Below are positions 1 through 64,000 of a DNA stretch of 64,000 nucleotides, piece by piece. The position numbers and the translations under genes were made by a program. The stretch lies in contig JAUTCS010000104.1 in assembly GCA_030673825.1 (NCBI GenBank), positions 1 to 64,000 on the forward strand, given 5' to 3'. Below the pieces are notes generated by a model. That model had not been told where the DNA came from. It searched no databases and saw only the letters and a program-made list of their open reading frames with translations. Origin of the DNA: Verrucomicrobiota bacterium JB024 (GTDB taxonomy: Bacteria > Verrucomicrobiota > Verrucomicrobiia > Opitutales > Cerasicoccaceae). Numbering within the stretch: the first letter of the stretch is position 1; each line of letters starts with the position of its first letter.

Positions 1-111
1 GTACGTACGAAAGGTCTCAAACGCGACCGCCCCGTAGAGCAGCCCGTGGTCGTCCGACGGGATCAAAGCCCCCGCGGGTTCGATCAGTTTTCCGCGAAAG
101 ATCAGTTTAAT
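1..111 (-). CDS. pabC: Aminotransferase class IV, 4-amino-4-deoxychorismate lyase-like (5' part only)
   Basis: Only the first 37 codons lie in the window; the gene runs off its left edge. The translated segment has the class IV aminotransferase N-terminal signature, with SDDHGLLYGAVAFETFR matching the family pattern DRGxxYGDGxFET. The gene follows pabB on the same strand after 8 nt, and PabC normally converts the PabB product aminodeoxychorismate to 4-aminobenzoate for folate synthesis. No ATG, GTG or TTG is available in a sensible place: the frame is closed by an upstream TAA and the first good candidate is ATT at 109-111 (protein beginning with the equivalent of MKLIFRGKL). AGGA lies 6 nt upstream of it. 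CTG at 103-105 is the alternative. The family is fairly sure; the start codon is inferred. Confidence 0.72.
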   Translation of the reverse strand, partial: MKLIFRGKLIEPAGALIPSDDHGLLYGAVAFETFRTY

Positions 112-119
112 GGGCGTTC

Positions 120-1574
120 CTACTTATTGCTGGCCAGATCCAGCGCGGCCCACAGGGCGTGCGCCTTGTTCAGTGACTCTTCGAACTCGTGCGCGGGCAC
201 GGAGTCGGCCACAATGCCCGCCCCGGCCTGTACGTGCGCCTGGCCGTGACCAGCCAGCAGCGTGCGGATCACGATGTTCAGCTCGAAATCACCCGCGTAG
301 CTGAACCAGCCGATCGAGCCCGTATAGAAGCCGCGCCGCACCGGCTCCAGCTCCTCGATGATCTCCATCGTGCGCACCTTGGGCGCGCCGGTGATCGTCC
401 CCCCCGGAAAGGCCGACGCCACCAGATCGACGATATCGCGCTTGGGCGAGAGTTCGCCCACCACGTGCGAGACAATGTGCTGCACATGCGAGTAACCCTC
501 GGCCACCATGTAATCGCTCACGTTCACGCTGCCATAACGGCAGACGCGCCCCAGGTCATTGCGGACCAGATCGACCAGCATAAGGTGCTCGGCCCGCTCC
601 TTCGGGTGGGCCAGGAGCTCGCCCCTCAGGGCCTCATCGGTATCTCCGCAGCTGCCGCGCGGACGCGTCCCGGCGATGGGGCGTGCCTCGACCTGCCCGG
701 CGACAGACTTGACCAGCAACTCAGGCGAACCACACACGAGCGTCCACTCGCCCATCGGCACATAGGCCATGTACGGAGAGGGGTTGATCCGGCGCAGGGC
801 GTCGTACACCGCCGCCGGATGTGCTGTCAGCGGGCGGGTTTCGCGCAGGGAAAGGTTAACCTGATAGCTGTCGCCCGCGGCGATATATGCCTGCACCCGA
901 CGCACGGCCTCGACGTACGCATCCTCATCAAGCGAAAGCATAGCGCCCGGCTTGACGGCTCGGGACGAACGCGGATCGGCAACCGGCAAGAGCTCGCCCT
1001 CACTTTCCTCGCAGGCCTCATCAAACTCGCGCAAGAGCTCGCCCGCCCGACGGCGACAGGCCTCGTAAACGGCTGGCACATCGACGCCTTCCCCGTCCAT
1101 GGACGCCACGACCACCGCGTCCAGGCAGCCCGTCTCGTGGTCGAAGACCAGCAGCTCGTCCGCAACGGCGAACACGGCAGGGGGCAGACCCAGGTCGTCC
1201 TGCGCACGGGCCGGGAGCGTTTCGATCTCGCGTGCGATTTCGTAGGACAGGCAGCCCACCAGCCCCCCGCAAAACGGCGCCAGCCCCGGCAACCGCGGGG
1301 CCCGGTGGCGGGCGAGAAAGCCGCGCAGTGCCCCCAGCACGGTGGACGGCTGCGCGTCCGGGTCCAGTTCCGTCCACACCACGGGGCGGGACCTCGGGAT
1401 AAAATACGTGTAGCGCCCGTCGCGGGCGCTTTCCAGAAGCATCGCCCCCGTCTCCGCCAGTAGCGGCTCCCACCGCTCCGGAAGTCTCGCCCCCGGGGCA
1501 CGCCGCGCGAACGGCAGCCGGTTGTACACCCCGGCGGCCGCGCTCCATTGTTCCAGACTTACCAAATCCATCAT
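120..1574 (-). CDS. pabB: Aminodeoxychorismate synthase component I (PabB-like)
   Basis: This 484-residue chorismate-binding enzyme should make 4-amino-4-deoxychorismate from chorismate and amide nitrogen for folate synthesis. The C-terminal half carries PIAGTRPRG near residue 300, LMLVDLVRNDLGRV, GGTITGAPK near residue 395, and ELNIVIRT. ITGAPK and the NIxIRT ending fit PabB rather than TrpE, and the pabC-like gene directly downstream supports this. The lysine of the PIKGT motif in E. coli PabB is alanine here. I chose the MMDLVSL start (ATG 1574 or 1571) because the longer frame to 1661 would overlap the divergent small gene at 1650 and adds nothing family-like. An anthranilate synthase role is less likely because a clear trpE lies at 56072. 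Confidence 0.85.
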   Translation of the reverse strand: MMDLVSLEQWSAAAGVYNRLPFARRAPGARLPERWEPLLAETGAMLLESARDGRYTYFIPRSRPVVWTELDPDAQPSTVLGALRGFLARHRAPRLPGLAPFCGGLVGCLSYEIAREIETLPARAQDDLGLPPAVFAVADELLVFDHETGCLDAVVVASMDGEGVDVPAVYEACRRRAGELLREFDEACEESEGELLPVADPRSSRAVKPGAMLSLDEDAYVEAVRRVQAYIAAGDSYQVNLSLRETRPLTAHPAAVYDALRRINPSPYMAYVPMGEWTLVCGSPELLVKSVAGQVEARPIAGTRPRGSCGDTDEALRGELLAHPKERAEHLMLVDLVRNDLGRVCRYGSVNVSDYMVAEGYSHVQHIVSHVVGELSPKRDIVDLVASAFPGGTITGAPKVRTMEIIEELEPVRRGFYTGSIGWFSYAGDFELNIVIRTLLAGHGQAHVQAGAGIVADSVPAHEFEESLNKAHALWAALDLASNK

Positions 1575-1649
1575 GTATAAATAGGCTGCTACAAAACCCG
1601 GCATTGATCTTGTCAGCGCGGCCTCTATGGCGCAAGATGCCACGTCATT

Positions 1650-1757
1650 ATGGGAAAACAATCCAACAAAGTTATAAAGCGCAAACGCCGTCTCGCCTAC
1701 AAGGCCCGCAAAAAAGCCGCCGACAAGGCTGCCTCCTCCCCCAAGGCCAAAGCGTGA
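1650..1757 (+). CDS. Small very basic protein, 35 residues
   Basis: The ORF begins ATG at 1650 (MGKQSNKVIKRKRR) and ends in AKA. About 40 percent of residues are Lys or Arg and none is acidic except one Asp, which is the composition of small ribosome-associated proteins. Its TGA (1755-1757) overlaps the GTG start (1754-1756) of the following secreted-protein gene as GTGA, the same junction type seen elsewhere in this window between genuine operon partners. I recognise no named family with certainty; it recalls short basic proteins of bacterial ribosomes such as Thx but does not match that sequence. No strong ribosome binding site is visible upstream. The divergent pabB start lies 76 nt away. 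Confidence 0.55.
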   Translation: MGKQSNKVIKRKRRLAYKARKKAADKAASSPKAKA

Positions 1758-2254
1758 AGCGCCTGTTCTCCATCGCCCTGCTCTGCCTGTTGACGCCAGT
1801 CGTCACCGCGCAGGCAAAGGATTATCCGCAGATCGAGTACGTGAAAAGCCGCCATGTGGAGGCTAACACGTTCAAGCGCATATCCGAGTATTTCGACGGC
1901 CAGGAGAACCAGGGAGACAAAATCGTCCTGCGCACGGATCCCTCTGTGCGCCAGGGCTGGTACCTGATCCTCATGCTCGACGGCGACGCCGACGAGTATC
2001 CGGCGGGCACCCGTGTCGGGATCAAGATGATCCTGCCCGACCGCAAGGAAGAAGTGATCAAGGCCACGGCCCTGCCCACGCCCATCCCCGACGCCAGCGA
2101 AATCTGGATTGGGCTGACCGGCGCGGAAGAACCGGCCGACGGCAAGCCGCCGGTGGCATGGATCGTCGTCATCTACGGTCCCGACGGTAAGATCTACACC
2201 CGCTACAAAAGCTACCTCTGGGAAAAGCCCGAAGAGGAAAAGGCCAAGCAGTAA
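1754..2254 (+). CDS. Secreted hypothetical protein
   Basis: The protein has 166 residues from a GTG start overlapping the stop of the small basic gene. It begins VKRLFSIALLCLLTPVV followed by TAQA, a clean Sec signal peptide with predicted cleavage after about residue 21. The mature part is soluble, mixed alpha/beta in character, contains WYLILMLDGDADEYPAGTRV and ends in a Lys/Glu-rich tail (EKPEEEKAKQ). An in-frame ATG at 1604 would give a longer protein but would bury the signal peptide behind an Arg/Gln-rich segment read from another gene's frame, so it is rejected. I do not recognise a family. The glycosylase gene follows 13 nt downstream, so the three genes may be co-transcribed. Confidence 0.75.
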   Translation: MKRLFSIALLCLLTPVVTAQAKDYPQIEYVKSRHVEANTFKRISEYFDGQENQGDKIVLRTDPSVRQGWYLILMLDGDADEYPAGTRVGIKMILPDRKEEVIKATALPTPIPDASEIWIGLTGAEEPADGKPPVAWIVVIYGPDGKIYTRYKSYLWEKPEEEKAKQ

Positions 2255-2267
2255 TTCGCCCCCGCCC

Positions 2268-3146
2268 ATGAAGTGGACGCCGTGGCGAACCCTCCCGCCG
2301 CCCATTCCCTGGACTGCCTCCACCCTGCGCGAGCTTCTCGACGGCGGACAGGCTTTTCGCTGGACTGAAACCGGTGGCGTCTGGGAAGGACTCTGGGGCT
2401 GCCAGGTCGTCCGGCTAAGGCTGAGCGACGGGAAGCTCCAGTGGAGCGCACCAGCTCCAGCCGTTCCCGGGACCGCCGGAGCGCTTCGGCATTACCTGGC
2501 GCTCGATCCAGACTGGGATGCCGCGCTCGACGCGCTCCCCTGGCGTAGTGATGCCGTGCTCGCCCAAGCGATGCAGGCTTGGCAAGGGCTGCGCATCCTG
2601 CGCCAACCATTGGACGAAACGCTCCTCGTCTTTCTCTGCTCATCGACGAAGCAGATCGTCCAGATCAAGCAAATCTGCGCAGACCTCGCCGAGGCGCTCG
2701 GCGGCACCTTGCCCGGTGGATACCGGACACTTCCGAACTGGTCGGTCCTGCACGTCGCCGACGAGGCGACCCTGCGCGCCTGTCGCCTGGGCTACCGGGC
2801 CCGCTATATCAAAGGGACCGCTGCCGTCCTCGCTGAGCACCCCGGCTGGCTCGACGAGCTGGACGCCCTGCCCTACGCGGATGCACGCGCCCGGCTGATG
2901 ACCCTGCCCGGTGTGGGGGCGAAGATCGCCGACTGCGTGCTGCTCTTCGGGGCGGGCCGACTGGAAGCTTTTCCCGTGGACACCTGGATTTTGAAGGTCA
3001 TGCAACAGCGCTACGGGCTGCACGGCTGGAAACCCGAGCAGGTCGCCACCTTCGGACGCATTCACTTTGGACCCCTGGCTGGTGTAGCCCAGCAGTTCCT
3101 TTTCGCCGACGCGCGCAAGAAGTCCGCTGCAAGGCCAACCCAATAG
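2268..3146 (+). CDS. ogg: 8-oxoguanine DNA glycosylase/AP lyase, Ogg1 type
   Basis: This 292-residue HhH-GPD protein should excise 8-oxoguanine and nick the resulting abasic site. The N-terminal domain contains LLDGGQAFRW, the Ogg1 counterpart of the GQSFRW segment. The helix-hairpin-helix reads LPGVGAKIADCVLLFG near residues 214-229, with the Lys in GAKIADC at the position of the Schiff-base lysine (K249 of human OGG1). FPVDTW follows with the catalytic Asp. Ogg1-type enzymes are sporadic in bacteria, most of which use Fpg. It lacks the iron-sulfur cluster cysteines of MutY/Nth relatives. The gene is 13 nt downstream of the secreted protein and converges on the Ton-like operon. Confidence 0.88.
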   Translation: MKWTPWRTLPPPIPWTASTLRELLDGGQAFRWTETGGVWEGLWGCQVVRLRLSDGKLQWSAPAPAVPGTAGALRHYLALDPDWDAALDALPWRSDAVLAQAMQAWQGLRILRQPLDETLLVFLCSSTKQIVQIKQICADLAEALGGTLPGGYRTLPNWSVLHVADEATLRACRLGYRARYIKGTAAVLAEHPGWLDELDALPYADARARLMTLPGVGAKIADCVLLFGAGRLEAFPVDTWILKVMQQRYGLHGWKPEQVATFGRIHFGPLAGVAQQFLFADARKKSAARPTQ

Positions 3147-3164
3147 AGCCCGACCCGCTCCAAT

Positions 3165-3229
3165 AAAAAAGTCGCAGCATCAGGGAAAACACCGGGCGCC
3201 GGGCCCATGCTCTCCGCGATGCTGCGGCT
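3165..3229 (-). terminator. Terminator of the Ton-like operon
   Basis: The arms AGTCGCAGCATC (3170-3181) and GATGCTGCGGCT (3218-3229) pair over 12 positions with one G-T pair. The enclosed 36 nt include a second small palindrome around CCGGGCGCCGGG. Read on the minus strand, the stem is followed directly by TTTTTTATTG, which fits a Rho-independent terminator for the gene ending at 3260. Confidence 0.65.
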
Positions 3230-3259
3230 ATGTGAAAAATGGGCTTTTAGCCGAAGCGT

Positions 3260-4543
3260 TTAGCCGCTACGGCCAGTGACATTCTTAAGCGCCTGCATTC
3301 CCTTGAGGATGCGGAACTTGCCGCGGTTGCCCTTGGCCAGATCCTCGAAGCTCTTGACGCTGCCATTCTTCGCCTCGTCCTCGTCGGCCCCCAGGAAGAG
3401 GACCACGTTGACGGGTGGCGGGCGCTGGTCGCTGTCGCGGTAGACCTCACGCTGGACGTTGGAAACAAACTTGTCGACCTCATCAACGCTGAAGGACGGG
3501 GACGGTTTTCTCCGGACCTTCGGGTATTGCTCGGCCACGATGGAACCGATCCAGACGACCACACGTTCAGGCTGACCAGCGGCCTTGCGCTTGGCGTTTT
3601 CGTTCTTCAGCCACTCCTGGGCCTTTTTCACGGCGTCATTCCAAGCCGTTTCCTGTTCCTCGCCCCAATCCTGATCGCGGTACCATTTTTCGAGCTCGTC
3701 GCCTTTCAGGCCGCGACCGTGAAACTGCCACGAGGCCACCATCAGATTGATCGAGTCGCTGCCCTGCTCCATCGCCACCTGCAAGGCCTTGACCCAGTTG
3801 GCGGCCTTGTCCGTCATGGGCTGAATCTCCTTGTTCTCGACGCTGAGGTTGTTCTTCAGTTTCCCCTTGCTGGCAAAGTCCTTGTTGATCGGCTTGATCC
3901 ACTCCTTGAACAGCTCCTTGTTCTGGCGGGTGGCCGGGAGGAGCTTGGTCGAGTACGCCTGAAGTGTACCACCGTTATAGAAAATGACGTTGAACAGCGT
4001 GCCCGAGGAGAGTTTGTCCACCATCTTGGAGATTTCATCCTTGATGATCGCGTAGGCCGGGATACCGCCCTTCTTGTCTTCGAGCATGTAATTGGAGGCG
4101 TCCACGATAAAGGTCACGCGTTCGCCCGTGGACTTGATCCCGAAGAAGTCCACCGCGGACTTGCTGAAGTCGATCCCGCCGCCGCCGATATCGTCGTCGA
4201 GGCGGCCCGCGCCGTAGTTGCCACCGACGGCCACCTTCGTATCGACGGTGGGCATGGCGACGTTCAGGTCGGGCAGGTTGACGGAAGAGACGTTGGTGAC
4301 AGTGATCTTCTGTACCGGGCGTGAACTGCGCTTCTGCTGCTGCTGGAGCCGCACCTGCTGCTGGAGCCGCTGGGGCTCGATCTTTTCGGGCGGAGGCGGG
4401 GCTTCCAGCTCGGGCTCATCCGGTACGAGGGCTGTGTAAATGGTGTAACTGCCCAGGCCGATGATGGCGATGAGGTGCACGATCAGGCTGACGCCGATCA
4501 CCTCGATCAGGGGCAGGTTAACTTTGCGCTTTTTTGGCTGCAT
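3260..4543 (-). CDS. TonB-like membrane-anchored protein with a von Willebrand A-like domain
   Basis: The 427-residue protein has a cytoplasmic basic start (MQPKKRKVNLP), one membrane helix at about residues 12-37, then a proline- and glutamine-rich periplasmic stretch (PPPPEKIEP, then many Q). This is the N-terminal plan of TonB and TolA. Instead of a TonB C-terminal domain, residues from about 140 look like a VWA fold: VTFIVDASNYM, a helix, then FNVIFYNGGTLQAYS, with a late strand VNVVLFLGADEDE. The metal site DxSxS is imperfect: DASNY has Tyr for the last Ser. It is the last gene of the exbB-exbD-exbD operon, so it is probably the partner that transmits energy or senses load across the periplasm. 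The function is inferred. Confidence 0.75.
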   Translation of the reverse strand: MQPKKRKVNLPLIEVIGVSLIVHLIAIIGLGSYTIYTALVPDEPELEAPPPPEKIEPQRLQQQVRLQQQQKRSSRPVQKITVTNVSSVNLPDLNVAMPTVDTKVAVGGNYGAGRLDDDIGGGGIDFSKSAVDFFGIKSTGERVTFIVDASNYMLEDKKGGIPAYAIIKDEISKMVDKLSSGTLFNVIFYNGGTLQAYSTKLLPATRQNKELFKEWIKPINKDFASKGKLKNNLSVENKEIQPMTDKAANWVKALQVAMEQGSDSINLMVASWQFHGRGLKGDELEKWYRDQDWGEEQETAWNDAVKKAQEWLKNENAKRKAAGQPERVVVWIGSIVAEQYPKVRRKPSPSFSVDEVDKFVSNVQREVYRDSDQRPPPVNVVLFLGADEDEAKNGSVKSFEDLAKGNRGKFRILKGMQALKNVTGRSG

Positions 4544-4578
4544 GGTGGGGGCAAGTCGGGGGCTCTCGGCGGGACAGC

Positions 4579-4965
4579 TCAGCCGCCGCGTTCGATGAGT
4601 TCAATCTCGTAGCCTTCGGGCGCGTCGATAAAGGCGAAGCGGCCCGAGGAGCTCTTGGTCGGCCCGTCGGTAAACTCCAGACCGTGGGCCTTGATGTGCG
4701 CTTCGAAGGCGTCGAGGCTCGCGACCTCAAAGGCCAGGTGCACGAGATCGGGCTGCACCTGGACCGAACCGGCGTCCGGGTAGTAGGTGAGCTCGATCAG
4801 CTCCTCACTGCCCGGGGTCTGGAGAAACACCAGCTTGCTCCCGCGGGGGGATTCCTTGCGGTCCACTTCCTTCAGTCCGAGGACGTCTTTGTAAAAGGTG
4901 ACCGTGCGCTCGAGGTCATCGACGCGCATCCGGGTGTGGAGAAGTTTTTTTACGATATCGGCCAT
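4579..4965 (-). CDS. Glyoxalase/VOC-family protein, lactoylglutathione lyase-like
   Basis: The 128-residue protein has the paired beta-alpha-beta-beta-beta modules of the vicinal oxygen chelate superfamily. It opens with LLHTRMRVDDLERTVTFY, contains GLKEVDRKE, LIELTY, and DLVHLAFEV, and ends in DAPEGYEIELIER. The likely metal ligands are His near residue 10, Glu in IELTY, His in VHLAFEV and Glu in EIELIE, the set used by glyoxalase I. It most resembles GloA, which isomerises the methylglyoxal-glutathione hemithioacetal. It sits between exbD and the VWA gene on the same strand, 6 nt after exbD, an unexpected place for a cytosolic detoxification enzyme. Another VOC substrate is possible. Confidence 0.8.
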   Translation of the reverse strand: MADIVKKLLHTRMRVDDLERTVTFYKDVLGLKEVDRKESPRGSKLVFLQTPGSEELIELTYYPDAGSVQVQPDLVHLAFEVASLDAFEAHIKAHGLEFTDGPTKSSSGRFAFIDAPEGYEIELIERGG

Positions 4966-4971
4966 GGCGGG

Positions 4972-5406
4972 TTACTCCGAGGCGAAGGAAACATACTTGA
5001 TTTGGGCTGCGGCGCAAGCGTTGAGCACGTCAATGGAGCGCTGGTGCAGGGAGGCCGGGGCGGCCACGATGGTGACAGTGGTCATGATATCCGCGCGGTC
5101 AGCCGAGGTTTTCAGGCGCTTGAGCGTGTTGACCAGCTCGGGCATGGTGCGGCTGTTGACATTGTCCATGGGCGCACCGTTGAGGTAGATGTCGCCGCTG
5201 GGCAGGATGTCCACCACATGCTCGTTGGGCAGCTCAACGTCCTTGGGAGGCTTGACGTTGGCGGGCAGGCGCAGGCCGAGATCGGCCTCCTCCTGGAAGT
5301 CGGTCGTGACCATGAAGAAGGCCAGGAGCAGGAAGACCACGTCGATCATCGGCGTGAGGTCTGTCTTGTCCTCTTCGGCGAGGGAACTGGATCGTTTTCT
5401 GGCCAT
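4972..5406 (-). CDS. exbD: Biopolymer transport protein ExbD/TolR (second copy)
   Basis: The 144-residue protein starts with a basic cytoplasmic tail (MARKRSSSLAEEDKTD). The signature LTPMIDVVFLLLAFFMV follows, the single membrane helix with the conserved Asp that carries the proton path in ExbD and TolR. The periplasmic part ends with a Cys-Ala-rich helix (LNACAAAQIKYVSFASE). It begins 2 nt after the stop of the first exbD gene, and the VOC gene follows after 6 nt. Two different ExbD subunits encoded in a row are typical of Ton-like systems in Verrucomicrobiota and Planctomycetota. Confidence 0.92.
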   Translation of the reverse strand: MARKRSSSLAEEDKTDLTPMIDVVFLLLAFFMVTTDFQEEADLGLRLPANVKPPKDVELPNEHVVDILPSGDIYLNGAPMDNVNSRTMPELVNTLKRLKTSADRADIMTTVTIVAAPASLHQRSIDVLNACAAAQIKYVSFASE

Positions 5407-5408
5407 GA

Positions 5409-5813
5409 TCAGGATTCCTGGAGGGTCGCGAAGATGATGTCGAAAACACCGTTTTCGGCACAGGTTCTCATGACGGTCTGGATGTACTCGTGGGGCGTAT
5501 TGGCGTCCGCGCGCACGTATACGCGGAAGCCCGGGATCTCCTCGTTGTCGATGCGGATGCGCTCGGAGAGCTCGTCGATCGTGACGGGTATCACGCCGAT
5601 AAAGGTATCTCCGCGCTCATCCACGGTGACTTCCAGCCGCTGGCTGTTGTCCTCCGGCACGACGGACTTGTCCGCCTCCGGCATCTCGATCTCGATCTTG
5701 TTGGTAATCTCCGCCGCCACGACCATGAAGAACACGATCAGCAGGAAGACCACGTCGATCATCGGCGTGATGTCCATCCCGTGATCGGGTGTTTCTGGGC
5801 GATGGGTTTTCAT
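5409..5813 (-). CDS. exbD: Biopolymer transport protein ExbD/TolR (first copy)
   Basis: The 134-residue protein has the ExbD/TolR layout: short N-terminus, DITPMIDVVFLLIVFFMV membrane helix with the proton-path Asp, and a periplasmic domain ending NGVFDIIFATLQES. It differs clearly from the second copy, for example in the charged EIEMPEADKSVVPEDN segment after the helix, so the two are not a recent duplication. It follows exbB by 28 nt and precedes the other exbD by 2 nt. It should form the inner-membrane motor together with the ExbB protein encoded upstream. Confidence 0.93.
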   Translation of the reverse strand: MKTHRPETPDHGMDITPMIDVVFLLIVFFMVVAAEITNKIEIEMPEADKSVVPEDNSQRLEVTVDERGDTFIGVIPVTIDELSERIRIDNEEIPGFRVYVRADANTPHEYIQTVMRTCAENGVFDIIFATLQES

Positions 5814-5841
5814 CGGGGGTCAGTTCAAGAACGCGACAGGC

Positions 5842-6639
5842 TTAGGAAGCGTGACGGCGGATGCCCTTCATCATGCAGTGGAAGAGGTCACCGACCTGCT
5901 TGTCCACACGGGAGGAGATCTTGCCGTAAACGTTCTTGAAGACGATGTAGAAGAACATGGCCGGCACGGCGACGATCAGGCCCGAGGCGGTCGTGATGAG
6001 CGCTTCGGAGATGTTGTCGGCCAGCAGCTGCGGCTGCCCCATCCCTTGCTGGGCGATGGCGTTAAACGCCTTGATCATACCGGAAACCGTTCCGAGCAGA
6101 CCGACCATCGGGGAGAGGGTCGCCACCACGGACAGCATGTTGATCATGACAAACGGAGCGGCGAGTTCTTCGGTAGAGGACTCTTCCATGGCTTCCTTCA
6201 TCGAATCGGGGTCGATGTGCTGGCCGTCGATGCGGTCCAGTCCGGAGCCGACGATGTTCGTCAGCACGGAGGGATTGTCGTCACAGATCTGACGGGCCTC
6301 GTCAAAATTCAGGCTCTCCAGGGCCGGGGCGAGCTTGGCCGCCAGGTCGGGGCGCAGGAAGGGCTTCTCGCGGATCATGAGGAGGTTATAGAAAATCAGG
6401 CCGATACCGGCGATGGACAGCAGGAGCAGCACGTACATGGCCCAGCCACCGGCCTGAAACAGGCCCCACAGGGACATACCGCTGTCGGCGGCGGCCTCGG
6501 CTTCGGCGTCGGCGGTCAGCTCCTCAGTCTGAGCGGCGGGCTCCCCGGCGGCATCCTGGGCCAGCGCGGGCAGCGGCGCGGCAAACAGCGCGGCAAAGCC
6601 CATCGAGAGCATGAGAATCATTTTTTTAAGGTCGTGCAT
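5842..6639 (-). CDS. exbB: MotA/TolQ/ExbB proton channel protein
   Basis: The 265-residue protein begins with a hydrophobic leader (MILMLSMGFAALFAAPLPALAQ) that looks like a cleavable signal peptide, then an acidic Ala/Glu linker. The ExbB core with three membrane segments follows: WAMYVLLLLSIAGIGLIFY, INMLSVVATLSPMVGLLGTV and the segment around ITTASGLIVAVPAMFFYIV. The motif TLSPMVGLLGTVSGMI is diagnostic of the family. I chose the MHDLKK start at 6639; the longer frame to 6816 would run into the upstream TPR gene in another frame. It should build the proton-driven stator with the two ExbD proteins. Confidence 0.93.
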   Translation of the reverse strand: MHDLKKMILMLSMGFAALFAAPLPALAQDAAGEPAAQTEELTADAEAEAAADSGMSLWGLFQAGGWAMYVLLLLSIAGIGLIFYNLLMIREKPFLRPDLAAKLAPALESLNFDEARQICDDNPSVLTNIVGSGLDRIDGQHIDPDSMKEAMEESSTEELAAPFVMINMLSVVATLSPMVGLLGTVSGMIKAFNAIAQQGMGQPQLLADNISEALITTASGLIVAVPAMFFYIVFKNVYGKISSRVDKQVGDLFHCMMKGIRRHAS

Positions 6640-6700
6640 ACGAGTCAGGAGTTGTGGTTGAAAGGAAAGGTTTTGGGTGTGTTGAAAGAGTGATGATAAA

Positions 6701-7786
6701 TTAACTGTCTTTGGGAAGTTTGGCGGCCTGTTCGCGGGCCAATTCGCCCCAGGAAGTGCTGCCGAAGAACAGCTCGATCTCGCCGTAAATTTCGCGAGCC
6801 ACGGAGTTGCGGCCAATCTGCTGGTAAAGCGTACCGGAGCGGTAAAGCAGCTCGGGCGTCCACGGATAGCTGATGTCGGCGGTGACGACGCCCTGACTGA
6901 TGTTGCTCATGGCTTCGTTGGTTTCGCCGGCAAGCATGGCCAGACGACCGAGGACGAGCTTTTGCAGGGAAAAGGCGCGTTCGTCCGGGTCGAGCTCACC
7001 GACCTTTTCCACGAAGAGCTCGGCGGTCTGGGCGCGCCCGGTTTCCATATTGCAGTAGGCGGTCCACAGGATGGCCTCCTTCTGCACCTTGGTGTCGGGG
7101 ATATCCTGGATACGCTGGTAAAGGAAGAGGGCCTCCGAGACGTTGCCGCTGGCGCGCAGCTGGTTGGCGAAACGCATGATCTTGGGCAGGAGGCTCTCGT
7201 ACTTCTTGCTCAGCGGGATGCGGTTGAGCAGCTTGAGGGCTTCCTCGGTCTTGCCCGCGTCCACCAGGCGCTCGGTCACGGTAAAGGCGTAGTCGATGTA
7301 CTGCGAGTCGAGCTTGGTCAGGGGCAGGGCCTCCATCAGGGCAGCGGCCTCGTCGAGGTTGCTGCTGTTGACCAGCGCATAGGTAAAGCGATCCACGATG
7401 GGGTGGATGTTGATGTTGGTCGGCGGCACCTGCAGATAGCGCACGAGCGGGTAAACATATTCGCGCATCCCTTCGACCGCACGGTCGTAGTCACCGGCGT
7501 TGATGATATCGATCTGCTCGGCGTACTCCTTGGGCGGGGTGTAAAGGATGAGCAGCCCCGGCGTGTTCAACGGCAGGATGATTTCCGCCGGATTATTCGG
7601 ATTATAGCGGAAGATCAGCTCACCCTGCTCTTCCCCCATGAGGAAGAGTTTGGTGTTGTTCCCGCCGGTCCGGTTAACGATCGGCACGGGCTGGTTGCCG
7701 TACTGCCGCAGGTAGTTCTGCCCCTGCACAGGCAGGGCCAGGGCGATGGCCGAAAGGGTCAGGGCGGTGGAGAGGAGCGTTTTCAC
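6701..7786 (-). CDS. Secreted TPR-like protein of the Ton-like operon
   Basis: The 361-residue protein starts GTG with a signal peptide (VKTLLSTALTLSAIALAL, cleavage near VQGQ). After about 100 residues it becomes helical-repeat in character, with TPR-like pairs such as LVDAGKTEEALKLLNRIP, LRASGNVSEALFLYQRI and LAMLAGETNEAMSNISQG. Its GTG (7784-7786) overlaps the TGA of the larger TPR gene as GTGA, so translation is probably coupled. In the same operon as exbBDD it probably forms a periplasmic scaffold or an outer-membrane link, by analogy with TPR proteins near exbB in related phyla. No enzymatic motif is visible. Confidence 0.85.
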   Translation of the reverse strand: MKTLLSTALTLSAIALALPVQGQNYLRQYGNQPVPIVNRTGGNNTKLFLMGEEQGELIFRYNPNNPAEIILPLNTPGLLILYTPPKEYAEQIDIINAGDYDRAVEGMREYVYPLVRYLQVPPTNINIHPIVDRFTYALVNSSNLDEAAALMEALPLTKLDSQYIDYAFTVTERLVDAGKTEEALKLLNRIPLSKKYESLLPKIMRFANQLRASGNVSEALFLYQRIQDIPDTKVQKEAILWTAYCNMETGRAQTAELFVEKVGELDPDERAFSLQKLVLGRLAMLAGETNEAMSNISQGVVTADISYPWTPELLYRSGTLYQQIGRNSVAREIYGEIELFFGSTSWGELAREQAAKLPKDS

Positions 7787-10700
7787 AGGGACGACCTCGC
7801 TTGTTTGATTTTATCGGTGTAGTCCGATTCCTGGAGGGAGGGGTTGGCCAGGAACTCGTCGTAGGTGCGGCGGGCGTCATCGCGGCGGCCCATATTCTGG
7901 AGGGCCTGCCCGCTTTCGTAGTAGGCGGCGGAGGCCCACTCGGGGAAGCCGCCGTAGCCGATGTAAACCCGCTCGAAGAAGGCCTGGGCCGAGGGCCAGT
8001 CCTTTTCGTCGGCGTAGGTCAGGCCGGTTTTGTAAAGGGCTTCCGCCTGGGGAGCACCGCGCCATTCGCGCCGGGCAATCACTTCCTGGTACTTCTCGCG
8101 AGCCCCGCGCAGGTCACCCTGTTGGCGGAGGGCGTCGGCCTGGCCCATGACGGCCAGTACGATCTCCGGCGCAGCCGGGAACTGCTCCTGAGCATCACGG
8201 AAGTAGCCGATAGCCTCGTTCCACTGACCGTTCTTCATGGCGAGGTCACCCAGGGCCAAGTAGGCGTTGAGCAGGCTCTCGTGGGATTCGGGATGCTTCT
8301 CGATCACCGTCAGGTAGGCCTGGCGGGCGAGCAGCGTGTCGAAGTCTTCCGCCTTTTTCCCGATCCAGATGAGGGTCTCGGGACTGGCGTAGGCGAGGTC
8401 CTGTTCGGTGTAAATGTGTCCGCCATCAGCAGGGGCATCGAGGCGGTCCAGTGCCATGGCCAAACGCATGGCCAAGGTGCTCTCGCCGTCGGCAACGGCC
8501 TGATCATAGGTACGGCGGAGCGTGACAGCGGCCGATTCCTTCGGGAAGGCGTCGTTGGTGCGGCGGACCTGAACCAGCCACTCGTCCACCGGCGTCATGT
8601 CCTCGCGCAGACCTTCGCGGAACTCCTTCGGGTAGAAAGCCTCCTGAATGGACATCGTGATGTCCGGATTCTGCTTAAAAGTGTCGAAGAGGAACTGGCG
8701 GTCGCTGATGATCTTTTCCCGGAAGGCTGGGTCGCTTTTGAGCTTTTCCAGGAAAGCCAGCGTCTGGTCGAGCTCGGCGCGGTTCTCAGCGTACTTCTGA
8801 CCGTAAACTTCGAGGATGAGGTCCACCCCGTAGGCGTTGGGGTCATTGCCGAAGCGCTTCACCCCACCGAGGTACTCGCTCAGCATGTCCTGCGGGCGGC
8901 CCTGAAGCTCGCGGGCGCGGCCCAGCTCGAAGAGTGCACCGGTGAAGTCGCCCTCCAGACGGTACTTGTCCATGTAATCCTGGAAGTTGCGGGCCATCTC
9001 GTCGTAGCGATGGTTGGCCTCCAGCAGCTTGCCCTTCTGGAAGTAGGCGTTGCGGATGAAGCTCGGGCTCGTGGTGTACTTCTCCACGTTGCTGTAATGC
9101 TTGAGCGCGCGCTCAAGGTTACCCGTGGTGGCGTAAATGTCGGCCAGGAAGTACTCAACTTCCCCGCGCAAGTTGCTCTTGGGGTACTTGTTGATGAAGC
9201 TGACGAAGTCCTTTTCAGCCTCGGCGTACTGCTCCAGGCCAAAATAACAAATGCCCCGGCGATAGAGGGAGTCTTCGGCGTAGGCACCCGTGCCGTAGTA
9301 CTGGAGAATGTCGCTGAACTGCGCCACCGCATCATCATAGTCGCCCATGAAGATGTCACCGAGACCGACCCAGTAGTGGCAGCCCTCGGCCATCATGCCC
9401 TTGGGCGACTTCTTCAGATAGGCGCGGAACTGCTCGATCATGTCGCCGAAGCGCTCGAGCTTCACGTAGGTCGTGCCCATCAGGTAAATGACCTGGCTGG
9501 CGTACTGGGACTCGGGGTTCTCGGCCAGGAAGCCCTTGGCCATGTCAAAGAACTCCTCGTACTGATTCTTTTCCAGGTAGAACTGGCAGAGCTTGACGGC
9601 GATGTCGTCGGCGTACTTTTTCCACGCCTTATTGTTCACGTAGCTCTCGCCCATCCCGATGACCTCGTCCGTCAGCTTGAGCTCGCTCGCGGCACTGAAA
9701 GCGGCGTAAAGGAAATCCTGAGCGGCGGCATGGTTCGGGTACTTCTGGACCAGTTCCTTGTAGGCGAAAAAGGACTCCCACTCGCGGCCCGTCAGCAGGT
9801 AGGTGCGGGCGATGCGGACCTTCAGCTCCGGCGTGTAGTCCTGAATCTTCTTGATCGCATCGAGCTGGGCCTGGGTGTTGAGGACATTCGTTTCGAGCTC
9901 GGAGTACTGGTCTCCGCGCTGGGTACTGAGCTTGAGGAGGTCGAGCTGGCGACGCAGGTCGGCCAGGTAGCCCTCCTGCCACTCGATGATCTCGGGCACG
10001 GTGAGCACCATGCGGTACATGAGCATGGCCTCGTTGAAGCGCTGGAGCTTGGAAAGCTTATCCCCGGCCTCAAGCAGGGCGACGTTGAGCTGGAGACTGT
10101 AGCGGGCGGGCGATTCGCTGACCAGGTAGGGCAGCAGCTTCATCGTGTCCTCGAACAGCCCCTGGGCAATGTACGCCTCCATGAGGGCGGCGGCGGCCTT
10201 GGCCTGGTCGTCGGGCGTGCGGCCCTCCTGCAAGTACAGCTTGAACCACGGCAGTCCGGCGGACCAGTTTTTGGCGATGTAGTAGCTGCCGACGATCTTG
10301 CGCAGGGCCTCCTGGCGCTGGTCGGAGTTAAGCCGCAGCTCGAGCGGCGGGGTCAGCACCTGGGCGTAGACCTGCCCGGCCTCGTTGAACTTCTGCAGGC
10401 CGCGGTAGGCGTCGGCCATAGCGAGATTGGCGGTGACGGCGAATGAGCCGTTGGGGAACTCCTTGTTCAGGCGCTGAAACCACTTGATGGCTTCCTCAAG
10501 ATACTTGGTGTCGTTTTCCTCGCCGTACTCGACGAGGTAGCCGACCCCGAGATAGAAATACACGCCGTTGAGGCTCTTGCGCATGTCCTCGCTTTCGCCT
10601 TCGAAGCGCTTGACCATCTCCATGAGGTACGGGCGTACGCCCAGATAGTCGCGCTGCTCGATCATGGCGCCGGTCTGCTGCTGCAGCTCGGTCAAGGTCA

Positions 10701-10806
10701 TGCCTGTCGTGTCCACTTCCTGCCCCCAGCTGGTCAGCCGGAGACAAAAAAGAAGCGATATCAAGAGCAAGCAAGGGAGGGGTCGAATGCGGGCCTTTCG
10801 GGTCAC
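7783..10806 (-). CDS. Large secreted tetratricopeptide-repeat protein, first gene of the Ton-like operon
   Basis: The 1007-residue protein starts GTG and has an N-terminal signal peptide (LPCLLLISLLFCLRLTSWG, then QEVD). The rest is a continuous array of TPR or Sel1-like helix pairs, recognisable in YRGLQKFNEAGQVYAQVL, FGDMIEQFRAYLKKSPKG, GLEQYAEAEKDFVSFINKYP, TTGNLERALKHYSNVEKY and NGQWNEAIGYFRDAQEQFP. Several units resemble the YbgF/BamD/CpoB class that cooperates with Tol proteins in the periplasm. It heads the seven-gene cluster TPR, TPR, exbB, exbD, exbD, VOC, VWA. The upstream region to the divergent lptF-like gene (10807-11054) should hold both promoters. The TPR identity is firm; its partners are inferred. 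Confidence 0.9.
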   Translation of the reverse strand: MTRKARIRPLPCLLLISLLFCLRLTSWGQEVDTTGMTLTELQQQTGAMIEQRDYLGVRPYLMEMVKRFEGESEDMRKSLNGVYFYLGVGYLVEYGEENDTKYLEEAIKWFQRLNKEFPNGSFAVTANLAMADAYRGLQKFNEAGQVYAQVLTPPLELRLNSDQRQEALRKIVGSYYIAKNWSAGLPWFKLYLQEGRTPDDQAKAAAALMEAYIAQGLFEDTMKLLPYLVSESPARYSLQLNVALLEAGDKLSKLQRFNEAMLMYRMVLTVPEIIEWQEGYLADLRRQLDLLKLSTQRGDQYSELETNVLNTQAQLDAIKKIQDYTPELKVRIARTYLLTGREWESFFAYKELVQKYPNHAAAQDFLYAAFSAASELKLTDEVIGMGESYVNNKAWKKYADDIAVKLCQFYLEKNQYEEFFDMAKGFLAENPESQYASQVIYLMGTTYVKLERFGDMIEQFRAYLKKSPKGMMAEGCHYWVGLGDIFMGDYDDAVAQFSDILQYYGTGAYAEDSLYRRGICYFGLEQYAEAEKDFVSFINKYPKSNLRGEVEYFLADIYATTGNLERALKHYSNVEKYTTSPSFIRNAYFQKGKLLEANHRYDEMARNFQDYMDKYRLEGDFTGALFELGRARELQGRPQDMLSEYLGGVKRFGNDPNAYGVDLILEVYGQKYAENRAELDQTLAFLEKLKSDPAFREKIISDRQFLFDTFKQNPDITMSIQEAFYPKEFREGLREDMTPVDEWLVQVRRTNDAFPKESAAVTLRRTYDQAVADGESTLAMRLAMALDRLDAPADGGHIYTEQDLAYASPETLIWIGKKAEDFDTLLARQAYLTVIEKHPESHESLLNAYLALGDLAMKNGQWNEAIGYFRDAQEQFPAAPEIVLAVMGQADALRQQGDLRGAREKYQEVIARREWRGAPQAEALYKTGLTYADEKDWPSAQAFFERVYIGYGGFPEWASAAYYESGQALQNMGRRDDARRTYDEFLANPSLQESDYTDKIKQARSSL

Positions 10807-11054
10807 GTTGTCAAATCGGTGGGGGGTAAAAACATTGGAAACTTAAGCCAAGGGAATTTCCCGAGACTTTGCCAGAAAAAATCTTTATGAGAAAACTATC
10901 ACCTGAAAGCCGCTTTTCACGGTAAAATATATGCCCCGATGGGAACCTGCCGCAGAACCCAAGGTCAGCTTTTCCCTTTGAACAAGCGCGAACGCGCGAT
11001 TTTTCACCCCCGGCGTAAACGGCACTTGTCAGGCCGGAGCCGGACGGCCAAAGT

Positions 11055-12194
11055 TTGCCCATCCTCCTGCACCGGTACATTTTTCGATCCGTTTTAGTGG
11101 CGACCTTCATGGCCGTCGCCATGTTCGTCTTTGTCCTCGTGGCAGGTAATGCCATCAAAGAAGTGCTCAGCCTGCTGGCCTCGGGACGGGTCGGCTGGGG
11201 CCAGTTTTTCTATATCATGGCCATCCTGATCCCGCGTGTGATCCCGTACGCGCTGCCCCTGGGCATCCTCACCGGCGTGCTGCTGGTGCTGGGCCGCCTT
11301 TCCGCACAGGGCGAAATCCTCGCCATGAAGGCCGCCGGGATCAGCCTGTGGCGCATCGCCTCGCCCATCTTTCTCATCGCCATGGGCGGGACGGCCTTCG
11401 CCGTGGCCATCGCCTTTTACTACGCGCCAATGGCCGACACCCTCTACAAGCGCACCCTCGCCAACGTCGTGCGGGAGGACCCCTTGCGTTTTTTCCAGCC
11501 GAAAACTTTCGTCAAGGAGTTCCCCGGCTTCGTTTTTTACTTCGAGGGCCGCGAGGGCCCGACCGTGAACAACCTTCGCGTCTGGCTCATCGGCGCGGAC
11601 GGCAAGATGAGCCGCTACCTCCAGAGCGACACCGGGGTCATCACCTTTGACAACGAGACCGACTCGATCCGTCTGACCGTGGCGGAGGCCACCGGGGAGC
11701 TGCGCAGTGACAACGACGCTGAGGACGCCGGCAGCATCTGGACCGGTGCCTTTGACGAAAGCACCTTCAGCATCCCGCTGGACGGGCTCTTCGGGGAACG
11801 CAGCAAGGACCGCAAGCTCTCTTACATGAACCTCAACGAGCTGCTCGGGCTGCGCCGCCACATCCTCGACCACCCCGACGAGATGCCCGAGGACGCCCGC
11901 GTTATGCGCATCAACCAGATCCAGACGGCGATCCAGAAAAAAGCCGCCATGGGCGTGGCCGTGCTCTCGCTCTGCTGCATCGCGATCCCCCTGGGCATCA
12001 AGGCCAGCCGCTCCGAAACCTACGCCAACCTCGCCATCGCCCTCGGGCTGGCCCTCTCCTATTTCTTCCTGCTGGTCGTCGTCTCGTGGCTGGAAAAGCA
12101 GCCCGCCTGGCGCCCCGACCTGCTCATCTGGCTACCCAATTTGGTCTACCAAGGCTTCGGTTTTTACCTGCTCAATCGCGTCAACCAGCACTGA
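11055..12194 (+). CDS. LptF/LptG (YjgP/YjgQ) lipopolysaccharide export permease
   Basis: The 379-residue protein has the six-helix plan of LptF/LptG, the membrane subunits of the LptB2FG transporter that extracts lipopolysaccharide from the inner membrane. It begins [21 protein letters not shown], close to the family start, with helices near residues 12-35, 50-75 and 100-125. A periplasmic beta domain of about 160 residues follows, then three C-terminal helices ([18 protein letters not shown] is typical). The start is TTG at 11055; no ATG or GTG lies close enough, and GGAG at 11036-11039 is 15 nt away. No partner permease or lptB is in the window, so I cannot say whether it is LptF or LptG. 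Confidence 0.9.
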
Positions 12195-12274
12195 GCCGGA
12201 GAAAAGACGCCCAAAAGGGAGAAAATTTCCCTTGCCTTTGCCGAAAAATCCGCTTTCATCCAGCGCTTTTTCCC

Positions 12275-12463
12275 ATGTCTGAAGAGAAATCACAGAGCAA
12301 GACTCCGCAGGGCCTCGACTTCAACGATGTCGATATCCTCAAGCGCTACGTCACCGACACCGGCAAGATCCTGCCGCGCCGCATCACTGGTCTCACGGCT
12401 CTCCAGCAGCGCCGTATCACCAAGGCCATCAAGCGCGCGCGCAACATGCTGTTGATGAAGTAA
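12275..12463 (+). CDS. rpsR: Small-subunit ribosomal protein bS18
   Basis: The 62-residue protein matches bS18: [22 protein letters not shown] corresponds to the N-terminal part, and [20 protein letters not shown] is the family signature (RVTGLxxxxQRxLxxAIKxAR). It ends NMLLMK. It binds 16S rRNA in the platform with bS6. It has no cysteines, so it is the zinc-free form. The longer frame from 12086 is an antisense or out-of-frame extension over the permease and is rejected; MSEEKS at 12275 is the start. The usual neighbours rpsF, ssb and rplI are absent: it lies alone between the Lpt permease and sua5. Confidence 0.95.
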
Positions 12464-12492
12464 CCCTCCGCCTCGCGCGGCAACGACCTGTC

Positions 12493-13485
12493 ATGCCGAC
12501 CGCGAGCATACTCGGCGAATCGGACGGTGATGTCCGCATGGCCGGACGCCTCCTGCGGGAAGGCCATCTCGTGGCCCTCCCCACCGAAACCGTATACGGA
12601 CTCGCTGGCAACGCCCTGATCGAAGACACGGTCCGGCGTATTTTTTCTGTCAAGGGACGGCCCCTGATCGACCCACTGATTGTGCATGTGCATGAGTGGA
12701 AGCAGGTTGAGGAACTCTGCCCGGATATCCCTCCCCTCGCCCGCCAGTTAGCGGACGCCTTTTGGCCCGGACCTCTGACCCTGATTTTGCCCAAGGCCCC
12801 GTCCGTCAGCGATCTCCTCACCGCGGGGAACCCGACCGTCGCGGTCCGCATGCCCGCCCATCCGCTGGCCCGGCGTATCCTTCAGGCCGCCGATATCCCT
12901 GTCGCCGCCCCCAGCGCCAATCCTTTTGGCTATATCAGCCCCACCTGCGCTGCCCATGTGATGGACTCCCTCGGTGAACGCATCGAGTGGATCGTGGACG
13001 GCGGGCCCTGCCAGAAAGGCATCGAATCGACCATTGTCGATGTTTCCGGTCCCGGCGCCCTCCGGCTGCTGCGTCCCGGCCCCCTGAGCCCAGAAATCCT
13101 TTCCGCCTCCCTTGATGGAACCCCCATCGACAGCCGCCCGCCCGGCGAGACGGACAAACCCGTCGCCCCCGGCCTGCTCACACGCCACTACAGCCCGCAC
13201 ACGCCCCTGCTGCTCGTTTCCCACGGTGAACTCCCCCCTCGCGCCCCTGAAGGCCGCTGCGCCTGGCTGGCGATCTCCCGCGCCCACGCAGAAGCCTCCC
13301 CCTCCGGCTACGAGCGGTACTGGTTCAGTGAGACAGGCGCACTCGAGGACATCGCCCAGTCCCTTTTTGCCATGCTACGCAGCCTGGATGCACAAGGTTA
13401 CGCCCGCATCTACATCGAGCGCCCGCCCGCTGACGGGCTTGGCCTCGCTCTGATCGACCGCCTCACCCGCGCCGCCGCCCGCTAA
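12493..13485 (+). CDS. L-threonylcarbamoyladenylate synthase (Sua5/TsaC)
   Basis: The 330-residue enzyme makes threonylcarbamoyl-AMP from threonine, bicarbonate and ATP, the first step to t6A in ANN-decoding tRNAs. The YrdC/TsaC domain shows LLREGHLVALPTETVYGLAGNA, the KGRP loop in FSVKGRPLIDPLIVHV, WPGPLTLIL, and VAAPSANPFGYISPT. The extra C-terminal domain after about residue 220 (GLLTRHYSPHTPLLLV is the linker signature) makes it the long Sua5 form rather than the short TsaC form. It follows rpsR by 29 nt on the same strand, giving a small translation-related pair. Confidence 0.93.
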   Translation: MPTASILGESDGDVRMAGRLLREGHLVALPTETVYGLAGNALIEDTVRRIFSVKGRPLIDPLIVHVHEWKQVEELCPDIPPLARQLADAFWPGPLTLILPKAPSVSDLLTAGNPTVAVRMPAHPLARRILQAADIPVAAPSANPFGYISPTCAAHVMDSLGERIEWIVDGGPCQKGIESTIVDVSGPGALRLLRPGPLSPEILSASLDGTPIDSRPPGETDKPVAPGLLTRHYSPHTPLLLVSHGELPPRAPEGRCAWLAISRAHAEASPSGYERYWFSETGALEDIAQSLFAMLRSLDAQGYARIYIERPPADGLGLALIDRLTRAAAR

Positions 13486-13673
13486 GGCGTGTCAGTTGGG
13501 CGCTTGTTATAAACATTGGGGAGCCAGCGCCCCAAATTCCTCCCGGGTTGCGCCATAGGCACCGAGGAGGGCAGCCCGCTTCCGCGCTTCCCTCAACTGC
13601 CAGCCAACCGAATTCCTGTACTTTCAATACACTCGCAGCGGGGCGGGGATTGCCAGCCTGCTAACCCCAGCAC

Positions 13674-13705
13674 AAAAAAAGCGGCGAAGCCTTCGCTTCG
13701 CCGCT
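13674..13705 (-). terminator. Rho-independent terminator after the Wzc-like gene
   Basis: The palindrome AGCGGCGAAGC / GCTTCGCCGCT (13680-13690 and 13695-13705) has a 4 nt loop. On the minus strand it is followed by seven T residues (the A run at 13674-13680). It lies 28 nt downstream of the stop of the gene at 13733, in the right orientation. The rest of the interval from 13486 to 13732 holds nothing else I can identify. Confidence 0.85.
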
Positions 13706-13732
13706 GGGTAAAAAGATAATTTTCAAGAAGGG

Positions 13733-16099
13733 TCAGGCCTTGTCGTCTTCGCCGGATTCCACCGAGCTGGCGATCGGCGGCGGGTTTTTGCCTTTGCGCT
13801 CCTTGGACTCGACCATGACATCCTCGCCGTCGTCGGTGTGGTAGTAATCCTGGTAGGACTTGTCGTAGTAGTTGGCGTAGTAGTAGCTCGCCACGGCCAC
13901 ACTGATCTGGTTGAGGATCGCACCGAAAACCGGCGTATTGGACTCGATGATACGGCGCAGGTTGGCCTTGGCTGTGCGACGCTTCACCGCGTTGAACTTG
14001 ATCACGTAAATGATACCGTCAGCGTGCGGGAGGATTGTGAGCACGTCACTGACCGCGCCGATAGGCGGCGAGTCGATGATGATCCGGTCATACTGCCCAC
14101 GCAGTTCGTGGAGCATCTCCTCGTAGCGCGGGCTGTTCAGAATCTGCGTCGGGTTCTTGGCCTTACCACCGGCCATGAGCACGTCGAGATTCGGGTAAAG
14201 CTCTTTCACGATAGCGTCGTCCAGGGAAACCTCGTTGTTGAAAACGTGAATAATGCCCTTGTGGTCACCTTCGATTTCGAGGGACTTGCCCACGTTCGGC
14301 ATGCGCAGGTCACCGTCAACGATGAGCGTCTTCTCCCCGTGGATGGCGAAGGTCAGCGCCAAGTTCGTCGTCACGAAGGACTTACCTTCACTGGGCGAAG
14401 TACTGGTCGAAACGATTACCTTGGCATTGCGGCTGGCCTCGTTGATCTTCAGGGCCGAGTGAATGGCACGGAAGGACTCCGTCACGCGGCGATCCACATT
14501 CGCGGCCACAGCGCGGGCCTTTTCGAGAGAGTTGAGGCGCTTGATACGCGGGACGATCCCGATCAGCGGCAGGCCAACCGAGGTTTCCACGTCAAAGGCG
14601 GACTTGATGCGGTCATCCAGGAAGGCGATGACGAAGACAAAGGCCAATCCGAGGAAGACGCCCCCAAATGCACCGAGCAGAAGGTTCATGACCACGTTCG
14701 GCTTGGCCGGCATCGGGCTGGGCAGCGCACGCTCGACGATACGGGCGTTGGGCATGATCAGCGGAATGGCATTCTTTTGCTGCTCAAGCTGGTAAATGAT
14801 GTTGGAAAGCACACCGACATTAACCTCCAGGTCCTGCTCCAATGATTGATAACCGACGGCCAGACGCTGGAGTTCATTAATATCGGCTTCCTTCTCGGCC
14901 AGGCGCTTCTGGGCCTGTTCGTAAGTTCTTTTGCCCTCCAGGTACTCGACGCGAATTTCCTGCACGGCCGACTGGATGGCAGATTCAAGTTCCTGCTTGG
15001 TTTGCTCGTGGCCACGCACAGCCTGCTCCAGCGCGGGCCATTTCGGACCGTAACGCTTACGCATGGAGGAGAGGTCCACCTCCTGAGTGCTTAGCTGCGA
15101 CAGAAGATTACTGATACGCGTACGGCTGGAAATGAATGGCAGATCCCAGAGCTGCTTACCTTCAGCGACGTATTCCTGCACCATTTGCCAACGGCTTTCC
15201 TGCGTGTCGAGCTGCGCCTTGCTGTCCGTCACGAGCTGGTTGAGCTGAAACATCTCCTGGGCCTCGATGTTTTCGTCGGGCTTGAGTGACGTCCGGTTCG
15301 CCTTTTCGCGGTAGGCCACAAGCTTTTCACGGATCGCGTCCACCTCAGCACGCTGTTGCTCGGCACGGATACGTAGGTCTTCCACCGCGCGCATCGACGC
15401 CTCAACATTCAGGCGCACATTGTAGTTGATGAACTCGTCAGCGTAGTAATTGGCGGCCATCGCGGCCATATCGGGATCGGGGTGGAAGAAGCCGACCTGA
15501 ATGAGCATGGTGGAGCGAATCCCGTCAACCACCTTGTTCTTGTACAGCATTTCCACCAGGGAGGGCTCGCGCGCAGTGAAGCGAAACTCGTTCAGGAACG
15601 GAGCCATGAACCGCTCACGGTCCTCGTCCTTGATACGGTTGGCAACCGCCTCGGCCATAGAGATCGTATTGAGGATCCCGACCTGGGTCATGAAGTCCTC
15701 CTGACTGACGATACGGTTCTCCTCGATATCCATGCTACCCAGGATGTTGGGATCGTCACGCAGCAGCTGGATTTTGGACTGGGAATAATAAATATCAGTC
15801 GTGTTGAGCGTGTACAGCAGAGTACCGACGAACACGATGAAAAACGTGACCAGAAAATGCCAGATACGCTCCCGCAGGATCAGCAGATAGTCCTTGATAC
15901 CGCGCTGGGGTGTGCCCTGCTGGCCACCTCCGCCGTAGTTGGCACCACCACCGTAATTGTAGCCGTACCCGTAGTAGTAACCGCCGTAGTTGCCGCCGCC
16001 GTAGTTCGAGTAACCGGGATACCCTTGGCCGTAGCCGCTCCCATAACCGCCGTAGCCGCCGCCGTAGCCGCTGCCCGATTTTGATTTTTCGTCGCTCAT
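13733..16099 (-). CDS. Polysaccharide co-polymerase and tyrosine autokinase (Wzc/CapB-like) with Gly/Tyr-rich N-terminus
   Basis: The 788-residue protein joins a Wzz-type chain-length domain to a BY-kinase. After a remarkable Gly/Tyr tract (about residues 10-60) comes the first membrane helix near 80-100 (WHFLVTFFIVFVGTLLY). A periplasmic region with a long coiled coil follows (roughly 230-430), then the second helix near 470-500. The cytoplasmic kinase has Walker A STSPSEGKSFVTTN near 570, Walker A' LIVDGDLRMPN near 596, and Walker B RIIIDSPP near 673. A tyrosine cluster (SYYYANYYDKSYQDYY) near 735-755 is the expected autophosphorylation tail. It should regulate exopolysaccharide assembly. 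The export protein Wza-like gene lies 28 nt upstream on the same strand. Confidence 0.93.
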   Translation of the reverse strand: MSDEKSKSGSGYGGGYGGYGSGYGQGYPGYSNYGGGNYGGYYYGYGYNYGGGANYGGGGQQGTPQRGIKDYLLILRERIWHFLVTFFIVFVGTLLYTLNTTDIYYSQSKIQLLRDDPNILGSMDIEENRIVSQEDFMTQVGILNTISMAEAVANRIKDEDRERFMAPFLNEFRFTAREPSLVEMLYKNKVVDGIRSTMLIQVGFFHPDPDMAAMAANYYADEFINYNVRLNVEASMRAVEDLRIRAEQQRAEVDAIREKLVAYREKANRTSLKPDENIEAQEMFQLNQLVTDSKAQLDTQESRWQMVQEYVAEGKQLWDLPFISSRTRISNLLSQLSTQEVDLSSMRKRYGPKWPALEQAVRGHEQTKQELESAIQSAVQEIRVEYLEGKRTYEQAQKRLAEKEADINELQRLAVGYQSLEQDLEVNVGVLSNIIYQLEQQKNAIPLIMPNARIVERALPSPMPAKPNVVMNLLLGAFGGVFLGLAFVFVIAFLDDRIKSAFDVETSVGLPLIGIVPRIKRLNSLEKARAVAANVDRRVTESFRAIHSALKINEASRNAKVIVSTSTSPSEGKSFVTTNLALTFAIHGEKTLIVDGDLRMPNVGKSLEIEGDHKGIIHVFNNEVSLDDAIVKELYPNLDVLMAGGKAKNPTQILNSPRYEEMLHELRGQYDRIIIDSPPIGAVSDVLTILPHADGIIYVIKFNAVKRRTAKANLRRIIESNTPVFGAILNQISVAVASYYYANYYDKSYQDYYHTDDGEDVMVESKERKGKNPPPIASSVESGEDDKA

Positions 16100-16127
16100 A
16101 CTTGCGGAGTAATTGCTGGTAAAGGGA

Positions 16128-16829
16128 TTATATAATGCGTTCGCCGACGATCACGTGGTCTCCGTCTTTCAGCTTGATATCCGAAACCTCGGGGCTTTCC
16201 AGGATGTCATCGAAGTCCACGGTGATAACCTCGGTTTTGCCCTCTGGGTTCACGCGCCGGATCTTGATATTACCCCGGCGGGCCAGACGGGTAAGCCCTC
16301 CGGCATTGTTGATCGCCTCACTCAGGGTCAGCTCCCGTTCGGGCGGAATCGGTACCGGCCCTGGACGGCCAACCATGCCGTGGACATAGATGTAACGCTC
16401 AGTGTACTGGAGAACCAGAATCGTGACATGCGGGTTGATCAGGTAGTCACCCTTGTAGGATCTGGTGACGAGCTTCTGCGCGTCATCCACGGTCATCCCA
16501 CCGATATTCAGATCGCCGATCAACGGCAGAGAGACGGTCCCGTCAGCGGAGAGACGGGTCTGCACCTGCAGCTCAGGCTCCTGGAAAACATCCACCTGGA
16601 TGACGTCCATCGGCTTGAGAATGTAATTCCCCGCCACCACACCGACAGAAGAGGTCGGTGCGGAAATCGGCCCCGTCGAAGGCTGCGAGGGGGAAGCGCC
16701 GGAATCAGCGGTCCCATCCCCGGTGTAGTACCCTCCTCCCGAGTCCGACGCAGCGTCCTGAGCTGAAAGAACGGGCAGACTCAGGCACATCAACGAGAGA
16801 AAAAGGGAGACGCGCAGAGGTGAGATCAT
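16128..16829 (-). CDS. Outer-membrane polysaccharide export protein (Wza-like)
   Basis: The 233-residue protein has a signal peptide (MISPLRVSLFLSLMCLSLP, cleavage near LSAQ) and a Gly/Ser/Pro-rich linker. The polysaccharide export domain follows: NYILKPMDVIQVDVFQEPEL, then VSLPLIGDLNIGGMTVDDA. An SLBB domain comes after it (YIYVHGMVGRPGPVPIP, LTLSEAINNAGGLTRLARR). It is shorter than E. coli Wza (379 residues) and has only one clear SLBB repeat. No lipobox cysteine is visible. It lies between the outer-membrane barrel gene and the Wzc-like kinase, giving a three-gene export module without glycosyltransferases in the window. Confidence 0.92.
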   Translation of the reverse strand: MISPLRVSLFLSLMCLSLPVLSAQDAASDSGGGYYTGDGTADSGASPSQPSTGPISAPTSSVGVVAGNYILKPMDVIQVDVFQEPELQVQTRLSADGTVSLPLIGDLNIGGMTVDDAQKLVTRSYKGDYLINPHVTILVLQYTERYIYVHGMVGRPGPVPIPPERELTLSEAINNAGGLTRLARRGNIKIRRVNPEGKTEVITVDFDDILESPEVSDIKLKDGDHVIVGERII

Positions 16830-16855
16830 AGGAAATTCTAGGTTTTAGAAGACAA

Positions 16856-16888
16856 TTGCGGGAAGGAACCCATAGGACCTTCCCGCAA
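16856..16888 (-). terminator. Perfect hairpin between barrel and Wza-like genes
   Basis: TTGCGGGAAGG (16856-16866) and CCTTCCCGCAA (16878-16888) form a perfect 11 bp stem with an 11 nt loop. On the minus strand it lies 26 nt past the barrel stop codon and is followed by TTGTCTTC, which is only weakly T-rich. It may be a partial terminator that lowers expression of the two downstream export genes relative to the barrel protein, or an mRNA 3'-end stabiliser. Confidence 0.55.
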
Positions 16889-16914
16889 CGAAAAAGTTCA
16901 GCCCCTCGGCGAAA

Positions 16915-18108
16915 TTAGTAGCGGATAACCGCCTGAAGATTCACAACATTGTCCTTGTAGGTAAGGCCACTGACGTTGGAACTATTCATAAAGTACGAAT
17001 AACCGAGAGTCACGCTGATAATAGGATCCGGGGTCCAGGTGACGGAAGCGCCAGCGACGTAAGTGTTGTCCTCGCGACCAGCAGCAGCGGAGTTGGTCTG
17101 GTTGGTCTGATACTGCGTGTTGGTGTAGTCAAAGTCAGCCTGGGCCGAAACATAAGGGGTGATAGCGTAGCGGGCGCCCACGCCAGCCGTGATCGCATCG
17201 GTCGAGGTACCCTGAGCGCCAACGCCGAAGTCCTTGTCCACGTCGAGCAGGAGGGTTAGCTTTTCAGAGTAGGCGTAGCTGAAGCCCGAATAGAGGGAGA
17301 AACGACCGTCTCCGCTGACACCGCCCCCGTCACGGATCTGATAACCGACGTTCACGTTGGCGTCGAGCTTGGGCAGCACTTCACCAGTGATGGCCAGGTT
17401 GAGGAAATAGTCATTGTAATGGCGTGAGGGCTGGCCCGTAGTAGCCTCCGTCTGCGTGTAGCGGTAGCGGAAGCCGGGCCCGAGGCTCCACTTGGGAGTC
17501 ACACGGTAGTAAAGATCAATCGGCGCATTGTAGGTGTCATAGTTGGCGTAAGCGCCCCCGAAGACCTGGTTGTTCGTATAGTCGGTACGGTGCCAGTTAA
17601 AGCCACCGGAAGCCCAGTACTTCTCGGTAAAATCGTACTGCGCAGAGGCATAGGCGTCGTAGAGGTCGCGCTTGACGAGGTTAGTAGCCGTACCAGCCAC
17701 ACCGGCGGTGTTGCGCGTATTCTGCTGTGTCTGCACGTAGGAGAAGCCCGCGTCGGCGGAAAGAGGGCCGTTGGCGTAGCTGCCGTCGATAAACAGGTTA
17801 GCCCGTTGGGTGTTCAGGGATTCGAAGCGGTTATAGAAGTAGAAGTCCTCGCGGAAGAGCACGCGCAGATTAGCCATGCTGTTGCGGCCCACATTCAACT
17901 CAACCCCAGGTCCGAAAATAAAGAGAACATCGTCTGTTGCGGTAGGCTGGCTGAAGACGTTAGACTGATAGCGACCCGCGACGAGTCCATTAAAAAAGAC
18001 GTCAACAGTGTCAGCGACGGTGACCAGCGGCGCAGCTTGAGCGAGCGTACCACCCGCCAATAGGGCGGCAACTCCGATGGCGGCTGAGAGAGTAGATTTT
18101 TTATTCAT
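16915..18108 (-). CDS. Outer-membrane beta-barrel protein of the exopolysaccharide locus
   Basis: The 397-residue protein starts MNKKSTLSAAIGVAALLAGG with signal-peptide cleavage near LAQAAP. The body is made of alternating strands rich in aromatic residues, such as NLRVLFREDFYFYNRF, KYWASGGFNWHRTDY, IDLYYRVTPKWSLGPGFRY and KLTLLLDVDKDFGVG. It ends in VNLQAVIRY, the terminal aromatic residue being a Bam recognition signal. This matches the outer-membrane beta-barrel proteins found beside Wza and Wzc genes in exopolysaccharide clusters. I rejected the longer frame to 18192 because its first 28 residues precede a clean signal peptide. Confidence 0.85.
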   Translation of the reverse strand: MNKKSTLSAAIGVAALLAGGTLAQAAPLVTVADTVDVFFNGLVAGRYQSNVFSQPTATDDVLFIFGPGVELNVGRNSMANLRVLFREDFYFYNRFESLNTQRANLFIDGSYANGPLSADAGFSYVQTQQNTRNTAGVAGTATNLVKRDLYDAYASAQYDFTEKYWASGGFNWHRTDYTNNQVFGGAYANYDTYNAPIDLYYRVTPKWSLGPGFRYRYTQTEATTGQPSRHYNDYFLNLAITGEVLPKLDANVNVGYQIRDGGGVSGDGRFSLYSGFSYAYSEKLTLLLDVDKDFGVGAQGTSTDAITAGVGARYAITPYVSAQADFDYTNTQYQTNQTNSAAAGREDNTYVAGASVTWTPDPIISVTLGYSYFMNSSNVSGLTYKDNVVNLQAVIRY

Positions 18109-18422
18109 AGACGGTTTGCAGCAGGTGGTGTGAATGAGTTTGTGAACAGCTAGTGTACCCGTCAGGTTGTAGGAAACCCTGTAACAAAGCAAGACTAACT
18201 CTAGCTGAAATATGACATTAGGTTGATTCGGGTTTGCCAGAAGACCTATTCCTAGTCAAGCGAGTTCTACCCCCGGCTCTGGCAGAGAAAAACCCTAATT
18301 TATGGTCCAGGGCCGAAAAAACCGCATTGATTTTCATGAAACGTTATCAAATATGACCTGTCCCCATATCTGATCACTCTTATTCCCGCCCAAGATAGTC
18401 CCCCTGTTCTCCCGATCCCGCC
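18109..18422. other. Divergent intergenic region, no gene seen
   Basis: This 314 bp separates the minus-strand export operon from the plus-strand TPR gene and should carry both promoters. It is less GC-rich than its surroundings. I see no convincing palindrome, small ORF or RNA structure, and no promoter I would defend. Confidence 0.5.
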
Positions 18423-20069
18423 ATGGCCAAACAAACGACCAGACCCGACAGTAAAAACAATCGCAAAACCATTCTCCTCGGTTTCGCCCAGCGGCAGCGT
18501 GGCCCCAGCGGCAAGTGGCGCATCCGCTTTCTGTGGGGGCGGATCTTTGGCACGCTGGCCCTGCTCGCCGTAATGGCCTACCTGGCAGGGGCCACAGCCA
18601 TCTATTTTTATTTCAAAGAGCGCAAGGGCTACAAGGAGGTTTCCTACATGCGGGTCATGACCCTTCCCTTCAATATGGAAAATTTCCAGCGCCAGCGCGG
18701 GGACTACGAGATCGAGCAGGCCAAAAAATACCTTCAGGAGAACGACATTCGCCAGGCCTATTTCTACCTGCGGTCCGGCGTGGCCCACAATCCCTCCAAC
18801 CTCGAAGGACGGACCATCCTCAGCGAGTTTAGCCTGCTGGCCAAGCGCCAGCCCGAAGAGGCCATCAGCCTCATGCGTGGCGGCATCCCCTACGCCGGCA
18901 ACGACAAAGACTACCTCAAGCGCTACGTCCAGCTCCTCCTGCGCTACCAGCAGGACCAGGAGGTCATGGAAGTCGCCGACAGCCTGCTGGACAAGCAGCC
19001 CGACCCCGAAATCGAGCACCTGCTCGCCTTGGCTGCCGCCACCGCCCACTATTACCGGGGCGACTTTGACCAGGCCGAGGACTATATCCGCGAGTACGAC
19101 CTCGACGACGATCTGGAGGGCACCCTCCTCTCCGCCCGCATCAGCTGGGACCGTGGCCAGCAGCAAGCCGCCATTTCCAAACTCGAGACCTCCATCGGCA
19201 AGTATCCCAACGACGAGCCGGTCTATGCCCTGCTGAGCCGCTTCTACCGCGACATGGGCGAGCACTCCAAGGCCCGCCAGTACGCCGTTTTGCGCAACAT
19301 CAACGCCCCCCTGAGCGTCACCCCCCGCATCGACCTGCTCTATAGCCTCGACAACACCGATGACAGCGAACGCGCCGACCGCGAGGCCGAGGCCATCCTG
19401 CACCAGTTCGGTCAGGACGAGAAGGCCCTTATCGCCCTGGCCAACTACGCCACCGACTCCGGCCGGGTGGACTTGGCCCGCCGCATTTACGAAGCGGCCC
19501 TCGAAAACGACTTCAACATCGCCCCCTTCGCCCTCCTGCTAGTCGAAGCCCACATCACCAGCGGCGACTACCAGGGCGCGATCGACTTCACCGAGGAGCT
19601 AGCCAAGGAAAAGCCCGAGTGGATGGAGCGCAACATGGGAGTGTTCAACAGCCTGCGCGCCGTCGCCTACCACGGCGTAGGCAACAAGGACTACAGCGAC
19701 ATTTACCTGGAGCAGTTCCTCAAGCAGAGCAATGTCCGCGTGGACACCCTGATCGCCGTTTCCCGCCGCTTCATCGATCTCGGGGGCAAGGAGCAGGCCC
19801 GCAAAATCCTGATCAAGGCCATCCAGGACAACGCCGACAACCAGGCCGCCCTCTCCCGCCTGATCGAGCTGGAGATCGACATGGGCAACTCCGCCCAGCT
19901 CGGCACCTACCTGAAAAAGCTCCTGCAAATGCGCCGCCCCTCCTCTGAACTGCTGATCAAAGCCTATCGCAGCCTCGGCAGCGACCGCTTCATCTTCACG
20001 CAGGACCGCGAGACCCTCCTCATCGAGCTGGACACCATCATCCACCCCGAAAAACAACAGCCCAGCTGA
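18423..20069 (+). CDS. Membrane-anchored TPR protein
   Basis: The 548-residue protein has a basic cytoplasmic N-terminus of about 40 residues. One membrane helix follows near 40-65 (IFGTLALLAVMAYLAGATAIYFYF), then a long extracytoplasmic solenoid of TPR-like helix pairs, for example NDIRQAYFYLRSGVAHNPSN, GDFDQAEDYIREYDLDDDL, QQQAAISKLETSIGKYPND and GDYQGAIDFTEELAKEKPEW. It is divergently transcribed from the outer-membrane barrel and export genes, and TPR proteins commonly accompany exopolysaccharide systems as scaffolds. That link is inferred from position only. No catalytic motif is visible. Confidence 0.85.
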   Translation: MAKQTTRPDSKNNRKTILLGFAQRQRGPSGKWRIRFLWGRIFGTLALLAVMAYLAGATAIYFYFKERKGYKEVSYMRVMTLPFNMENFQRQRGDYEIEQAKKYLQENDIRQAYFYLRSGVAHNPSNLEGRTILSEFSLLAKRQPEEAISLMRGGIPYAGNDKDYLKRYVQLLLRYQQDQEVMEVADSLLDKQPDPEIEHLLALAAATAHYYRGDFDQAEDYIREYDLDDDLEGTLLSARISWDRGQQQAAISKLETSIGKYPNDEPVYALLSRFYRDMGEHSKARQYAVLRNINAPLSVTPRIDLLYSLDNTDDSERADREAEAILHQFGQDEKALIALANYATDSGRVDLARRIYEAALENDFNIAPFALLLVEAHITSGDYQGAIDFTEELAKEKPEWMERNMGVFNSLRAVAYHGVGNKDYSDIYLEQFLKQSNVRVDTLIAVSRRFIDLGGKEQARKILIKAIQDNADNQAALSRLIELEIDMGNSAQLGTYLKKLLQMRRPSSELLIKAYRSLGSDRFIFTQDRETLLIELDTIIHPEKQQPS

Positions 20070-20268
20070 CTCCTGCCGGAGCAGCATAGAAGGGACAAGC
20101 CCCTGCGGATCCAACAAGGCTACCCCGCACGCTGTGGGTTGGGCCTACCCTTTACACCCAGCCCTGACGTTTTCCGTCCGTCACGTCTGCGATGATTTAC
20201 ATCCCCGCTTATTCCATCTTTAAGCAACGGAAACGATAAAATCCGTAAGATTTTTGACCGGCTATTTT

Positions 20269-20343
20269 TTAACAGGGAGGCCGGAAAGAGCGGAAGGAAG
20301 ACCGATTGGCTCATACTCCCGCCCTTTCCGGCCTTCCTGTTAA
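20269..20343. repeat. 24 bp inverted repeat between convergent genes
   Basis: The left arm starts TTAACAGGGAGGCCGGAAAG (20269-20292) and the right arm CGCCCTTTCCGGCCTTCCTG ends in TTAA (20320-20343). They pair over 24 positions with one G-T pair and one mismatch, around a 27 nt loop. It lies between the TPR gene ending at 20069 and the CNNM gene ending at 20383. Neither side has a proper T run, so it is not a standard terminator, although it may end transcription from both sides. A related CTTTCCGCTCTTCCTGTTTA occurs near 44858. The remainder of 20070-20382 holds nothing else recognisable. Confidence 0.6.
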
Positions 20344-20382
20344 ATACCCGATGTTATCCGGCCTGTTTGAAGAGGTATTGTG

Positions 20383-21690
20383 TTATTCCTCGTCTTCGTC
20401 ATCGGAACGCACGCGCACGGTGGCCGAGAGGATGCGTTTTTCATCGACTTCGAGGATGGTCACTGCCAGCGGCGGCTCGTCGAGGGTAAAGCTCTCACCC
20501 GCATCGGGCATGCGGCCCAGCTCGTCGGTAATCCATCCGCCAAAGGTCGCGGCTTCGGTGTCGCCGACATTGATCTCCAGCGCCTCCTCCAGGTCGTGCA
20601 GCGGGGTAAGTCCGTCCACGTGAAAGGCTTCCTTACCCATCGGGCGGACCATGGCCGCCTCGGTGATGTCGAACTCGTCCTGAATGTCTCCCACGAGTAC
20701 CTCCAGAATGCCCTCCAGCGTGATCAGCCCGAGGGTGCCGCCGAACTCGTCCTTGACCACGGCCATGTGGAACTTCTGCTGAAGCATGGTCTCCATGGCT
20801 TTTTCCAGCGGATCGGCCTCGTCGAAGCTGAGGATGTTGCGCCGGATGCGCATCAGGTCCGAGACCTGCCCCTTGCGGCGGAAAATGTCCTTGATGTGGA
20901 TCAACCCGAGGCAGTGGTCGAGGTCCTCCTCGCACAGCGGGAAGCGCGTGTGGCCGCTCTCGCGGGCCATGGCGAGATTCTCATCCACAGGCAGCGTGAT
21001 GTCCATGTACTTGACCTGGTTGCGCGGCAGAAGCACGTCCGAGACTTCCAGGTCGCGGATGCGCAGGGCGTTGCGCAGGAGGTTGCGGATGCGCGGGCTC
21101 AGGCTGATGTCTTCCTCGCCCAGGGCGCGGATCTGCACCTCGTAGTCGAGCACGTTGAAGTCCTCCCGCAGCTTGAGCTGGAAGGGCTGGAGAATGAGCC
21201 CGGCGATCCTGCGCAGTATCCGGGACCACGGCGTCACCAGTGTGATAAAGCCCAGAATGAACCAGGAGGAGAAGCGGAGCGAGTCGCGCGGGTAGGCCAA
21301 CGCGATCCCGCGCGGCACCAGAAAGCCAAAAATGCTCGTGAGCGAGACCGTCAGCACAAAGGTGAAAAAGACCAGCAGCGTCTTGCCCGGCTGGGTAGAG
21401 AACCACTCGATGCTGCCGATGAGGAAAAAGATCGTCGGCACCAGCACGAGGCCGAGCCCGACCGTGGTCACGAGCACGCCAAAGCGCAGCACCTGGGCGA
21501 TCTGGCCGCCGCGGTCCAGCAGGCGAGCCACCCGGCGGCTCTGCCGCAGGCGCTCCATCTCCTCGTCGTCGAGCAGGCTGTAGCGCACCTTGACCATGCT
21601 GATCTCACAAACGACCAGCATCGCGTTGATAAACAGCAGCAGAAGGAGGGAAACTCCGTAGAGGACAAAGTCAAAGGCGGTCAGATTCAC
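20383..21690 (-). CDS. CNNM/CorC-HlyC family membrane protein with CBS domains
   Basis: The 435-residue protein has the order DUF21/CNNM, CBS pair, CorC_HlyC. It shows four hydrophobic segments in the first 160 residues (LYGVSLLLLLFINAMLVVCEI, FGVLVTTVGLGLVLVPTIFF). The CBS pair covers about 220-340, with SDVLLPRNQVKYMDI and MAVVKDEFGGTLGLITLEG. The terminal domain contains FTLDEPPLAVTILEVDEKRI. Relatives are linked to magnesium or cobalt efflux. The start is GTG, overlapping the TGA of hisC as GTGA, so it is probably co-translated with hisC, an unusual partner. A second, shorter CNNM protein is encoded at 46460. Confidence 0.9.
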   Translation of the reverse strand: MNLTAFDFVLYGVSLLLLLFINAMLVVCEISMVKVRYSLLDDEEMERLRQSRRVARLLDRGGQIAQVLRFGVLVTTVGLGLVLVPTIFFLIGSIEWFSTQPGKTLLVFFTFVLTVSLTSIFGFLVPRGIALAYPRDSLRFSSWFILGFITLVTPWSRILRRIAGLILQPFQLKLREDFNVLDYEVQIRALGEEDISLSPRIRNLLRNALRIRDLEVSDVLLPRNQVKYMDITLPVDENLAMARESGHTRFPLCEEDLDHCLGLIHIKDIFRRKGQVSDLMRIRRNILSFDEADPLEKAMETMLQQKFHMAVVKDEFGGTLGLITLEGILEVLVGDIQDEFDITEAAMVRPMGKEAFHVDGLTPLHDLEEALEINVGDTEAATFGGWITDELGRMPDAGESFTLDEPPLAVTILEVDEKRILSATVRVRSDDEDEE

Positions 21691-22820
21691 CGTCGCTCTT
21701 TCTCCCCTTTCAGCGATACGGCCTGGTCGCCCGCCAGAATGTCTTCCAGCGCCTCCAGCAGCCTGTGATTTTCCGCTTCGGTGCCCACGGTCACCCGCAG
21801 GTACTGCGAGAGCCCGTAGCCGTGCAGCGGACGCACGATGATCCCGCGCGCCTCCAGCAGTTCAAAAACCTTCCGCGAATCGGCCACCTCCATGAGCAGG
21901 AAGTTCGCCTGACTCGGCGGGCAACCCAGTCCGAGGCGCTTGAAGCCCTCGCTGAGCTGCTTGAGCCCGGCGCGGTTGCTCTCGCGCGAGCGCGTGACAA
22001 ACTCATGGTCGTCGAGCGCGGCGAGGGCGGCGGCCTGGCCGATGCCCGTGCTGTTAAAGGGCTGACGGACCTGGTTGAGGAGCTGGATCAGCTCCGGGTC
22101 GCCATAGCCGTAGCCCACGCGCAACGAGGCCAGCCCGTAGATTTTGGAAAACGTGCGCGTACAGAAGACCTTGTGCCCCTCCGCGATGAGCGGGCGCAGG
22201 TCGGCGGGATGGTCGAGGTACTCGGCGTAGGCCTCGTCGAAGCAGAACACGACATGCTCGGGCAGCCCGCGGATGAACGCCTTCAGGTCGTCCGGATCGG
22301 TCACGGTGCCGGTCGGGTTGTTCGGGCTGGGCAGGAAAATGAGCTTCGTGCGGTCGGTCACGGCGTCGGCCATGGCGTCGAGGTCGTGCGCCAGATTCGG
22401 CATGGGCACGGAGACCGGCTTGCCCCCGAACAGGAGCGCGGCCAGCTTGTACACGATAAAGGCGTACTCGCCGAAAATCACCTCGTCGCCGGGGCCCACC
22501 AGGGCCTGCGCGAGCAGGACCATGACCTCGTTCGAGCCGGTGCCGACGAAGATCTGCTCCGGCTTGAGCCCGCGCACGGCGGCCAGCTTTTCGCGCAACG
22601 CGATGGCGCCGCCGTCCGGGTACAGGTGGGCGTGCCGCATGGCTTGGGCAGCCGCATCGACCGCCTTGGGCGAAGGGCCCAGGGCGTTTTCGTTGGAGGC
22701 GAGCTTGAGCACGCCGTTGGGGTCGAGGCCGAATTCGCGCGCCACGTCCTCAATCGGCCGCCCCGGCTCATAAACCGGCAGGGAGAGCACTCCCGGCCTG
22801 ACCAAGTCCCGGTATTTCAT
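21687..22820 (-). CDS. hisC: Histidinol-phosphate aminotransferase
   Basis: The 377-residue class I/II aminotransferase transfers the amino group from glutamate to imidazole acetol phosphate in histidine synthesis. Signatures are LKLASNENALGPSPKA near residue 31, YPDGGAIALREKLA, VGTGSNEVMVLLAQAL, LPSPNNPTGTVTDPDDL, FDEAYAEYL, and TFSKIYGLASLRVGYGYG with the PLP lysine in FSKIYGL. MKYRDLVRPGVLSL at 22820 is the family-like start; the frame to 23015 adds a non-homologous Arg/Cys-rich segment. Some HisC homologues also act on aromatic amino acids, so the substrate is probable rather than proven. No other his gene is nearby. Confidence 0.93.
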   Translation of the reverse strand: MKYRDLVRPGVLSLPVYEPGRPIEDVAREFGLDPNGVLKLASNENALGPSPKAVDAAAQAMRHAHLYPDGGAIALREKLAAVRGLKPEQIFVGTGSNEVMVLLAQALVGPGDEVIFGEYAFIVYKLAALLFGGKPVSVPMPNLAHDLDAMADAVTDRTKLIFLPSPNNPTGTVTDPDDLKAFIRGLPEHVVFCFDEAYAEYLDHPADLRPLIAEGHKVFCTRTFSKIYGLASLRVGYGYGDPELIQLLNQVRQPFNSTGIGQAAALAALDDHEFVTRSRESNRAGLKQLSEGFKRLGLGCPPSQANFLLMEVADSRKVFELLEARGIIVRPLHGYGLSQYLRVTVGTEAENHRLLEALEDILAGDQAVSLKGEKERR

Positions 22821-23029
22821 TTGAAAAAGACCCCTTAGGCTGTCATAACACCTCCTCCTTGCAATCCTATAATAGTACCCAGCATACGCCACACCAACCC
22901 GGACCAGGATAAACAAAGGGCGCGAGAATCGTCCGCTTGTTATATAAAACACCTCCCGACCGCAGCACCGACCACCCACTGCCGGATGCAGGCGCTCAAC
23001 CCTTTTATCCCTCAACCCGCCCCCCTTTG

Positions 23030-23983
23030 ATGAAAATCGCCCTCACCGGAGCCTCCGGCCTCGCCGGTCACCACATCGCCCGCGCCGCCCTGGCCCGCGG
23101 CCACGAAATCCACGCCTTTATCCACAGCCGCGAGCCCGGCCTGCAAGGCCTGGAGCTGCACAAGCTCGACCTTTCCGAGCCCGAGAACGCTGTCGGCCCG
23201 CTGCTGGAGCTTTTTCCGGACGTGATTATCCACGCCGCCGCCGTCTCCAGCCCCGCCGACTGCGACGCCGACCCCGCCCGCGCCGAAAAGCTCAACGTCG
23301 CCCTGCCCCGCCGACTCGCGCAGGTCGCCCACCACCTCGGCTGCCGCCTCATCCACCTGTCCACGGACATGGTCTTCGACGGGCAGCAGGGCTCCCCCTA
23401 CCGCTCGACCGACCTCCCCAACCCGGTCGGCCTCTACGGCCAGCTCAAGCTCCTGGCCGAGCGCGAAGTGCTCGAACACGGCGTGGACGAGGCCACCGTC
23501 CTGCGCATCCCCATCCTCACCGGCAACAGCCCCTCCGGCGCCCGCTCCGTCCACGAAAAACTCTTCCACGCCTGGGCCGCGGGCGAGCGCCCCACCCTTT
23601 TCACCGACGAAATCCGCCAGCCCCTCTCCGCCGCCAACCTCGGCGAACTCGTCACCGAGCTGTGCGAACGGCGCAACCTGCACGGCATCTTCCACTGGGC
23701 CGGGAACGAAACCGTCACCCGCCACGAAATGGGCCTGCGCATCCTGAAACGCTTCGGCCTGCCCGAAGACCTCATCGAAGCCGCCACCTGCGAAGGCACC
23801 CGCCGCCCCGCCGACCTGCGCTTCGAGCTGGCCCCGCTCGTGGGCAAGCTCAAGACCGTCCCGATCTCCTACGAGTTCCAGCTCGATGAGATGGAAGTCC
23901 CCCCCGCCTGCCGCCCCTGGTACGAACAAGCCAGCGGCCGCTCCGCCGCCCCCGTACGGCTCAAGAAGGGCGTGGATTTTTAG
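23030..23983 (+). CDS. SDR-family sugar-nucleotide reductase, RmlD-like
   Basis: The 317-residue protein starts MKIALTGASGLAGHHIARAA, a Rossmann GxxGxxG loop. HAAAVSSPADCDADPA, LIHLSTDMVFDGQQGSPYR and the catalytic LYGQLKLLAER (YxxxK) follow. These match RmlD, dTDP-4-dehydrorhamnose reductase, whose signature is HLSTDYVFDG and YGxxKLxGE. There are no rmlA, rmlB or rmlC genes nearby, so it may act on another nucleotide sugar. The ORF extends upstream to 22937 but the Rossmann start at 23030 is clear. It is divergent from hisC. Confidence 0.85.
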   Translation: MKIALTGASGLAGHHIARAALARGHEIHAFIHSREPGLQGLELHKLDLSEPENAVGPLLELFPDVIIHAAAVSSPADCDADPARAEKLNVALPRRLAQVAHHLGCRLIHLSTDMVFDGQQGSPYRSTDLPNPVGLYGQLKLLAEREVLEHGVDEATVLRIPILTGNSPSGARSVHEKLFHAWAAGERPTLFTDEIRQPLSAANLGELVTELCERRNLHGIFHWAGNETVTRHEMGLRILKRFGLPEDLIEAATCEGTRRPADLRFELAPLVGKLKTVPISYEFQLDEMEVPPACRPWYEQASGRSAAPVRLKKGVDF

Positions 23984-24010
23984 CTGAGCGTCCTTTCGTC
24001 TCCGCAATCG

Positions 24011-24517
24011 CTAGCGAACCGGCTCGTCGATAATAAAATGCGCGTAATCTACATCAACCAAGCCGTCCTTCCCCACGATTTCGGGATTCGCAGCCTCGGA
24101 TATTCTGACTCTCACATACTGAAAATCTCGGCTCTCAAGTTCTGACCAGTCAAAGAAATCCAGGTAGGTCAAATCCACATCCGAAGACCCCACGCTCACC
24201 GACTTCCACTGTCCATTCCCGGCAAGTCCACTCACCAGCAATTCAGCTTTATCTACACCACGAAAAGAAACCTTGATAAAATCGAGAGGCTCCAGGTACG
24301 GATAAGCGACTTCCCGCGGATCCCGGCTTACCTGTTCTCGCCCGATGGGTACTAACACCTGCCCATAGAACAGCAACCATGCAATGCTGGCAAAACGATC
24401 CCGCTTGTCCCACTCTTGGCATGAATACGACGGATGCGGAACTGCGTAAGAGTTATTCCAAAGGCACCTGACACACTCCCTGTATCCCATAATTTGCTGA
24501 CTGACATCCGTACCCAT
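24011..24517 (-). CDS. Orphan hypothetical protein of low GC
   Basis: The 168-residue protein begins MGTDVSQQIMGYRECVRC and contains a possible CxxC pair near residue 15. The second half reads like a beta-sandwich (DFIKVSFRGVDKAELLVSG, SRDFQYVRVRISEA, VDVDYAHFIIDEPV). No signal peptide or membrane helix is evident. The base composition and codon use are visibly more AT-rich than the neighbouring genes, which suggests recent transfer or weak selection. The frame is open up to 24718 but that part overlaps the lipoate-transferase gene on the other strand and is rejected. No function assigned. Confidence 0.55.
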   Translation of the reverse strand: MGTDVSQQIMGYRECVRCLWNNSYAVPHPSYSCQEWDKRDRFASIAWLLFYGQVLVPIGREQVSRDPREVAYPYLEPLDFIKVSFRGVDKAELLVSGLAGNGQWKSVSVGSSDVDLTYLDFFDWSELESRDFQYVRVRISEAANPEIVGKDGLVDVDYAHFIIDEPVR

Positions 24518-24567
24518 GAAACGGTTATAATTAATATTCTCATTTCTAGCCAAGTTAATTTCACTCC

Positions 24568-25272
24568 GTGCACATCCTGCCCACACGCACCGCCAGGTCC
24601 GCCGCCAACATGGCCACGGACCTGATGCTGCTGGAGTCGTATCCAAAACCGGATACGCCGCGTTTGCGGCACTACGGATGGAGTGGCCCGGCGTGGAGCT
24701 TCGGGCTGTCGCAGACATTTAACGAAACCCACGAGCGCATTTTGGCTCTGCCCTGTGAACTGGTGCGCCGCCCCACCGGCGGCGGGCTCGTGGACCATCT
24801 CGACGACTGGACCTACGCGCTCGTCGTCCCACCGGGGGCGCGCGGCTACCGCGACGGCCCCGCCGCGCTCTACCGGCTCGTCCACGAGCAGATCGCCGCC
24901 GCCTTCGCCGCGCAGGGGCTGGCCAGTGTATTGCACGCAGTCAAAAGCACCGACGGCCTGCACGCGGTTTGCTTCGAGCAGCCGGAGCAGTACGACCTCA
25001 CCCTGCCCGGCGGCGCGAAAATCGCCGGGGCCGCCCAGAAGCGCACCCGCGACGGCCTGCTCGTGCAGGGCAGTATCACCCGGCGCCTCCCCGTATCCAT
25101 AAACTGGATACAGTTCGCCGACGATTTCGCCGTCGGGTTGTCACAACTTTTCGGTACATCTCCCGCCCCCGCCCCCGGGCCCGCCTGGGACGAGCAACGC
25201 CTCGCCCGCGAGACCGCCCGCTTCGCCTCCGAGGCGTGGAACAAAAAACGGCGACACGTGCTCGACGTTTAA
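24568..25272 (+). CDS. Lipoate/octanoate protein transferase family (BPL/LplA/LipM-like)
   Basis: The 234-residue protein has RRPTGGGLVDH near residue 66, the lipoyl-binding motif of LplA and LipM (RRxTGGGAVxH). It is followed by CFEQPEQYDL and KIAGAAQKR. The Cys before EQPEQYDL lies where LipM octanoyltransferases carry their catalytic cysteine; LplA ligases lack it. The expected role is attaching octanoyl or lipoyl groups to the lysine of E2 or GcvH proteins. The start is GTG at 24568 (VHILPTRTARSAANMATDLM), which aligns with the usual family start; ATG at 24610 would cut this. A candidate substrate, gcvH, is at 45109. Confidence 0.82.
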   Translation: MHILPTRTARSAANMATDLMLLESYPKPDTPRLRHYGWSGPAWSFGLSQTFNETHERILALPCELVRRPTGGGLVDHLDDWTYALVVPPGARGYRDGPAALYRLVHEQIAAAFAAQGLASVLHAVKSTDGLHAVCFEQPEQYDLTLPGGAKIAGAAQKRTRDGLLVQGSITRRLPVSINWIQFADDFAVGLSQLFGTSPAPAPGPAWDEQRLARETARFASEAWNKKRRHVLDV

Positions 25273-25294
25273 TCCGATTGAGGGATTTCGCCGC

Positions 25295-25347
25295 AGGGCA
25301 CGCCCTTCACCCTAGATGCTTCGTATCTGAATGGGGCTACGCCCCAT
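25295..25347. repeat. Cluster of three short-loop palindromes
   Basis: Three palindromes follow one another: AGGGCACGCCCT (25295-25306), AGATGCTTCGTATCT (25314-25328) and ATGGGGCTACGCCCCAT (25331-25347). Each has a 2-3 nt loop. The first two recur in the same order, with small changes, at 27917-27952. They lie 22 nt past the stop of the lipoate-transferase-like gene. Confidence 0.7.
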
Positions 25348-25373
25348 ATAGGCAGGAACCATTCCTCCCAATA

Positions 25374-25522
25374 AAGGTGGCGACCCAGTTTTGATGTCTT
25401 CGCTCAGCGATTACTGAAAATGAGCGACGCTCATTTTCAGTAATCGCTGACACGATGCGCCAGCATCGAAAGTGCAGGCTGTGCCTGCTGCGGGTCTGGG
25501 CTGCAGCCCAGGAAAAAAAACA
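25374..25522 (+). repeat. Multi-hairpin dispersed repeat, copy 1
   Basis: This 149 bp element is about 90 percent identical to 37452-37598. It starts AAGGTGGCGACCCAGTTTTG and contains four hairpins. The largest pairs 25404-25425 with 25429-25450, a perfect 22 bp stem with a 3 nt loop. Then come CGATGC/GCATCG (25453-25468), GCAGGC/GCCTGC (25474-25488) and CTGGGCTGCAGCCCAG (25496-25511), followed by an A run. It lies 21 nt past the stop of the RlmD-like gene, so in the direction of that gene the T run comes first and the large stem last. Confidence 0.85.
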
Positions 25523-25543
25523 CACCCTCTCACTGGCCGTCCT

Positions 25544-26806
25544 CTACCCCAGCCGGAGGACGGCGACGTTCTCGATGTGGCGGGTCTGGGGGAAGAGGTC
25601 GAAGGGCTGGACCTCCTCCAGCGTGTAGCCGCCGGCGAGGAGCATTTTCAGGTCGCGGGCCTGGGTGGCCGGGTCGCAGGAGACATAGACAACGCGGCGT
25701 GGACCGAGCGCGAGGAGCTGGCGGATGAACGCCTCGTCGCACCCGGCGCGGGGCGGGTCGATGACCATGGCGGTCTCGTCGCCGGGAAAGTCGATCTCGG
25801 AGAAAATCGACTGCGCCTCGCCGATGAGAAACTCGGCGTTGGTAATGCCATTAATGGCGGCGTTGGCGTTGGCCCACTTCACGGCGCTGGCGTTGACCTC
25901 GACCCCGGCTACGCGCTCGAAGCGCCGCGCCCCGCACAGGGCGAAAACGCCGACCCCGCAGTACGCGTCCACCAGGTAGCGCACGCCGTCCACGCAGGCA
26001 TGCTCCATCACGTAGTCCACCAGCTCGGGCAGGATGAACGGGTTGTTCTGGAAAAAATCGCCCGCCAAAAACTGGAACACGACCGGCCCGATTTTTTCGG
26101 TGACGGAGGCGTTGTTATCCGTGGTCACGCCCTCCAGCGTGTGACGCAGCAGGAGCGTGCCGCCCTTTTTCAGCTTGGCAGCACGGGCGCGGATACGCTG
26201 ACGCTCGGCGGGCAGGGCGTCGTTGATCGCCTCGGTGGCGATGGGGCACGCGGACACATCGACGATGCGGTTGCGCTGCCCCTGGTGCAGGAAGCCGATG
26301 GGCAGCTCGCGCGGTTGCTCCGGGGCTTCCGCGCCGGGCTTGGGCTTGAAAAGCTTCGGGTAGTGCGGGGTGAGTTTCGAGCGGTAATGATACTCGCGCG
26401 GGGAGCCGTGGGTTGGGTTGACCGGGTGGGTGATCCCGGCCAGGCGCACGAGCAGTTCGCCGACTTGCTGGCGCTTCCACTCGCGCTGCGCCGGGTAGCT
26501 CATGTGCTGGTACTGGCAGCCGCCGCACGTCCCAAACAACGGGCAGCGCGGTTGCACGCGCTCGGGCGAGGGCTCGACGATCTCCAGCAGGTCGGCGTCG
26601 GAGTGCTGCTTGTGGTTGCGGTAGATGCGCACGCGCACAAGCTCGCCCGGCAGCGCAAAGGGCACCATCACGACCCAGCCGTCCACGCGACCGAGCCCGG
26701 CCCCGAGGTTGGTCAGCGTGTCCACGCGCAGCTCCAGCTCCTCGTGATAGGCGAAGGGCTCGGGCTTGAAATTTTTCGGGGCCTGCGGCGAAGTCATAAC
26801 AGTCAA
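25544..26806 (-). CDS. 23S rRNA (uracil-5-)-methyltransferase, RlmD/RumA family
   Basis: The 420-residue enzyme has an N-terminal TRAM domain (about 20-85). The four-cysteine iron-sulfur site is in CPLFGTCGGCQYQHMSY near 88-104. The SAM domain shows VDAYCGVGVFAL near 289, and the catalytic pair is DPPRAGC near 345 and VVYVSCDPATQARDL near 372 (nucleophilic Cys in SCDP). It methylates uracil C5 in rRNA or tRNA by the TrmA/RlmD mechanism; U1939 of 23S rRNA is the usual RlmD target. Two in-frame ATGs (26806 and 26797) are equally plausible starts. The element at 25374-25522 lies in its 3' region. Confidence 0.92.
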   Translation of the reverse strand: MTVMTSPQAPKNFKPEPFAYHEELELRVDTLTNLGAGLGRVDGWVVMVPFALPGELVRVRIYRNHKQHSDADLLEIVEPSPERVQPRCPLFGTCGGCQYQHMSYPAQREWKRQQVGELLVRLAGITHPVNPTHGSPREYHYRSKLTPHYPKLFKPKPGAEAPEQPRELPIGFLHQGQRNRIVDVSACPIATEAINDALPAERQRIRARAAKLKKGGTLLLRHTLEGVTTDNNASVTEKIGPVVFQFLAGDFFQNNPFILPELVDYVMEHACVDGVRYLVDAYCGVGVFALCGARRFERVAGVEVNASAVKWANANAAINGITNAEFLIGEAQSIFSEIDFPGDETAMVIDPPRAGCDEAFIRQLLALGPRRVVYVSCDPATQARDLKMLLAGGYTLEEVQPFDLFPQTRHIENVAVLRLG

Positions 26807-26853
26807 AGCCCGGCACTATCCGCCCCGCCGCCCCGCTCGTCAAAGCAAATGCA

Positions 26854-26917
26854 GCAGGACCGAGTCCTGCACCTGTGATCCTACGGATCACTGATGCCGT
26901 CGCCAACGCGACGGCAT
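26854..26917. repeat. Cluster of three perfect short-loop palindromes
   Basis: The palindromes are GCAGGACCGAGTCCTGC (26854-26870), GTGATCCTACGGATCAC (26875-26891) and a 10 bp stem ATGCCGTCGC/GCGACGGCAT with loop CAAC (26894-26917). All stems are perfect. They lie 48 nt upstream of the RlmD-like gene start within the 320 bp interval 26807-27126, which holds no other recognisable feature apart from room for promoters. Confidence 0.75.
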
Positions 26918-27126
26918 GGACAACGGAAGCGAACGCCAACCCAATCCAATTTCGCATGCCCCCTCCATCCAGCGTGCGTAAACAAGCATTGCATACCCCA
27001 AAGACCGCCACTCCATTCACGATAAAGGGCTCGGGCAATTGAAGTACTCTTGAGTAAAATCTGGACCCACTCCTATCGCTACGCCAAATTACCGGCATCC
27101 GTCATTTTTCGACGCTTTCAACCACC

Positions 27127-27939
27127 ATGCCCGTGACCGACATCACCTCGCGCCAGAACCCCCGGCTCAAACAGACCATGCGCCTGCACGAGCGCAAGGG
27201 CCGCGCCGCCACCGGCCAGTTCATCGTCGAGGGGCGGCTGGAGCTGGCCCGCGCCCTGGAGGCCGGGCTCGCCTGCGACGAGTGCTGGCAGTGCCCCGAG
27301 TACGCCGGGTACGACGCCGCGCTCTCCGGGCAGCTCGCCGGGGCAGCCACTGAGACCTTCCGCGTGCCGCGGGCGGTCTTTGAAAAGCTCTCCGGGCGCG
27401 AAGGCTCCGACGGGCTCGCGGCGGTCTTTCACGCGCCCGCCGCCAACCTCGAGTCACTCACCCTCGGGCCCACGCCACTCATCGTCGTGCTCGAAGGCGT
27501 GGAAAAGCCCGGCAACCTCGGCGCGATCATCCGCAGCGCGGAAATCGCCGGAGCCGGGGCGGTCATCGTCAGCGGCGGCGCCGACCTGTACAACCCGCAC
27601 GTCATCCGCAACTCGCGCGGGCTCGTCTTCACCTTTCCCGTGCTGGCGATGGAGCCCGCCGACGCGCTCGCCTGGCTGCGCGGGCACGACATCCAGCTCT
27701 ACGCCACCACCCCGGCGGCCACCCTCCCCCACTGGAGCGCCGACCTCGCCGCCCCCTGCGCCCTGCTCATGGGCAGCGAGGCCGACGGGCTGAGCGAGTT
27801 TTGGCTAAAGCAGGCCGACGCGTGTATCCAGATTCCACTACAAGGGCACGGCGACTCGCTCAACGTCTCCGTCAGCGCCGCCGTCGTCCTCTTCGAAGCC
27901 GTCCGCCAACGCCAGGCAGGGCGCAGCCCTGCACCCTAG
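27127..27939 (+). CDS. TrmH/SpoU family RNA 2'-O-methyltransferase
   Basis: The 270-residue protein has an N-terminal substrate-binding domain (SRQNPRLKQTMRLHERKGR, FIVEGRLELARAL). The SPOUT knot follows: VVLEGVEKPGNLGAIIRSAE near 120-140, then CALLMGSEADGLSEFWLKQ and IPLQGHGDSLNVSVSAAVVL, the three SpoU motifs. It should methylate a ribose in rRNA or tRNA; the exact site cannot be read from the sequence. The last residues (RQAGRSPAP) and the TAG stop are encoded by a palindrome cluster (27917-27952), so insertion of that element has probably rewritten the C-terminus. Confidence 0.9.
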   Translation: MPVTDITSRQNPRLKQTMRLHERKGRAATGQFIVEGRLELARALEAGLACDECWQCPEYAGYDAALSGQLAGAATETFRVPRAVFEKLSGREGSDGLAAVFHAPAANLESLTLGPTPLIVVLEGVEKPGNLGAIIRSAEIAGAGAVIVSGGADLYNPHVIRNSRGLVFTFPVLAMEPADALAWLRGHDIQLYATTPAATLPHWSADLAAPCALLMGSEADGLSEFWLKQADACIQIPLQGHGDSLNVSVSAAVVLFEAVRQRQAGRSPAP

Positions 27940-27979
27940 ATGCTTCGCATCTGGATGCCTTTGCCTGGAGCAATGGCAT
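27917..27979. repeat. Palindrome cluster overlapping the SpoU gene end
   Basis: CAGGGCGCAGCCCTG (27917-27931) and AGATGCTTCGCATCT (27938-27952) repeat the order of the cluster at 25295. A looser stem follows with arms ATGCC and GGCAT (27955-27979), recalling the third palindrome at 26894. The SpoU stop codon is 27937-27939. The rest of the 340 bp to 28279 carries two further repeats described separately and no gene. Confidence 0.65.
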
Positions 27980-28119
27980 GGACGGGTGTTTCGTGTGCGC
28001 AGGATAAGCGTATGCCGCTAGGTGCGGTGAGAAAAGTATTGAAAAATAACTACACCAGAGCGGACACATCGATGGGTCTCCGCGCACAGCCTGCTGAACG
28101 GACCCGAAAAAATACCGAA

Positions 28120-28167
28120 CCGGGAGATCCTTCGACTCGCTGCGCTCGCTCAGGATGACAACGGTGT
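28120..28167 (+). repeat. ATCCTTCGACT-type dispersed repeat, copy 1
   Basis: The unit runs CCGGGAGATCCTTCGACTCG, then a short palindrome CTGCGCTCG, then CTCAGGATGACAACGG. An inverted copy lies at 50043-50087 and a diverged one at 50126-50172. Similar repeats are widespread in bacterial genomes of several phyla. Directly after it, 28220-28265 carries a degenerate stretch of the CACAGAG family (CTCCGTG and TCTCTGTG words). Confidence 0.7.
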
Positions 28168-28279
28168 TTTTCTGCCGTTCTCTCAAGACACAAGCCGTCC
28201 CCATTCAAAGCGTGTGTACGTCTCACCACCTCCGTGCACTCTGAGCCTACTCCGTGGTCTCTGTGACCAGCCCAAGAAC

Positions 28280-29269
28280 CTACCGGTTCTTCCAGTCCGC
28301 GATCAGTCCCTCCAGTCCCTCCTCGGTCGAGACTTCGGGGGTATAGCCGAGGTCGCGGCGGGCGGCAGAGATGTCGAACCAGTGGTCCTTGGACAACTCG
28401 ACCGCGACGAAGCGCGTCATGGCCGGTTCGCCGGGCAGGCGGAAGTTTTTGTAAATCCACTCCAGGGCGCGGCCTGCGCGGTACGCGGTCTTGGCGGTGA
28501 TGGAGCGCTTGACGACGGGCTCACCGAGGCGCTCCAGCAACTGGTTGATCCAGTCCCAGAGGACGACAGGCTCGCCCTGCGAAAGGAAGTACGCCTGCCC
28601 GGCGGCGGTGCCGGACTCGAGCGCGTCAAGCGCGAGCACGTGGGCGAGGGCGGCATTTTTCACGTGGGTGATGTCCACGCGATTCTGGCCGTCGCCGACG
28701 ATACGCAGGCGGTTCCGGCGGGCGCGGTCCACCAAGCGGGGGACGATGTGCGGGTCGCCCACGCCCCAGATCAGGTGCGGGCGCAGGGCGCAGGTGCGCA
28801 GGCCGTCGCGCCCGTTGGCGGCGAGCACTTCCTGCTCGGCCTGGGCCTTGGTCTCAGGGTAGGGGCAGAGCCAGTTTTTCCCGTAGGGCAGGGACTCGTC
28901 CGCACCGTTGAAAGCTTCCCCGGAAAAAACCACGCTGGGCGTGCTGGTATAGACGAGGCGCTTGACGCCGTGGCGGGCGCAGGCGGAGAGCACATGGCGC
29001 GTGCCCAGCACGTTGGCGTTAAAGTACTCCTCGCGCGGCCCCCAGACCCCGGCCTTGGCGGCGACATGGAAGACCGCCTGTGTCCCGGCGACGGCGCGGT
29101 CCACGGCGGCGGCCTCGGCGATGTCGCCCCGGACGACCTCGACCCCGCGTTTTTCCAGCTCCGGCTGGGGTGAGCGGCCGAGGATGCGCACGTCCATGCC
29201 GCGCGCGAGCAGCCGCTCGACCACATGGCGGCCAAGAAAGCCGCCCCCGCCCGTGACCAGTACCTTCAT
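28280..29269 (-). CDS. oleD: NAD(P)-dependent 3-beta-HSD-like dehydrogenase, OleD-like
   Basis: The 329-residue protein starts MKVLVTGGGGFLGRHVVERL. It has FHVAAKAGVWGPREEYFNAN, LVYTSTPSVVFSG with the catalytic Ser, CPYPETKAQAE with the YxxxK pair, LRPHLIWGVGDPHIVPRL, NRVDITHVKNAA and RLPGEPAMTRFVAVELSKDH. The AKAGVWG and LPGEPxMTRF segments are characteristic of OleD, which reduces the 2-alkyl-3-ketoacid made by OleA to the beta-hydroxy acid during long-chain olefin or hydrocarbon synthesis. An OleC homologue lies at 31458. The frame extends to 29740 but that would overlap the divergent gene. Other 3-beta-HSD family roles are possible. Confidence 0.8.
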   Translation of the reverse strand: MKVLVTGGGGFLGRHVVERLLARGMDVRILGRSPQPELEKRGVEVVRGDIAEAAAVDRAVAGTQAVFHVAAKAGVWGPREEYFNANVLGTRHVLSACARHGVKRLVYTSTPSVVFSGEAFNGADESLPYGKNWLCPYPETKAQAEQEVLAANGRDGLRTCALRPHLIWGVGDPHIVPRLVDRARRNRLRIVGDGQNRVDITHVKNAALAHVLALDALESGTAAGQAYFLSQGEPVVLWDWINQLLERLGEPVVKRSITAKTAYRAGRALEWIYKNFRLPGEPAMTRFVAVELSKDHWFDISAARRDLGYTPEVSTEEGLEGLIADWKNR

Positions 29270-29332
29270 GGGGGCGACGCTGAGGGAGTGCGGGCTTGCT
29301 TGCCAACCTTTTTTCCAAAGCATGGAGGGGAT

Positions 29333-31231
29333 ATGAAGGATGCCGCCGTCCGCCCCCTGCCCCGCTGGCCGTTCGCGCTGGCGGTGGCCGTGCTCGCGCT
29401 GCTGCCGCTGCTCCCGGCACTGGGCAACGGCTTTGTCTCGGACGACCTGCTCAACCTCACACAAAACGAACACTTCCGCGGGCTCGACGGCGAACACCTG
29501 CGCTGGATGGCGACCAGCGCCCACGCCGGGCACTACCAGCCGCTGACCTGGCTGACCTACGCGTTCAACTACCTCGCCGACGGCCTTAACCCGCGCGGCT
29601 ACATCGGCGTGAACCTCCTCCTCCACGCCGCCAACGCCGCCCTGGTCTTTCTGCTGTTCACGCGGCTGCTCCCCGCCGACACGCACGAGCGCCGCCGTCT
29701 GGCCTGGGCCGCGCTCGGGGCGCTCTTTTACACGCTGCACCCGCTGCGGGTCGAGTCCGCCGTCTGGGCGACCGAACGGCGCGACGTGCTCTCGCTGTTC
29801 TTTCTCCTGCTAAGCCTGCTGGCCTGGCTCCGGGCCCAGCAAGGACCGGGGGCGCAAGGAGCCGGAGCGCTGGGGACGCGGGGGCGGGGCCTGTTTTACG
29901 CGCTGAGCTTGCTCGCCTTTGCGCTCTCGCTTCTGTCCAAGGCGTGGGGGATCGTTTACCCCGCCGTGCTGCTCATCCTGTGCGTATGTCCGCTGCGGCG
30001 GCGCGACTGGGGAAAGGTGGTCGCGGGGCTACTGCCCTTCGCGGCGCTGGCGGGGCTTTTCGCGGTCCTCGCCTCCTGGGCGCAATCGGAGGAGGCGATG
30101 GCCTCGCTCGCCGCTCACGGCTTGGACGACCGCCTCGTGCAGGCGGCGTGGGCACCCGCCTTTTACCTGGGGAAAACCCTGCTCCCGGTGAACCTCTCGC
30201 CGCTGTACCTGATCCGGTACGACTTCAGTCCGTGGGCGACGAACATGCTGCTGGGCGCGGCGGTCACGCTGGCCATCACGGTTATGCTCATCGTGAAACG
30301 CAAGCGGTACCCCGCCCTGCTGGCCGGGTGGCTGGTTTTTCTGGTCATTCTCGCGCCCGTCTCCGGGCTGGTCCAGAGCGGCTCGCAACTGGCGGCCGAC
30401 CGCTACACCTATGTGGCGGGGATCGTCCCGGCGCTGGCGCTGGCGGCGGCGGGGCTATGGGCGGGGCGACGCTGGCCGCAACAGGCCCGGCTCCACGCCG
30501 TGCTCATGGTCGTTGTCGTGGCGCTGCTGGCGATGGCCACGACCCGTCAGTGCGGCGTATGGGAAAACGCGGGCACCCTTTGGACGCAGGCCATCGAAGC
30601 CGACGGGACGAACTACGTCGCGTACTTTAACCGGGCCGAGAGCGGTCACCCGCCCCAGGCCATGCAGGCCAGACTCGACGATCTCGACCAAGCCATATCC
30701 CTCGATCCCCGCTACGCCAAGGCCTACTCGCTCCGGGCCCAGGTTTATCTCGACACCGGGCGGCCCACCGAGGCCCGTGCCGACATCGAGCAGGCCCTCG
30801 CGCTCAACCCCGCGCTCGCCCAGCCCTATAACAACCGGGGCATCCTGCGCCTGAACGCGGGCGACAACGCCGGGGCTCGGGCGGACTTTACCGCCGCGCT
30901 CGAGCGCGACCCCACCCTGTACGAAGCCTACGTCAACCGCGGCCTGCTCTATCAACGCGAGGGCAAGACCACCGCCGCGCTCGCCGATTACGACGACGCG
31001 CTCGCGCTCAAGCCCGATGTGTGGCAAGTCTATTTCAACCGTGGCCTGCTCCGCGCCGACAGCGGCCAGCCCGAGGCCGCGGTGGAGGATTTTTCCCGCG
31101 TCATAGAACTGAACCCGGACTTCGCCCAGGCCTACCGCCAGCGAGCCGCCCTTTACCGCAAGCTCGGCCAGTCCCTCGCCGCCCAGGCCGACCTCGCAGC
31201 CGCCTCCCGGCTCAGCGGGAAGGCTCAATAA
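29333..31231 (+). CDS. Multi-pass membrane protein with C-terminal TPR repeats (TMTC/GT-C-like)
   Basis: The 632-residue protein has 10 or more membrane segments in its first 430 residues, starting WPFALAVAVLALLPLLPAL. The loop NGFVSDDLLNLTQN after the first segment carries an acidic pair like that of GT-C glycosyltransferases. HPLRVESAVWATERRDVLS and SGLVQSGSQLAADRYTYVA are typical of the TMTC and related TPR families. About five TPR units fill the C-terminus (AYVNRGLLYQREGKTTAALA and similar). It may transfer a sugar from a lipid carrier to exported proteins, but this is inferred. GGAGG at 29324-29328 precedes the ATG at 29333. It lies on the opposite strand between oleD and oleC. Confidence 0.8.
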   Translation: MKDAAVRPLPRWPFALAVAVLALLPLLPALGNGFVSDDLLNLTQNEHFRGLDGEHLRWMATSAHAGHYQPLTWLTYAFNYLADGLNPRGYIGVNLLLHAANAALVFLLFTRLLPADTHERRRLAWAALGALFYTLHPLRVESAVWATERRDVLSLFFLLLSLLAWLRAQQGPGAQGAGALGTRGRGLFYALSLLAFALSLLSKAWGIVYPAVLLILCVCPLRRRDWGKVVAGLLPFAALAGLFAVLASWAQSEEAMASLAAHGLDDRLVQAAWAPAFYLGKTLLPVNLSPLYLIRYDFSPWATNMLLGAAVTLAITVMLIVKRKRYPALLAGWLVFLVILAPVSGLVQSGSQLAADRYTYVAGIVPALALAAAGLWAGRRWPQQARLHAVLMVVVVALLAMATTRQCGVWENAGTLWTQAIEADGTNYVAYFNRAESGHPPQAMQARLDDLDQAISLDPRYAKAYSLRAQVYLDTGRPTEARADIEQALALNPALAQPYNNRGILRLNAGDNAGARADFTAALERDPTLYEAYVNRGLLYQREGKTTAALADYDDALALKPDVWQVYFNRGLLRADSGQPEAAVEDFSRVIELNPDFAQAYRQRAALYRKLGQSLAAQADLAAASRLSGKAQ

Positions 31232-31234
31232 GAG

Positions 31235-31376
31235 GGTCACGAAGGACACAAAGAAGACACGAAGCGCACAAAGGTGAGTAAGTAGATCGCGTCACTTCCC
31301 TCTTCTTATCTCCGTGTACTCCGTACGCTCTGTGTAAAATCCATTTCCTCACACAGAAGACACGGAGGGCACAGAG
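31235..31376. repeat. CACAGAG/CACGAAG-type repeat block
   Basis: Two tracts occur here. 31235-31274 is a run of short words such as GGTCACGAAGGACACAAAG and AAGACACGAAG. 31310-31376 is an imperfect inverted repeat whose arms read CTCCGTGTACTCCGTACG and, on the other side, CACACAGAAGACACGGAGG. The same vocabulary appears at 28220-28265, 44533-44563 and 44719-44747. Such tracts are a common dispersed family in related genomes; no ORF is present. Confidence 0.65.
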
Positions 31377-31457
31377 AATTTCATGGCATGCCCATCACTG
31401 TTGTTTTTCTACCGCCTACGACGCTAGTGGACCTGATGAAACGCCTGGCGCTGGCGA

Positions 31458-33158
31458 TTAGGTACGCCCCGCCTGTCGAGTGAATTTTTTCGCCAGGGCC
31501 AGGCGGTGGATTTTGGCGTTGTGGCGGACATCGACGGGGAAGCGCTGCTCGAAGAAAACGCGACGGACCGACGCGGTCACCGGGTGGGCGGCGGCGAGGG
31601 CGAGCATGGCTTTTTCAAAGGGGGCACGAGCTCTGGGGGTGGCTGGAAATTTGCCCGGCTCGGGCTCGATGACGATAGCCGGGGTCTGGTGGCCGGGCTC
31701 GCCCAGGCCGATGAGAGCGCTGCGGGCCACGTCCGGGTGCTGGTTAAAAATCGCCTCGACGCAGTCGGTGTAAAGGTCGCCGGCGGCGGTGCGCACGCGC
31801 TCGGCCTTGCGCCCGCAGAACCACAGCCGTCCGCGTTCGTCGAGGTAGCCGAGATCGCCCATGCGGTGCCAGATTTTGGAGGGATCGTCGGGGTCGGCCA
31901 GCTTGGCGGCAGCAGTGGCATCGGGGCGGGCCTCGTAGCTCTTAGTCACGGTGGGGCCGGAGACGGTGATCTCCCCGATCTGCCCGGCGGGCAAGAGGAG
32001 GTCCGGGGTGAGGGTCTTGAGCGGGCTGTCCGTCAGCCGGATAATCCGGGCCTGCATTTCCGGGAAAACCGCGCCCACGCAGGTGCCGCGTCCCTCATCG
32101 GTCAGAGGCTGGGTCTCCTCCAGCACTTCGCGTCCGCTGATGGTGGCGACGGGGAGCGCCTCGGTCGCGCCATAGGGGGTATTGATCTCCCCGGCGGGCA
32201 GGAGGGGCTTGAGGCGGCGGATGAGGCCGGGCGGGACGGGGGCTCCGGCCATCTGGATGCGCCGGATGGACGGCAGGGTCTTGCCCTCGCGTTCGCAGTA
32301 GCGGGCGATGAGGTTCCACAGAGCGGGCGAGCCGAAGCTGTTCGTGACCCCGGCCTTGTGGATGGCCTCGACGATCTTGGCGGGGTCGGCGGCGGCGGGG
32401 CGGGCGGGGTCCATCTCGGGAACCACGGTGGTCATCCCGAGGGCCGGGTTAAACAGCGCGAAAACCGGCAGCAGGGTCAGGTCCACCTCGCCGGGCTCGA
32501 CGCGGTAACGCTCCCTCAGCAGGCGCACCTGTGCCTCGAACATCCCGTGCTCGTAGCGCACGCCCTTGGCCGGGCCGGTGGAGCCGGAGGTAAAGAGGAT
32601 CGCCGCGAGGTCCGAAGGGCGCGCGACAGCGAGGTCGTCCGGGGCGGTTTCCGCCGCCACGAGCGAATCAGCTGCGCAGGCCGGGAGGGTTTTCCCCTCG
32701 GTCACACCGGCCAACATACGCCGCCAGCGGGCGGAGCCAACCGTGAGCTTATGGCGGAAGCGATACCCCCGCAGCAGCAGGGGCGAGAGCCAGGTGGCCG
32801 CGGGGATGCCCACGAGAGCCTCGGGGCGGCTCTGGCGCACACAGGCGCGGAAGTGCCCCCAGCCCATGCCGGGGTCGATCACCACGGGGACGGCCCCGAG
32901 CTTGAACAGGGCGAAGACGGTAACGATCAGGTCGAAGCCCGGCTTGACCATGAGCAACACCCGGGTACCCCGCGTGATACCCTGTTCACGGCAGCAAAGG
33001 ACGGCTGCGCTGGCACAGGCTTCCAGCCTGCGGAAAGAAACCGCCTCAAAAGACAACTCGCCGTCACGGCGGCGAGGGAGTTTGACCGCGGGTGAATCCG
33101 GATCAGCCTCTGCGGCCAGGGTCAGATAGCGGGCGACATTGGCGTTGCCGACAGCCAT
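31458..33158 (-). CDS. oleC: AMP-dependent synthetase, OleC-like beta-lactone synthetase
   Basis: The 566-residue ANL-superfamily enzyme has the adenylation core AAILFTSGSTGPAKGVRYEH near residue 190. LTLLPVFALFNPALGMTTVV and PEMDPARPA follow, a stretch nearly diagnostic of OleC. INTPYGATEALPVA (A5), MGDLGYLDERGRLWFCGR (A7-A8) and a terminal RHNAKIHRLALAKK are also present. OleC turns the beta-hydroxy acid from OleD into a cis-beta-lactone, which OleB decarboxylates to an olefin. OleD lies 2.2 kb away on the same strand, separated by an oppositely oriented gene; OleA and OleB are not in the window. Start ATG at 33158, 33 nt after a small lipoprotein gene. Confidence 0.85.
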   Translation of the reverse strand: MAVGNANVARYLTLAAEADPDSPAVKLPRRRDGELSFEAVSFRRLEACASAAVLCCREQGITRGTRVLLMVKPGFDLIVTVFALFKLGAVPVVIDPGMGWGHFRACVRQSRPEALVGIPAATWLSPLLLRGYRFRHKLTVGSARWRRMLAGVTEGKTLPACAADSLVAAETAPDDLAVARPSDLAAILFTSGSTGPAKGVRYEHGMFEAQVRLLRERYRVEPGEVDLTLLPVFALFNPALGMTTVVPEMDPARPAAADPAKIVEAIHKAGVTNSFGSPALWNLIARYCEREGKTLPSIRRIQMAGAPVPPGLIRRLKPLLPAGEINTPYGATEALPVATISGREVLEETQPLTDEGRGTCVGAVFPEMQARIIRLTDSPLKTLTPDLLLPAGQIGEITVSGPTVTKSYEARPDATAAAKLADPDDPSKIWHRMGDLGYLDERGRLWFCGRKAERVRTAAGDLYTDCVEAIFNQHPDVARSALIGLGEPGHQTPAIVIEPEPGKFPATPRARAPFEKAMLALAAAHPVTASVRRVFFEQRFPVDVRHNAKIHRLALAKKFTRQAGRT

Positions 33159-33191
33159 CGGAGAAATCCCTGCCCGGTGACCAGGCCGGGA

Positions 33192-33470
33192 TTAATAGTC
33201 GGCGATGACGATCGTGCCCCAGAGGAGGCTCAGATTGTCGCCGGAAATGTTCTTGCGCGGGTACAGCTCGTAGGTGTGGGCGTTGACGTTGTCGTCCAGG
33301 AGCTTCTTGTAGGAAGCGGGCTCGTAGCTGATGAGGCCGGCGGCGTCAAAATCCTGATTTGCACGGACATAGGCGGGGTGGACGCCCTCCGGCACATTGC
33401 TGCAACCAGCGAAAACCAACGCAGCAAGGGCGGAAAGACCAACGAGGAGGGAAGTAGAAGACTTTTTCAT
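33192..33470 (-). CDS. Small lipoprotein, 92 residues
   Basis: The protein starts MKKSSTSLLVGLSALAALVF with lipobox FAGC (Cys near residue 23), so it should be lipidated by Lgt and anchored in a membrane. The mature part of about 70 residues (NVPEGVHPAYVRANQDFD and onward) matches no family I know. It ends LSLLWGTIVIADY. The frame is open to 33518, but the signal peptide fixes the start at 33470. It lies 33 nt upstream of oleC on the same strand and could be in its transcript; no functional link is evident. Confidence 0.75.
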   Translation of the reverse strand: MKKSSTSLLVGLSALAALVFAGCSNVPEGVHPAYVRANQDFDAAGLISYEPASYKKLLDDNVNAHTYELYPRKNISGDNLSLLWGTIVIADY

Positions 33471-33552
33471 GAACTTAGTGTGAAGGGTCAGTTGACGTGA
33501 ATTTAGGTAACACTTCAAGGATAAATTTTCCTACCGTTTTGCACCGAATAAA

Positions 33553-35472
33553 TCAATTTCCACTGCGGGCCTGACCGGCGGGAGCCATGGCACTGCGGAT
33601 CACCCAGCTGATCTGCTGAATCGTGTAGGGTTTCTGGATGGTGGCGAGAAAACCGTACTCTGCCGGGTTGAGGAGAACAGGGTTGTTCGTGTAGCCGCTG
33701 GTGACGATACACTTGAGGTGCGGGTAGCGCGGGCGCAAGCGCTCGACCAGCTCGCGTGCCCCGAGCCCGCCGGGCACGGTCAGGTCGGCGATGATCACGT
33801 CGTAAGGGTTTTCCCACGACTCGGCCTCCTCGAAGAGCCGGATCGCCTCGTCCCCGTCGGAGGCGAAGGCCACCTCGTAGCCCAGGTGGGTGAGCATGTC
33901 CCCGGCGATCTGGCGAATCATCTGCTCGTCATCCATGAGCAGGATGCGGCCCTTGCCGTGGTAGAGTTTTTGCTCGGGCTCCTGGATCTGGACGGAGGCG
34001 CTTGGGATGGCCGGGAGGTAAAAGGTGAAGGTGGTGCCCTCACCGGGCTCGGAATCGACCAGAATGTGGCCGTCGTGGTTTTTCACGATCGAGTAGGTCG
34101 TGGCCAGTCCGAGACCGGAACCGGACTTCTTCGTCGTGAAGTACGGATCGAAGATCCGGGGCAGGTGCTCCGGAGGAATGCCCGGACCACTGTCGGCCAC
34201 AGCGATTTTCACGTAAAAGCCCGGTTCGAGCGGGATGGCGGGCTCGGCCCCCAACTCGGTGTTTTCCGCGCGGATCTCGATACGCCCCCCGCGCTTCATG
34301 GCCTGGGTGGCGTTGATGAGCAAGTTATTGATGACCTGAGATATCTGCCCCTCGTCCACCTCGACCGACCAAAGGTCCTTGGGTACGCTGAGCTGGCAGC
34401 GGCAGTTCGAACCGCTCAGGATAAAACCAGAGGACTCGCGGATGATGTCGCGCAGGGAGGTGCGGGTCTTGACCGGCACTCCGCCCTTGGAAAAGGTTAG
34501 CAACTGCTGGGTCAGGTCCCGGGCGCGCATGGCGGCCTTTTCGGCGGATTTAAGGATGCCGGCGAGCTGGTCCTGCGGCTCGCAGCGATTGCGAGCCAGG
34601 GAGATGTTTCCGAGGATGCCGGTGAGGATGTTGTTAAAGTCGTGGGCGATCCCGCCGGAGAGCAGCGCGATGGACTCCATGCGCTGGTTTTTCTGGAGCT
34701 CGCGCTCAAGACGGACCTGGTTGGTGATGTCGGAGAAGACCAGCACGCAGCCGGTGATGCGCCCCTGCCCGTCCTGGATGGGCGAGAGGAGGAAGTTGAC
34801 CTTGCGCTCAATCCCGTCGGCGGTGATGAGCAGGCGGTCGGCCACCGGACCGACGGCCTGTCCACTGCGAAACACCCGTTCCAGCGGCAGGGGGCTATCG
34901 GCTTTACCCTCGGCCTCGACCAGGTGAACGACCTCCTTGAGCGGCTGCCCGGCAACGGCCTCCAGCCGACGCCCCAGCAGGCGCTCGCCCTCGCGGTTGA
35001 GGTAGTCCACCGCGCCGTGGACATCGGTCGTAATGACCCCCTCCCCGATCGAGCCCAGGGTGACGGAAAGCTTTCCCTGATCGAGCTCGCGCTGGGCCTG
35101 GGCCGAACGCACTCCGGAGATGTCGCGCATGAGGAGGGTCCACTGGCGGGTCTCCCCGGCAGGCTCAATCAGCTGCACCTCGGCCCAGAACTCCGCCCCG
35201 TCGGGGCGGATAAAGGGGAACTCCCGGCTGCGGGCCTGCCCCTGGGCCACCATGGCGGCGATCTCCGCCAGGGTGGCGGACTGCCCCGCCCCATGGATGA
35301 AAGCCCGCTCCAAATCCTCACGCTCGTACCCGGTCAGCTTCGCCCAGGTCGCGTTTACATAATCGACGACAAGTTCCCCCCGCGACTCGGCGGGGTTTCT
35401 AACGACAGCAATTGCGATATCCAGGCGGTCCGCCAGGAGGCGGAGCGTTTCATATCCGGGATCACTCGACAT
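33553..35472 (-). CDS. Hybrid sensor histidine kinase, PAS-PAS-HisKA-HATPase-REC
   Basis: The 639-residue cytosolic protein has two PAS domains (about 5-115 and 130-245; YVNATWAKLTGYEREDLE is typical). The dimerisation helix carries GGIAHDFNNILTGILGN with the phospho-His near residue 275. The ATPase domain shows VINNLLINATQAM (N box), VADSGPGIPPEHLPRIFDPY (G1, F) and GSGLGLATTY (G2). The C-terminal receiver has LLMDDEQMI, the phospho-Asp in VIIADLTVP near 565, and the Lys in IQKPYT. No membrane helix is present. No response regulator gene with a DNA-binding domain lies next to it, so its output is unknown. Confidence 0.93.
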   Translation of the reverse strand: MSSDPGYETLRLLADRLDIAIAVVRNPAESRGELVVDYVNATWAKLTGYEREDLERAFIHGAGQSATLAEIAAMVAQGQARSREFPFIRPDGAEFWAEVQLIEPAGETRQWTLLMRDISGVRSAQAQRELDQGKLSVTLGSIGEGVITTDVHGAVDYLNREGERLLGRRLEAVAGQPLKEVVHLVEAEGKADSPLPLERVFRSGQAVGPVADRLLITADGIERKVNFLLSPIQDGQGRITGCVLVFSDITNQVRLERELQKNQRMESIALLSGGIAHDFNNILTGILGNISLARNRCEPQDQLAGILKSAEKAAMRARDLTQQLLTFSKGGVPVKTRTSLRDIIRESSGFILSGSNCRCQLSVPKDLWSVEVDEGQISQVINNLLINATQAMKRGGRIEIRAENTELGAEPAIPLEPGFYVKIAVADSGPGIPPEHLPRIFDPYFTTKKSGSGLGLATTYSIVKNHDGHILVDSEPGEGTTFTFYLPAIPSASVQIQEPEQKLYHGKGRILLMDDEQMIRQIAGDMLTHLGYEVAFASDGDEAIRLFEEAESWENPYDVIIADLTVPGGLGARELVERLRPRYPHLKCIVTSGYTNNPVLLNPAEYGFLATIQKPYTIQQISWVIRSAMAPAGQARSGN

Positions 35473-35696
35473 GAAGACAGGTATGTTGGCCGCGTCTGGT
35501 CAAGAGGTTACAGGTTTGACCGGAAGCGGCGGGGTAGGCCGTGCAGTGGCTTGGTTTGCCTAATAAATTAATACACGAGAGAAGTGCCAGAAGAAAAAAC
35601 GTCTGCATTTGCAAAACACGCCCGGTTTCCGGCCCGGCCAAGAACGCGGCTGATGAGACTTGACCCATCGGGCCCGGCTTTCATGCTGGATCGCTT

Positions 35697-37259
35697 ATGG
35701 CCACGGACAACGCCTCCACTCCCACCATGGACACCCTGATCGCCCTGTGCAAACGGCGCGGTTTCGTTTTCCCGTCTTCGGATATCTACGGCGGCTACAA
35801 CGGCTTTTTCGATTTCGGCCCGCTGGGCGTCGAGGTGAAGAACAACATCAAGCAGGCCTGGTGGAAGGACTTCGTCCACCGCCGCGACGACATCGTCGGC
35901 CTCGACTCCACCATCATCATGCACCCGAAGATCTGGGTCGCCTCCGGCCACGTCGGCGGCTTCTCCGACCCCATGGTGGACTGTAAGGAGACCAAGCTCC
36001 GCTACCGCGCCGACCAGCTCTTTTTCCAGCAGTTCACCTTCACGCCTGATGGCGAGGGTGACGCCGTCAACCACTTTGTCGTGGTCGTGGAGGCCGACGA
36101 TATGACCACCGCCCTCGCCGAGCGCGCCGCCAAGGTCGCCAAGCTCCTGGGTAAGGAAGTCGGTGGCAAGGTCCGTGGCGCACCCGCCGAAGGTGCCGCG
36201 GTGATCGAGTTTACCGAGTCCACCGCCGAGCAGCGCGAGGCCGCCTTCGGTCCCGACGCCACCGCCGCCGGCACCCTGACCGAGCCGCGCGACTTCAACC
36301 TGATGTTCGAGACCAAGGTCGGCCCCCTCGCGGACAAATCCGCCACCGCCTACCTGCGTCCCGAAACCGCCCAGGGGATTTTCGCCAACTACCGTAACGT
36401 GGTGGACACGGGCCGCGTCAAGGTGCCCTTCGGCATCGCCCAGGTCGGCAAGGCCTTCCGCAACGAGATCACGCCGCGCAACTTCCTGTTCCGCTCGCGC
36501 GAATTCGAGCAGATGGAGATCGAGTACTTCATCCAGCCCGACGCCGACTGGCAGACCCTGCACCGCGAGTGGATCGACACCTGCATCAACTGGCTCGTCT
36601 CCATCGGCCTGCCCCGCGAGGGCATCGGCGAGGACGTGCACCCCGCCCACAAGCTTTCCCACTACTCCAAGGGCACGACCGACCTGACCTTCCGCTTCCC
36701 GCACGGGGTGCAGGAACTGTGGGGCATCGCCTGCCGCGGAGACTTTGACCTGACCCAGCACCAGGAGCACTCCGGCAAGTCCATGGAATACTTCGACGAG
36801 CAGCAGAAGCAGAAGTACGTCCCGCATGTGATCGAGCCCTCGCTCGGCGTGGACCGGACCTTCCTGGCCGTGCTTTCGGCCGCCTACTGCGAGGACGAAA
36901 TCCCCAACGACAAGGGCGAGCCCGAAAAGCGCAGCCTGATGAAGTTCCATCCGCGCATCGCCCCGTACAAGGTGGCCGTCTTCCCGCTGGTCAAGAACAA
37001 GCCCGAGCTGGTCGAGCACGCCCGCAAGCTCTACGAGCGCCTGCAAAACCGCTGGAATGTCTTCTGGGACGTGTCCGGGGCCATCGGCCGCCGCTACCGC
37101 CGCCAGGACGAGATCGGCACGCCCTTCTGCGTCACGGTGGACTTCGACACGATCGAGCAGGGCACCGGCGTCACCGTCCGCGACCGCGACACCACCCAGC
37201 AAATCCGCCTCTCCGAAGACGAGCTGCTCGCCTACCTCTCCGAGAAGATCGACGGGTAG
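35697..37259 (+). CDS. glyQS: Glycyl-tRNA synthetase, single-chain dimeric type
   Basis: The 520-residue class II enzyme charges tRNA-Gly. It shows [20 protein letters not shown], motif 1 region [16 protein letters not shown], motif 2 [35 protein letters not shown], and motif 3 in [16 protein letters not shown]. The anticodon-binding domain follows from about residue 420 ([11 protein letters not shown]). This is the alpha2 type shared with archaea, eukaryotes and Gram-positives, not the alpha2-beta2 GlyQ/GlyS type of Proteobacteria. An Ala/Glu-rich insert lies at about 120-200. Its 3' end is directly followed by a run of palindromes. Confidence 0.96.
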
Positions 37260-37260
37260 G

Positions 37261-37400
37261 AAACGCTCGGCGTTTCATCCGTTTCTTTGGGGGCTCCACG
37301 CCCCCAAACCACGCGGTGCATAACCGCACAGGACATTTTCGATGCTACGCATCGTATTAACGAATAGGCCGACCGGCAGATACCGGTCGGCCTATTCGTT
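37261..37400. repeat. Run of five palindromes after the glycyl-tRNA synthetase gene
   Basis: In order: AAACGCTCGGCGTTT (37261-37275), a 9 bp stem TTTGGGGGC/GCCCCCAAA (37286-37308), GCGGT/ACCGC (37313-37327), CGATGCTACGCATCG (37340-37354), and a perfect 18 bp stem from AACGAATAGGCCGACCGG (37359-37376) with a 6 nt loop and its complement (37383-37400). None is followed by a T run. Together with the element at 37452 they fill most of the 360 bp between convergent genes. Confidence 0.75.
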
Positions 37401-37451
37401 GAGCCAGACATCACAGTGACCGCTCCGACTCGCGGACTTTCGCCAGGAAGT

Positions 37452-37598
37452 AAGGTGGCGACCCAGTTTTGATGCTTTGCTCAGCGTTTACTGAAATGAG
37501 CTGCGCTCATTTCAGTAAACGCTGACACGATGCGCAGCATCGAAAGTGCAGGCTGTGCCTGCTGCGGGTCTGGGCTGCACAAGCCCGGAAAAAGACAT
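37452..37598 (+). repeat. Multi-hairpin dispersed repeat, copy 2
   Basis: This copy matches 25374-25522. Its main stem pairs 37481-37501 with 37505-37525, 21 perfect base pairs and a 3 nt loop. CGATGC/GCATCG (37528-37542), GCAGGC/GCCTGC (37548-37562) and GGGCT/AGCCC (37572-37586) follow. Relative to copy 1 an A-T pair is swapped to T-A and another A-T pair is deleted, each on both arms, so pairing is kept. It ends 21 nt past the recJ stop codon, as copy 1 does for the RlmD-like gene. Confidence 0.85.
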
Positions 37599-37619
37599 CC
37601 CCTAACTCCACTCTCCCGC

Positions 37620-39320
37620 CTAGCGCCAGTCCACCAGTTCCAGACGCGGGCTGCGGCGGCCGTTCCAGACGTTCCAGGTGAAGCGGACGGCGAGGTCGAT
37701 GGGCTGGCCGGCTGGGGGCGGGTTGGCGGCGCCGTTCCAGGCGATGCCCTGCACGCGGCGACCATGGCCACCGGTCAGGTCGAAGCGCAGGTGTTTTTGG
37801 GCAAAGACTTCCGGCGGGCGGGAAAGCCGGGCCTGCTTAATGCCAAGGACGGGCTCGGGGTTTTCCTGGCCAAAGGGGCGCATCTGGTCGAGCTGGTCGA
37901 GCAGGCGCTCGTCAAGTTCGCGGGGCTCGACCCAGGCGTCGATGGTCAGGCTCGGCTCGGGCGGCGTGTCCCCGAGGCACTGCCCCACCCGCTCGGCGAA
38001 GGCCGCGCGAAACTCCGGCAGGCGGTCCTTGGCGAGGGTGACGCCCACGGCCATGCGGTGGCCGCCCCACTCCTCCAGCAGGCCGTCGCAGCCGTGGAGG
38101 ATTTCCTGCAAATCGACTTCAGGGATGCTCCGGCCCGACCCGCGCAGGAGGTCGCCGTCGGTGCTCAGGACGATGGCCGGGCGGTAAAAGCGGCGGGCGA
38201 GCCGTCCGGCGACGATCCCGACGACGCCGGGGTGCCAGTCGGCCCCGGCGGCCACGAGAGCGGCGGGCACGGTTCCCTCATCAAAGTCCGCCGCGGCGGC
38301 GGCGAAGACACCCCGCTCGATGGACTGGCGCTCGCGGTTAAGCGCGTCCAGCTCGGCGGCGGCGGCGATGGCGCGACTCTTTTTCTCGGCCAGAAGCATT
38401 TCCACAGGCAGGGCGGCGTCGGCCAGACGGCCCCCGGCGTTCAGGCGCGGGCCGAGGCGGTAGGCCACATCGGCGGCGTAAAGCGGATGGTCCGGCCCCA
38501 GCCCCGACACCTCCAGCAGCGCGGAGAGACCGGGGCGGCGCCCGGAGGCGAGCTGCTTGAGCCCCTCGCGGGCGAAGATGCGGTTCTCGCCGCGCAGGGG
38601 GACGAGGTCGGCGATGGTGCCGAGCGCCACCAGGTCGAGGGCGTGCTTGAGCTTGAGATCGTAGGCGCGCGGATCGTCGAGCTGGCGCAGGCGCATGACC
38701 AGTGCGTGCACAAGCTTGAAGGCCAGGCCCGCCGTGCACAGGTCGCGCGCGGCCTCGTCACCGGGGGTGGCGTAAAGTTTCGGGTTGATCAGCAGACAGT
38801 CGGCGGGGACGGCCTCCTTGGACTCGTGGTGGTCAACGATGATCACGTCGATCCCGCGCTCGCGCAGGCGGGCCACCTCGGCCACGGAGTTGGTGCCACA
38901 GTCCAGCGCCACGAGCAGGTCCGGCGGGTCGCCAGTCAGCACGCGGTCGAGCATGGTGTCGCTCAGGCCGTAGCCCTCCTCCAGGCGGCGCGGCACCTGA
39001 TAGACCGGGGACGCGCCGAAGTGGCGCAGCATGCTCACCAGCAGCGCTGTGCTGGTCATGCCGTCCACGTCGTAGTCACCGATGACGAGGATGTCCTCGC
39101 CGCTGCGGATGGCGGCGATCAGCCGCTCCACCGCCTCGGCGACAAAGCTCAGCTCAAACGGGTTGCTCAGGTGCTTCAGACGCGGGTCCAGAAAGGTCGC
39201 CGCCGGGGCGATCTGCGGGAGGCGCGATGCCAGCAGCGCGGCCAGCACCCCGTCCACCCCGAGCTCCGAACGCAGTTGGCGTACTGCCGAGTTCGGAGGC
39301 GGGGTGTGGATCCAGCGCAT
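37620..39320 (-). CDS. recJ: Single-stranded-DNA-specific exonuclease RecJ
   Basis: The 566-residue DHH-family nuclease degrades single-stranded DNA 5' to 3' in recombination and mismatch repair. Metal motifs are visible: ILVIGDYDVDGMTSTALLV near residue 78, ALDCGTNS near 140, IIVDHHESKE near 160, and PRLNAGGRLADAALP. The DHHA1 motif GGHRMAVGVTLAKDRL lies near 420, followed by a C-terminal OB-like domain ending RSPRLELVDWR. Length and motif order are normal. It lies 11 nt downstream of secDF on the same strand, so it may share the yajC-secDF transcript. Confidence 0.95.
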   Translation of the reverse strand: MRWIHTPPPNSAVRQLRSELGVDGVLAALLASRLPQIAPAATFLDPRLKHLSNPFELSFVAEAVERLIAAIRSGEDILVIGDYDVDGMTSTALLVSMLRHFGASPVYQVPRRLEEGYGLSDTMLDRVLTGDPPDLLVALDCGTNSVAEVARLRERGIDVIIVDHHESKEAVPADCLLINPKLYATPGDEAARDLCTAGLAFKLVHALVMRLRQLDDPRAYDLKLKHALDLVALGTIADLVPLRGENRIFAREGLKQLASGRRPGLSALLEVSGLGPDHPLYAADVAYRLGPRLNAGGRLADAALPVEMLLAEKKSRAIAAAAELDALNRERQSIERGVFAAAAADFDEGTVPAALVAAGADWHPGVVGIVAGRLARRFYRPAIVLSTDGDLLRGSGRSIPEVDLQEILHGCDGLLEEWGGHRMAVGVTLAKDRLPEFRAAFAERVGQCLGDTPPEPSLTIDAWVEPRELDERLLDQLDQMRPFGQENPEPVLGIKQARLSRPPEVFAQKHLRFDLTGGHGRRVQGIAWNGAANPPPAGQPIDLAVRFTWNVWNGRRSPRLELVDWR

Positions 39321-39331
39321 AAAGGGACGGA

Positions 39332-41932
39332 TCAGGACTGGGCCGGGCCGGCATCACGCGCGCGGCGCGTGGTGGTTTCCCACTCGTAGGTCGGACGCGT
39401 CAGGTGACGCTCGGTCACGTGCTGACGGCTACCCTTGTGCCACCAGAAGAAGACCGGGCTGGCGATGAAGATCGACGAGAAGGTACCCGTGAGGATGCCA
39501 ATGATGAAGATCAGCGCGAAGTCAACGACCACGCCCGCCCCGAAAATGTACAGCGCCAGCGCCGCGAGCAGGGTCGTCAGCGAGGTCAGCAGCGTACGGG
39601 AGAGGGTGCGGTTGATGGCGAGGTTGACCGTGTCGAAGAGGTTCATCTCCGGATGCAGGTCAAGCTCCTCACGGATACGGTCGAAGACGACGATGGTGTC
39701 GTTGATCGAGTAACCGACGATCATGAGGATCGCGGCCACCATCGGCGCGGTGAACTGCCCGCTGCCGAGCTCGAAGTACTGCCCCACGATGACAAAGATA
39801 CCGATCGACATGAGCACGTCGTGGATCGTCGCCACGACGGCACCAATCCCGTAGCCGAACTCGAAGCGCAGGGCCACGTAAAGGAGGATGCCCAGCAGCG
39901 CCACGGCCACAGAAAGGAAGGCGTTGTACGTGATCGCGTCGCTGACGGTCGCGCCCACGGCACTTTCGCTGACCTTGATCAGGTTCGCGTCCGGGAAGGC
40001 CTGCTGCATGGCGGCAACGACCTGATCGACGCGGCCTTCCTCCAGGTCCACCTGAAGCTTGAGGCGTTCCTTGGCGTCCCCGATGATGCTCTGGAAGCCG
40101 GACTGGATTTCTCCCAGCTCCTGGGCTTCGGCGATCTGTTCGATTTCGGTGAGGTTGGGCTTGTGCGCCTGGTCGAAGTCGAACGCCACCTCGACGCCCC
40201 CGCGGAAGTCGATACCGAGGATGTTGTCGCGGTGCGTATAGACGGCGAACACGCCGATCGCCACGATGATCCACGAGCAGATGAAGGCCGGGCGGCGGGC
40301 CTTGAGGAAGTTGAAATTCACCTTGTCCAGGAAGTGGTGCAGGCAGATGCGCTTGAGCATCCCGAGGCTGACCATGATCTCCAGCATGAAGCGGCTGATG
40401 ACCAGCGCACCGAACATGGAGGCGCCGATACCGATGGCCAGCGTCACCCCGAAGCCCTTGACCGGACCGGCCCCAAGCCAGATGAGGATGGCGGCGGTGA
40501 TCAGGGTGGTGATGTTCGCGTCCACGATGGTGGAGAAGGCCTTTTCGTAACCAGACTGGAGCGCGTTCTTCATGTTCTTGCCCGCAGTCCGCTCTTCGCG
40601 GATACGCTCGAAGATGAGGATGTTCGCGTCCACGGCCATCCCGATGGTCAACACGAGGGCCGCCACACCGGGCAGCGTCAGGGTGCCGCCGACGCTCATG
40701 AGCACGCCGAGCACGACCACCACGGCCAGCCCGACGGAGACGACGGAGACGATACCCGCCAGCAGGTAGTAAAGCACCATGAACACGACCACGAGCCCGG
40801 CGCCGAGGAGGGCGGCCTCGATGGAGGCGTCACGCGCGTCCGCCGCCAGGGTCGGGCTGATGACGTACTTTTCGCCGACTTCCAGCTCGTACTTGAGCGG
40901 GTTGTTCAGGACATTGGCCAGCTCCTGGGCTTCGAGCTGGGTAAAGGTACCGGTGATGCGGGCGCGTCCGCCGGTGATCGGCTGGCCCTTGCTGATACCG
41001 AGCACGCTGTAAAGTTTACCGTCGAGGACGATGGCCATCTTGGAGTAGCCGTTCTGGCCGACCGCCTTGTCCTGCGCGACCATGGCGCGGGTCATGTCGG
41101 CGAAGACTTCGCCCCCGTCGCTGGTGAAGTCCAGGCCGATCTCGTAGCCGCCGAACTGGCCCTGCGTCGGGTAGGCATCGCGGACGATCTCGCCGGTGGC
41201 TTCGGGGATGATTTTGACAAAATACTGCTCTTCGATCGGGTTGCCCTCGCGGTCTTCGTCTTCGAGGGTCAGGATCTCGTAGCCGACAGGGGTCTTAACG
41301 CTGGGGGAAGGGCGCTGGCTGCTGTCCACCATGCGGAACTCCAGGTGCGCGGGCTTCTTGAGCGCGTCGGCGGCCTCGGGGTTCTTTTCCAGGTCGATGC
41401 CGGGGAGCTGGACCTCGATCTGGTTGTTGCCGGTAGCACGGATAATCGGCTCGGCCACGCCCAGGCCGTTGACGCGGCTCTCCATGATCTTGACGGCCTC
41501 CTTGAGCTGGGCCTCCGCCTCGTACTGGTTCTCGGGCGTGTCCTTGAGCTTGAGGGTAAAGGCGGCGCCGCCGGCCAGGTCGAGTCCCTTGTGCAGCTTG
41601 CCGCGGGACTGCTCGTAAAGGACGGACATGATGACGTCGTTACGTTTGTCCTGGTTCTTGACATAGACGAGGTCCACATCCGGGTAGTACTTGTGGTACA
41701 GGTCCACCTTCTCGGCCTTGGCCTGCTGCTTGATGGCCAGGAAGAGCGGGGTGTCGTCGTTCACACGCTGCTCGGCCCGCTGGAGAAACTCCTGGTACTC
41801 GCCCTGATTGGCGGTGGCGCGGGTCTGGATGAACGTGTCGAAGTCCTTATCCTCCATCGGCAGGAGGTTGAGCACGGCCCAACCGACGATGACGACACTG
41901 AGGATCAGTTTCCAGATGATGGAACTTTTCAT
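39332..41932 (-). CDS. secDF: Fused protein-export membrane protein SecD-SecF
   Basis: The 866-residue protein joins SecD and SecF, the proton-driven accessory of the SecYEG translocon. The SecD half has an N-terminal helix (IWKLILSVVIVGWAVLNLLP), GKLHKGLDLAGGAAFTLKL, and helices around VAALVLTIGMAVDANILIFERIREE. The SecF half starts near residue 545 with RPAFICSWIIVAIGVFAVY, then GIDFRGGVEVAF, and MVAAILMIVGYSINDTIVVFDRIREEL. The periplasmic segment at 60-110 (Gln/Asp/Lys-rich, before GLDLAGG) is longer than in E. coli SecD. yajC lies 24 nt upstream. Confidence 0.96.
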   Translation of the reverse strand: MKSSIIWKLILSVVIVGWAVLNLLPMEDKDFDTFIQTRATANQGEYQEFLQRAEQRVNDDTPLFLAIKQQAKAEKVDLYHKYYPDVDLVYVKNQDKRNDVIMSVLYEQSRGKLHKGLDLAGGAAFTLKLKDTPENQYEAEAQLKEAVKIMESRVNGLGVAEPIIRATGNNQIEVQLPGIDLEKNPEAADALKKPAHLEFRMVDSSQRPSPSVKTPVGYEILTLEDEDREGNPIEEQYFVKIIPEATGEIVRDAYPTQGQFGGYEIGLDFTSDGGEVFADMTRAMVAQDKAVGQNGYSKMAIVLDGKLYSVLGISKGQPITGGRARITGTFTQLEAQELANVLNNPLKYELEVGEKYVISPTLAADARDASIEAALLGAGLVVVFMVLYYLLAGIVSVVSVGLAVVVVLGVLMSVGGTLTLPGVAALVLTIGMAVDANILIFERIREERTAGKNMKNALQSGYEKAFSTIVDANITTLITAAILIWLGAGPVKGFGVTLAIGIGASMFGALVISRFMLEIMVSLGMLKRICLHHFLDKVNFNFLKARRPAFICSWIIVAIGVFAVYTHRDNILGIDFRGGVEVAFDFDQAHKPNLTEIEQIAEAQELGEIQSGFQSIIGDAKERLKLQVDLEEGRVDQVVAAMQQAFPDANLIKVSESAVGATVSDAITYNAFLSVAVALLGILLYVALRFEFGYGIGAVVATIHDVLMSIGIFVIVGQYFELGSGQFTAPMVAAILMIVGYSINDTIVVFDRIREELDLHPEMNLFDTVNLAINRTLSRTLLTSLTTLLAALALYIFGAGVVVDFALIFIIGILTGTFSSIFIASPVFFWWHKGSRQHVTERHLTRPTYEWETTTRRARDAGPAQS

Positions 41933-41956
41933 GGGAGGGGAGATGACAAAGCGGTT

Positions 41957-42331
41957 TTACTTGGCCTGTTCGGCCGGGACGGTCGGCTGGACGCCCTTGC
42001 CCTCTTCGCCGGGGGCGAGCACGCTGGCGACGAAGTTCTTGGCCAGCTCGGCCTTGGTGCCGTCCACCAGCTTGATCACGAGGCGGTCGCTCTTGACGTT
42101 GGAGATGGTGGCGTAGAGGCCGCCGTTGGTCACGATGCGGTCACCGATCTTGAGCGAGGCGATCTTCTTCTCGTGCTCTTTCTGCTTCTTGCGCTGCGGG
42201 GCGATGACCAGAAAGTACATCCCGACGAACATCAGGATGATAATGATAAAGGGACTGCCGAAAAGGCCGCCGCCTCCGGCGGGCGGGGTGGCTTCCTGGG
42301 CGAGAGCGGTAATAATTGCTAGTTGGCTCAT
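41957..42331 (-). CDS. yajC: Preprotein translocase subunit YajC
   Basis: The 124-residue protein has a short N-terminus, one helix (FIIIILMFVGMYFLVI), then the family signature APQRKKQKEHEKKIASLKIGDR split over residues 50-72, and IVTNGGLYATISNVKSD. YajC associates with SecDF and the Sec holotranslocon, and secDF follows 24 nt downstream. The start is MSQLAIITALAQ at 42331; the longer frame to 42385 adds residues without homology. The stretch 42332-42536 before speA holds no gene. Confidence 0.94.
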   Translation of the reverse strand: MSQLAIITALAQEATPPAGGGGLFGSPFIIIILMFVGMYFLVIAPQRKKQKEHEKKIASLKIGDRIVTNGGLYATISNVKSDRLVIKLVDGTKAELAKNFVASVLAPGEEGKGVQPTVPAEQAK

Positions 42332-42536
42332 GGTTACTAATACGGGAAAACCGTCGAGGTAAGAGCAGCGCTCCTCAAAAGGCAAGCGGATTGTCAGGCC
42401 CTCCTCTGTGCCTTGTGTGACGCTTTCGCAACAAGCGGCCCATTCGGGTCACCCCCACACCCCGAAACGGGGTTCAGGACCATTTTCCTCCCTTGCGGCC
42501 TTGATTTGCGGGGAAAATTTCTCTAGCGCTCGGGGC

Positions 42537-44507
42537 TTGCAAAACGGCGAGCAGGACAAATGGTCGGCCTCATCGGCCGACGCCTACTACGGCTTTTCAC
42601 GCTGGGGGAAGGGACACTTCTCCGTCGATCCCGACGGGGCGCTGTGCGTGCACCCCATGGCGGACGCCCGTAAGATCCGCATCGTGGACGTGCTGGAGGA
42701 GGCCAAGCAGATGGGCCTCAACGCCCCGCTGACCATCCGCGTGCAGGACATGCTCCGCCGCCGCGTGGTCGAGCTGAACGAGGCTTTCCAGGCCGCCGTC
42801 GAGGCCGAGCAGTACACCGGGCGCTACCAGGGGGTCTTCCCGATCAAGGTCAACCAGCTCCGCGAGGTCGTGGACGAGATCCTCGACGCGGGCAAGCCGT
42901 GGAAGTTCGGCCTGGAGGCCGGGAGCAAGCCCGAGCTGCTCATCGCCCTGGCCATGCTCCAGACCAAGGGCGCCCTGCTCGTGTGCAACGGCTACAAGGA
43001 CGCCGACTACATCCGCATGGCCCTGCTGGGCACCCGCCTGGGCAAACAGGTTGTCATCGTCATCGAGCAGCCCTCCGAGGCCGACACGATCATCCAGCTC
43101 AGCCGCGAGACCGGCGTGACCCCGATCATCGGTCTGCGCCTGAAGCTCAGCACGACCGGCGAGGGCCGTTGGTCCACCTCCAGCGGCGACCACGCGAAGT
43201 TCGGCCTCTCCGCCCCGGAAATCGTCTCCGTGGTCAAGAAGCTCAAGCGCGCCGGGCTCAAGGACGCCGTCCAGCTCGTGCATTTCCACATCGGCTCGCA
43301 GGTCCCCAGTATCATCACGCTGAAAAAAGCCGTGGTCGAGGCCGCCCGCTTTTACTGCGAGCTCGTCAAGATGGGCCTGCCCATGAAATACTTGGACTGC
43401 GGCGGCGGCCTCGGGATCGACTACGACGGCTCGCGCAGCAACTTTGACAGCTCGGCCAACTACTCCCTCCAGGAGTACGCCCGCGACATGGTCTTCAACA
43501 TCAAGAGCGTGTGCGAAAGCGCCGAGGTGCCCGTGCCCGACATCGTGACCGAGAGCGGTCGCGCCCTCGTGGCCCTGCACTCCATCCTCATCGTCGAGGT
43601 GGTGGACAACATCGCCAAAAACGACGAGCCCGCCGACCTTTCCAAGCGTAAGAAAAAGCCCCGCGAGCCGCAGGTGCTCAAGGACTTGCGCGAAATCCTC
43701 GCCGGAGACGAACACTGGACCCCGCTGGAACGCTTCCACGACGCCCAACAGAAAAAGGAGGAGGCGCAGTCGCTCTTCAGCCTCGGCTACCTCGACCTGG
43801 AGAGCCGTGCCGAGACCGAACGGCTTTATTGGGAAATCTGCCGCCGCCTGCGCGCGGCCACCAGCGTGCGCGGCTACGTGCCAGAGGAGCTGGCCGAGCT
43901 CAACGCCGCTCTGGCCGAGCAGTACGTGTGCAACTTTTCCGTCTTCCAGTCCCTGCTCGATCACTGGGCACTGGACCAGCTCTTCCCCATCGCGCCCATT
44001 CACCGGCTCGACGAGGAGCCGACCGTCGAGGCCACCCTGGTGGACATCACCTGCGACTCCGACGGCAAGGTCAGCCAGTTCATCGACCTAGAGGACGTCA
44101 AGCAGTCCCTGCGCCTGCACCCCCTCACCCACGGCCAGCCCTACCACTTGGGCGTGTTCCTGGTCGGGGCCTACCAGGACATCATGGGGGACCTGCACAA
44201 CCTCTTTGGCCGCGTCAACGAGGTCCATGTCTTCCTCGAAGAGGATGAGGACGATGGCTACTACATCGAAGAAACGATCAGCGGCTTCACCACGGACGAG
44301 GTACTGGACTTCATCCAGCACAAGGGCACCGACCTGATCCGCCTGCTCAAGAAGCAGATCGACCGCGCCACCCGCAACGACCAGATCAAGCCCCGCGAAG
44401 GCGTGCGCATGCTCAACCTCTACACCGACCTCATCGGCGAGAAAACCTACCTGCGCACCACCGAATCCCGCAAAAAGCCTCGCCGCAAGCGCACCTCCAA
44501 GTCGTAG
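42537..44507 (+). CDS. speA: Biosynthetic arginine decarboxylase
   Basis: The fold III PLP enzyme converts arginine to agmatine for polyamine synthesis. It shows WGKGHFSVDPDGALCVHP, the PLP lysine in GVFPIKVNQLREVV near residue 101, LVHFHIGSQVPSI, LDCGGGLGIDYDGSRSN, VTESGRALVALHSILI, and VDITCDSDGKV, whose Cys is the catalytic residue from the second subunit. The start is uncertain: TTG at 42537 gives 656 residues, close to the E. coli length of 658, whereas GTG at 42408 would add a His/Pro-rich 43 residues with no homology. It ends in a basic tail KKPRRKRTSKS. Confidence 0.93.
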   Translation: MQNGEQDKWSASSADAYYGFSRWGKGHFSVDPDGALCVHPMADARKIRIVDVLEEAKQMGLNAPLTIRVQDMLRRRVVELNEAFQAAVEAEQYTGRYQGVFPIKVNQLREVVDEILDAGKPWKFGLEAGSKPELLIALAMLQTKGALLVCNGYKDADYIRMALLGTRLGKQVVIVIEQPSEADTIIQLSRETGVTPIIGLRLKLSTTGEGRWSTSSGDHAKFGLSAPEIVSVVKKLKRAGLKDAVQLVHFHIGSQVPSIITLKKAVVEAARFYCELVKMGLPMKYLDCGGGLGIDYDGSRSNFDSSANYSLQEYARDMVFNIKSVCESAEVPVPDIVTESGRALVALHSILIVEVVDNIAKNDEPADLSKRKKKPREPQVLKDLREILAGDEHWTPLERFHDAQQKKEEAQSLFSLGYLDLESRAETERLYWEICRRLRAATSVRGYVPEELAELNAALAEQYVCNFSVFQSLLDHWALDQLFPIAPIHRLDEEPTVEATLVDITCDSDGKVSQFIDLEDVKQSLRLHPLTHGQPYHLGVFLVGAYQDIMGDLHNLFGRVNEVHVFLEEDEDDGYYIEETISGFTTDEVLDFIQHKGTDLIRLLKKQIDRATRNDQIKPREGVRMLNLYTDLIGEKTYLRTTESRKKPRRKRTSKS

Positions 44508-45108
44508 CGAGAGCCGCCCGAGAGAAAGTGCATTAACCACAGAGGGTACAGAGCACACAGAGGCTGGGGAAGGGACAGGTCCTGCCCGCTGTCGTGTGTC
44601 TTTGAGTTTTTTCGTGTCGCTTACACCACTTTCAACCGCCAGTGAGAGACCTGAACAGGCCCTAAAAGCAGTATAGCCACCCATCGCTCAAAATGGGCTC
44701 AGGGCTGATCCTTAAAAACTCTGTGTCCTTTGTGCCTCTGTGGTTAAAAAACAGGAACCACAGTAGTGCTAAAGCGTGGAGTCATCGGCGCATGGCTAAG
44801 ACTTGACTTAAACCGCTCCAAGGCGGGAATAAACACTTGGGCTCTTTCTTTTCGTTCTTTCCGCTCTTCCTGTTTAATCTCCAGGCATCCTAGACGCCGT
44901 GCCGGACGCGGTCGTACCGCTTTGAGGCCGGGATGACCAGCCGCGGGCCCTCATTGAGCCGTTTGTTCTTGGTGGGGAGGGCCGGCGTATGAGCCCGTTC
45001 GTTCACACAAACGGAGCCGTCCTTGCTGGTCTTGTCAAGGGGGCGAACCATTACTTCGCACCCCTTTCCTTGGTTGGGTGGAAAATCGCTGTCATCGGTG
45101 GACGCTGC
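44508..45108. repeat. 601 bp intergenic region with inverted CACAGAG repeats
   Basis: I see no credible gene here. Two tracts of the CACAGAG family face each other: TTAACCACAGAGGGTACAGA and onward (44533-44563), and CTCTGTGTCCTTTGTGCC then TCTGTGGTTAA (44719-44747). CTTTCCGCTCTTCCTGTTTA near 44858-44877 resembles one arm of the palindrome at 20269. GGGGGCGAA (45039-45047) faces TTCGCACCCC (45055-45064) and is a weak terminator candidate. The ORF crossing 44989-45618 is antisense to gcvH and is rejected. Confidence 0.6.
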
Positions 45109-45489
45109 CTAAAGAATAGCTGCGTAAGCGTCGGCGTCGAGGAGCTTGTCCAGCTCGGAGGCGTGCTTGACCTTGATCTTGATCATCCAGGCCGAGCCAT
45201 AGGGGTCGTTATTGACCGACTCGGGCGCGCCGTCGAGCTCCGGGTTGACCTCGATGACCTCACCGGCAACGGGCATGTAGAGGTCCGAGGCGGCCTTGAC
45301 CGACTCCACCGCTCCAAAGGTCTCGCCCAGGGCGAAAGTGTCGCCGGGCTGCGGCAGGTCCACGAAGGTAATATCCCCGAGGCTTTCCTGCGCGTGGTCG
45401 GTGATGCCGACCAGGGCCGTGCCATCAGCCTGGGCCAAGATCCATTCGTGGTCTTCGGTGTACTTCAGCTCGCTGGGGATATCGCTCAT
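45109..45489 (-). CDS. gcvH: Glycine cleavage system H protein
   Basis: The 126-residue lipoyl carrier shuttles the aminomethyl group between GcvP, GcvT and the lipoamide dehydrogenase. It shows LKYTEDHEWILAQADG, VGITDHAQESLGDITFVDLP, and the lipoylation site ESVKAASDLYMP with Lys near residue 65. VAGEVIEVNPELDGAPESVN, DPYGSAWMIKIK and the C-terminus complete the fold. Length is normal. No gcvT or gcvP is on either side, and the region upstream shows nothing I can call a glycine riboswitch. The lipoate-transferase-like protein at 24568 is a plausible modifier. Confidence 0.96.
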   Translation of the reverse strand: MSDIPSELKYTEDHEWILAQADGTALVGITDHAQESLGDITFVDLPQPGDTFALGETFGAVESVKAASDLYMPVAGEVIEVNPELDGAPESVNNDPYGSAWMIKIKVKHASELDKLLDADAYAAIL

Positions 45490-45572
45490 GTGGGCTTAAG
45501 CGTGGCAATACGCCGCCCGGCTGAAAAGTCTAAAACCTCACCGCTCGTGCGATTTTCGCTCCCGGGGTCCGC

Positions 45573-45604
45573 AAAAGAAAAGCCCGGCCACCAGGGCCGG
45601 GCTT
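45573..45604 (-). terminator. Rho-independent terminator after the PEGA lipoprotein gene
   Basis: AAGCCCGGCC (45580-45589) and GGCCGGGCTT (45595-45604) form a perfect 10 bp stem with a 5 nt loop. On the minus strand the stem runs into TTTTCTTTTG. It lies 28 nt past the stop at 45633 and would insulate gcvH from the lipoprotein gene. Confidence 0.85.
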
Positions 45605-45632
45605 CTATGGGGGTATAACAACAAGCAACAAC

Positions 45633-46130
45633 TTAGTTCGTATAAAATTCGATGATCTTTTCGACCTTGTACTTATGCTCGACCGGGTCGATTTCGCCGT
45701 TCTCACGCTGCTGGTCAACCAAACCGATGAGCTGGCTCATTTCGGCGTACTGGTCGGCGCTGCGGGAGGTGGGGATCATGTCGGGGACGAGCTGCACGCT
45801 GACCGGGTTCGGGGTCAGAGACTGGTAGTAGCCCATGTCGTGAAGCGGGCCAAACTGGACGACGTCTTCCGCGTGTTCGTTATCCTTCGGCGTGATCATG
45901 ACCTCTTCGGTCTTGTAGCCGTCCTTTTCGAGACGGACCTTCGCGGTGGACTTGCGCCCCAGCGAAAGCTCGTAGGGGGTCTGACCGACCTCCTCGCCAT
46001 TGACATAGATGTCAGCACCGGAGGGATAGCTGGTGACTTCGACCTTTTCGCCCACGCCGTCAGAGGAACAGCCGGTGACAAAGACAGAAATTAACAGGGC
46101 GGGTACAAGCAGGATAACTTTTTTAAGCAT
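45633..46130 (-). CDS. PEGA-domain lipoprotein
   Basis: The 165-residue protein starts MLKKVILLVPALLISVFV with lipobox VTGC near residue 20. Residues 30-70 are a PEGA domain: VTSYPSGADIYVNGEEVGQT, then PYELSLGRKSTAKVRLEKDG. PEGA domains are extracytoplasmic beta modules of surface proteins. The C-terminal 80 residues are helical and end VEHKYKVEKIIEFYTN. The longer frame to 46280 is rejected because the lipoprotein signal fixes the start. Transcription is divergent from the CNNM gene. The role is unknown beyond an envelope location. Confidence 0.85.
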   Translation of the reverse strand: MLKKVILLVPALLISVFVTGCSSDGVGEKVEVTSYPSGADIYVNGEEVGQTPYELSLGRKSTAKVRLEKDGYKTEEVMITPKDNEHAEDVVQFGPLHDMGYYQSLTPNPVSVQLVPDMIPTSRSADQYAEMSQLIGLVDQQRENGEIDPVEHKYKVEKIIEFYTN

Positions 46131-46406
46131 GGCGAAGGGTATCAAGGATGGGCATGGTACGACTCGCTGATAAACACGGTCAAGGCTTTTAGCGAATAAG
46201 GATTTGTAAAACTCTGTGGGCTGAATTGTTTGCTTGCCCGGGAGACAGACACTTATCTTAGTATCACCTGTGTGGAGCAAAAGTTTGTAAAAAACGTAGT
46301 CCCACCCGATTCACCTCGATGAAGACACAACCCAGGTTCCCTGCAGGAAGGCAGTCCCGACGGACTGCCGGCGCGCCGGTGCGCCCCGTTTGTCTCATCG
46401 CCCGCT

Positions 46407-46463
46407 ATGGAAGACGACGATCCTTATCCTAGTAGCCGCCTGGAGGCGGCCCTTTCACGATGA
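46407..46463 (+). CDS. Possible 18-codon leader ORF overlapping the CNNM start
   Basis: ATG at 46407 opens an 18-codon frame (MEDDDPYPSSRLEAALSR) whose TGA (46461-46463) overlaps the ATG (46460-46462) of the following gene as ATGA. A palindrome CCGCCTGGAGGCGG (46436-46449) lies inside it and contains the only GGAGG near the downstream start. It could couple or gate translation of the CNNM protein, or be chance. Confidence 0.3.
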   Translation: MEDDDPYPSSRLEAALSR

Positions 46464-47581
46464 TTGCTTTTTGGCTGGCAGTCATCTTCACGCTCGGTGT
46501 ATCCGCCTTCTGCTCGCTGCTGGAGGCCATGATCCTGAGCACCACCGCGGCGGAGATCGAAACGCTCAAGGCGCGCAACCGGCGCAAGGGCGAGATGCTC
46601 GAGCTGTTCAAGGCGAACATCGAGGAGACCTCCTCGGCTATTCTGTCCCTGAACACTGTGGCCAACACCCTCGGAGCGACCGTCTCCGGCGTGCTCGCCG
46701 CCGACCTCTGGGGCAGCGATCACCCGACCGCCAAGTACATCGTACCCCTGGCTATGACCCTCGGTATCCTCCTGCTCTCGGAGATCCTGCCCAAGAACCT
46801 GGGCGTGCTCTACCGCCCCGCCATGCAGCCGCACATGGTTATGCCGCTGCACATCGTGCGCGTGGTCATGCGACCCATCTCGGTCTTTTGCAGCTGGATC
46901 ATCCTGGCCGTGGCCGGGCGCAAGAACGTCGAGGAGATCGGCGACGAGGAAATCCGCCTGCTCGCCGAAAAGAGCGCCAAGGAAGGCTCTCTGACCGAGG
47001 ACGAGAGCCTCATTATCTCCAACGCCCTCAAGCTGGACGAGATCCGCGTGAACGAGGAGATGACCCCGCGCACCGTCGTGCTCGCCTTTGACCAGGAAGA
47101 GACGGTCGGCGAGGTCTTCACCGAGCACCCGAACATCCCCTTTGCCCGTATGCCCGTGTACGAGGGCAACATCGACAACATTGTCGGCCTGGTGCGACGC
47201 CGCGACCTGCTCAAGGCCAAGGCCAACGACGAGGACGGCAAGCCCCTCTCCGCCATCATGCACCCGACCATCTTTGTGCAGGAAAACGCCAGCGGTGCCC
47301 ACTGCCTGGAGAAATTCCTCACCAGCCACCAGCAGCTCGCCGTGGTCGTGGACGAGTTCGGCTCGACCGCCGGGGTCATCACCATGGAGGACATCATCGA
47401 GCACATCCTCGGTCAGGAAATCTTCGAAAAGGACGACATGGCCGTCGATATGCGCGAGCTCGCCCGCCAGCGCCACGAGGACGAGGAAGCCGAAAACGGC
47501 AACGGCAACAACGGGCATACCGCCGATAGCGCACCGACGCCCCCCGCCCCCAAGACTTCCAAGTCCGTCGAGAAGCCATAA
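46460..47581 (+). CDS. CNNM (DUF21) membrane protein with CBS pair
   Basis: The 373-residue protein has a DUF21 transmembrane domain (MIAFWLAVIFTLGVSAFCSL, TAKYIVPLAMTLGILLLSEI, LPKNLGVLYRP). A CBS pair covers about 195-325 (MTPRTVVLAFDQEETVGEV, LAVVVDEFGSTAGVITMEDI). It lacks the terminal CorC_HlyC domain of the relative at 20383 and ends in a disordered acidic, Asn/Gly and Pro-rich tail. Family members are associated with magnesium or sodium transport. The GGAGG at 46442-46446 is 13 nt from the ATG, farther than usual. Confidence 0.9.
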   Translation: MIAFWLAVIFTLGVSAFCSLLEAMILSTTAAEIETLKARNRRKGEMLELFKANIEETSSAILSLNTVANTLGATVSGVLAADLWGSDHPTAKYIVPLAMTLGILLLSEILPKNLGVLYRPAMQPHMVMPLHIVRVVMRPISVFCSWIILAVAGRKNVEEIGDEEIRLLAEKSAKEGSLTEDESLIISNALKLDEIRVNEEMTPRTVVLAFDQEETVGEVFTEHPNIPFARMPVYEGNIDNIVGLVRRRDLLKAKANDEDGKPLSAIMHPTIFVQENASGAHCLEKFLTSHQQLAVVVDEFGSTAGVITMEDIIEHILGQEIFEKDDMAVDMRELARQRHEDEEAENGNGNNGHTADSAPTPPAPKTSKSVEKP

Positions 47582-47733
47582 GCGGGGTTTTCCTCAGACG
47601 CCTTCAGCCCAGTCTTCAGGGAGCAGCGGGAGGGGAACCGTGACAGGGTGAAGCGATGCGCAGCCAACCAGTCGGCGCGTAAATAGGATTGGCAGAGGCG
47701 TAGCGAGGCATAAGATCGGGGATGCTCCCCGCC

Positions 47734-48237
47734 ATGAATACCCTCCACAACCCCCTGCCCGCCCTTGTCGGGCTGGCCCTCGCCCTCCTGCTCGGAGGCT
47801 GCGTTTACGAAGTTCCGTTGACCGAAGAGGCCAGCGTCCCCATCGATCCCGCCCTGCTGGGCACCTGGACCCTGACCGAGACCGACAACCCGGCCAAGAC
47901 CCTCACCGTCGTCATTACCCGGCTCTCGGATACCGAGTACGTGGTGGCAACGACCACCTACGCCGAAAAAATCCAGTGCTACCGCGCCTGGCCGGTCGAG
48001 CTCGACGGCGTGCGCTACCTGCAATTACAGCTCCTCTACGACGGCAATCCCGACCTCCCCGCCCAGATTTATCTGGTCGGCCAGCTCTCCCTCGACGGCG
48101 ATCAGCTGGCCCTCTCGCTCCTGACGCTGAAGAGACACGACACAAGCTCAGAGGACTTCCGACAGGCCCTACGCGAAAACCTCGGTCAGCCGGATCTGTT
48201 CAAGCCCGTGTACACGGGCCTGCGGGCGTCCAGCTAA
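47734..48237 (+). CDS. Lipoprotein of unknown function
   Basis: The 167-residue protein starts MNTLHNPLPALVGLALALLL with lipobox LGGC near residue 23. The mature domain (GTWTLTETDNPAKTLTVVI, EYVVATTTYAEKIQCYRAW, YLQLQLLYDGNPDLPAQIYL) looks like a small up-and-down beta barrel, in the style of lipocalin-like lipoproteins. No named family is recognised. An in-frame ATG at 47722 would add four residues before the signal. It lies just upstream of lgt, the enzyme that would lipidate it, with 77 nt between them. Confidence 0.8.
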   Translation: MNTLHNPLPALVGLALALLLGGCVYEVPLTEEASVPIDPALLGTWTLTETDNPAKTLTVVITRLSDTEYVVATTTYAEKIQCYRAWPVELDGVRYLQLQLLYDGNPDLPAQIYLVGQLSLDGDQLALSLLTLKRHDTSSEDFRQALRENLGQPDLFKPVYTGLRASS

Positions 48238-48314
48238 ACACCTGGCGACACTTGGCGCGCCCGCCAGGCGTAATCTCCCGGTAAAAGAGTTGGACGCGCC
48301 GCTGCCGGGGCGTC

Positions 48315-49196
48315 ATGGTCGGGGGCTTCATGGACACGCCCGCGCTGCAATACCCGGTCTGCGATTTCGACCCGTTTCTGGTGCGCTTCCCCGAGTGGAT
48401 GCCGCTGCCGGGCATCCGCTGGTACGGCCTGGCCTACGTGGCGGGTTTTATCGTGGGGGCGCTGCTGCTGAGGCTGTACTTCCGGCGCGGGCGCTCCCCG
48501 CTGAACCCGGACCAGCAGATGACCCTGATGACCTACATCATCATCGGCACGCTGGTGGGCGGGCGGCTCGGGTACATGCTGCTGTATGTGCCGGGCGAGT
48601 TTTTCCGCAACCCGCTCCTGTTCTTCAAGGTCTGGGACGGCGGTATGGCCAGCCACGGCGGCTTTGTCGGCATTTACCTCGCCGTGCTGCTCTTCGCCCG
48701 GCGGGTGAAGCAGAGCTTCTGGGGGGTCGCGGACATCACCGTCACCCTGGCCCCGGCGGGCATCCTGTTCGGGCGGCTGGCGAACTTCGTCAACGGCGAA
48801 CTCTGGGGCAAGATCGCCGACGTGCCCTGGGCCTTTATCTTTCCCAAAAGCATGCGAGAGGGCACGCCTCTGTGGCAAATCCCGCCCCGCCACCCCTCGC
48901 AGCTCTACGAGGCGTTCTTCGAGGGGCTGCTCCTGCTCGTGTACCTGCAACTGCGCTTCTGGCTGACCGACCCGAAGAAGCGCGCCCCCGGCTCCATCCT
49001 GGGCGAGTTTTTCATCGTGTACGCCATCGGGCGCATCATCTGCGAGCTGTTCCGCCAGCCCGACGACAACATCGCCCCCATCATGACGCTGAGCCGCGGC
49101 ACCTTTTACTCGGTGCTGACGCTGGTCTTCGGTCTCGGGGTGGTGATCTACGCGCAATGGCGAAAGCGGCGAACCGTACCGGCGGACAAACCCTGA
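48315..49196 (+). CDS. lgt: Prolipoprotein diacylglyceryl transferase
   Basis: The 293-residue inner-membrane enzyme transfers diacylglycerol from phosphatidylglycerol to the lipobox Cys of prolipoproteins. Signatures are GIRWYGLAYVAGFIVGALL, GGRLGYMLLYVP, WDGGMASHGGFVGI with the essential His, ILFGRLANFVNGELWGK, RHPSQLYEAFFEGLLLL and the final IGRIICELFRQPD. Seven hydrophobic segments are present. ATG at 48330 (MDTPALQYP) is a close alternative start with GGGGG 5-6 nt upstream. The methyltransferase gene follows 13 nt after the stop. At least three lipoproteins in this window are its substrates. Confidence 0.96.
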   Translation: MVGGFMDTPALQYPVCDFDPFLVRFPEWMPLPGIRWYGLAYVAGFIVGALLLRLYFRRGRSPLNPDQQMTLMTYIIIGTLVGGRLGYMLLYVPGEFFRNPLLFFKVWDGGMASHGGFVGIYLAVLLFARRVKQSFWGVADITVTLAPAGILFGRLANFVNGELWGKIADVPWAFIFPKSMREGTPLWQIPPRHPSQLYEAFFEGLLLLVYLQLRFWLTDPKKRAPGSILGEFFIVYAIGRIICELFRQPDDNIAPIMTLSRGTFYSVLTLVFGLGVVIYAQWRKRRTVPADKP

Positions 49197-49209
49197 CTCC
49201 TCTCTCACC

Positions 49210-49932
49210 ATGGGCCTCCCTCTCGAAAAAAAATCCACCAACGCGCAGATCAAGGAACGCTTCGACCACGACGTGGAGCGCTTCTCCAACCTGGAAACCG
49301 GCCAACAGGCCGTGATCGACGCGCCGCTCATGCTGGAGCTGATCTCGGACCTCGCGGGCAAGATCGTCCCCCACGCCCGCACGCTGCTGGACATCGGCTG
49401 CGGAGCGGGTAACAACACGATCAAAATCCTCCGCCGCACGCCGGGGCTTGACTGCGACCTGCTCGACCTCTCCGATCGGATGCTCGAACGCGCCGCCGAA
49501 CGTGTCCGCGCCGAACAGGTGGGGACGGTGCGGACTTTTTGCGGGGACTTCCGCGAGCTGGACCTGCCCGAAGGGCACTACGACCTGATCGTGGCCGCCG
49601 CCGTCCTGCACCACCTGCGCGACGAGGCGGATTGGCAACGCGCCTTTGACAAGATCCACGCGCTGCTCGCCCCCGGCGGGGCGCTCTTTGTCAGCGACAT
49701 GTTTTTCCACGACGACCCGCAGGTCCACGCGGCCATGTGGGCCCGCTACGGCGAGTACCTGTGCAGGCTCGGCGGCGAAACGTACCGTGACAAGGTATTC
49801 GCCTACATCGAGGCCGAGGATTCGCCCCGCGGGCTGACCTTCCAGATCGAGCGGCTGCGCGCGGCGGGCTTCCGCCAGATCGACGTTTTACACAAAAACT
49901 CCTGTTTCGGCGCCTACGTGGCGATCAAGTAG
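49210..49932 (+). CDS. Class I SAM-dependent methyltransferase
   Basis: The 240-residue protein has motif I LLDIGCGAGNNTIKIL near residue 60. Motif II is in CDLLDLSDRMLERAAER, and GHYDLIVAAAVLHHLRDEA (motif IV to post-IV) and LAPGGALFVSDMFFHDD (motif VI) follow. The HHLRDE stretch is typical of the UbiE/CmoA-like small-molecule group. It carries no substrate-defining motif I can read. It is 13 nt downstream of lgt and likely co-transcribed with it, which may be only positional. Confidence 0.85.
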   Translation: MGLPLEKKSTNAQIKERFDHDVERFSNLETGQQAVIDAPLMLELISDLAGKIVPHARTLLDIGCGAGNNTIKILRRTPGLDCDLLDLSDRMLERAAERVRAEQVGTVRTFCGDFRELDLPEGHYDLIVAAAVLHHLRDEADWQRAFDKIHALLAPGGALFVSDMFFHDDPQVHAAMWARYGEYLCRLGGETYRDKVFAYIEAEDSPRGLTFQIERLRAAGFRQIDVLHKNSCFGAYVAIK

Positions 49933-50042
49933 CGGGCCGGATTCCGCCCGCCCCCAATTGAAACGGACTGATCGATGACCTCCGCTTCGCGAAAAAGGAA
50001 GGCTGGAGGTTTGCGCCCCCCCCAGGGTCACCGAAACACCAT

Positions 50043-50172
50043 CCGTTGTCATCCTGAGCGAGCAACGCGAGTCGAAGGATCTCCCGGTACGGATTTTCAT
50101 GAACCTGCTCCGCTGGCAGCGTGAGGAGATCCTTCGATGCGTCCGCTGCGCGGACTTACTCAGGATGACAAC
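50043..50172. repeat. Inverted pair of ATCCTTCGACT-type repeats in a 368 bp gap
   Basis: 50043-50087 is the reverse complement of the unit at 28120-28167 (GTTGTCATCCTGAGCGAGC, then CGAGTCGAAGGATCTCCC). 50126-50172 is a forward, diverged copy (GAGATCCTTCGATGCG, then CTCAGGATGACAAC) with the palindrome GTCCGCTGCGCGGAC inside. The two face each other around about 38 nt, so a transcript could fold into one long stem. Nothing else is recognised between 49933 and 50300. Confidence 0.7.
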
Positions 50173-50300
50173 TCGGAGGACGCACGCGGACTGACATAAA
50201 CCGGCGCGAACCGACGTTGCCGCAAGCCTAAGCCGACCCGCCGTTCATGGCACGCAACGGCATACGGTATAGAGTCAGCCATCCCGGTCAGGCTCGCGCC

Positions 50301-50873
50301 TCACTGCGGGCCGATCCGGAAGCGGTAGGTGCGTACGGGCTTGGGGGCGGCGCTGAGGGAAATCTGATACACCTTGACCTCGCCGTCGATGAGCGCCTCG
50401 GTCCCGCCGAAACCGCCGGTGATGCGCTTCAGATCCAGCGAAACGGCGTCGGCATACTTCGGGCTCATCGCCATCGTGTCCGCCGTCACCTCCATCCGCT
50501 CGCCTTTGGTCGCGTCCGGGCTGACATAGACCGTGACGGTGATCATGATCAAGCTTCCATTTCCACTGCATTGGGTTTCCACTGTGACCCGGGAGGGCGT
50601 CCCGCTCTGTATGCTCACCTTGATGGGGATTTCCACCACCTTACTGCCGTCTTCTAAATACGCGCAGACGCCGGCATAGTCGCCCAGCCAGCCCGAAAGG
50701 TAGGGACGAACCGAATTGGAGGAGGCCGGGGTGACAGCCGCCGGGGCCGTCGTTTTAGCCGGAGCCGGAGCGGTGGCAGGGGCCGGAGCGGTGGCAGGGG
50801 CCGGTTCCGGCTGGGCGGAGGTAACCGACGCCAGGGACAAACACGCGACCAAGAAAACGGGCAGGGACTTCAT
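50301..50873 (-). CDS. Secreted hypothetical protein with Ala-Pro linker
   Basis: The 190-residue protein has a signal peptide (MKSLPVFLVACLSLASVTSA, cleavage after TSA). An Ala/Pro/Thr linker (PEPAPATAPAPATAPAPA) follows, encoded by an 18 bp tandem repeat near 50765-50805. The beta-rich domain after it (about 55-190) contains YLSGWLGDYAGVCAYLEDG, SLIMITVTVYVSPDATKG, ALIDGEVKVYQISLSA and YRFRIGPQ. No family is recognised. It is transcribed alone, with the usp gene 131 nt upstream on the same strand. Confidence 0.75.
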   Translation of the reverse strand: MKSLPVFLVACLSLASVTSAQPEPAPATAPAPATAPAPAKTTAPAAVTPASSNSVRPYLSGWLGDYAGVCAYLEDGSKVVEIPIKVSIQSGTPSRVTVETQCSGNGSLIMITVTVYVSPDATKGERMEVTADTMAMSPKYADAVSLDLKRITGGFGGTEALIDGEVKVYQISLSAAPKPVRTYRFRIGPQ

Positions 50874-51004
50874 ATCCCCCGGCGATACACCATCGCCCCC
50901 GCCATAGCAAGCCCGGCTTATGCGGAAGGTATGCGAGGCCCGCCGTCATCGGCGGGCCGTGAAGGCACGGGCGCGTTGCCGGACTCAGGCCACCCCCTCT
51001 CCCC

Positions 51005-51853
51005 TTAACGGAAGAGCAGGACGGGGATACGGCAGCGGCGCAGCAGGTCGCTGGTGGTGCTGCCGATAAGAAGCTGGCGGATGCGGCTGTGGCCGTAGGC
51101 GCCCATCACGAGCAGGTCGGCATTGGCGTCCACCACGTAGTCCTCGATCGAGTCCTCCACATTGCCGGTGAGGACTTGCGCGGTCACACTCAGCCCGGCG
51201 GCCTTGAGCTTGGGCTCGGCCTTGGCCAGATTGCCGGAGGCTTCGCCCTTGCCGTGGCCCTCGCCCACCGTGATCAGGTGAAGTTCGAGGTTCTTTAAAA
51301 GCTTACTCTGGCACATCCAGTCGAGGGCCTTGCGGCAGCTTCCGCCGCCGTCATAAGCGAAGACGACCCGCTTGATGTCACGGTAGTCGCGGTTGGTGAC
51401 CAGACAGGGCTTTTTACTGGCGCGCACGACGCGCTCCATGTTGTGCCCGAGGTGCTCCATGGCCGCTTCGGCGTTCTCACCGCGCTTGCCCAGGATGATC
51501 AACCCGGCATCCTCTTCCTCGTAGTCCTGAATCGCGTCCACGAGGATACCCGTTTCGTGGTGAAACTCCACGGCGCAGTTGACCCCGGCCTCGTCGAAGA
51601 CCTTGAGGGCATAGTCCTTGATCATGTCCGCCTTCTGCTTCTCGATCTCGTCGAGCTGGCCCATGACGGCGGTGTAGGGCGAGGCCCCGAGGCTCGCGCC
51701 CAGGTCCATGAGGAAGGGTGCCTCGTACTCGTGCAGGTTGGAAACGTAGAGGACGTCCACGCGCGCACCGGTGCGCCCGGCAACCCAGGCGGCATAACGG
51801 CAGGCGGTGCCGGAGTAGGCGGATCCGTCAGTGCAAATCAGCAGTCGCTTCAT
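51005..51853 (-). CDS. Tandem universal stress protein (UspA family)
   Basis: The 282-residue protein holds two Usp domains. The first begins MKRLLICTDGSAYSGTACRY and ends near residue 150 (LIILGKRGEN, VRASKKPCLVTN). The second begins RVVFAYDGGGSCRKALDWM and ends LLVMGAYGHSRIRQLLIGST, followed by TSDLLRRCRIPVLLFR. The second has the ATP-binding pattern GxxGx9GS/T; the first is less complete. Tandem Usp proteins often have one regulatory and one nucleotide-binding half. It lies downstream of glgC and a small membrane protein on the same strand. Confidence 0.92.
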   Translation of the reverse strand: MKRLLICTDGSAYSGTACRYAAWVAGRTGARVDVLYVSNLHEYEAPFLMDLGASLGASPYTAVMGQLDEIEKQKADMIKDYALKVFDEAGVNCAVEFHHETGILVDAIQDYEEEDAGLIILGKRGENAEAAMEHLGHNMERVVRASKKPCLVTNRDYRDIKRVVFAYDGGGSCRKALDWMCQSKLLKNLELHLITVGEGHGKGEASGNLAKAEPKLKAAGLSVTAQVLTGNVEDSIEDYVVDANADLLVMGAYGHSRIRQLLIGSTTSDLLRRCRIPVLLFR

Positions 51854-51925
51854 AGGGGTAAGGTAAGTGAATAACGCGCAGGAGACAAGCGCGTGTGGCC
51901 GAAATCAGCCTGCAATGCAACTGCC

Positions 51926-52111
51926 TCAGGAATCCTGATGCGGCAAGTGCCCCTTGCGAAAGGAGTCTTCCTCCTTTTGCAGGTGGCGGCGCAACAGGCC
52001 CATGGCGGCCAGCACCTTGAGGGCACCGGCGAACATGCCCAGCGCCATGAGCGGGCCGAGCAGGTTGTTGAATTCGAAGGGGGGAGCGATCGTCGCGAGA
52101 AGTGAGAGCAT
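51926..52111 (-). CDS. Small membrane protein after glgC
   Basis: The 61-residue protein reads MLSLLATIAPPFEFNNLLGP, then a hydrophobic segment ending AAMGLLRRH, then a charged tail (LQKEEDSFRKGHLPHQDS). It has one or two membrane helices. It begins 3 nt after the glgC stop codon, the spacing of translationally linked genes, and the usp gene follows after 72 nt. No family is recognised. The tight spacing and sensible membrane topology make it more likely real than chance. Confidence 0.5.
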   Translation of the reverse strand: MLSLLATIAPPFEFNNLLGPLMALGMFAGALKVLAAMGLLRRHLQKEEDSFRKGHLPHQDS

Positions 52112-52114
52112 GGG

Positions 52115-53392
52115 CTAAGGTTGCACAACCGTACCGCTGGGCACAACTCCCTTTTTCGTCACGATAAGCACGCCGTCGCGGACATAAACCGAGCCCTCCT
52201 GCCACTGGTCGGGCTTGCCCGCCGGGTCGAGGACGACGTTGTCGCCGATGCGGGCGTTTTTGTCGATGATGGCGTTGCGGATCTTGCAGTTGCGCCCGAT
52301 GCCGAGCGGCAGCGAGTGCCGGGCGGCCTCCTCGGGCCCCTCCATCCAGTCCGCGCCCATCATGACGACGTTTTCCAGGTCGCAGTTCTCGCGCACGACG
52401 GCGCGCACGCCCAGGACCACGCGGCGCAGGCGGCCGGTGTCCACCAGTCCGCCCCCGGCCGACAGGACGTGGTCGAGGTGACAGTTGTTGAACTTGGACG
52501 CGGGCAGGTAGCGGGCGCGGGTGTAGACCGGGTGCTCCGGATCGAAAAAGTTGAAGGGCGGGACGTTGTCGGTCAGGGCGAGGTTGGCGTCGTAGAACGA
52601 GCGCACGGTCCCGATATCTTCCCAGTAGCCGTCGAAGAGGTAGCTCACGAGCTTCTTCTTGCCCAGCAGGCTGGGGATGATCTCCTTGCCGAAGTCGGTC
52701 TGCTCGGTGTTGAGCGCCTCGTACATGACCTTCTTGCTAAAGATGTAGATCCCCATCGAAGCCAGGCAGACATCCCCGGCGTCCTTGGACTCGGAGAGTG
52801 AGCCGCGCAGCTTGTCGGAGATCAGGAGGGAGTCCACGATCGCCGGGTCGGTCGGCTTTTCCACGAATTTCTCAATCGTGTAGTCGTCGGAGACCTTCAT
52901 CACGCCCAGACCGGCCACCTCGGCCTTGATCACGGGCTTGGCGGCGATGGTGATGTCCGCCTGGGTCTCCAGGTGGTGCTCGACGATCTTGCGGAAGTCC
53001 ATCCGGTAGAGCTGGTCGCCCGAGAGGATGAGGAAAAGGTCTTCGTCGTTGGCCCCGTAGTGGTGCAGGTTCTGCCGGACAGCGTCAGCCGTGCCCTGGT
53101 ACCAGTTTTCGCCGCGCTCGGTCTGCTCGGCCGAGAGGATGTCCACGAAGCCGCCGCCGAAGGGGTCGAACTGGTAGGAGGACTGGATGTGGTTGTGCAG
53201 TGAGGCGGTGTTGAACTGCGTGAGGATGTGGATCCGGTTATAGCCCGAGTTCAGGCAGTTACTGATCGGGATGTCCACCAGGCGGTATTTACCGGCCAAC
53301 GGCACGGCGGGCTTGCAGCGTTCCTGAGTGAGGGGATACAGACGCGTGCCGCGTCCGCCGCCCATAATGACACAAATGACTTTCCTTTTCAT
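52115..53392 (-). CDS. glgC: Glucose-1-phosphate adenylyltransferase (ADP-glucose pyrophosphorylase)
   Basis: The 425-residue enzyme makes ADP-glucose for glycogen. It shows VICVIMGGGRGTRLYPLTQE with the nucleotide loop, RCKPAVPLAGKYRLVDIPIS, NWYQGTADAVRQNL, LILSGDQLYRMDF with the catalytic Asp, and EKFVEKPTDP. A C-terminal left-handed beta-helix (IGRNCKIRNAIIDKNARIGD) follows. The sequence is of the cyanobacterial/plant-like type rather than the enteric type. The start MKRKVICVIMGGG at 53392 precedes the loop as in relatives; the frame to 53464 is rejected. No other glg gene is in the window. glmS is divergent upstream. Confidence 0.95.
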   Translation of the reverse strand: MKRKVICVIMGGGRGTRLYPLTQERCKPAVPLAGKYRLVDIPISNCLNSGYNRIHILTQFNTASLHNHIQSSYQFDPFGGGFVDILSAEQTERGENWYQGTADAVRQNLHHYGANDEDLFLILSGDQLYRMDFRKIVEHHLETQADITIAAKPVIKAEVAGLGVMKVSDDYTIEKFVEKPTDPAIVDSLLISDKLRGSLSESKDAGDVCLASMGIYIFSKKVMYEALNTEQTDFGKEIIPSLLGKKKLVSYLFDGYWEDIGTVRSFYDANLALTDNVPPFNFFDPEHPVYTRARYLPASKFNNCHLDHVLSAGGGLVDTGRLRRVVLGVRAVVRENCDLENVVMMGADWMEGPEEAARHSLPLGIGRNCKIRNAIIDKNARIGDNVVLDPAGKPDQWQEGSVYVRDGVLIVTKKGVVPSGTVVQP

Positions 53393-53600
53393 GGCAGGGG
53401 TGGAGATGGGGGTTCTAGACTGGAATAAGTGGTGCGTCGCCCGTTCGGCAACCCGCGTTGGCAAAATGAGTTGCCGTCAAATTGCTTGAAAAAAACGGCA
53501 ATTTCCAGATTCTTTTAAGGACCGGAGTAATTATCTATCACATCAGCCCACGGCCCACCGACGGGCCCTTTCTCCGGAACTCCCTTTAATCCCTTAGTAT

Positions 53601-55451
53601 ATGTGCGGAATCGTAGGTTACGTCGGCAAACACGCCGCCAGTTCCATTCTCGTCGAAGGCCTTAAACACCTGGAATACCGGGGCTATGACTCCTCGGGCA
53701 TCGCCCTGGCCGAGGGCGACGGCATCGAAGTGATCAAAAAGACCGGGCGCGTCGCCGTCCTGGCCAGCCTGGCCCAGAAGCGCGCCTCCAAGGCCAGCAT
53801 GGGCATCAGCCACACCCGCTGGGCCACCCACGGGGGCGTCACCGACGCCAACGCCCACCCCCACCTGAGCTGGGACAACAAGATCGCCCTCGTGCACAAC
53901 GGCGTGATCGAAAACTACAAGGCCCTGCGGACCTTCCTGGAGGGCGAAGGGGCAACCTTCCGCTCGCAGACCGACTCCGAGGTGCTGGCCAACCTCATCG
54001 CCTACTACTACGCCCAGGACACCAAGCACGAGAACGGCAACCGCCTCGTGTGCGCCGTGCGCCAGAGCCTGACCCATGTCGAGGGCACCTACGGCATCGC
54101 CGTCATCTGCGCCGACCTGCCCAACGAGATCGTGGGCGCGCGCAAGGGTTCCCCGCTGTGCATCGGCGTGGGCAACGGCGAAAACCTCATCGCCAGCGAC
54201 GTGGCCGCCTTTGTCGGGCGCACGCAAAACGTCGTCTATCTCGACGACGGGCAGATCGTCCACCTCACCCGTGAGGACTTTACCATCACCACCATCGGCG
54301 AGGAAGCCGTCAGCCCCGTCATCAGCCAGATCGACTGGAAGATCGAGGAGGCCGAACTGGGCAGCTTCACCCACTTCATGGAGAAGGAGATTTTCGAGCA
54401 GCCCCAGGCGCTCGAAAACGCCATGCGCGGTCGCTTCTCCGACGACGAGTCCACCGCCAAGTTCGGGGGCCTCAACCTCGACGCGCGCGAATGGCGGCAG
54501 GTGGACCGCATCGTCTTCTGCGGCTGCGGCACCGCCTGGCACGCCTGCCTCGTGGCCGAGTACCTGATCGAGCGCTACGCCCGCATCCCCGTCGAGGTCG
54601 AGTACGCCAGCGAGTTCCGCTACCGCAACGCCCCGCTGGACAAAAACGCCCTGTTTTTCGTGGTCAGCCAGAGCGGCGAGACCATCGACACCCTCGAAGC
54701 CCTCCGCGAGGCCCAGCGCAAGGGCTTCCGCGTGCTCGGGATCACCAACGGCGTCGGCTCGACCATCGCCCGCGAGTCCGACGGCGGCGTTTACCAGCAC
54801 TCCGGCCCCGAGATCGGGGTCGCCTCGACCAAGGCCTTTACCGCGCAGCTGCTCATCTCCGGCATGCTCGGGCTCTACCTCGGGCGTATGCGCGACCTGT
54901 CCTTTGGAGACGGGCGCGAGATGGTCCAGGCCTTCAAAGCCCTCCCCGGCCTCGTCAGCCAGATCCTCGACCAGGCCGACAAGATCAAGGCCATCGCGGA
55001 GCGCTACGCCGAATTCCAGGACTTCCTCTTCCTCGGGCGCCAGAGCATGTTCCCCATCGCGCTGGAGGGCGCCCTCAAGCTCAAGGAAATCTCCTACATC
55101 CACGCCGAGGGCTACCCGGCGGCGGAAATGAAGCACGGCCCCATCGCCCTCATCAGCGAACAGTGCCCGAGCGTCGTCCTGTCCCCCCACGGTGACACCC
55201 TCAAAAAGGTCATGTCCAACATCGAGGAAACCCGCGCGCGCAAGGGCCGGGTCATCGCCATCACCAGCGCGGGCAAGGATTTTCCGGACTCGGCGGCGGA
55301 CGACATCATCCGCATCCCCACGGCCCACAGCTGCGTCATGCCGATCCTCTCCACCATCCCCCTCCAGCTCCTGGCCTACCACATCGCCTGCAAACGCGGC
55401 TGCGACGTGGACAAGCCGCGCAATCTGGCCAAGAGCGTGACGGTGGAGTAG
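53601..55451 (+). CDS. glmS: Glutamine-fructose-6-phosphate aminotransferase (isomerizing)
   Basis: The 616-residue enzyme makes glucosamine-6-phosphate for peptidoglycan and lipopolysaccharide. It starts MCGIVGYVGKHAASS; the Cys after Met is the glutaminase nucleophile. HTRWATHGGVTDANAHPHL and GTYGIAVICADLPNEIVGAR belong to the glutaminase domain (to about 240). The isomerase domain has two SIS modules: FCGCGTAWHACLVAEYLIER, SQSGETIDTLEALREAQRKG, FLGRQSMFPIALEGALKLKE, and the C-terminal DKPRNLAKSVTVE. The upstream 208 bp shows no glmS ribozyme pattern; a 7 bp palindrome TTGCCGT/ACGGCAA occurs near 53473-53505. Confidence 0.97.
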   Translation: MCGIVGYVGKHAASSILVEGLKHLEYRGYDSSGIALAEGDGIEVIKKTGRVAVLASLAQKRASKASMGISHTRWATHGGVTDANAHPHLSWDNKIALVHNGVIENYKALRTFLEGEGATFRSQTDSEVLANLIAYYYAQDTKHENGNRLVCAVRQSLTHVEGTYGIAVICADLPNEIVGARKGSPLCIGVGNGENLIASDVAAFVGRTQNVVYLDDGQIVHLTREDFTITTIGEEAVSPVISQIDWKIEEAELGSFTHFMEKEIFEQPQALENAMRGRFSDDESTAKFGGLNLDAREWRQVDRIVFCGCGTAWHACLVAEYLIERYARIPVEVEYASEFRYRNAPLDKNALFFVVSQSGETIDTLEALREAQRKGFRVLGITNGVGSTIARESDGGVYQHSGPEIGVASTKAFTAQLLISGMLGLYLGRMRDLSFGDGREMVQAFKALPGLVSQILDQADKIKAIAERYAEFQDFLFLGRQSMFPIALEGALKLKEISYIHAEGYPAAEMKHGPIALISEQCPSVVLSPHGDTLKKVMSNIEETRARKGRVIAITSAGKDFPDSAADDIIRIPTAHSCVMPILSTIPLQLLAYHIACKRGCDVDKPRNLAKSVTVE

Positions 55452-55552
55452 ACGCTTCCTCAGGATATAATCCGAGCGGACTCAGTGTTTTCATGGCTAC
55501 AAAAACCCATAGTGATTAGACGTATGGGTTTGCATTGTCACAGAATCGGTTA

Positions 55553-55577
55553 TAACAAGTGGTCATCTCACTTGTTA
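55553..55577. promoter_or_regulatory. Palindrome just upstream of the 55582 gene
   Basis: TAACAAGTG (55553-55561) and CACTTGTTA (55569-55577) form a perfect 9 bp inverted repeat around 7 nt, ending 4 nt before the ATG of the next gene. It could be an operator or an mRNA hairpin masking the start; no ribosome binding site is visible outside it. A weaker palindrome (ACCCATA/TATGGGT, 55505-55529) lies upstream and may end glmS transcription. Confidence 0.4.
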
Positions 55578-55581
55578 ACAC

Positions 55582-55941
55582 ATGAGCGACCACCCTACCC
55601 CCATACCAAGACCGGCGCCTCTTCCTCAAAATCCTCCACCCGCTGAAAAAGTTGGCTGCCTGGAATCCCTTCTCGGCTTTCCCATCGCCGTGATCATATG
55701 CATTTGCCTCATTTGCATGATCGTCGGAGCAGGCGTAATCGTTAACAAATTCGACAAAACCAAGGTCGTCCTTAACAAAAATGACGGCTCAGTCAGAGTC
55801 GAAGAGACGCATTACTGGTTCTTTAAGAAACATAAAAACTTTAAGTTCCAAGGCTCCAAATGGGTCGTGGTGACAGAAACCGGAGAAACAAAAGAACTCT
55901 CCGACTCTGAGTATCTCCTGACAGATAATTTGGCAGATTGA
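55582..55941 (+). CDS. Small single-helix membrane protein, low GC
   Basis: The 119-residue protein has a proline-rich N-terminus (MSDHPTPIPRPAPLPQNPPP), one hydrophobic helix near 32-55 with several Cys (IAVIICICLICMIVGAGVIV), and a charged exterior domain (VEETHYWFFKKHKNFKFQGS, TETGETKELSDSEYLLTDN). Base composition is clearly more AT-rich than glmS or trpE on either side. I recognise no family. The combination of low GC, orphan sequence and adjacent palindrome suggests an acquired or lineage-specific gene. Confidence 0.65.
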   Translation: MSDHPTPIPRPAPLPQNPPPAEKVGCLESLLGFPIAVIICICLICMIVGAGVIVNKFDKTKVVLNKNDGSVRVEETHYWFFKKHKNFKFQGSKWVVVTETGETKELSDSEYLLTDNLAD

Positions 55942-56071
55942 GACGACCGGCGGCCACCAAGAGAATCTTTTTTGCCGCCCCAGGGACATATTTAGCACAT
56001 TCATCCCTGCCGAAAACGGGGATTTACTCGTCGCGCAGGTTCGGTTTCACTACTAGGGTACTTTTCGCACG

Positions 56072-57580
56072 ATGAAATTTTACCCGACACAGGACGCATT
56101 CTGCCAACTGGCCGAGCAGGGCAACCTCATCCCGGTTTATGCCGAGGTGACGGCGGACTTCGAGACGCCCGTCTCAGCCTACGCGCGGTTGCGCGGACGC
56201 AAGCCCGCCTTTTTGTTCGAGTCGATCGTGGGCGGCGAGCACATCAGCCGCTACAGCATCCTCGGCTCGGCCCCGCGCAAGGTCATCACGTCCTGGGCCG
56301 ACAAGACCGTCATCACCCACGCCGACGGCACCCGCGAAGAGCTTCCCACCCCCGCCGACCCGCTCCAGCTCGTCGAGGCCGAGACAACCGGCCTGCGCCC
56401 CATCCGCGCGCAGGACGAGCCGCCCTTCACCGGGGGCGCGGTGGGCTTCGTCGGGCACGAATATATTCACAGCATCGAGCCGAGTGTCCCCCGCGCCGCC
56501 GAGGACACCTTGAAAATGCCCCTGATGTGCTACGCCATCGTCGATACGGTGGTCTTGTTCGACCGCGTGCGGCAAACCCTGCGCATCTGCCACAACGCCC
56601 GGCTCACCGGGGGCGTGGACCCCGCCGAGGCCTACGCCGATGCCACCGCCGCGATTGAGGAAACGTTTAAACAGCTCCTCGCCCCGCAGCAGCCACTGGA
56701 GCCGATTCCGCTGGGCGAGGTGGGCGAAATCACCGTCCCCCCGGGCAACTTCACGAAGGAGGGCTTCATGGCCGCCGTCGAGCAGGCGAAGGAGTATGTT
56801 CGCGCCGGAGATACCGTGCAAATCGTTGGCTCCCAGCGCTTTGAAATCCCCTACGAGGAGGACGGCCTCGCCCTTTACCGGGCCCTGCGCATCGTCAACC
56901 CGTCCCCGTACATGTTCATGTTCGAGACAGAGGATTTTTCCGTTATCGGGGCCTCGCCCGAGGTCCACGTGCGCAGCACGGAGGGCCGGGTGGAGATCCG
57001 CCCCATCGCCGGAACGCGCCCCCGCGGCGCCACCGCCGCCGAGGACGCCGCGCTGGAAGAGGACCTCCTGGCCGACCCCAAGGAGCGGGCCGAGCACCTC
57101 ATGCTGGTGGACCTCGCCCGCAACGACATCGGCCGGGTCTGCGAGGTGGGCACCGTCCGGGTCAAGGATTACGCCATCATCGAGCGTTATTCCCATGTTA
57201 TGCACATCGTCTCGCAAGTCGAGGGGCAGCTCGCTCCGGGCCGGAACGCCTACGACCTGATGCGGGCCACTTTCCCGGCGGGTACCCTCTCCGGCGCGCC
57301 CAAGATCCGCGCCATGCAGATCATCGCCGAGCTGGAGAAGCAGTGTCGGGGTGTCTATGGCGGCGCATTGGGGTATTTCGGCTACAATGGCAACCTGGAC
57401 TCGTGTATCGCGATCCGCACGGCCCTTTTAAAAGAAAAAACTTTATTTATTCAGTCAGGTGCGGGCCTCGTCGCCGACTCAGTTCCGGAACATGAGTATC
57501 AAGAAACTGTCAATAAGGCGAAAGGAATGCTCAAGGCGGTTGCATTATCCCAGCAAATAGCTAAGATAACGCATGCTTAA
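56072..57580 (+). CDS. trpE: Anthranilate synthase component I
   Basis: The 502-residue enzyme makes anthranilate from chorismate for tryptophan. It keeps the tryptophan-feedback segment [19 protein letters not shown] near residue 48. The chorismate-binding core shows [66 protein letters not shown] near 400, and [26 protein letters not shown] and [10 protein letters not shown] are TrpE-like, unlike the pabB product at 120. No trpG or other trp gene is adjacent. Its last 8 nt overlap the start of the sigma-factor gene. Confidence 0.95.
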
Positions 57581-58733
57581 CAAGGTAATGCCCGCGCCAC
57601 GATCTGAATTCGATATGCCCACCCGTAAGGCAAACCCGAGGAAGTCGACGTCGCAGACCGCGGAACTCGAAACCGCAGAGTCGCCGGCCCAGTCCTCCCA
57701 TAAGCAACCTGCTCACGACGAGCAGGTTAGTGTCCCGCGCGATGCGGACCAACCGTTGAACATCAACCGGCCGGACGTGAGTGTGCCGGAGCCCGAGACC
57801 CTCGCGGACCTCCCCCACTCCGAAAAGAGCGCGATCAAGCTCTACCTGGCCGAAATCGGAAAAACCCCCTTACTCAAACCCGACGAGGAAGTCGCCCTGG
57901 CCCGCCGCATCCGCAAGGGCGACCAGAAGGCCCGCCAGCACATGATTGAAGCCAATCTGCGCCTGGTGGTGAAAATCGCCCACGATTACGCCAACTTTGG
58001 CCTGCCGCTGCTCGACCTGATCAGCGAGGGCAATATCGGCCTGATCAAGGCGGTGGAGCGCTTCGACCCGGACAAGGGCGGCAAGCTCTCGACCTACGCG
58101 GCCTGGTGGATCAAGCAGTCCATCAAGCGCGCCCTGGCCAACCAGAGCAAAACCATCCGCCTGCCCGTCCACCTCGTGGACAAGATCGCCCGCATGCGCA
58201 AGCTCACCGCCGCGCTGCAGGAGCTCTTTGGCCGCGAGCCCACCAACGAGGAAATCGCCCTCGAAATGGGCATGCCGGTCAACAAGATCGCTCACCTCAA
58301 GACCGTCAGCGTGCGCCCGACTTCGCTCGACGCGCCCATCGGTGAGGACGACGACACGGAGTTCGGCGACCTGGTTGGGGACGAAAACGCCCCCACCCCC
58401 TTCGAGAACCTGAAGAGCAAGTCCATGCTCACCGATGTCAACGCCATGCTCGAGTCTCTTGACGAGCGCGAGGCCGACATCATCCGCATGCGCTTCGGCA
58501 TCGGCGGCGACCGCCCGCAGACCCTCGAAGAGGTCGGCCAGCACTTCAACATCACCCGCGAACGCGTCCGCCAGCTCCAGAACATGGCGCTCCAGCGCAT
58601 GCGCCGCGAGATGGCCCGCAAGGAAAAGCAGCGCACCGCCGAGGAGGTCCATCAGGAAACCCTCCAGAAAAAGCGCATGCAGGTCCTCCACGAGTTCTTC
58701 CAGCAGAGCGTCCAGGACGAGACCCGCAACTAG
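57573..58733 (+). CDS. RNA polymerase sigma-70 family factor (RpoD/SigA-RpoS class)
   Basis: The protein has up to 386 residues. After a disordered N-terminus of about 80 residues comes region 1.2 ([20 protein letters not shown]). Region 2 follows with [39 protein letters not shown] and the -10 helix [20 protein letters not shown]. Region 3 is [17 protein letters not shown], and region 4 holds [20 protein letters not shown]. It lacks region 1.1 and the large non-conserved insert, so a group 2 factor or a compact principal factor are both possible. ATG at 57573 lies inside trpE; ATGs at 57588 and 57615 are alternative starts and cannot be decided. Confidence 0.92.
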
Positions 58734-58761
58734 TCTCCCCGACGCACGCTTCCCTTTCGAA

Positions 58762-58792
58762 CCTCGCGCCCGTTAACGGCGCGAGGTTTTTT
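58762..58792 (+). terminator. Rho-independent terminator after the sigma-factor gene
   Basis: CCTCGCGCC (58762-58770) and GGCGCGAGG (58778-58786) form a perfect 9 bp stem with a 7 nt loop, followed by TTTTTT (58787-58792). It lies 28 nt past the stop at 58733 and should end the trpE-sigma transcript. Confidence 0.92.
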
Positions 58793-58902
58793 GTGCGCAG
58801 CTTCGACCCAAATGTAACTGTGAACATCAACACATCCTCGCTACGACTTCCGAGAGGAGCGAGACTCCGGGTAATAAAAACGACAACCGGAGTCACCCAC
58901 CG

Positions 58903-60416
58903 ATGAAATGGATCCAGAAAGCCCTGACCTACCTCTTGCCCTCCCTGGTGGCCGCCCACCTTTCCCTGCACGGGGACGAGCGGCCGAGGCCGAACATCCT
59001 GTTCATCTTTACGGACGACCAACGGGCCGATACCCTCGGCACGGTCAACCCGGAGATCGTCACCCCCCACTTGGATGAGCTGGCCCGGACGGGCATCGTT
59101 TTTGACCGGGCCTACGTGACGACCGCCATCTGCTCCCCCTCACGCGCCTCCACCCTGACGGGCCGCTACGGCACGCGCAACGGCGTGTGCACCCTCAGCG
59201 CGGCCCTCAACCCCGGCGAGCGGACCTTCGCGCAGTACCTGGCCGAGGCGGGCTACCGGACCGCTCAGTTCGGCAAGTGGCACCTCAAGACCACCCCCTC
59301 CGAGGCGGGTTTTCAGTCCTACGCCCGCATGAACTCGAACGGCTCCTGGTATCAGCGCAACATCGACAGCAACATCCCTGATGCCCCCGCCGCGCTCAAT
59401 GGCCGCTTCTACGAGGAAGTCATGGCGGACCTCTTGATCGACTACATCGGGGAGAGCGCCCGCTCGGACCAGCCTTTCGTCGCATGGTGGTGCACACAGG
59501 TTCCCCATCTCGATGACAAAATGAAATACCCCGATGTGGGCCAAACGCAGGAGCTTTACGACCCGGCTGACCTCCCCGTGCCGGGCAACTGGGCGGACGA
59601 GCCCGCAGCCTGGACCGCGGAGGCCGGCCAGCGCCCGCCTTATCTGGCCCAGTCGCGCTTTGTTTCCAAGTCTGCGCAGGAAAACTACGGCGGTCCGGGC
59701 GGCTACGACAACCCCGCCCCCGGCGTCCGCAACCGCACCCTCGGCGAGGACAACGTACAGAACCACCTGCGCGAGTACTACGCGGCCATCACCGCACTCG
59801 ACCAGCAGATCGGACGCGTGATGGCGCGGCTGGAGGACCCCGACGGCGACGGCGACACCTCGGACAGCATCGCCGACAACACCTGGATTATCTTCATGGG
59901 CGACAACGGCTGGTTCACGGGCCACCACCGCTTCACCTCCAAAGTCCTTCCGTACGAGGAGGCTTCACGGATCCCGATGCTGGTGCGGGGACCGGACATC
60001 GCCCCACGCACCGAACACCAGCTGGTGCTCAACATCGACCTGACCCGCCTGATACTCGACATCGCCGGGGTCCACGCCGACACCGACACATGCAGGGGCG
60101 CAATCTCCGGGCACTCATCGACGACCCCGCCTCCGCATGGCGTGACAGCGTTTATCTGGAGGGGGTCGTTTCCGAGCCCAGCCTGGGCGCAGAGCCCTTT
60201 GACGCTATCGTCAAAGACCACTACAAACTCATTCGCACCTACGCGGATGCTTCCGGCGATACGGTGGTCTGGCTCGAACTTTACGATCTCCAGAACGACC
60301 CGCAGGAGATGCGTAACCTCGCCTCCGACCCGGCCTACGCCACGATCCGAGATGAGCTGGCCGACACACTGGTTGCCCACAAAACGTCCATTGCCAACGC
60401 CCCCAACCCCGGATAA
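58903..60416 (+). pseudogene. Arylsulfatase-type sulfatase, interrupted by a frameshift
   Basis: Residues 1-395 from ATG 58903 are a sulfatase: signal peptide (MKWIQKALTYLLPSLVAAHL), PNILFIFTDDQRADTLG with metal-binding Asp pair, the formylglycine site AICSPSRASTLTGRYG, FGKWHLKTTPSEAGF, and MGDNGWFTGHHRF. After DIAGVHADTDT near 60089 the frame fails: it runs on to 60522 as Ser/Thr/Pro/Arg-rich nonsense. The proper C-terminus (MQGRNLRALIDD, KDHYKLIRTYADASGD, WLELYDLQNDPQEMRNLASD) continues in the frame of 60090 and ends at 60416. One base missing or two extra near 60085-60092 explains it. It would desulfate polysaccharides in the periplasm. It is either a decaying gene or a sequencing error. 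Confidence 0.85.
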
Positions 60417-60580
60417 GGACATCAGGTCCCTCCTTCTTAACTTGCTGATTATCAGGCCGTCCATGCCGATTATTGCGCTTGCCCACAACTTGTTCACAAC
60501 GAGTCCCCATAGGCGTTATTAGGGGTGATCCTAACTGAGCAGCCCCGCCAAATTGGCGCGTATCCAGCTGCCCCACCCGC

Positions 60581-61009
60581 ATGAAAGAAGGCTGGTACGG
60601 CGACGAATACAGGATTCTTTTCGAGGGTAAGGAGATCGAGGCCCGCGGGCTCGACTACAACCTTGCCAACTATCTGCCGGGGCACACGCTGCTCGGGCTC
60701 GTCGCGTGGGACAACTTCATCGTCCGCGAAGACAAGACCGGTCGTCTCTACAAGGTCCTCACCCTGCCCATGCGCCCCCAGTACCGCGAGCCCTGGGACG
60801 CGGACCTGGAGGCCATGAAGCCGCACCTCGAACGCGACGCCCGCTACACCCGCAAGATCAAGTGGTACGTCGATCCGGTCGTCTTCGGCGGCGACCCCGA
60901 GCCCGGCGAGAACATGATCTGGATCCCGCACAAGGAGCACGTCGAGGCCGTCCTGTACTGGAACAACATCTTCGACAACATGGCCCCCTCCGCCACGCCG
61001 AAGAAATAG
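60581..61009 (+). CDS. Hypothetical cytosolic protein, possibly SMI1/KNR4-like
   Basis: The 142-residue protein begins MKEGWYGDEYRILFEGKEIE and continues LANYLPGHTLLGLVAWDNFI and VREDKTGRLYKVLTLPM. The pattern of a tyrosine-rich start followed by LPG-x5-GL-x2-WDNFIV recalls SUKH/SMI1-KNR4 family proteins, but I am not certain. It has no signal peptide or membrane helix. The C-terminal part is acidic and aromatic (MIWIPHKEHVEAVLYWNNIF). It stands alone, 165 nt after the sulfatase and convergent with the delta-60 protein gene. Confidence 0.6.
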   Translation: MKEGWYGDEYRILFEGKEIEARGLDYNLANYLPGHTLLGLVAWDNFIVREDKTGRLYKVLTLPMRPQYREPWDADLEAMKPHLERDARYTRKIKWYVDPVVFGGDPEPGENMIWIPHKEHVEAVLYWNNIFDNMAPSATPKK

Positions 61010-61113
61010 GATGCGCCTTCTCGTCAGCCCGCAGAAACGAATGACCGCACACACAATCGCTGGAGACACACTCAGAAAAATCTGAACGTCCCGAACGTAT
61101 CCGGACGAACCGG

Positions 61114-64000
61114 TTACCTGGCCTCGGGCTTACTGACGCTCACCCGCCAGAATCGCTGTGGCCCGTCCACCGCCGTCGGAATATCGAACCGGCCGCCCGA
61201 AAGCCCCGCTGCCCCCGGCCAGGGGTCCCAGTCGATCAGGTCCACTGAAGTCTCCACCGTATACTCACGTCCACGAATGGACGGCCAGGCCAGCCCCAAC
61301 CCGCCGCCCTCGCCGCGTTGCGCAAGCAGGCGCATGCGCGAGTCGGCCCGAGTCGGATCGGTTCGGGCGAGGTACTCGGCGGCGTTGGACTGCCCATCTC
61401 TGTCAGAATCTTCCTCCCCCGAGGCCCCCTCCAGCCCGCAGGCCGCCAGCCATTCGTCGAGGCCGTACTCTTCGACGTTCAGCACACCCGATGCGGTCAT
61501 GGTTCCGGTGGTATTCGTCACCCGGACGGAATATTCACCCGCATCCAGAATGTCCGCCCCGGGCAAGGTCAACTCAGCGGTCCCCGCACTGTCGATGCGT
61601 TCATCGCCCCGGTACCAGGCATAGCTTTCTCCCGGCGCAGTCTCAGCCAGTCGAAATGTCGCCGAGCTTCCTTCCTGCGCAGTGACGATATGGGGAGAGA
61701 AACGCACCTGCGGAAGGATCGGGCTTTCCAGATTTATCTTCGCCAGCCCCGACCTCGGCTGTCCCTGAACCTCGGTGAACAAGCCAATGATATAGAGGCT
61801 CGCTGGCGCTTGCAGAGACAGCCCTTCCACATATGAGTTGGCCGACTCTCCGGTATCAAAGGCTTGATCGACGGAACCGTCCGAGAGCAGATGGACGATC
61901 TTTTTTCGATCGCTGGTATAAGCGGAAAATGCCCCCACAACCCAGAGCCCTCCCTCTGGATCCAACTCGATATTGTCAACGATGCTGATATCGTCGGGAC
62001 AAGTAAAAGTTGCGTCCACCGTCCCATCCGGTAAGAGCCGAAAAACGCCCCGTCTAGCCGTTTCCCCCTCCAGGCTCAAGGACCAGCCCGCAAGGTAAAT
62101 GTACCCCCGGTCCGGATCGACCTTAACGATATCTGGATAGGCCCAATCGAACTGCCCCGAGGCGTTAAAACTGGTGTCCAGCGAGCCGTCGGGGTTCAAG
62201 CGCGCGATATTTTTCACCGCTACACCGGCAATACTCGAAAATCTGCCGACAACGACCACCTTCCCATCAGGCTGCCCGGCGGCATCACGCACAGAGATCC
62301 ACTCAGCATGGTTTGGCTTGAAGGTCGTATCGACCAACCCGTCCAGCCACAGCTCGCCTCTCCCTCGCTCATGCTCCCAGGTGGCCAGATCCAGTAGAGC
62401 CAAGCCATTATAGCTCTTCCCGTCGATCTTGGAAAAGTTACCGGCAATGAGCACCTTGCCATCAGGCATCAGCCGGGCAAAAGAAACCGATGCATCCGGC
62501 CCGGCTCCAAGGTCGAAATCCTCCACCGGCACACCCGCCTCATCCAGCAGCGCCACGTATTTCCTCTCCTCCCCGGCGAGACTCAAGAACGCGCCTGCGG
62601 CCAGGATACGTCCATCCGGCAGGAGCAGGGCAGAAGAGATACTTCGGCTGAGATTCCCGTTAAACGTTCCATCGATCGATCCATCCGGGTTGAGCACGGT
62701 CAGCCCTCCCACCGGGGTCCCGTCGATGTCCTTGAGCCACGAAGTACCCAGCAACAGCCGCCCGTCCGGCCAGCGGGACACATAGTTCGGATAAGCCGCC
62801 CCACGTATATCCGGACCAAAGTCAGACACACCGCCTGTCTCGTCATCGACCTGCCGCAGAGCCGGGATCAGATTCTCCCCGGAGCGAGACCGTCCACCTG
62901 TGCCGACAAGAACATCACCATTTGCAAGCTGGAGCAGTGAGCTTACGGCAGAGAGCCAGGGAGTAAAAGTTTCATCGACAGTCCCATCTGTGCCGATGCG
63001 CACGATATCCTTACCCCACCCTGGATACTCCAGGTAAAGATCACCCAGCAACAGGAGGCGTCCCAACCCGTCCATGGTAATGAGATCCACATACGTACGC
63101 TCTGTAATGTCACTCACGAAGGGAGACTGGAAAGTATCGTCCAATTCTCCATCTTCCAGGAGGCGGGCAACCCCTCCCCGCTCCACCCCATTGACGGAGG
63201 TGAAAACTCCCCCCACATAGCAACCGCGACCGGATACGGGGAGCAGGGCATGCACGGCGGCGTCTAGTTCAGGAGTATAGGTTTCGTCCAGTGTCCCGTC
63301 TGCGTTCAGCCGGGCCAGATAGGGCCGCGCCACCCCGTTGATCTCCAAAAAATCCCCGCCGACCAACACTTTGCCATCTTCGGTCAAGGCGACCGCACGA
63401 ATAGTATACGCCCGGGGAAGCGAGTATGACGCGTCCCACTCGAACGCCGGAGAAAAATCAGCGTCCAGATCGCCATCCGCATTGAGACGGTACAAGAGCC
63501 GGGTGGGCGCAGATCCATAAGGGCTAAAGAAATCAATCGAATTGGCCACATATATCCTGCCCGCCTCATCGACGCTCAGGTCGGTAATGACAGGGTGTGG
63601 TCCCACACTTCCAAGATCGACGCTTTCGGCACTGAATCCGGTATCGACGGAACCGTCGCTGAGCAAACGGGCCACACGGGAGGTCTCATGCCCGTCAATT
63701 TCGGTAAATGAGCCCGCAATGAGTATCCGCCCATCGTCCAGTACCCGGATTTCAGTGACCGTGCCATCCAGGACAAGCTGATAACTCTCGTCCCACTCCC
63801 CCTCCTCCGTGAAACGCAGAAAAGTTCCGCTCAAGGTGCTCCCATTCACCCAGTCAGCCCGAACCGACGTGTAGACAAAACCGCCGGAAGGACGCTGCGC
63901 CAGAGCCGACACGCTACCCACTCCGCGCAAGACGGGTGCGAAATCAGTATCCACCATGTCCAACGCGCATAAGGGGCGGATCAACAGCAGACACAGCAAC
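61114..64000 (-). CDS. Large secreted delta-60-repeat protein (5' end outside window)
   Basis: The gene enters from the right edge; 962 codons are visible. The first visible residues (LLCLLLIRPLCAL) look like the end of a signal peptide, so little is missing. The body is a beta-propeller-like array of about ten delta-60 repeats, each with GKVLVGG, F, iaRLn-DGSvD-tF elements, for example LTEDGKVLVGGDFLEINGVA and LNADGTLDETYTPELDAAV. An Ig-like domain follows (ATFRLAETAPGESYAWYRGD, ADILDAGEYSVRVTNTTGT). Then come a calcium-type DSDRDGQSNAAEYLARTDP stretch and a C-terminal beta domain (REYTVETSVDLIDWDPW) common in secreted proteins of this phylum. It lacks a PEP-CTERM tail. The function is unknown, probably extracellular adhesion or structure. 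Confidence 0.85.
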   Translation of the reverse strand, partial: LLCLLLIRPLCALDMVDTDFAPVLRGVGSVSALAQRPSGGFVYTSVRADWVNGSTLSGTFLRFTEEGEWDESYQLVLDGTVTEIRVLDDGRILIAGSFTEIDGHETSRVARLLSDGSVDTGFSAESVDLGSVGPHPVITDLSVDEAGRIYVANSIDFFSPYGSAPTRLLYRLNADGDLDADFSPAFEWDASYSLPRAYTIRAVALTEDGKVLVGGDFLEINGVARPYLARLNADGTLDETYTPELDAAVHALLPVSGRGCYVGGVFTSVNGVERGGVARLLEDGELDDTFQSPFVSDITERTYVDLITMDGLGRLLLLGDLYLEYPGWGKDIVRIGTDGTVDETFTPWLSAVSSLLQLANGDVLVGTGGRSRSGENLIPALRQVDDETGGVSDFGPDIRGAAYPNYVSRWPDGRLLLGTSWLKDIDGTPVGGLTVLNPDGSIDGTFNGNLSRSISSALLLPDGRILAAGAFLSLAGEERKYVALLDEAGVPVEDFDLGAGPDASVSFARLMPDGKVLIAGNFSKIDGKSYNGLALLDLATWEHERGRGELWLDGLVDTTFKPNHAEWISVRDAAGQPDGKVVVVGRFSSIAGVAVKNIARLNPDGSLDTSFNASGQFDWAYPDIVKVDPDRGYIYLAGWSLSLEGETARRGVFRLLPDGTVDATFTCPDDISIVDNIELDPEGGLWVVGAFSAYTSDRKKIVHLLSDGSVDQAFDTGESANSYVEGLSLQAPASLYIIGLFTEVQGQPRSGLAKINLESPILPQVRFSPHIVTAQEGSSATFRLAETAPGESYAWYRGDERIDSAGTAELTLPGADILDAGEYSVRVTNTTGTMTASGVLNVEEYGLDEWLAACGLEGASGEEDSDRDGQSNAAEYLARTDPTRADSRMRLLAQRGEGGGLGLAWPSIRGREYTVETSVDLIDWDPWPGAAGLSGGRFDIPTAVDGPQRFWRVSVSKPEAR

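Follow-up and report, generated by a model that had tools for sequence, protein, structure and literature searches.

The multi-hairpin element at 25374-25522 of the window (the whole 64,000-nucleotide stretch of DNA that was analysed) is a copy of a repeated unit, here called module A. We consider it probable that short, non-autonomous MITE-like repeats have module A as their hairpin core, that their stems are palindrome-corrected and that they are kept at convergent 3′ regions. That it constitutes a dispersed repeat family is near certain: the original prediction described a two-copy element, and instead we find scores of copies per genome.

Copies, host range and anatomy of module A

A DNA search returned ~40 copies from G000, the window's own genome. 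The covariance-model search for which the original prediction had called recovered many dispersed copies in this genome and in its congeners G001, G002 and G003 (order Opitutales, Verrucomicrobiota), with stems compensated throughout. The matches number at least 120 in G000, 130 in G001, 47 in G002 and 21 in G003, counts that take in partial, diverged and antisense-hairpin matches and, with a ceiling on the candidates scored per genome, are lower bounds. For detailed analysis we used 100 strong copies, 48 from G000 and 52 from G001. Outside the genus there were weak matches alone, chiefly in sister genus G005, and the family is essentially restricted to one Opitutales genus. An exact-pattern scan of named genomes gave no hit; the assignment to Opitutales comes from a prolyl-tRNA synthetase-like protein of the window, whose nearest named records are 67-68% identical. 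No match in the window exceeded an Rfam gathering score, with sub-threshold miRNA-like hairpin matches at most, and a known RNA family was rejected on this ground; plasmid or phage origin was likewise rejected, there being no plasmid or phage match. Many G000 contigs (C1, C11, C45, C93, C94, C135 and C145) stop less than ~200 bp from a copy of module A, and these assembly breaks are therefore probably due to the repeats.

Module A is ~140 bp in size and makes up one half of a larger unit in which small hairpins are arranged as a mosaic. It has a head, GGTGGCGACCCAGTTTTGATG, then the long hairpin (21-22 bp, 3-nt loop), the CGATGC/GCATCG hairpin and GAAAGTGCAG. A hairpin of the GCAGGC/GCCTGC type comes next, with CTGCGGGT between it and the terminal hairpin; GACCC/GGGTC pairing is possible around the whole module. 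To its left lies either an inverted, diverged partner, such as that at 37287-37431 for copy 2, which the original prediction overlooked, or a mosaic built from different small hairpins, as in copy 1 and most G001 copies. The left-half modules of copy 1 include a related direct repeat (25302/27926), and the same modules are found left of many G001 copies. The small hairpin module CCCTAGATGCTTCGCATCTGGATG occurs at 25302-25333 and 27926-27957 and is common in the mosaic left halves of G001.

The two window copies, copy 1 (25374-25522) and copy 2 (37452-37598), can be aligned over ~145 nt, and both fold far above dinucleotide shuffles (z ~ -7 on either strand, 0/200 shuffles equal). All four hairpins claimed for copy 1 are present, namely the long stem and those formed by CGATGC/GCATCG, GCAGGC/GCCTGC and CTGGGC/GCCCAG (Table 1); the long stem may alternatively pair over 23 bp with a 1-nt loop instead of 22 bp with a 3-nt loop. 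Aligning the copies also bore out the claim of a swapped and a deleted pair between their stems. The former exchanges A-T for T-A (CGATTAC vs CGTTTAC), the latter distinguishes AAAATGAGC from AAATGAGC, and both are compensated on the opposite arm.

Table 1. Module A copies, their component hairpins and the converging genes in the window.
Feature	Position	Strand	Details or basis
LipB-like gene, converging on copy 1 from left	24568..25272	+	PF21948, PF03099
Left half of copy 1 mosaic: other small hairpin modules AGATGCTTCGTATCT, ATGGGGCTACGCCCCAT	25296..25360	.	Sequence
Module A, copy 1	25372..25512	+	Entire covariance-model match, 138.8 bits
Long hairpin, copy 1	25404..25450	+	22 bp, loop GAC; perfect inverted repeat
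Second hairpin CGATGC..GCATCG, copy 1	25453..25468	+	Sequence and consensus fold
Third hairpin GCAGGC-TGT-GCCTGC, copy 1	25474..25488	+	Sequence and consensus fold
Terminal hairpin CTGGGC..GCCCAG, copy 1	25496..25511	+	Then A-tract on +; sequence and consensus fold
RlmD-like uracil-5 methyltransferase gene, converging on copy 1	25544..26797	-	PF05958, PF01938
Class II aminoacyl-tRNA synthetase gene (ProRS type), converging on copy 2 from left	35697..37259	+	PF00587, PF03129
Inverted, diverged partner of copy 2, head to head	37287..37431	-	56.9 bits, E 7e-12
Module A, copy 2	37450..37589	+	159.7 bits (covariance model)
Long hairpin, copy 2	37481..37525	+	21 bp, loop TGC
Second, third and terminal hairpins, copy 2	37528..37588	+	Sequence and consensus fold
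RecJ gene, converging on copy 2	37620..39320	-	PF01368, PF02272, PF17768

Individual copies elsewhere carry further rearrangements. A hairpin of ~20 nt, GGTCCGGCTGGACCAGCATT, is nested in the loop of the third hairpin at L010 (C137a) 1501-1655 and in L031 (C137b). The copy at L116:14163-14334 has lost its long hairpin by a deletion that runs almost precisely from one flank to the other, the pattern expected from replication slippage at a hairpin. A separate dispersed repeat of 55 nt, GAGATCCTTCGACTCGCTGCGCTCGCTCAGGATGACAACGG, unrelated to module A, is present at 28110-28164 and 50043-50097 of the window, the two being 89% complementary.

Stem variation and its possible origin

The 21-22 bp stem is represented by 88 distinct arm sequences among the 100 copies, and 1959 of its 1986 pairs are Watson-Crick, the remainder being G-T (8), A-C (4) or other (15). 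The 21-bp stems of G001 differ from the consensus at 115 arm positions (67 by transversion vs 48 by transition), yet they contain no more than 3 non-Watson-Crick pairs. Pairing holds in 99.2% of cells of a curated alignment, with double changes in 118 cells vs 31 in shuffles, and falls to 35-39% when one arm is slid by one column. Neither strand is favoured in the pairing. The view that selection or a copying mechanism preserves the structure is thus upheld by compensated stems across many dispersed copies.

Selection at the RNA level is expected to pass through G-U intermediates and to yield double changes that are mostly transitions. The scarcity of G-T pairs and the excess of transversions therefore fit templated palindrome correction better, and from these sequence patterns we favour such correction over RNA selection as the probable source of stem perfection. 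The perfect stems would arise mainly at the DNA level, through polymerase template switching between the palindrome arms; an alternative source would be strong selection, acting either on a DNA cruciform or on RNA. Template switching between palindrome arms homogenises the arms, inverts spacers and generates the changes in both arms at once, with a transversion bias reported in bacteria (PMC8604942, PMC8794818). Module A resembles the outcome of this process (PMC8794818, PMC8604942) in its perfect arms, its double changes and, possibly, its inverted spacers. However, template-switch correction is a mutational process rather than a repeat family, and here it would be acting on scores of copies per genome.

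The loops give a further, suggestive sign. Among copies with identical inner arms the loop differs at 0.54 per site, vs 0.06 in the outer arm. Some of these loops are reverse complements of each other: copy 1 of the window has GAC where a copy sharing its inner arm has GTC, and one G000 group contains both GAA and TTC. Counted by pairs, loop inversion is enriched over random loop pairing; counted by cluster it is found in 4/15 clusters, which is within chance (P 0.21). Because the per-cluster count is not significant, loop inversion is no proof of template switching and is suggestive only. A bolder proposal, which we advance with low confidence, is that module A exemplifies a class of mobile hairpin in which the fold and not the sequence is the heritable trait, one arm being rewritten from the other via a single-stranded hairpin to give diverse yet perfect stems and a loop turnover far above that of the arms. 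Cleavage of the hairpin tip during replication or transposition might then drive both stem repair and spread.

Compensatory changes are usually taken as proof of RNA function, and the module A family is a caution for automated ncRNA discovery: within a single genome there are dozens of distinct, strongly covarying stems that have almost no G-U, no strand preference and, through the repeat, a partial tie to a DNA transposon. These stems offer a natural test set for distinguishing RNA selection from templated palindrome correction.

IS630 ends and candidate mobilisers

Module A occurs in two forms, form I with IS630-type ends and form II, which is end-less and includes both window copies. In G002 and G003 it usually occupies the inside of an element of ~208 bp whose inverted ends are TAGTGTnnnGTTAGCTAAGTTC (form I). 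These ends also flank intact insertion sequences of 1.15 kb in G002, which encode a 368-aa protein of the IS630 transposase family (NF033545, 264.8 bits; PF13358, DDE). The terminal inverted repeats are thus common to form I and the IS630 of the same genus, and 16 copies were scored at both ends, in a set comprising G002 and G003 copies plus one G000 copy, the latter an intact form I element that this genome keeps on contig C110. Most of these copies have TA at both ends, commonly as C-TA...TA-G, considering the element edges alone. Of the 13 form I copies of G002 whose gap was classified, 12 are in convergent gaps. Read on either strand, the CTAG target contains a TAG stop codon, and this may steer insertion to gene ends. 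Directly after an IS630 element in G002 (L357:2-1147, contig C1) lies a ~150 bp MITE (L357:1146-1297) that has IS630 ends and no module A, and which recurs at many places in that genome.

Mobilisation of form I by IS630 is well supported, and we propose that form I would be moved in trans by the G002-type transposase. This protein has six matches in G002 and a 78-residue fragment in G000, and zero matches in G001 and G003. No window copy reaches the score for IS630-type terminal inverted repeats, and ~95% of the G000 and G001 copies also fail to do so. Form II may be derived from the same mobile family or be moved by other machinery. The sampled stretches contained no autonomous partner for the window form; a search there for module tails facing outward 0.5-4 kb apart gave one candidate pair, which was rejected because the enclosed gene is ordinary and conserved in a congener without the element. 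Nor was a clean empty site found for any form II copy, the orthologous G000 and G001 gaps being different but not alignable. Taken together, a mobile origin of the module A family is likely. The suggestion of a mobile structured element accordingly stands as regards the many dispersed copies and the IS630 ends of form I, but not as regards a RAYT mobiliser. The IS630 system and the end-less mosaics carry one common hairpin cargo that settles at gene ends.

Placement at gene ends and rival readings

Mapping of insertion sites against stop codons, another check named in the original prediction, shows the copies to be concentrated at gene 3′ ends. In G001, copies occupy 34/162 convergent, 16/655 tandem and 1/162 divergent gaps; the sampled stretches were chosen around copies, which inflates these absolute rates, and no such bias is expected in the contrast among gap types. 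Convergent gaps are enriched with an odds ratio of 12.5 in G001 (p=1.5e-16) and 6.4 in G000 (p=2.6e-7), based on genes called by a self-trained dicodon model rather than a standard caller, with a few genes or starts wrong. Moreover, perfect hairpins with arms of at least 8 bp reach 3.2/kb in the convergent gaps of G001, against 0.12/kb in divergent gaps and 0.05/kb in genes. Module A copies avoid promoters, being nearly absent from divergent gaps. Both window copies lie in convergent gaps. They had been placed 21 nt past the stop of an unrelated gene, which is correct for the minus-strand stops at 25544 and 37620; as a fixed spacing or family signature this distance is rejected because that from stop to element in G001 is mostly 1-30 nt. 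Of 15 syntenic gaps with a copy in G000 or G001, 6 hold one in both genomes, 2 of them in opposite orientation, under biased sampling. A recR-like gene sits between two inverted module A copies in both G000 (L174:9261-10205) and G001 (L165:9863-10869). Copies may persist at convergent 3′ regions either because insertion is harmless there or because they provide a useful barrier to transcription or RNA decay.

The strong convergent-gap enrichment and the closeness to stop codons would also suit a functional 3′ RNA module, i.e. a transcribed barrier that ends or protects converging mRNAs and whose stems are selected on RNA. Consistent with this, recognisable intrinsic terminators are fewer in convergent gaps with an element (9/54) than in those without (58/150, p=0.004), and in one orthologous gap (L176/L138) G000 has a classical terminator where G001 has an element. 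A role as terminator or in the 3′ mRNA is compatible with the location and is possible. However, the same position bias is expected where insertion elsewhere harms, and module A travels inside the IS630 MITE as well. A test for intrinsic terminators on both strands found no U-tract after any element hairpin, the terminal hairpin being followed by A on the plus strand and preceded by a T-tract on the minus strand. Within the stems, G-T is hardly commoner than A-C (8 vs 4), transversions dominate and there is no strand preference. We therefore regard RNA-level selection of a 3′ module as unlikely.

Strand-symmetric perfect pairing with free sequence could also reflect selection of the stems as DNA hairpins or cruciforms to which a host protein or transposase binds, instead of a mutation bias. 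Such selection would, however, need to act on nearly every copy, including those with degraded heads, and we know of no binding partner; this explanation seems to us doubtful. Spread by a RAYT (Y1 transposase), in the manner of REP/BIME-type repeats, is very improbable. The inverted hairpin pairs and extragenic placement do recall BIMEs and REPINs, and G000 encodes Y1 transposases (PF01797: 4 matches, 3 over the cut-off). Against this, the search for a RAYT/TnpA-like transposase returned no PF01797 match in G001-G003, all of which carry the family, a GTAG or CGTC tag is absent from the foot of the stem in the alignments, and form I bears IS630 ends instead.

With MITE-like, palindrome-corrected repeats as the preferred reading, the module A family is a small interspersed structured repeat akin to RUP/BOX/SPRITE and REP/BIME, and what is unusual is a stem that is hypervariable yet perfect. 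RUP, BOX and SPRITE of Streptococcus pneumoniae are short, structured interspersed repeats that insert into one another; BOX has a modular build, RUP is believed to depend on an IS630 element for its movement in trans, and SPRITE is a possible terminator located close to the 3′ ends of genes (PMC3049150). Compared by description, module A shares with them short structured interspersed copies, modularity, an IS630 link and location at gene 3′ ends, whereas it has one form with IS630 ends and another lacking them, is rich in GC, shows no U-tract and has the hypervariable, perfect stem. REP/BIME/REPIN palindromes are associated with RAYT, and CGTC repeats are without a known transposase (PMC3733652). 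Extragenic palindromes, inverted pairs and high copy number are common to these repeats and module A, but the latter is longer, has multiple hairpins and carries no GTAG/CGTC tag; unlike for REP/BIME/REPIN, a RAYT is missing from 3/4 of its carrier genomes. Double-hairpin elements and GC clusters of fungal mitochondria are mobile-looking, with a fixed fold, variable sequence, compensated stems and mutual insertion. The likeness of module A to them is by description, theirs being organelle genomes and module A being bacterial.
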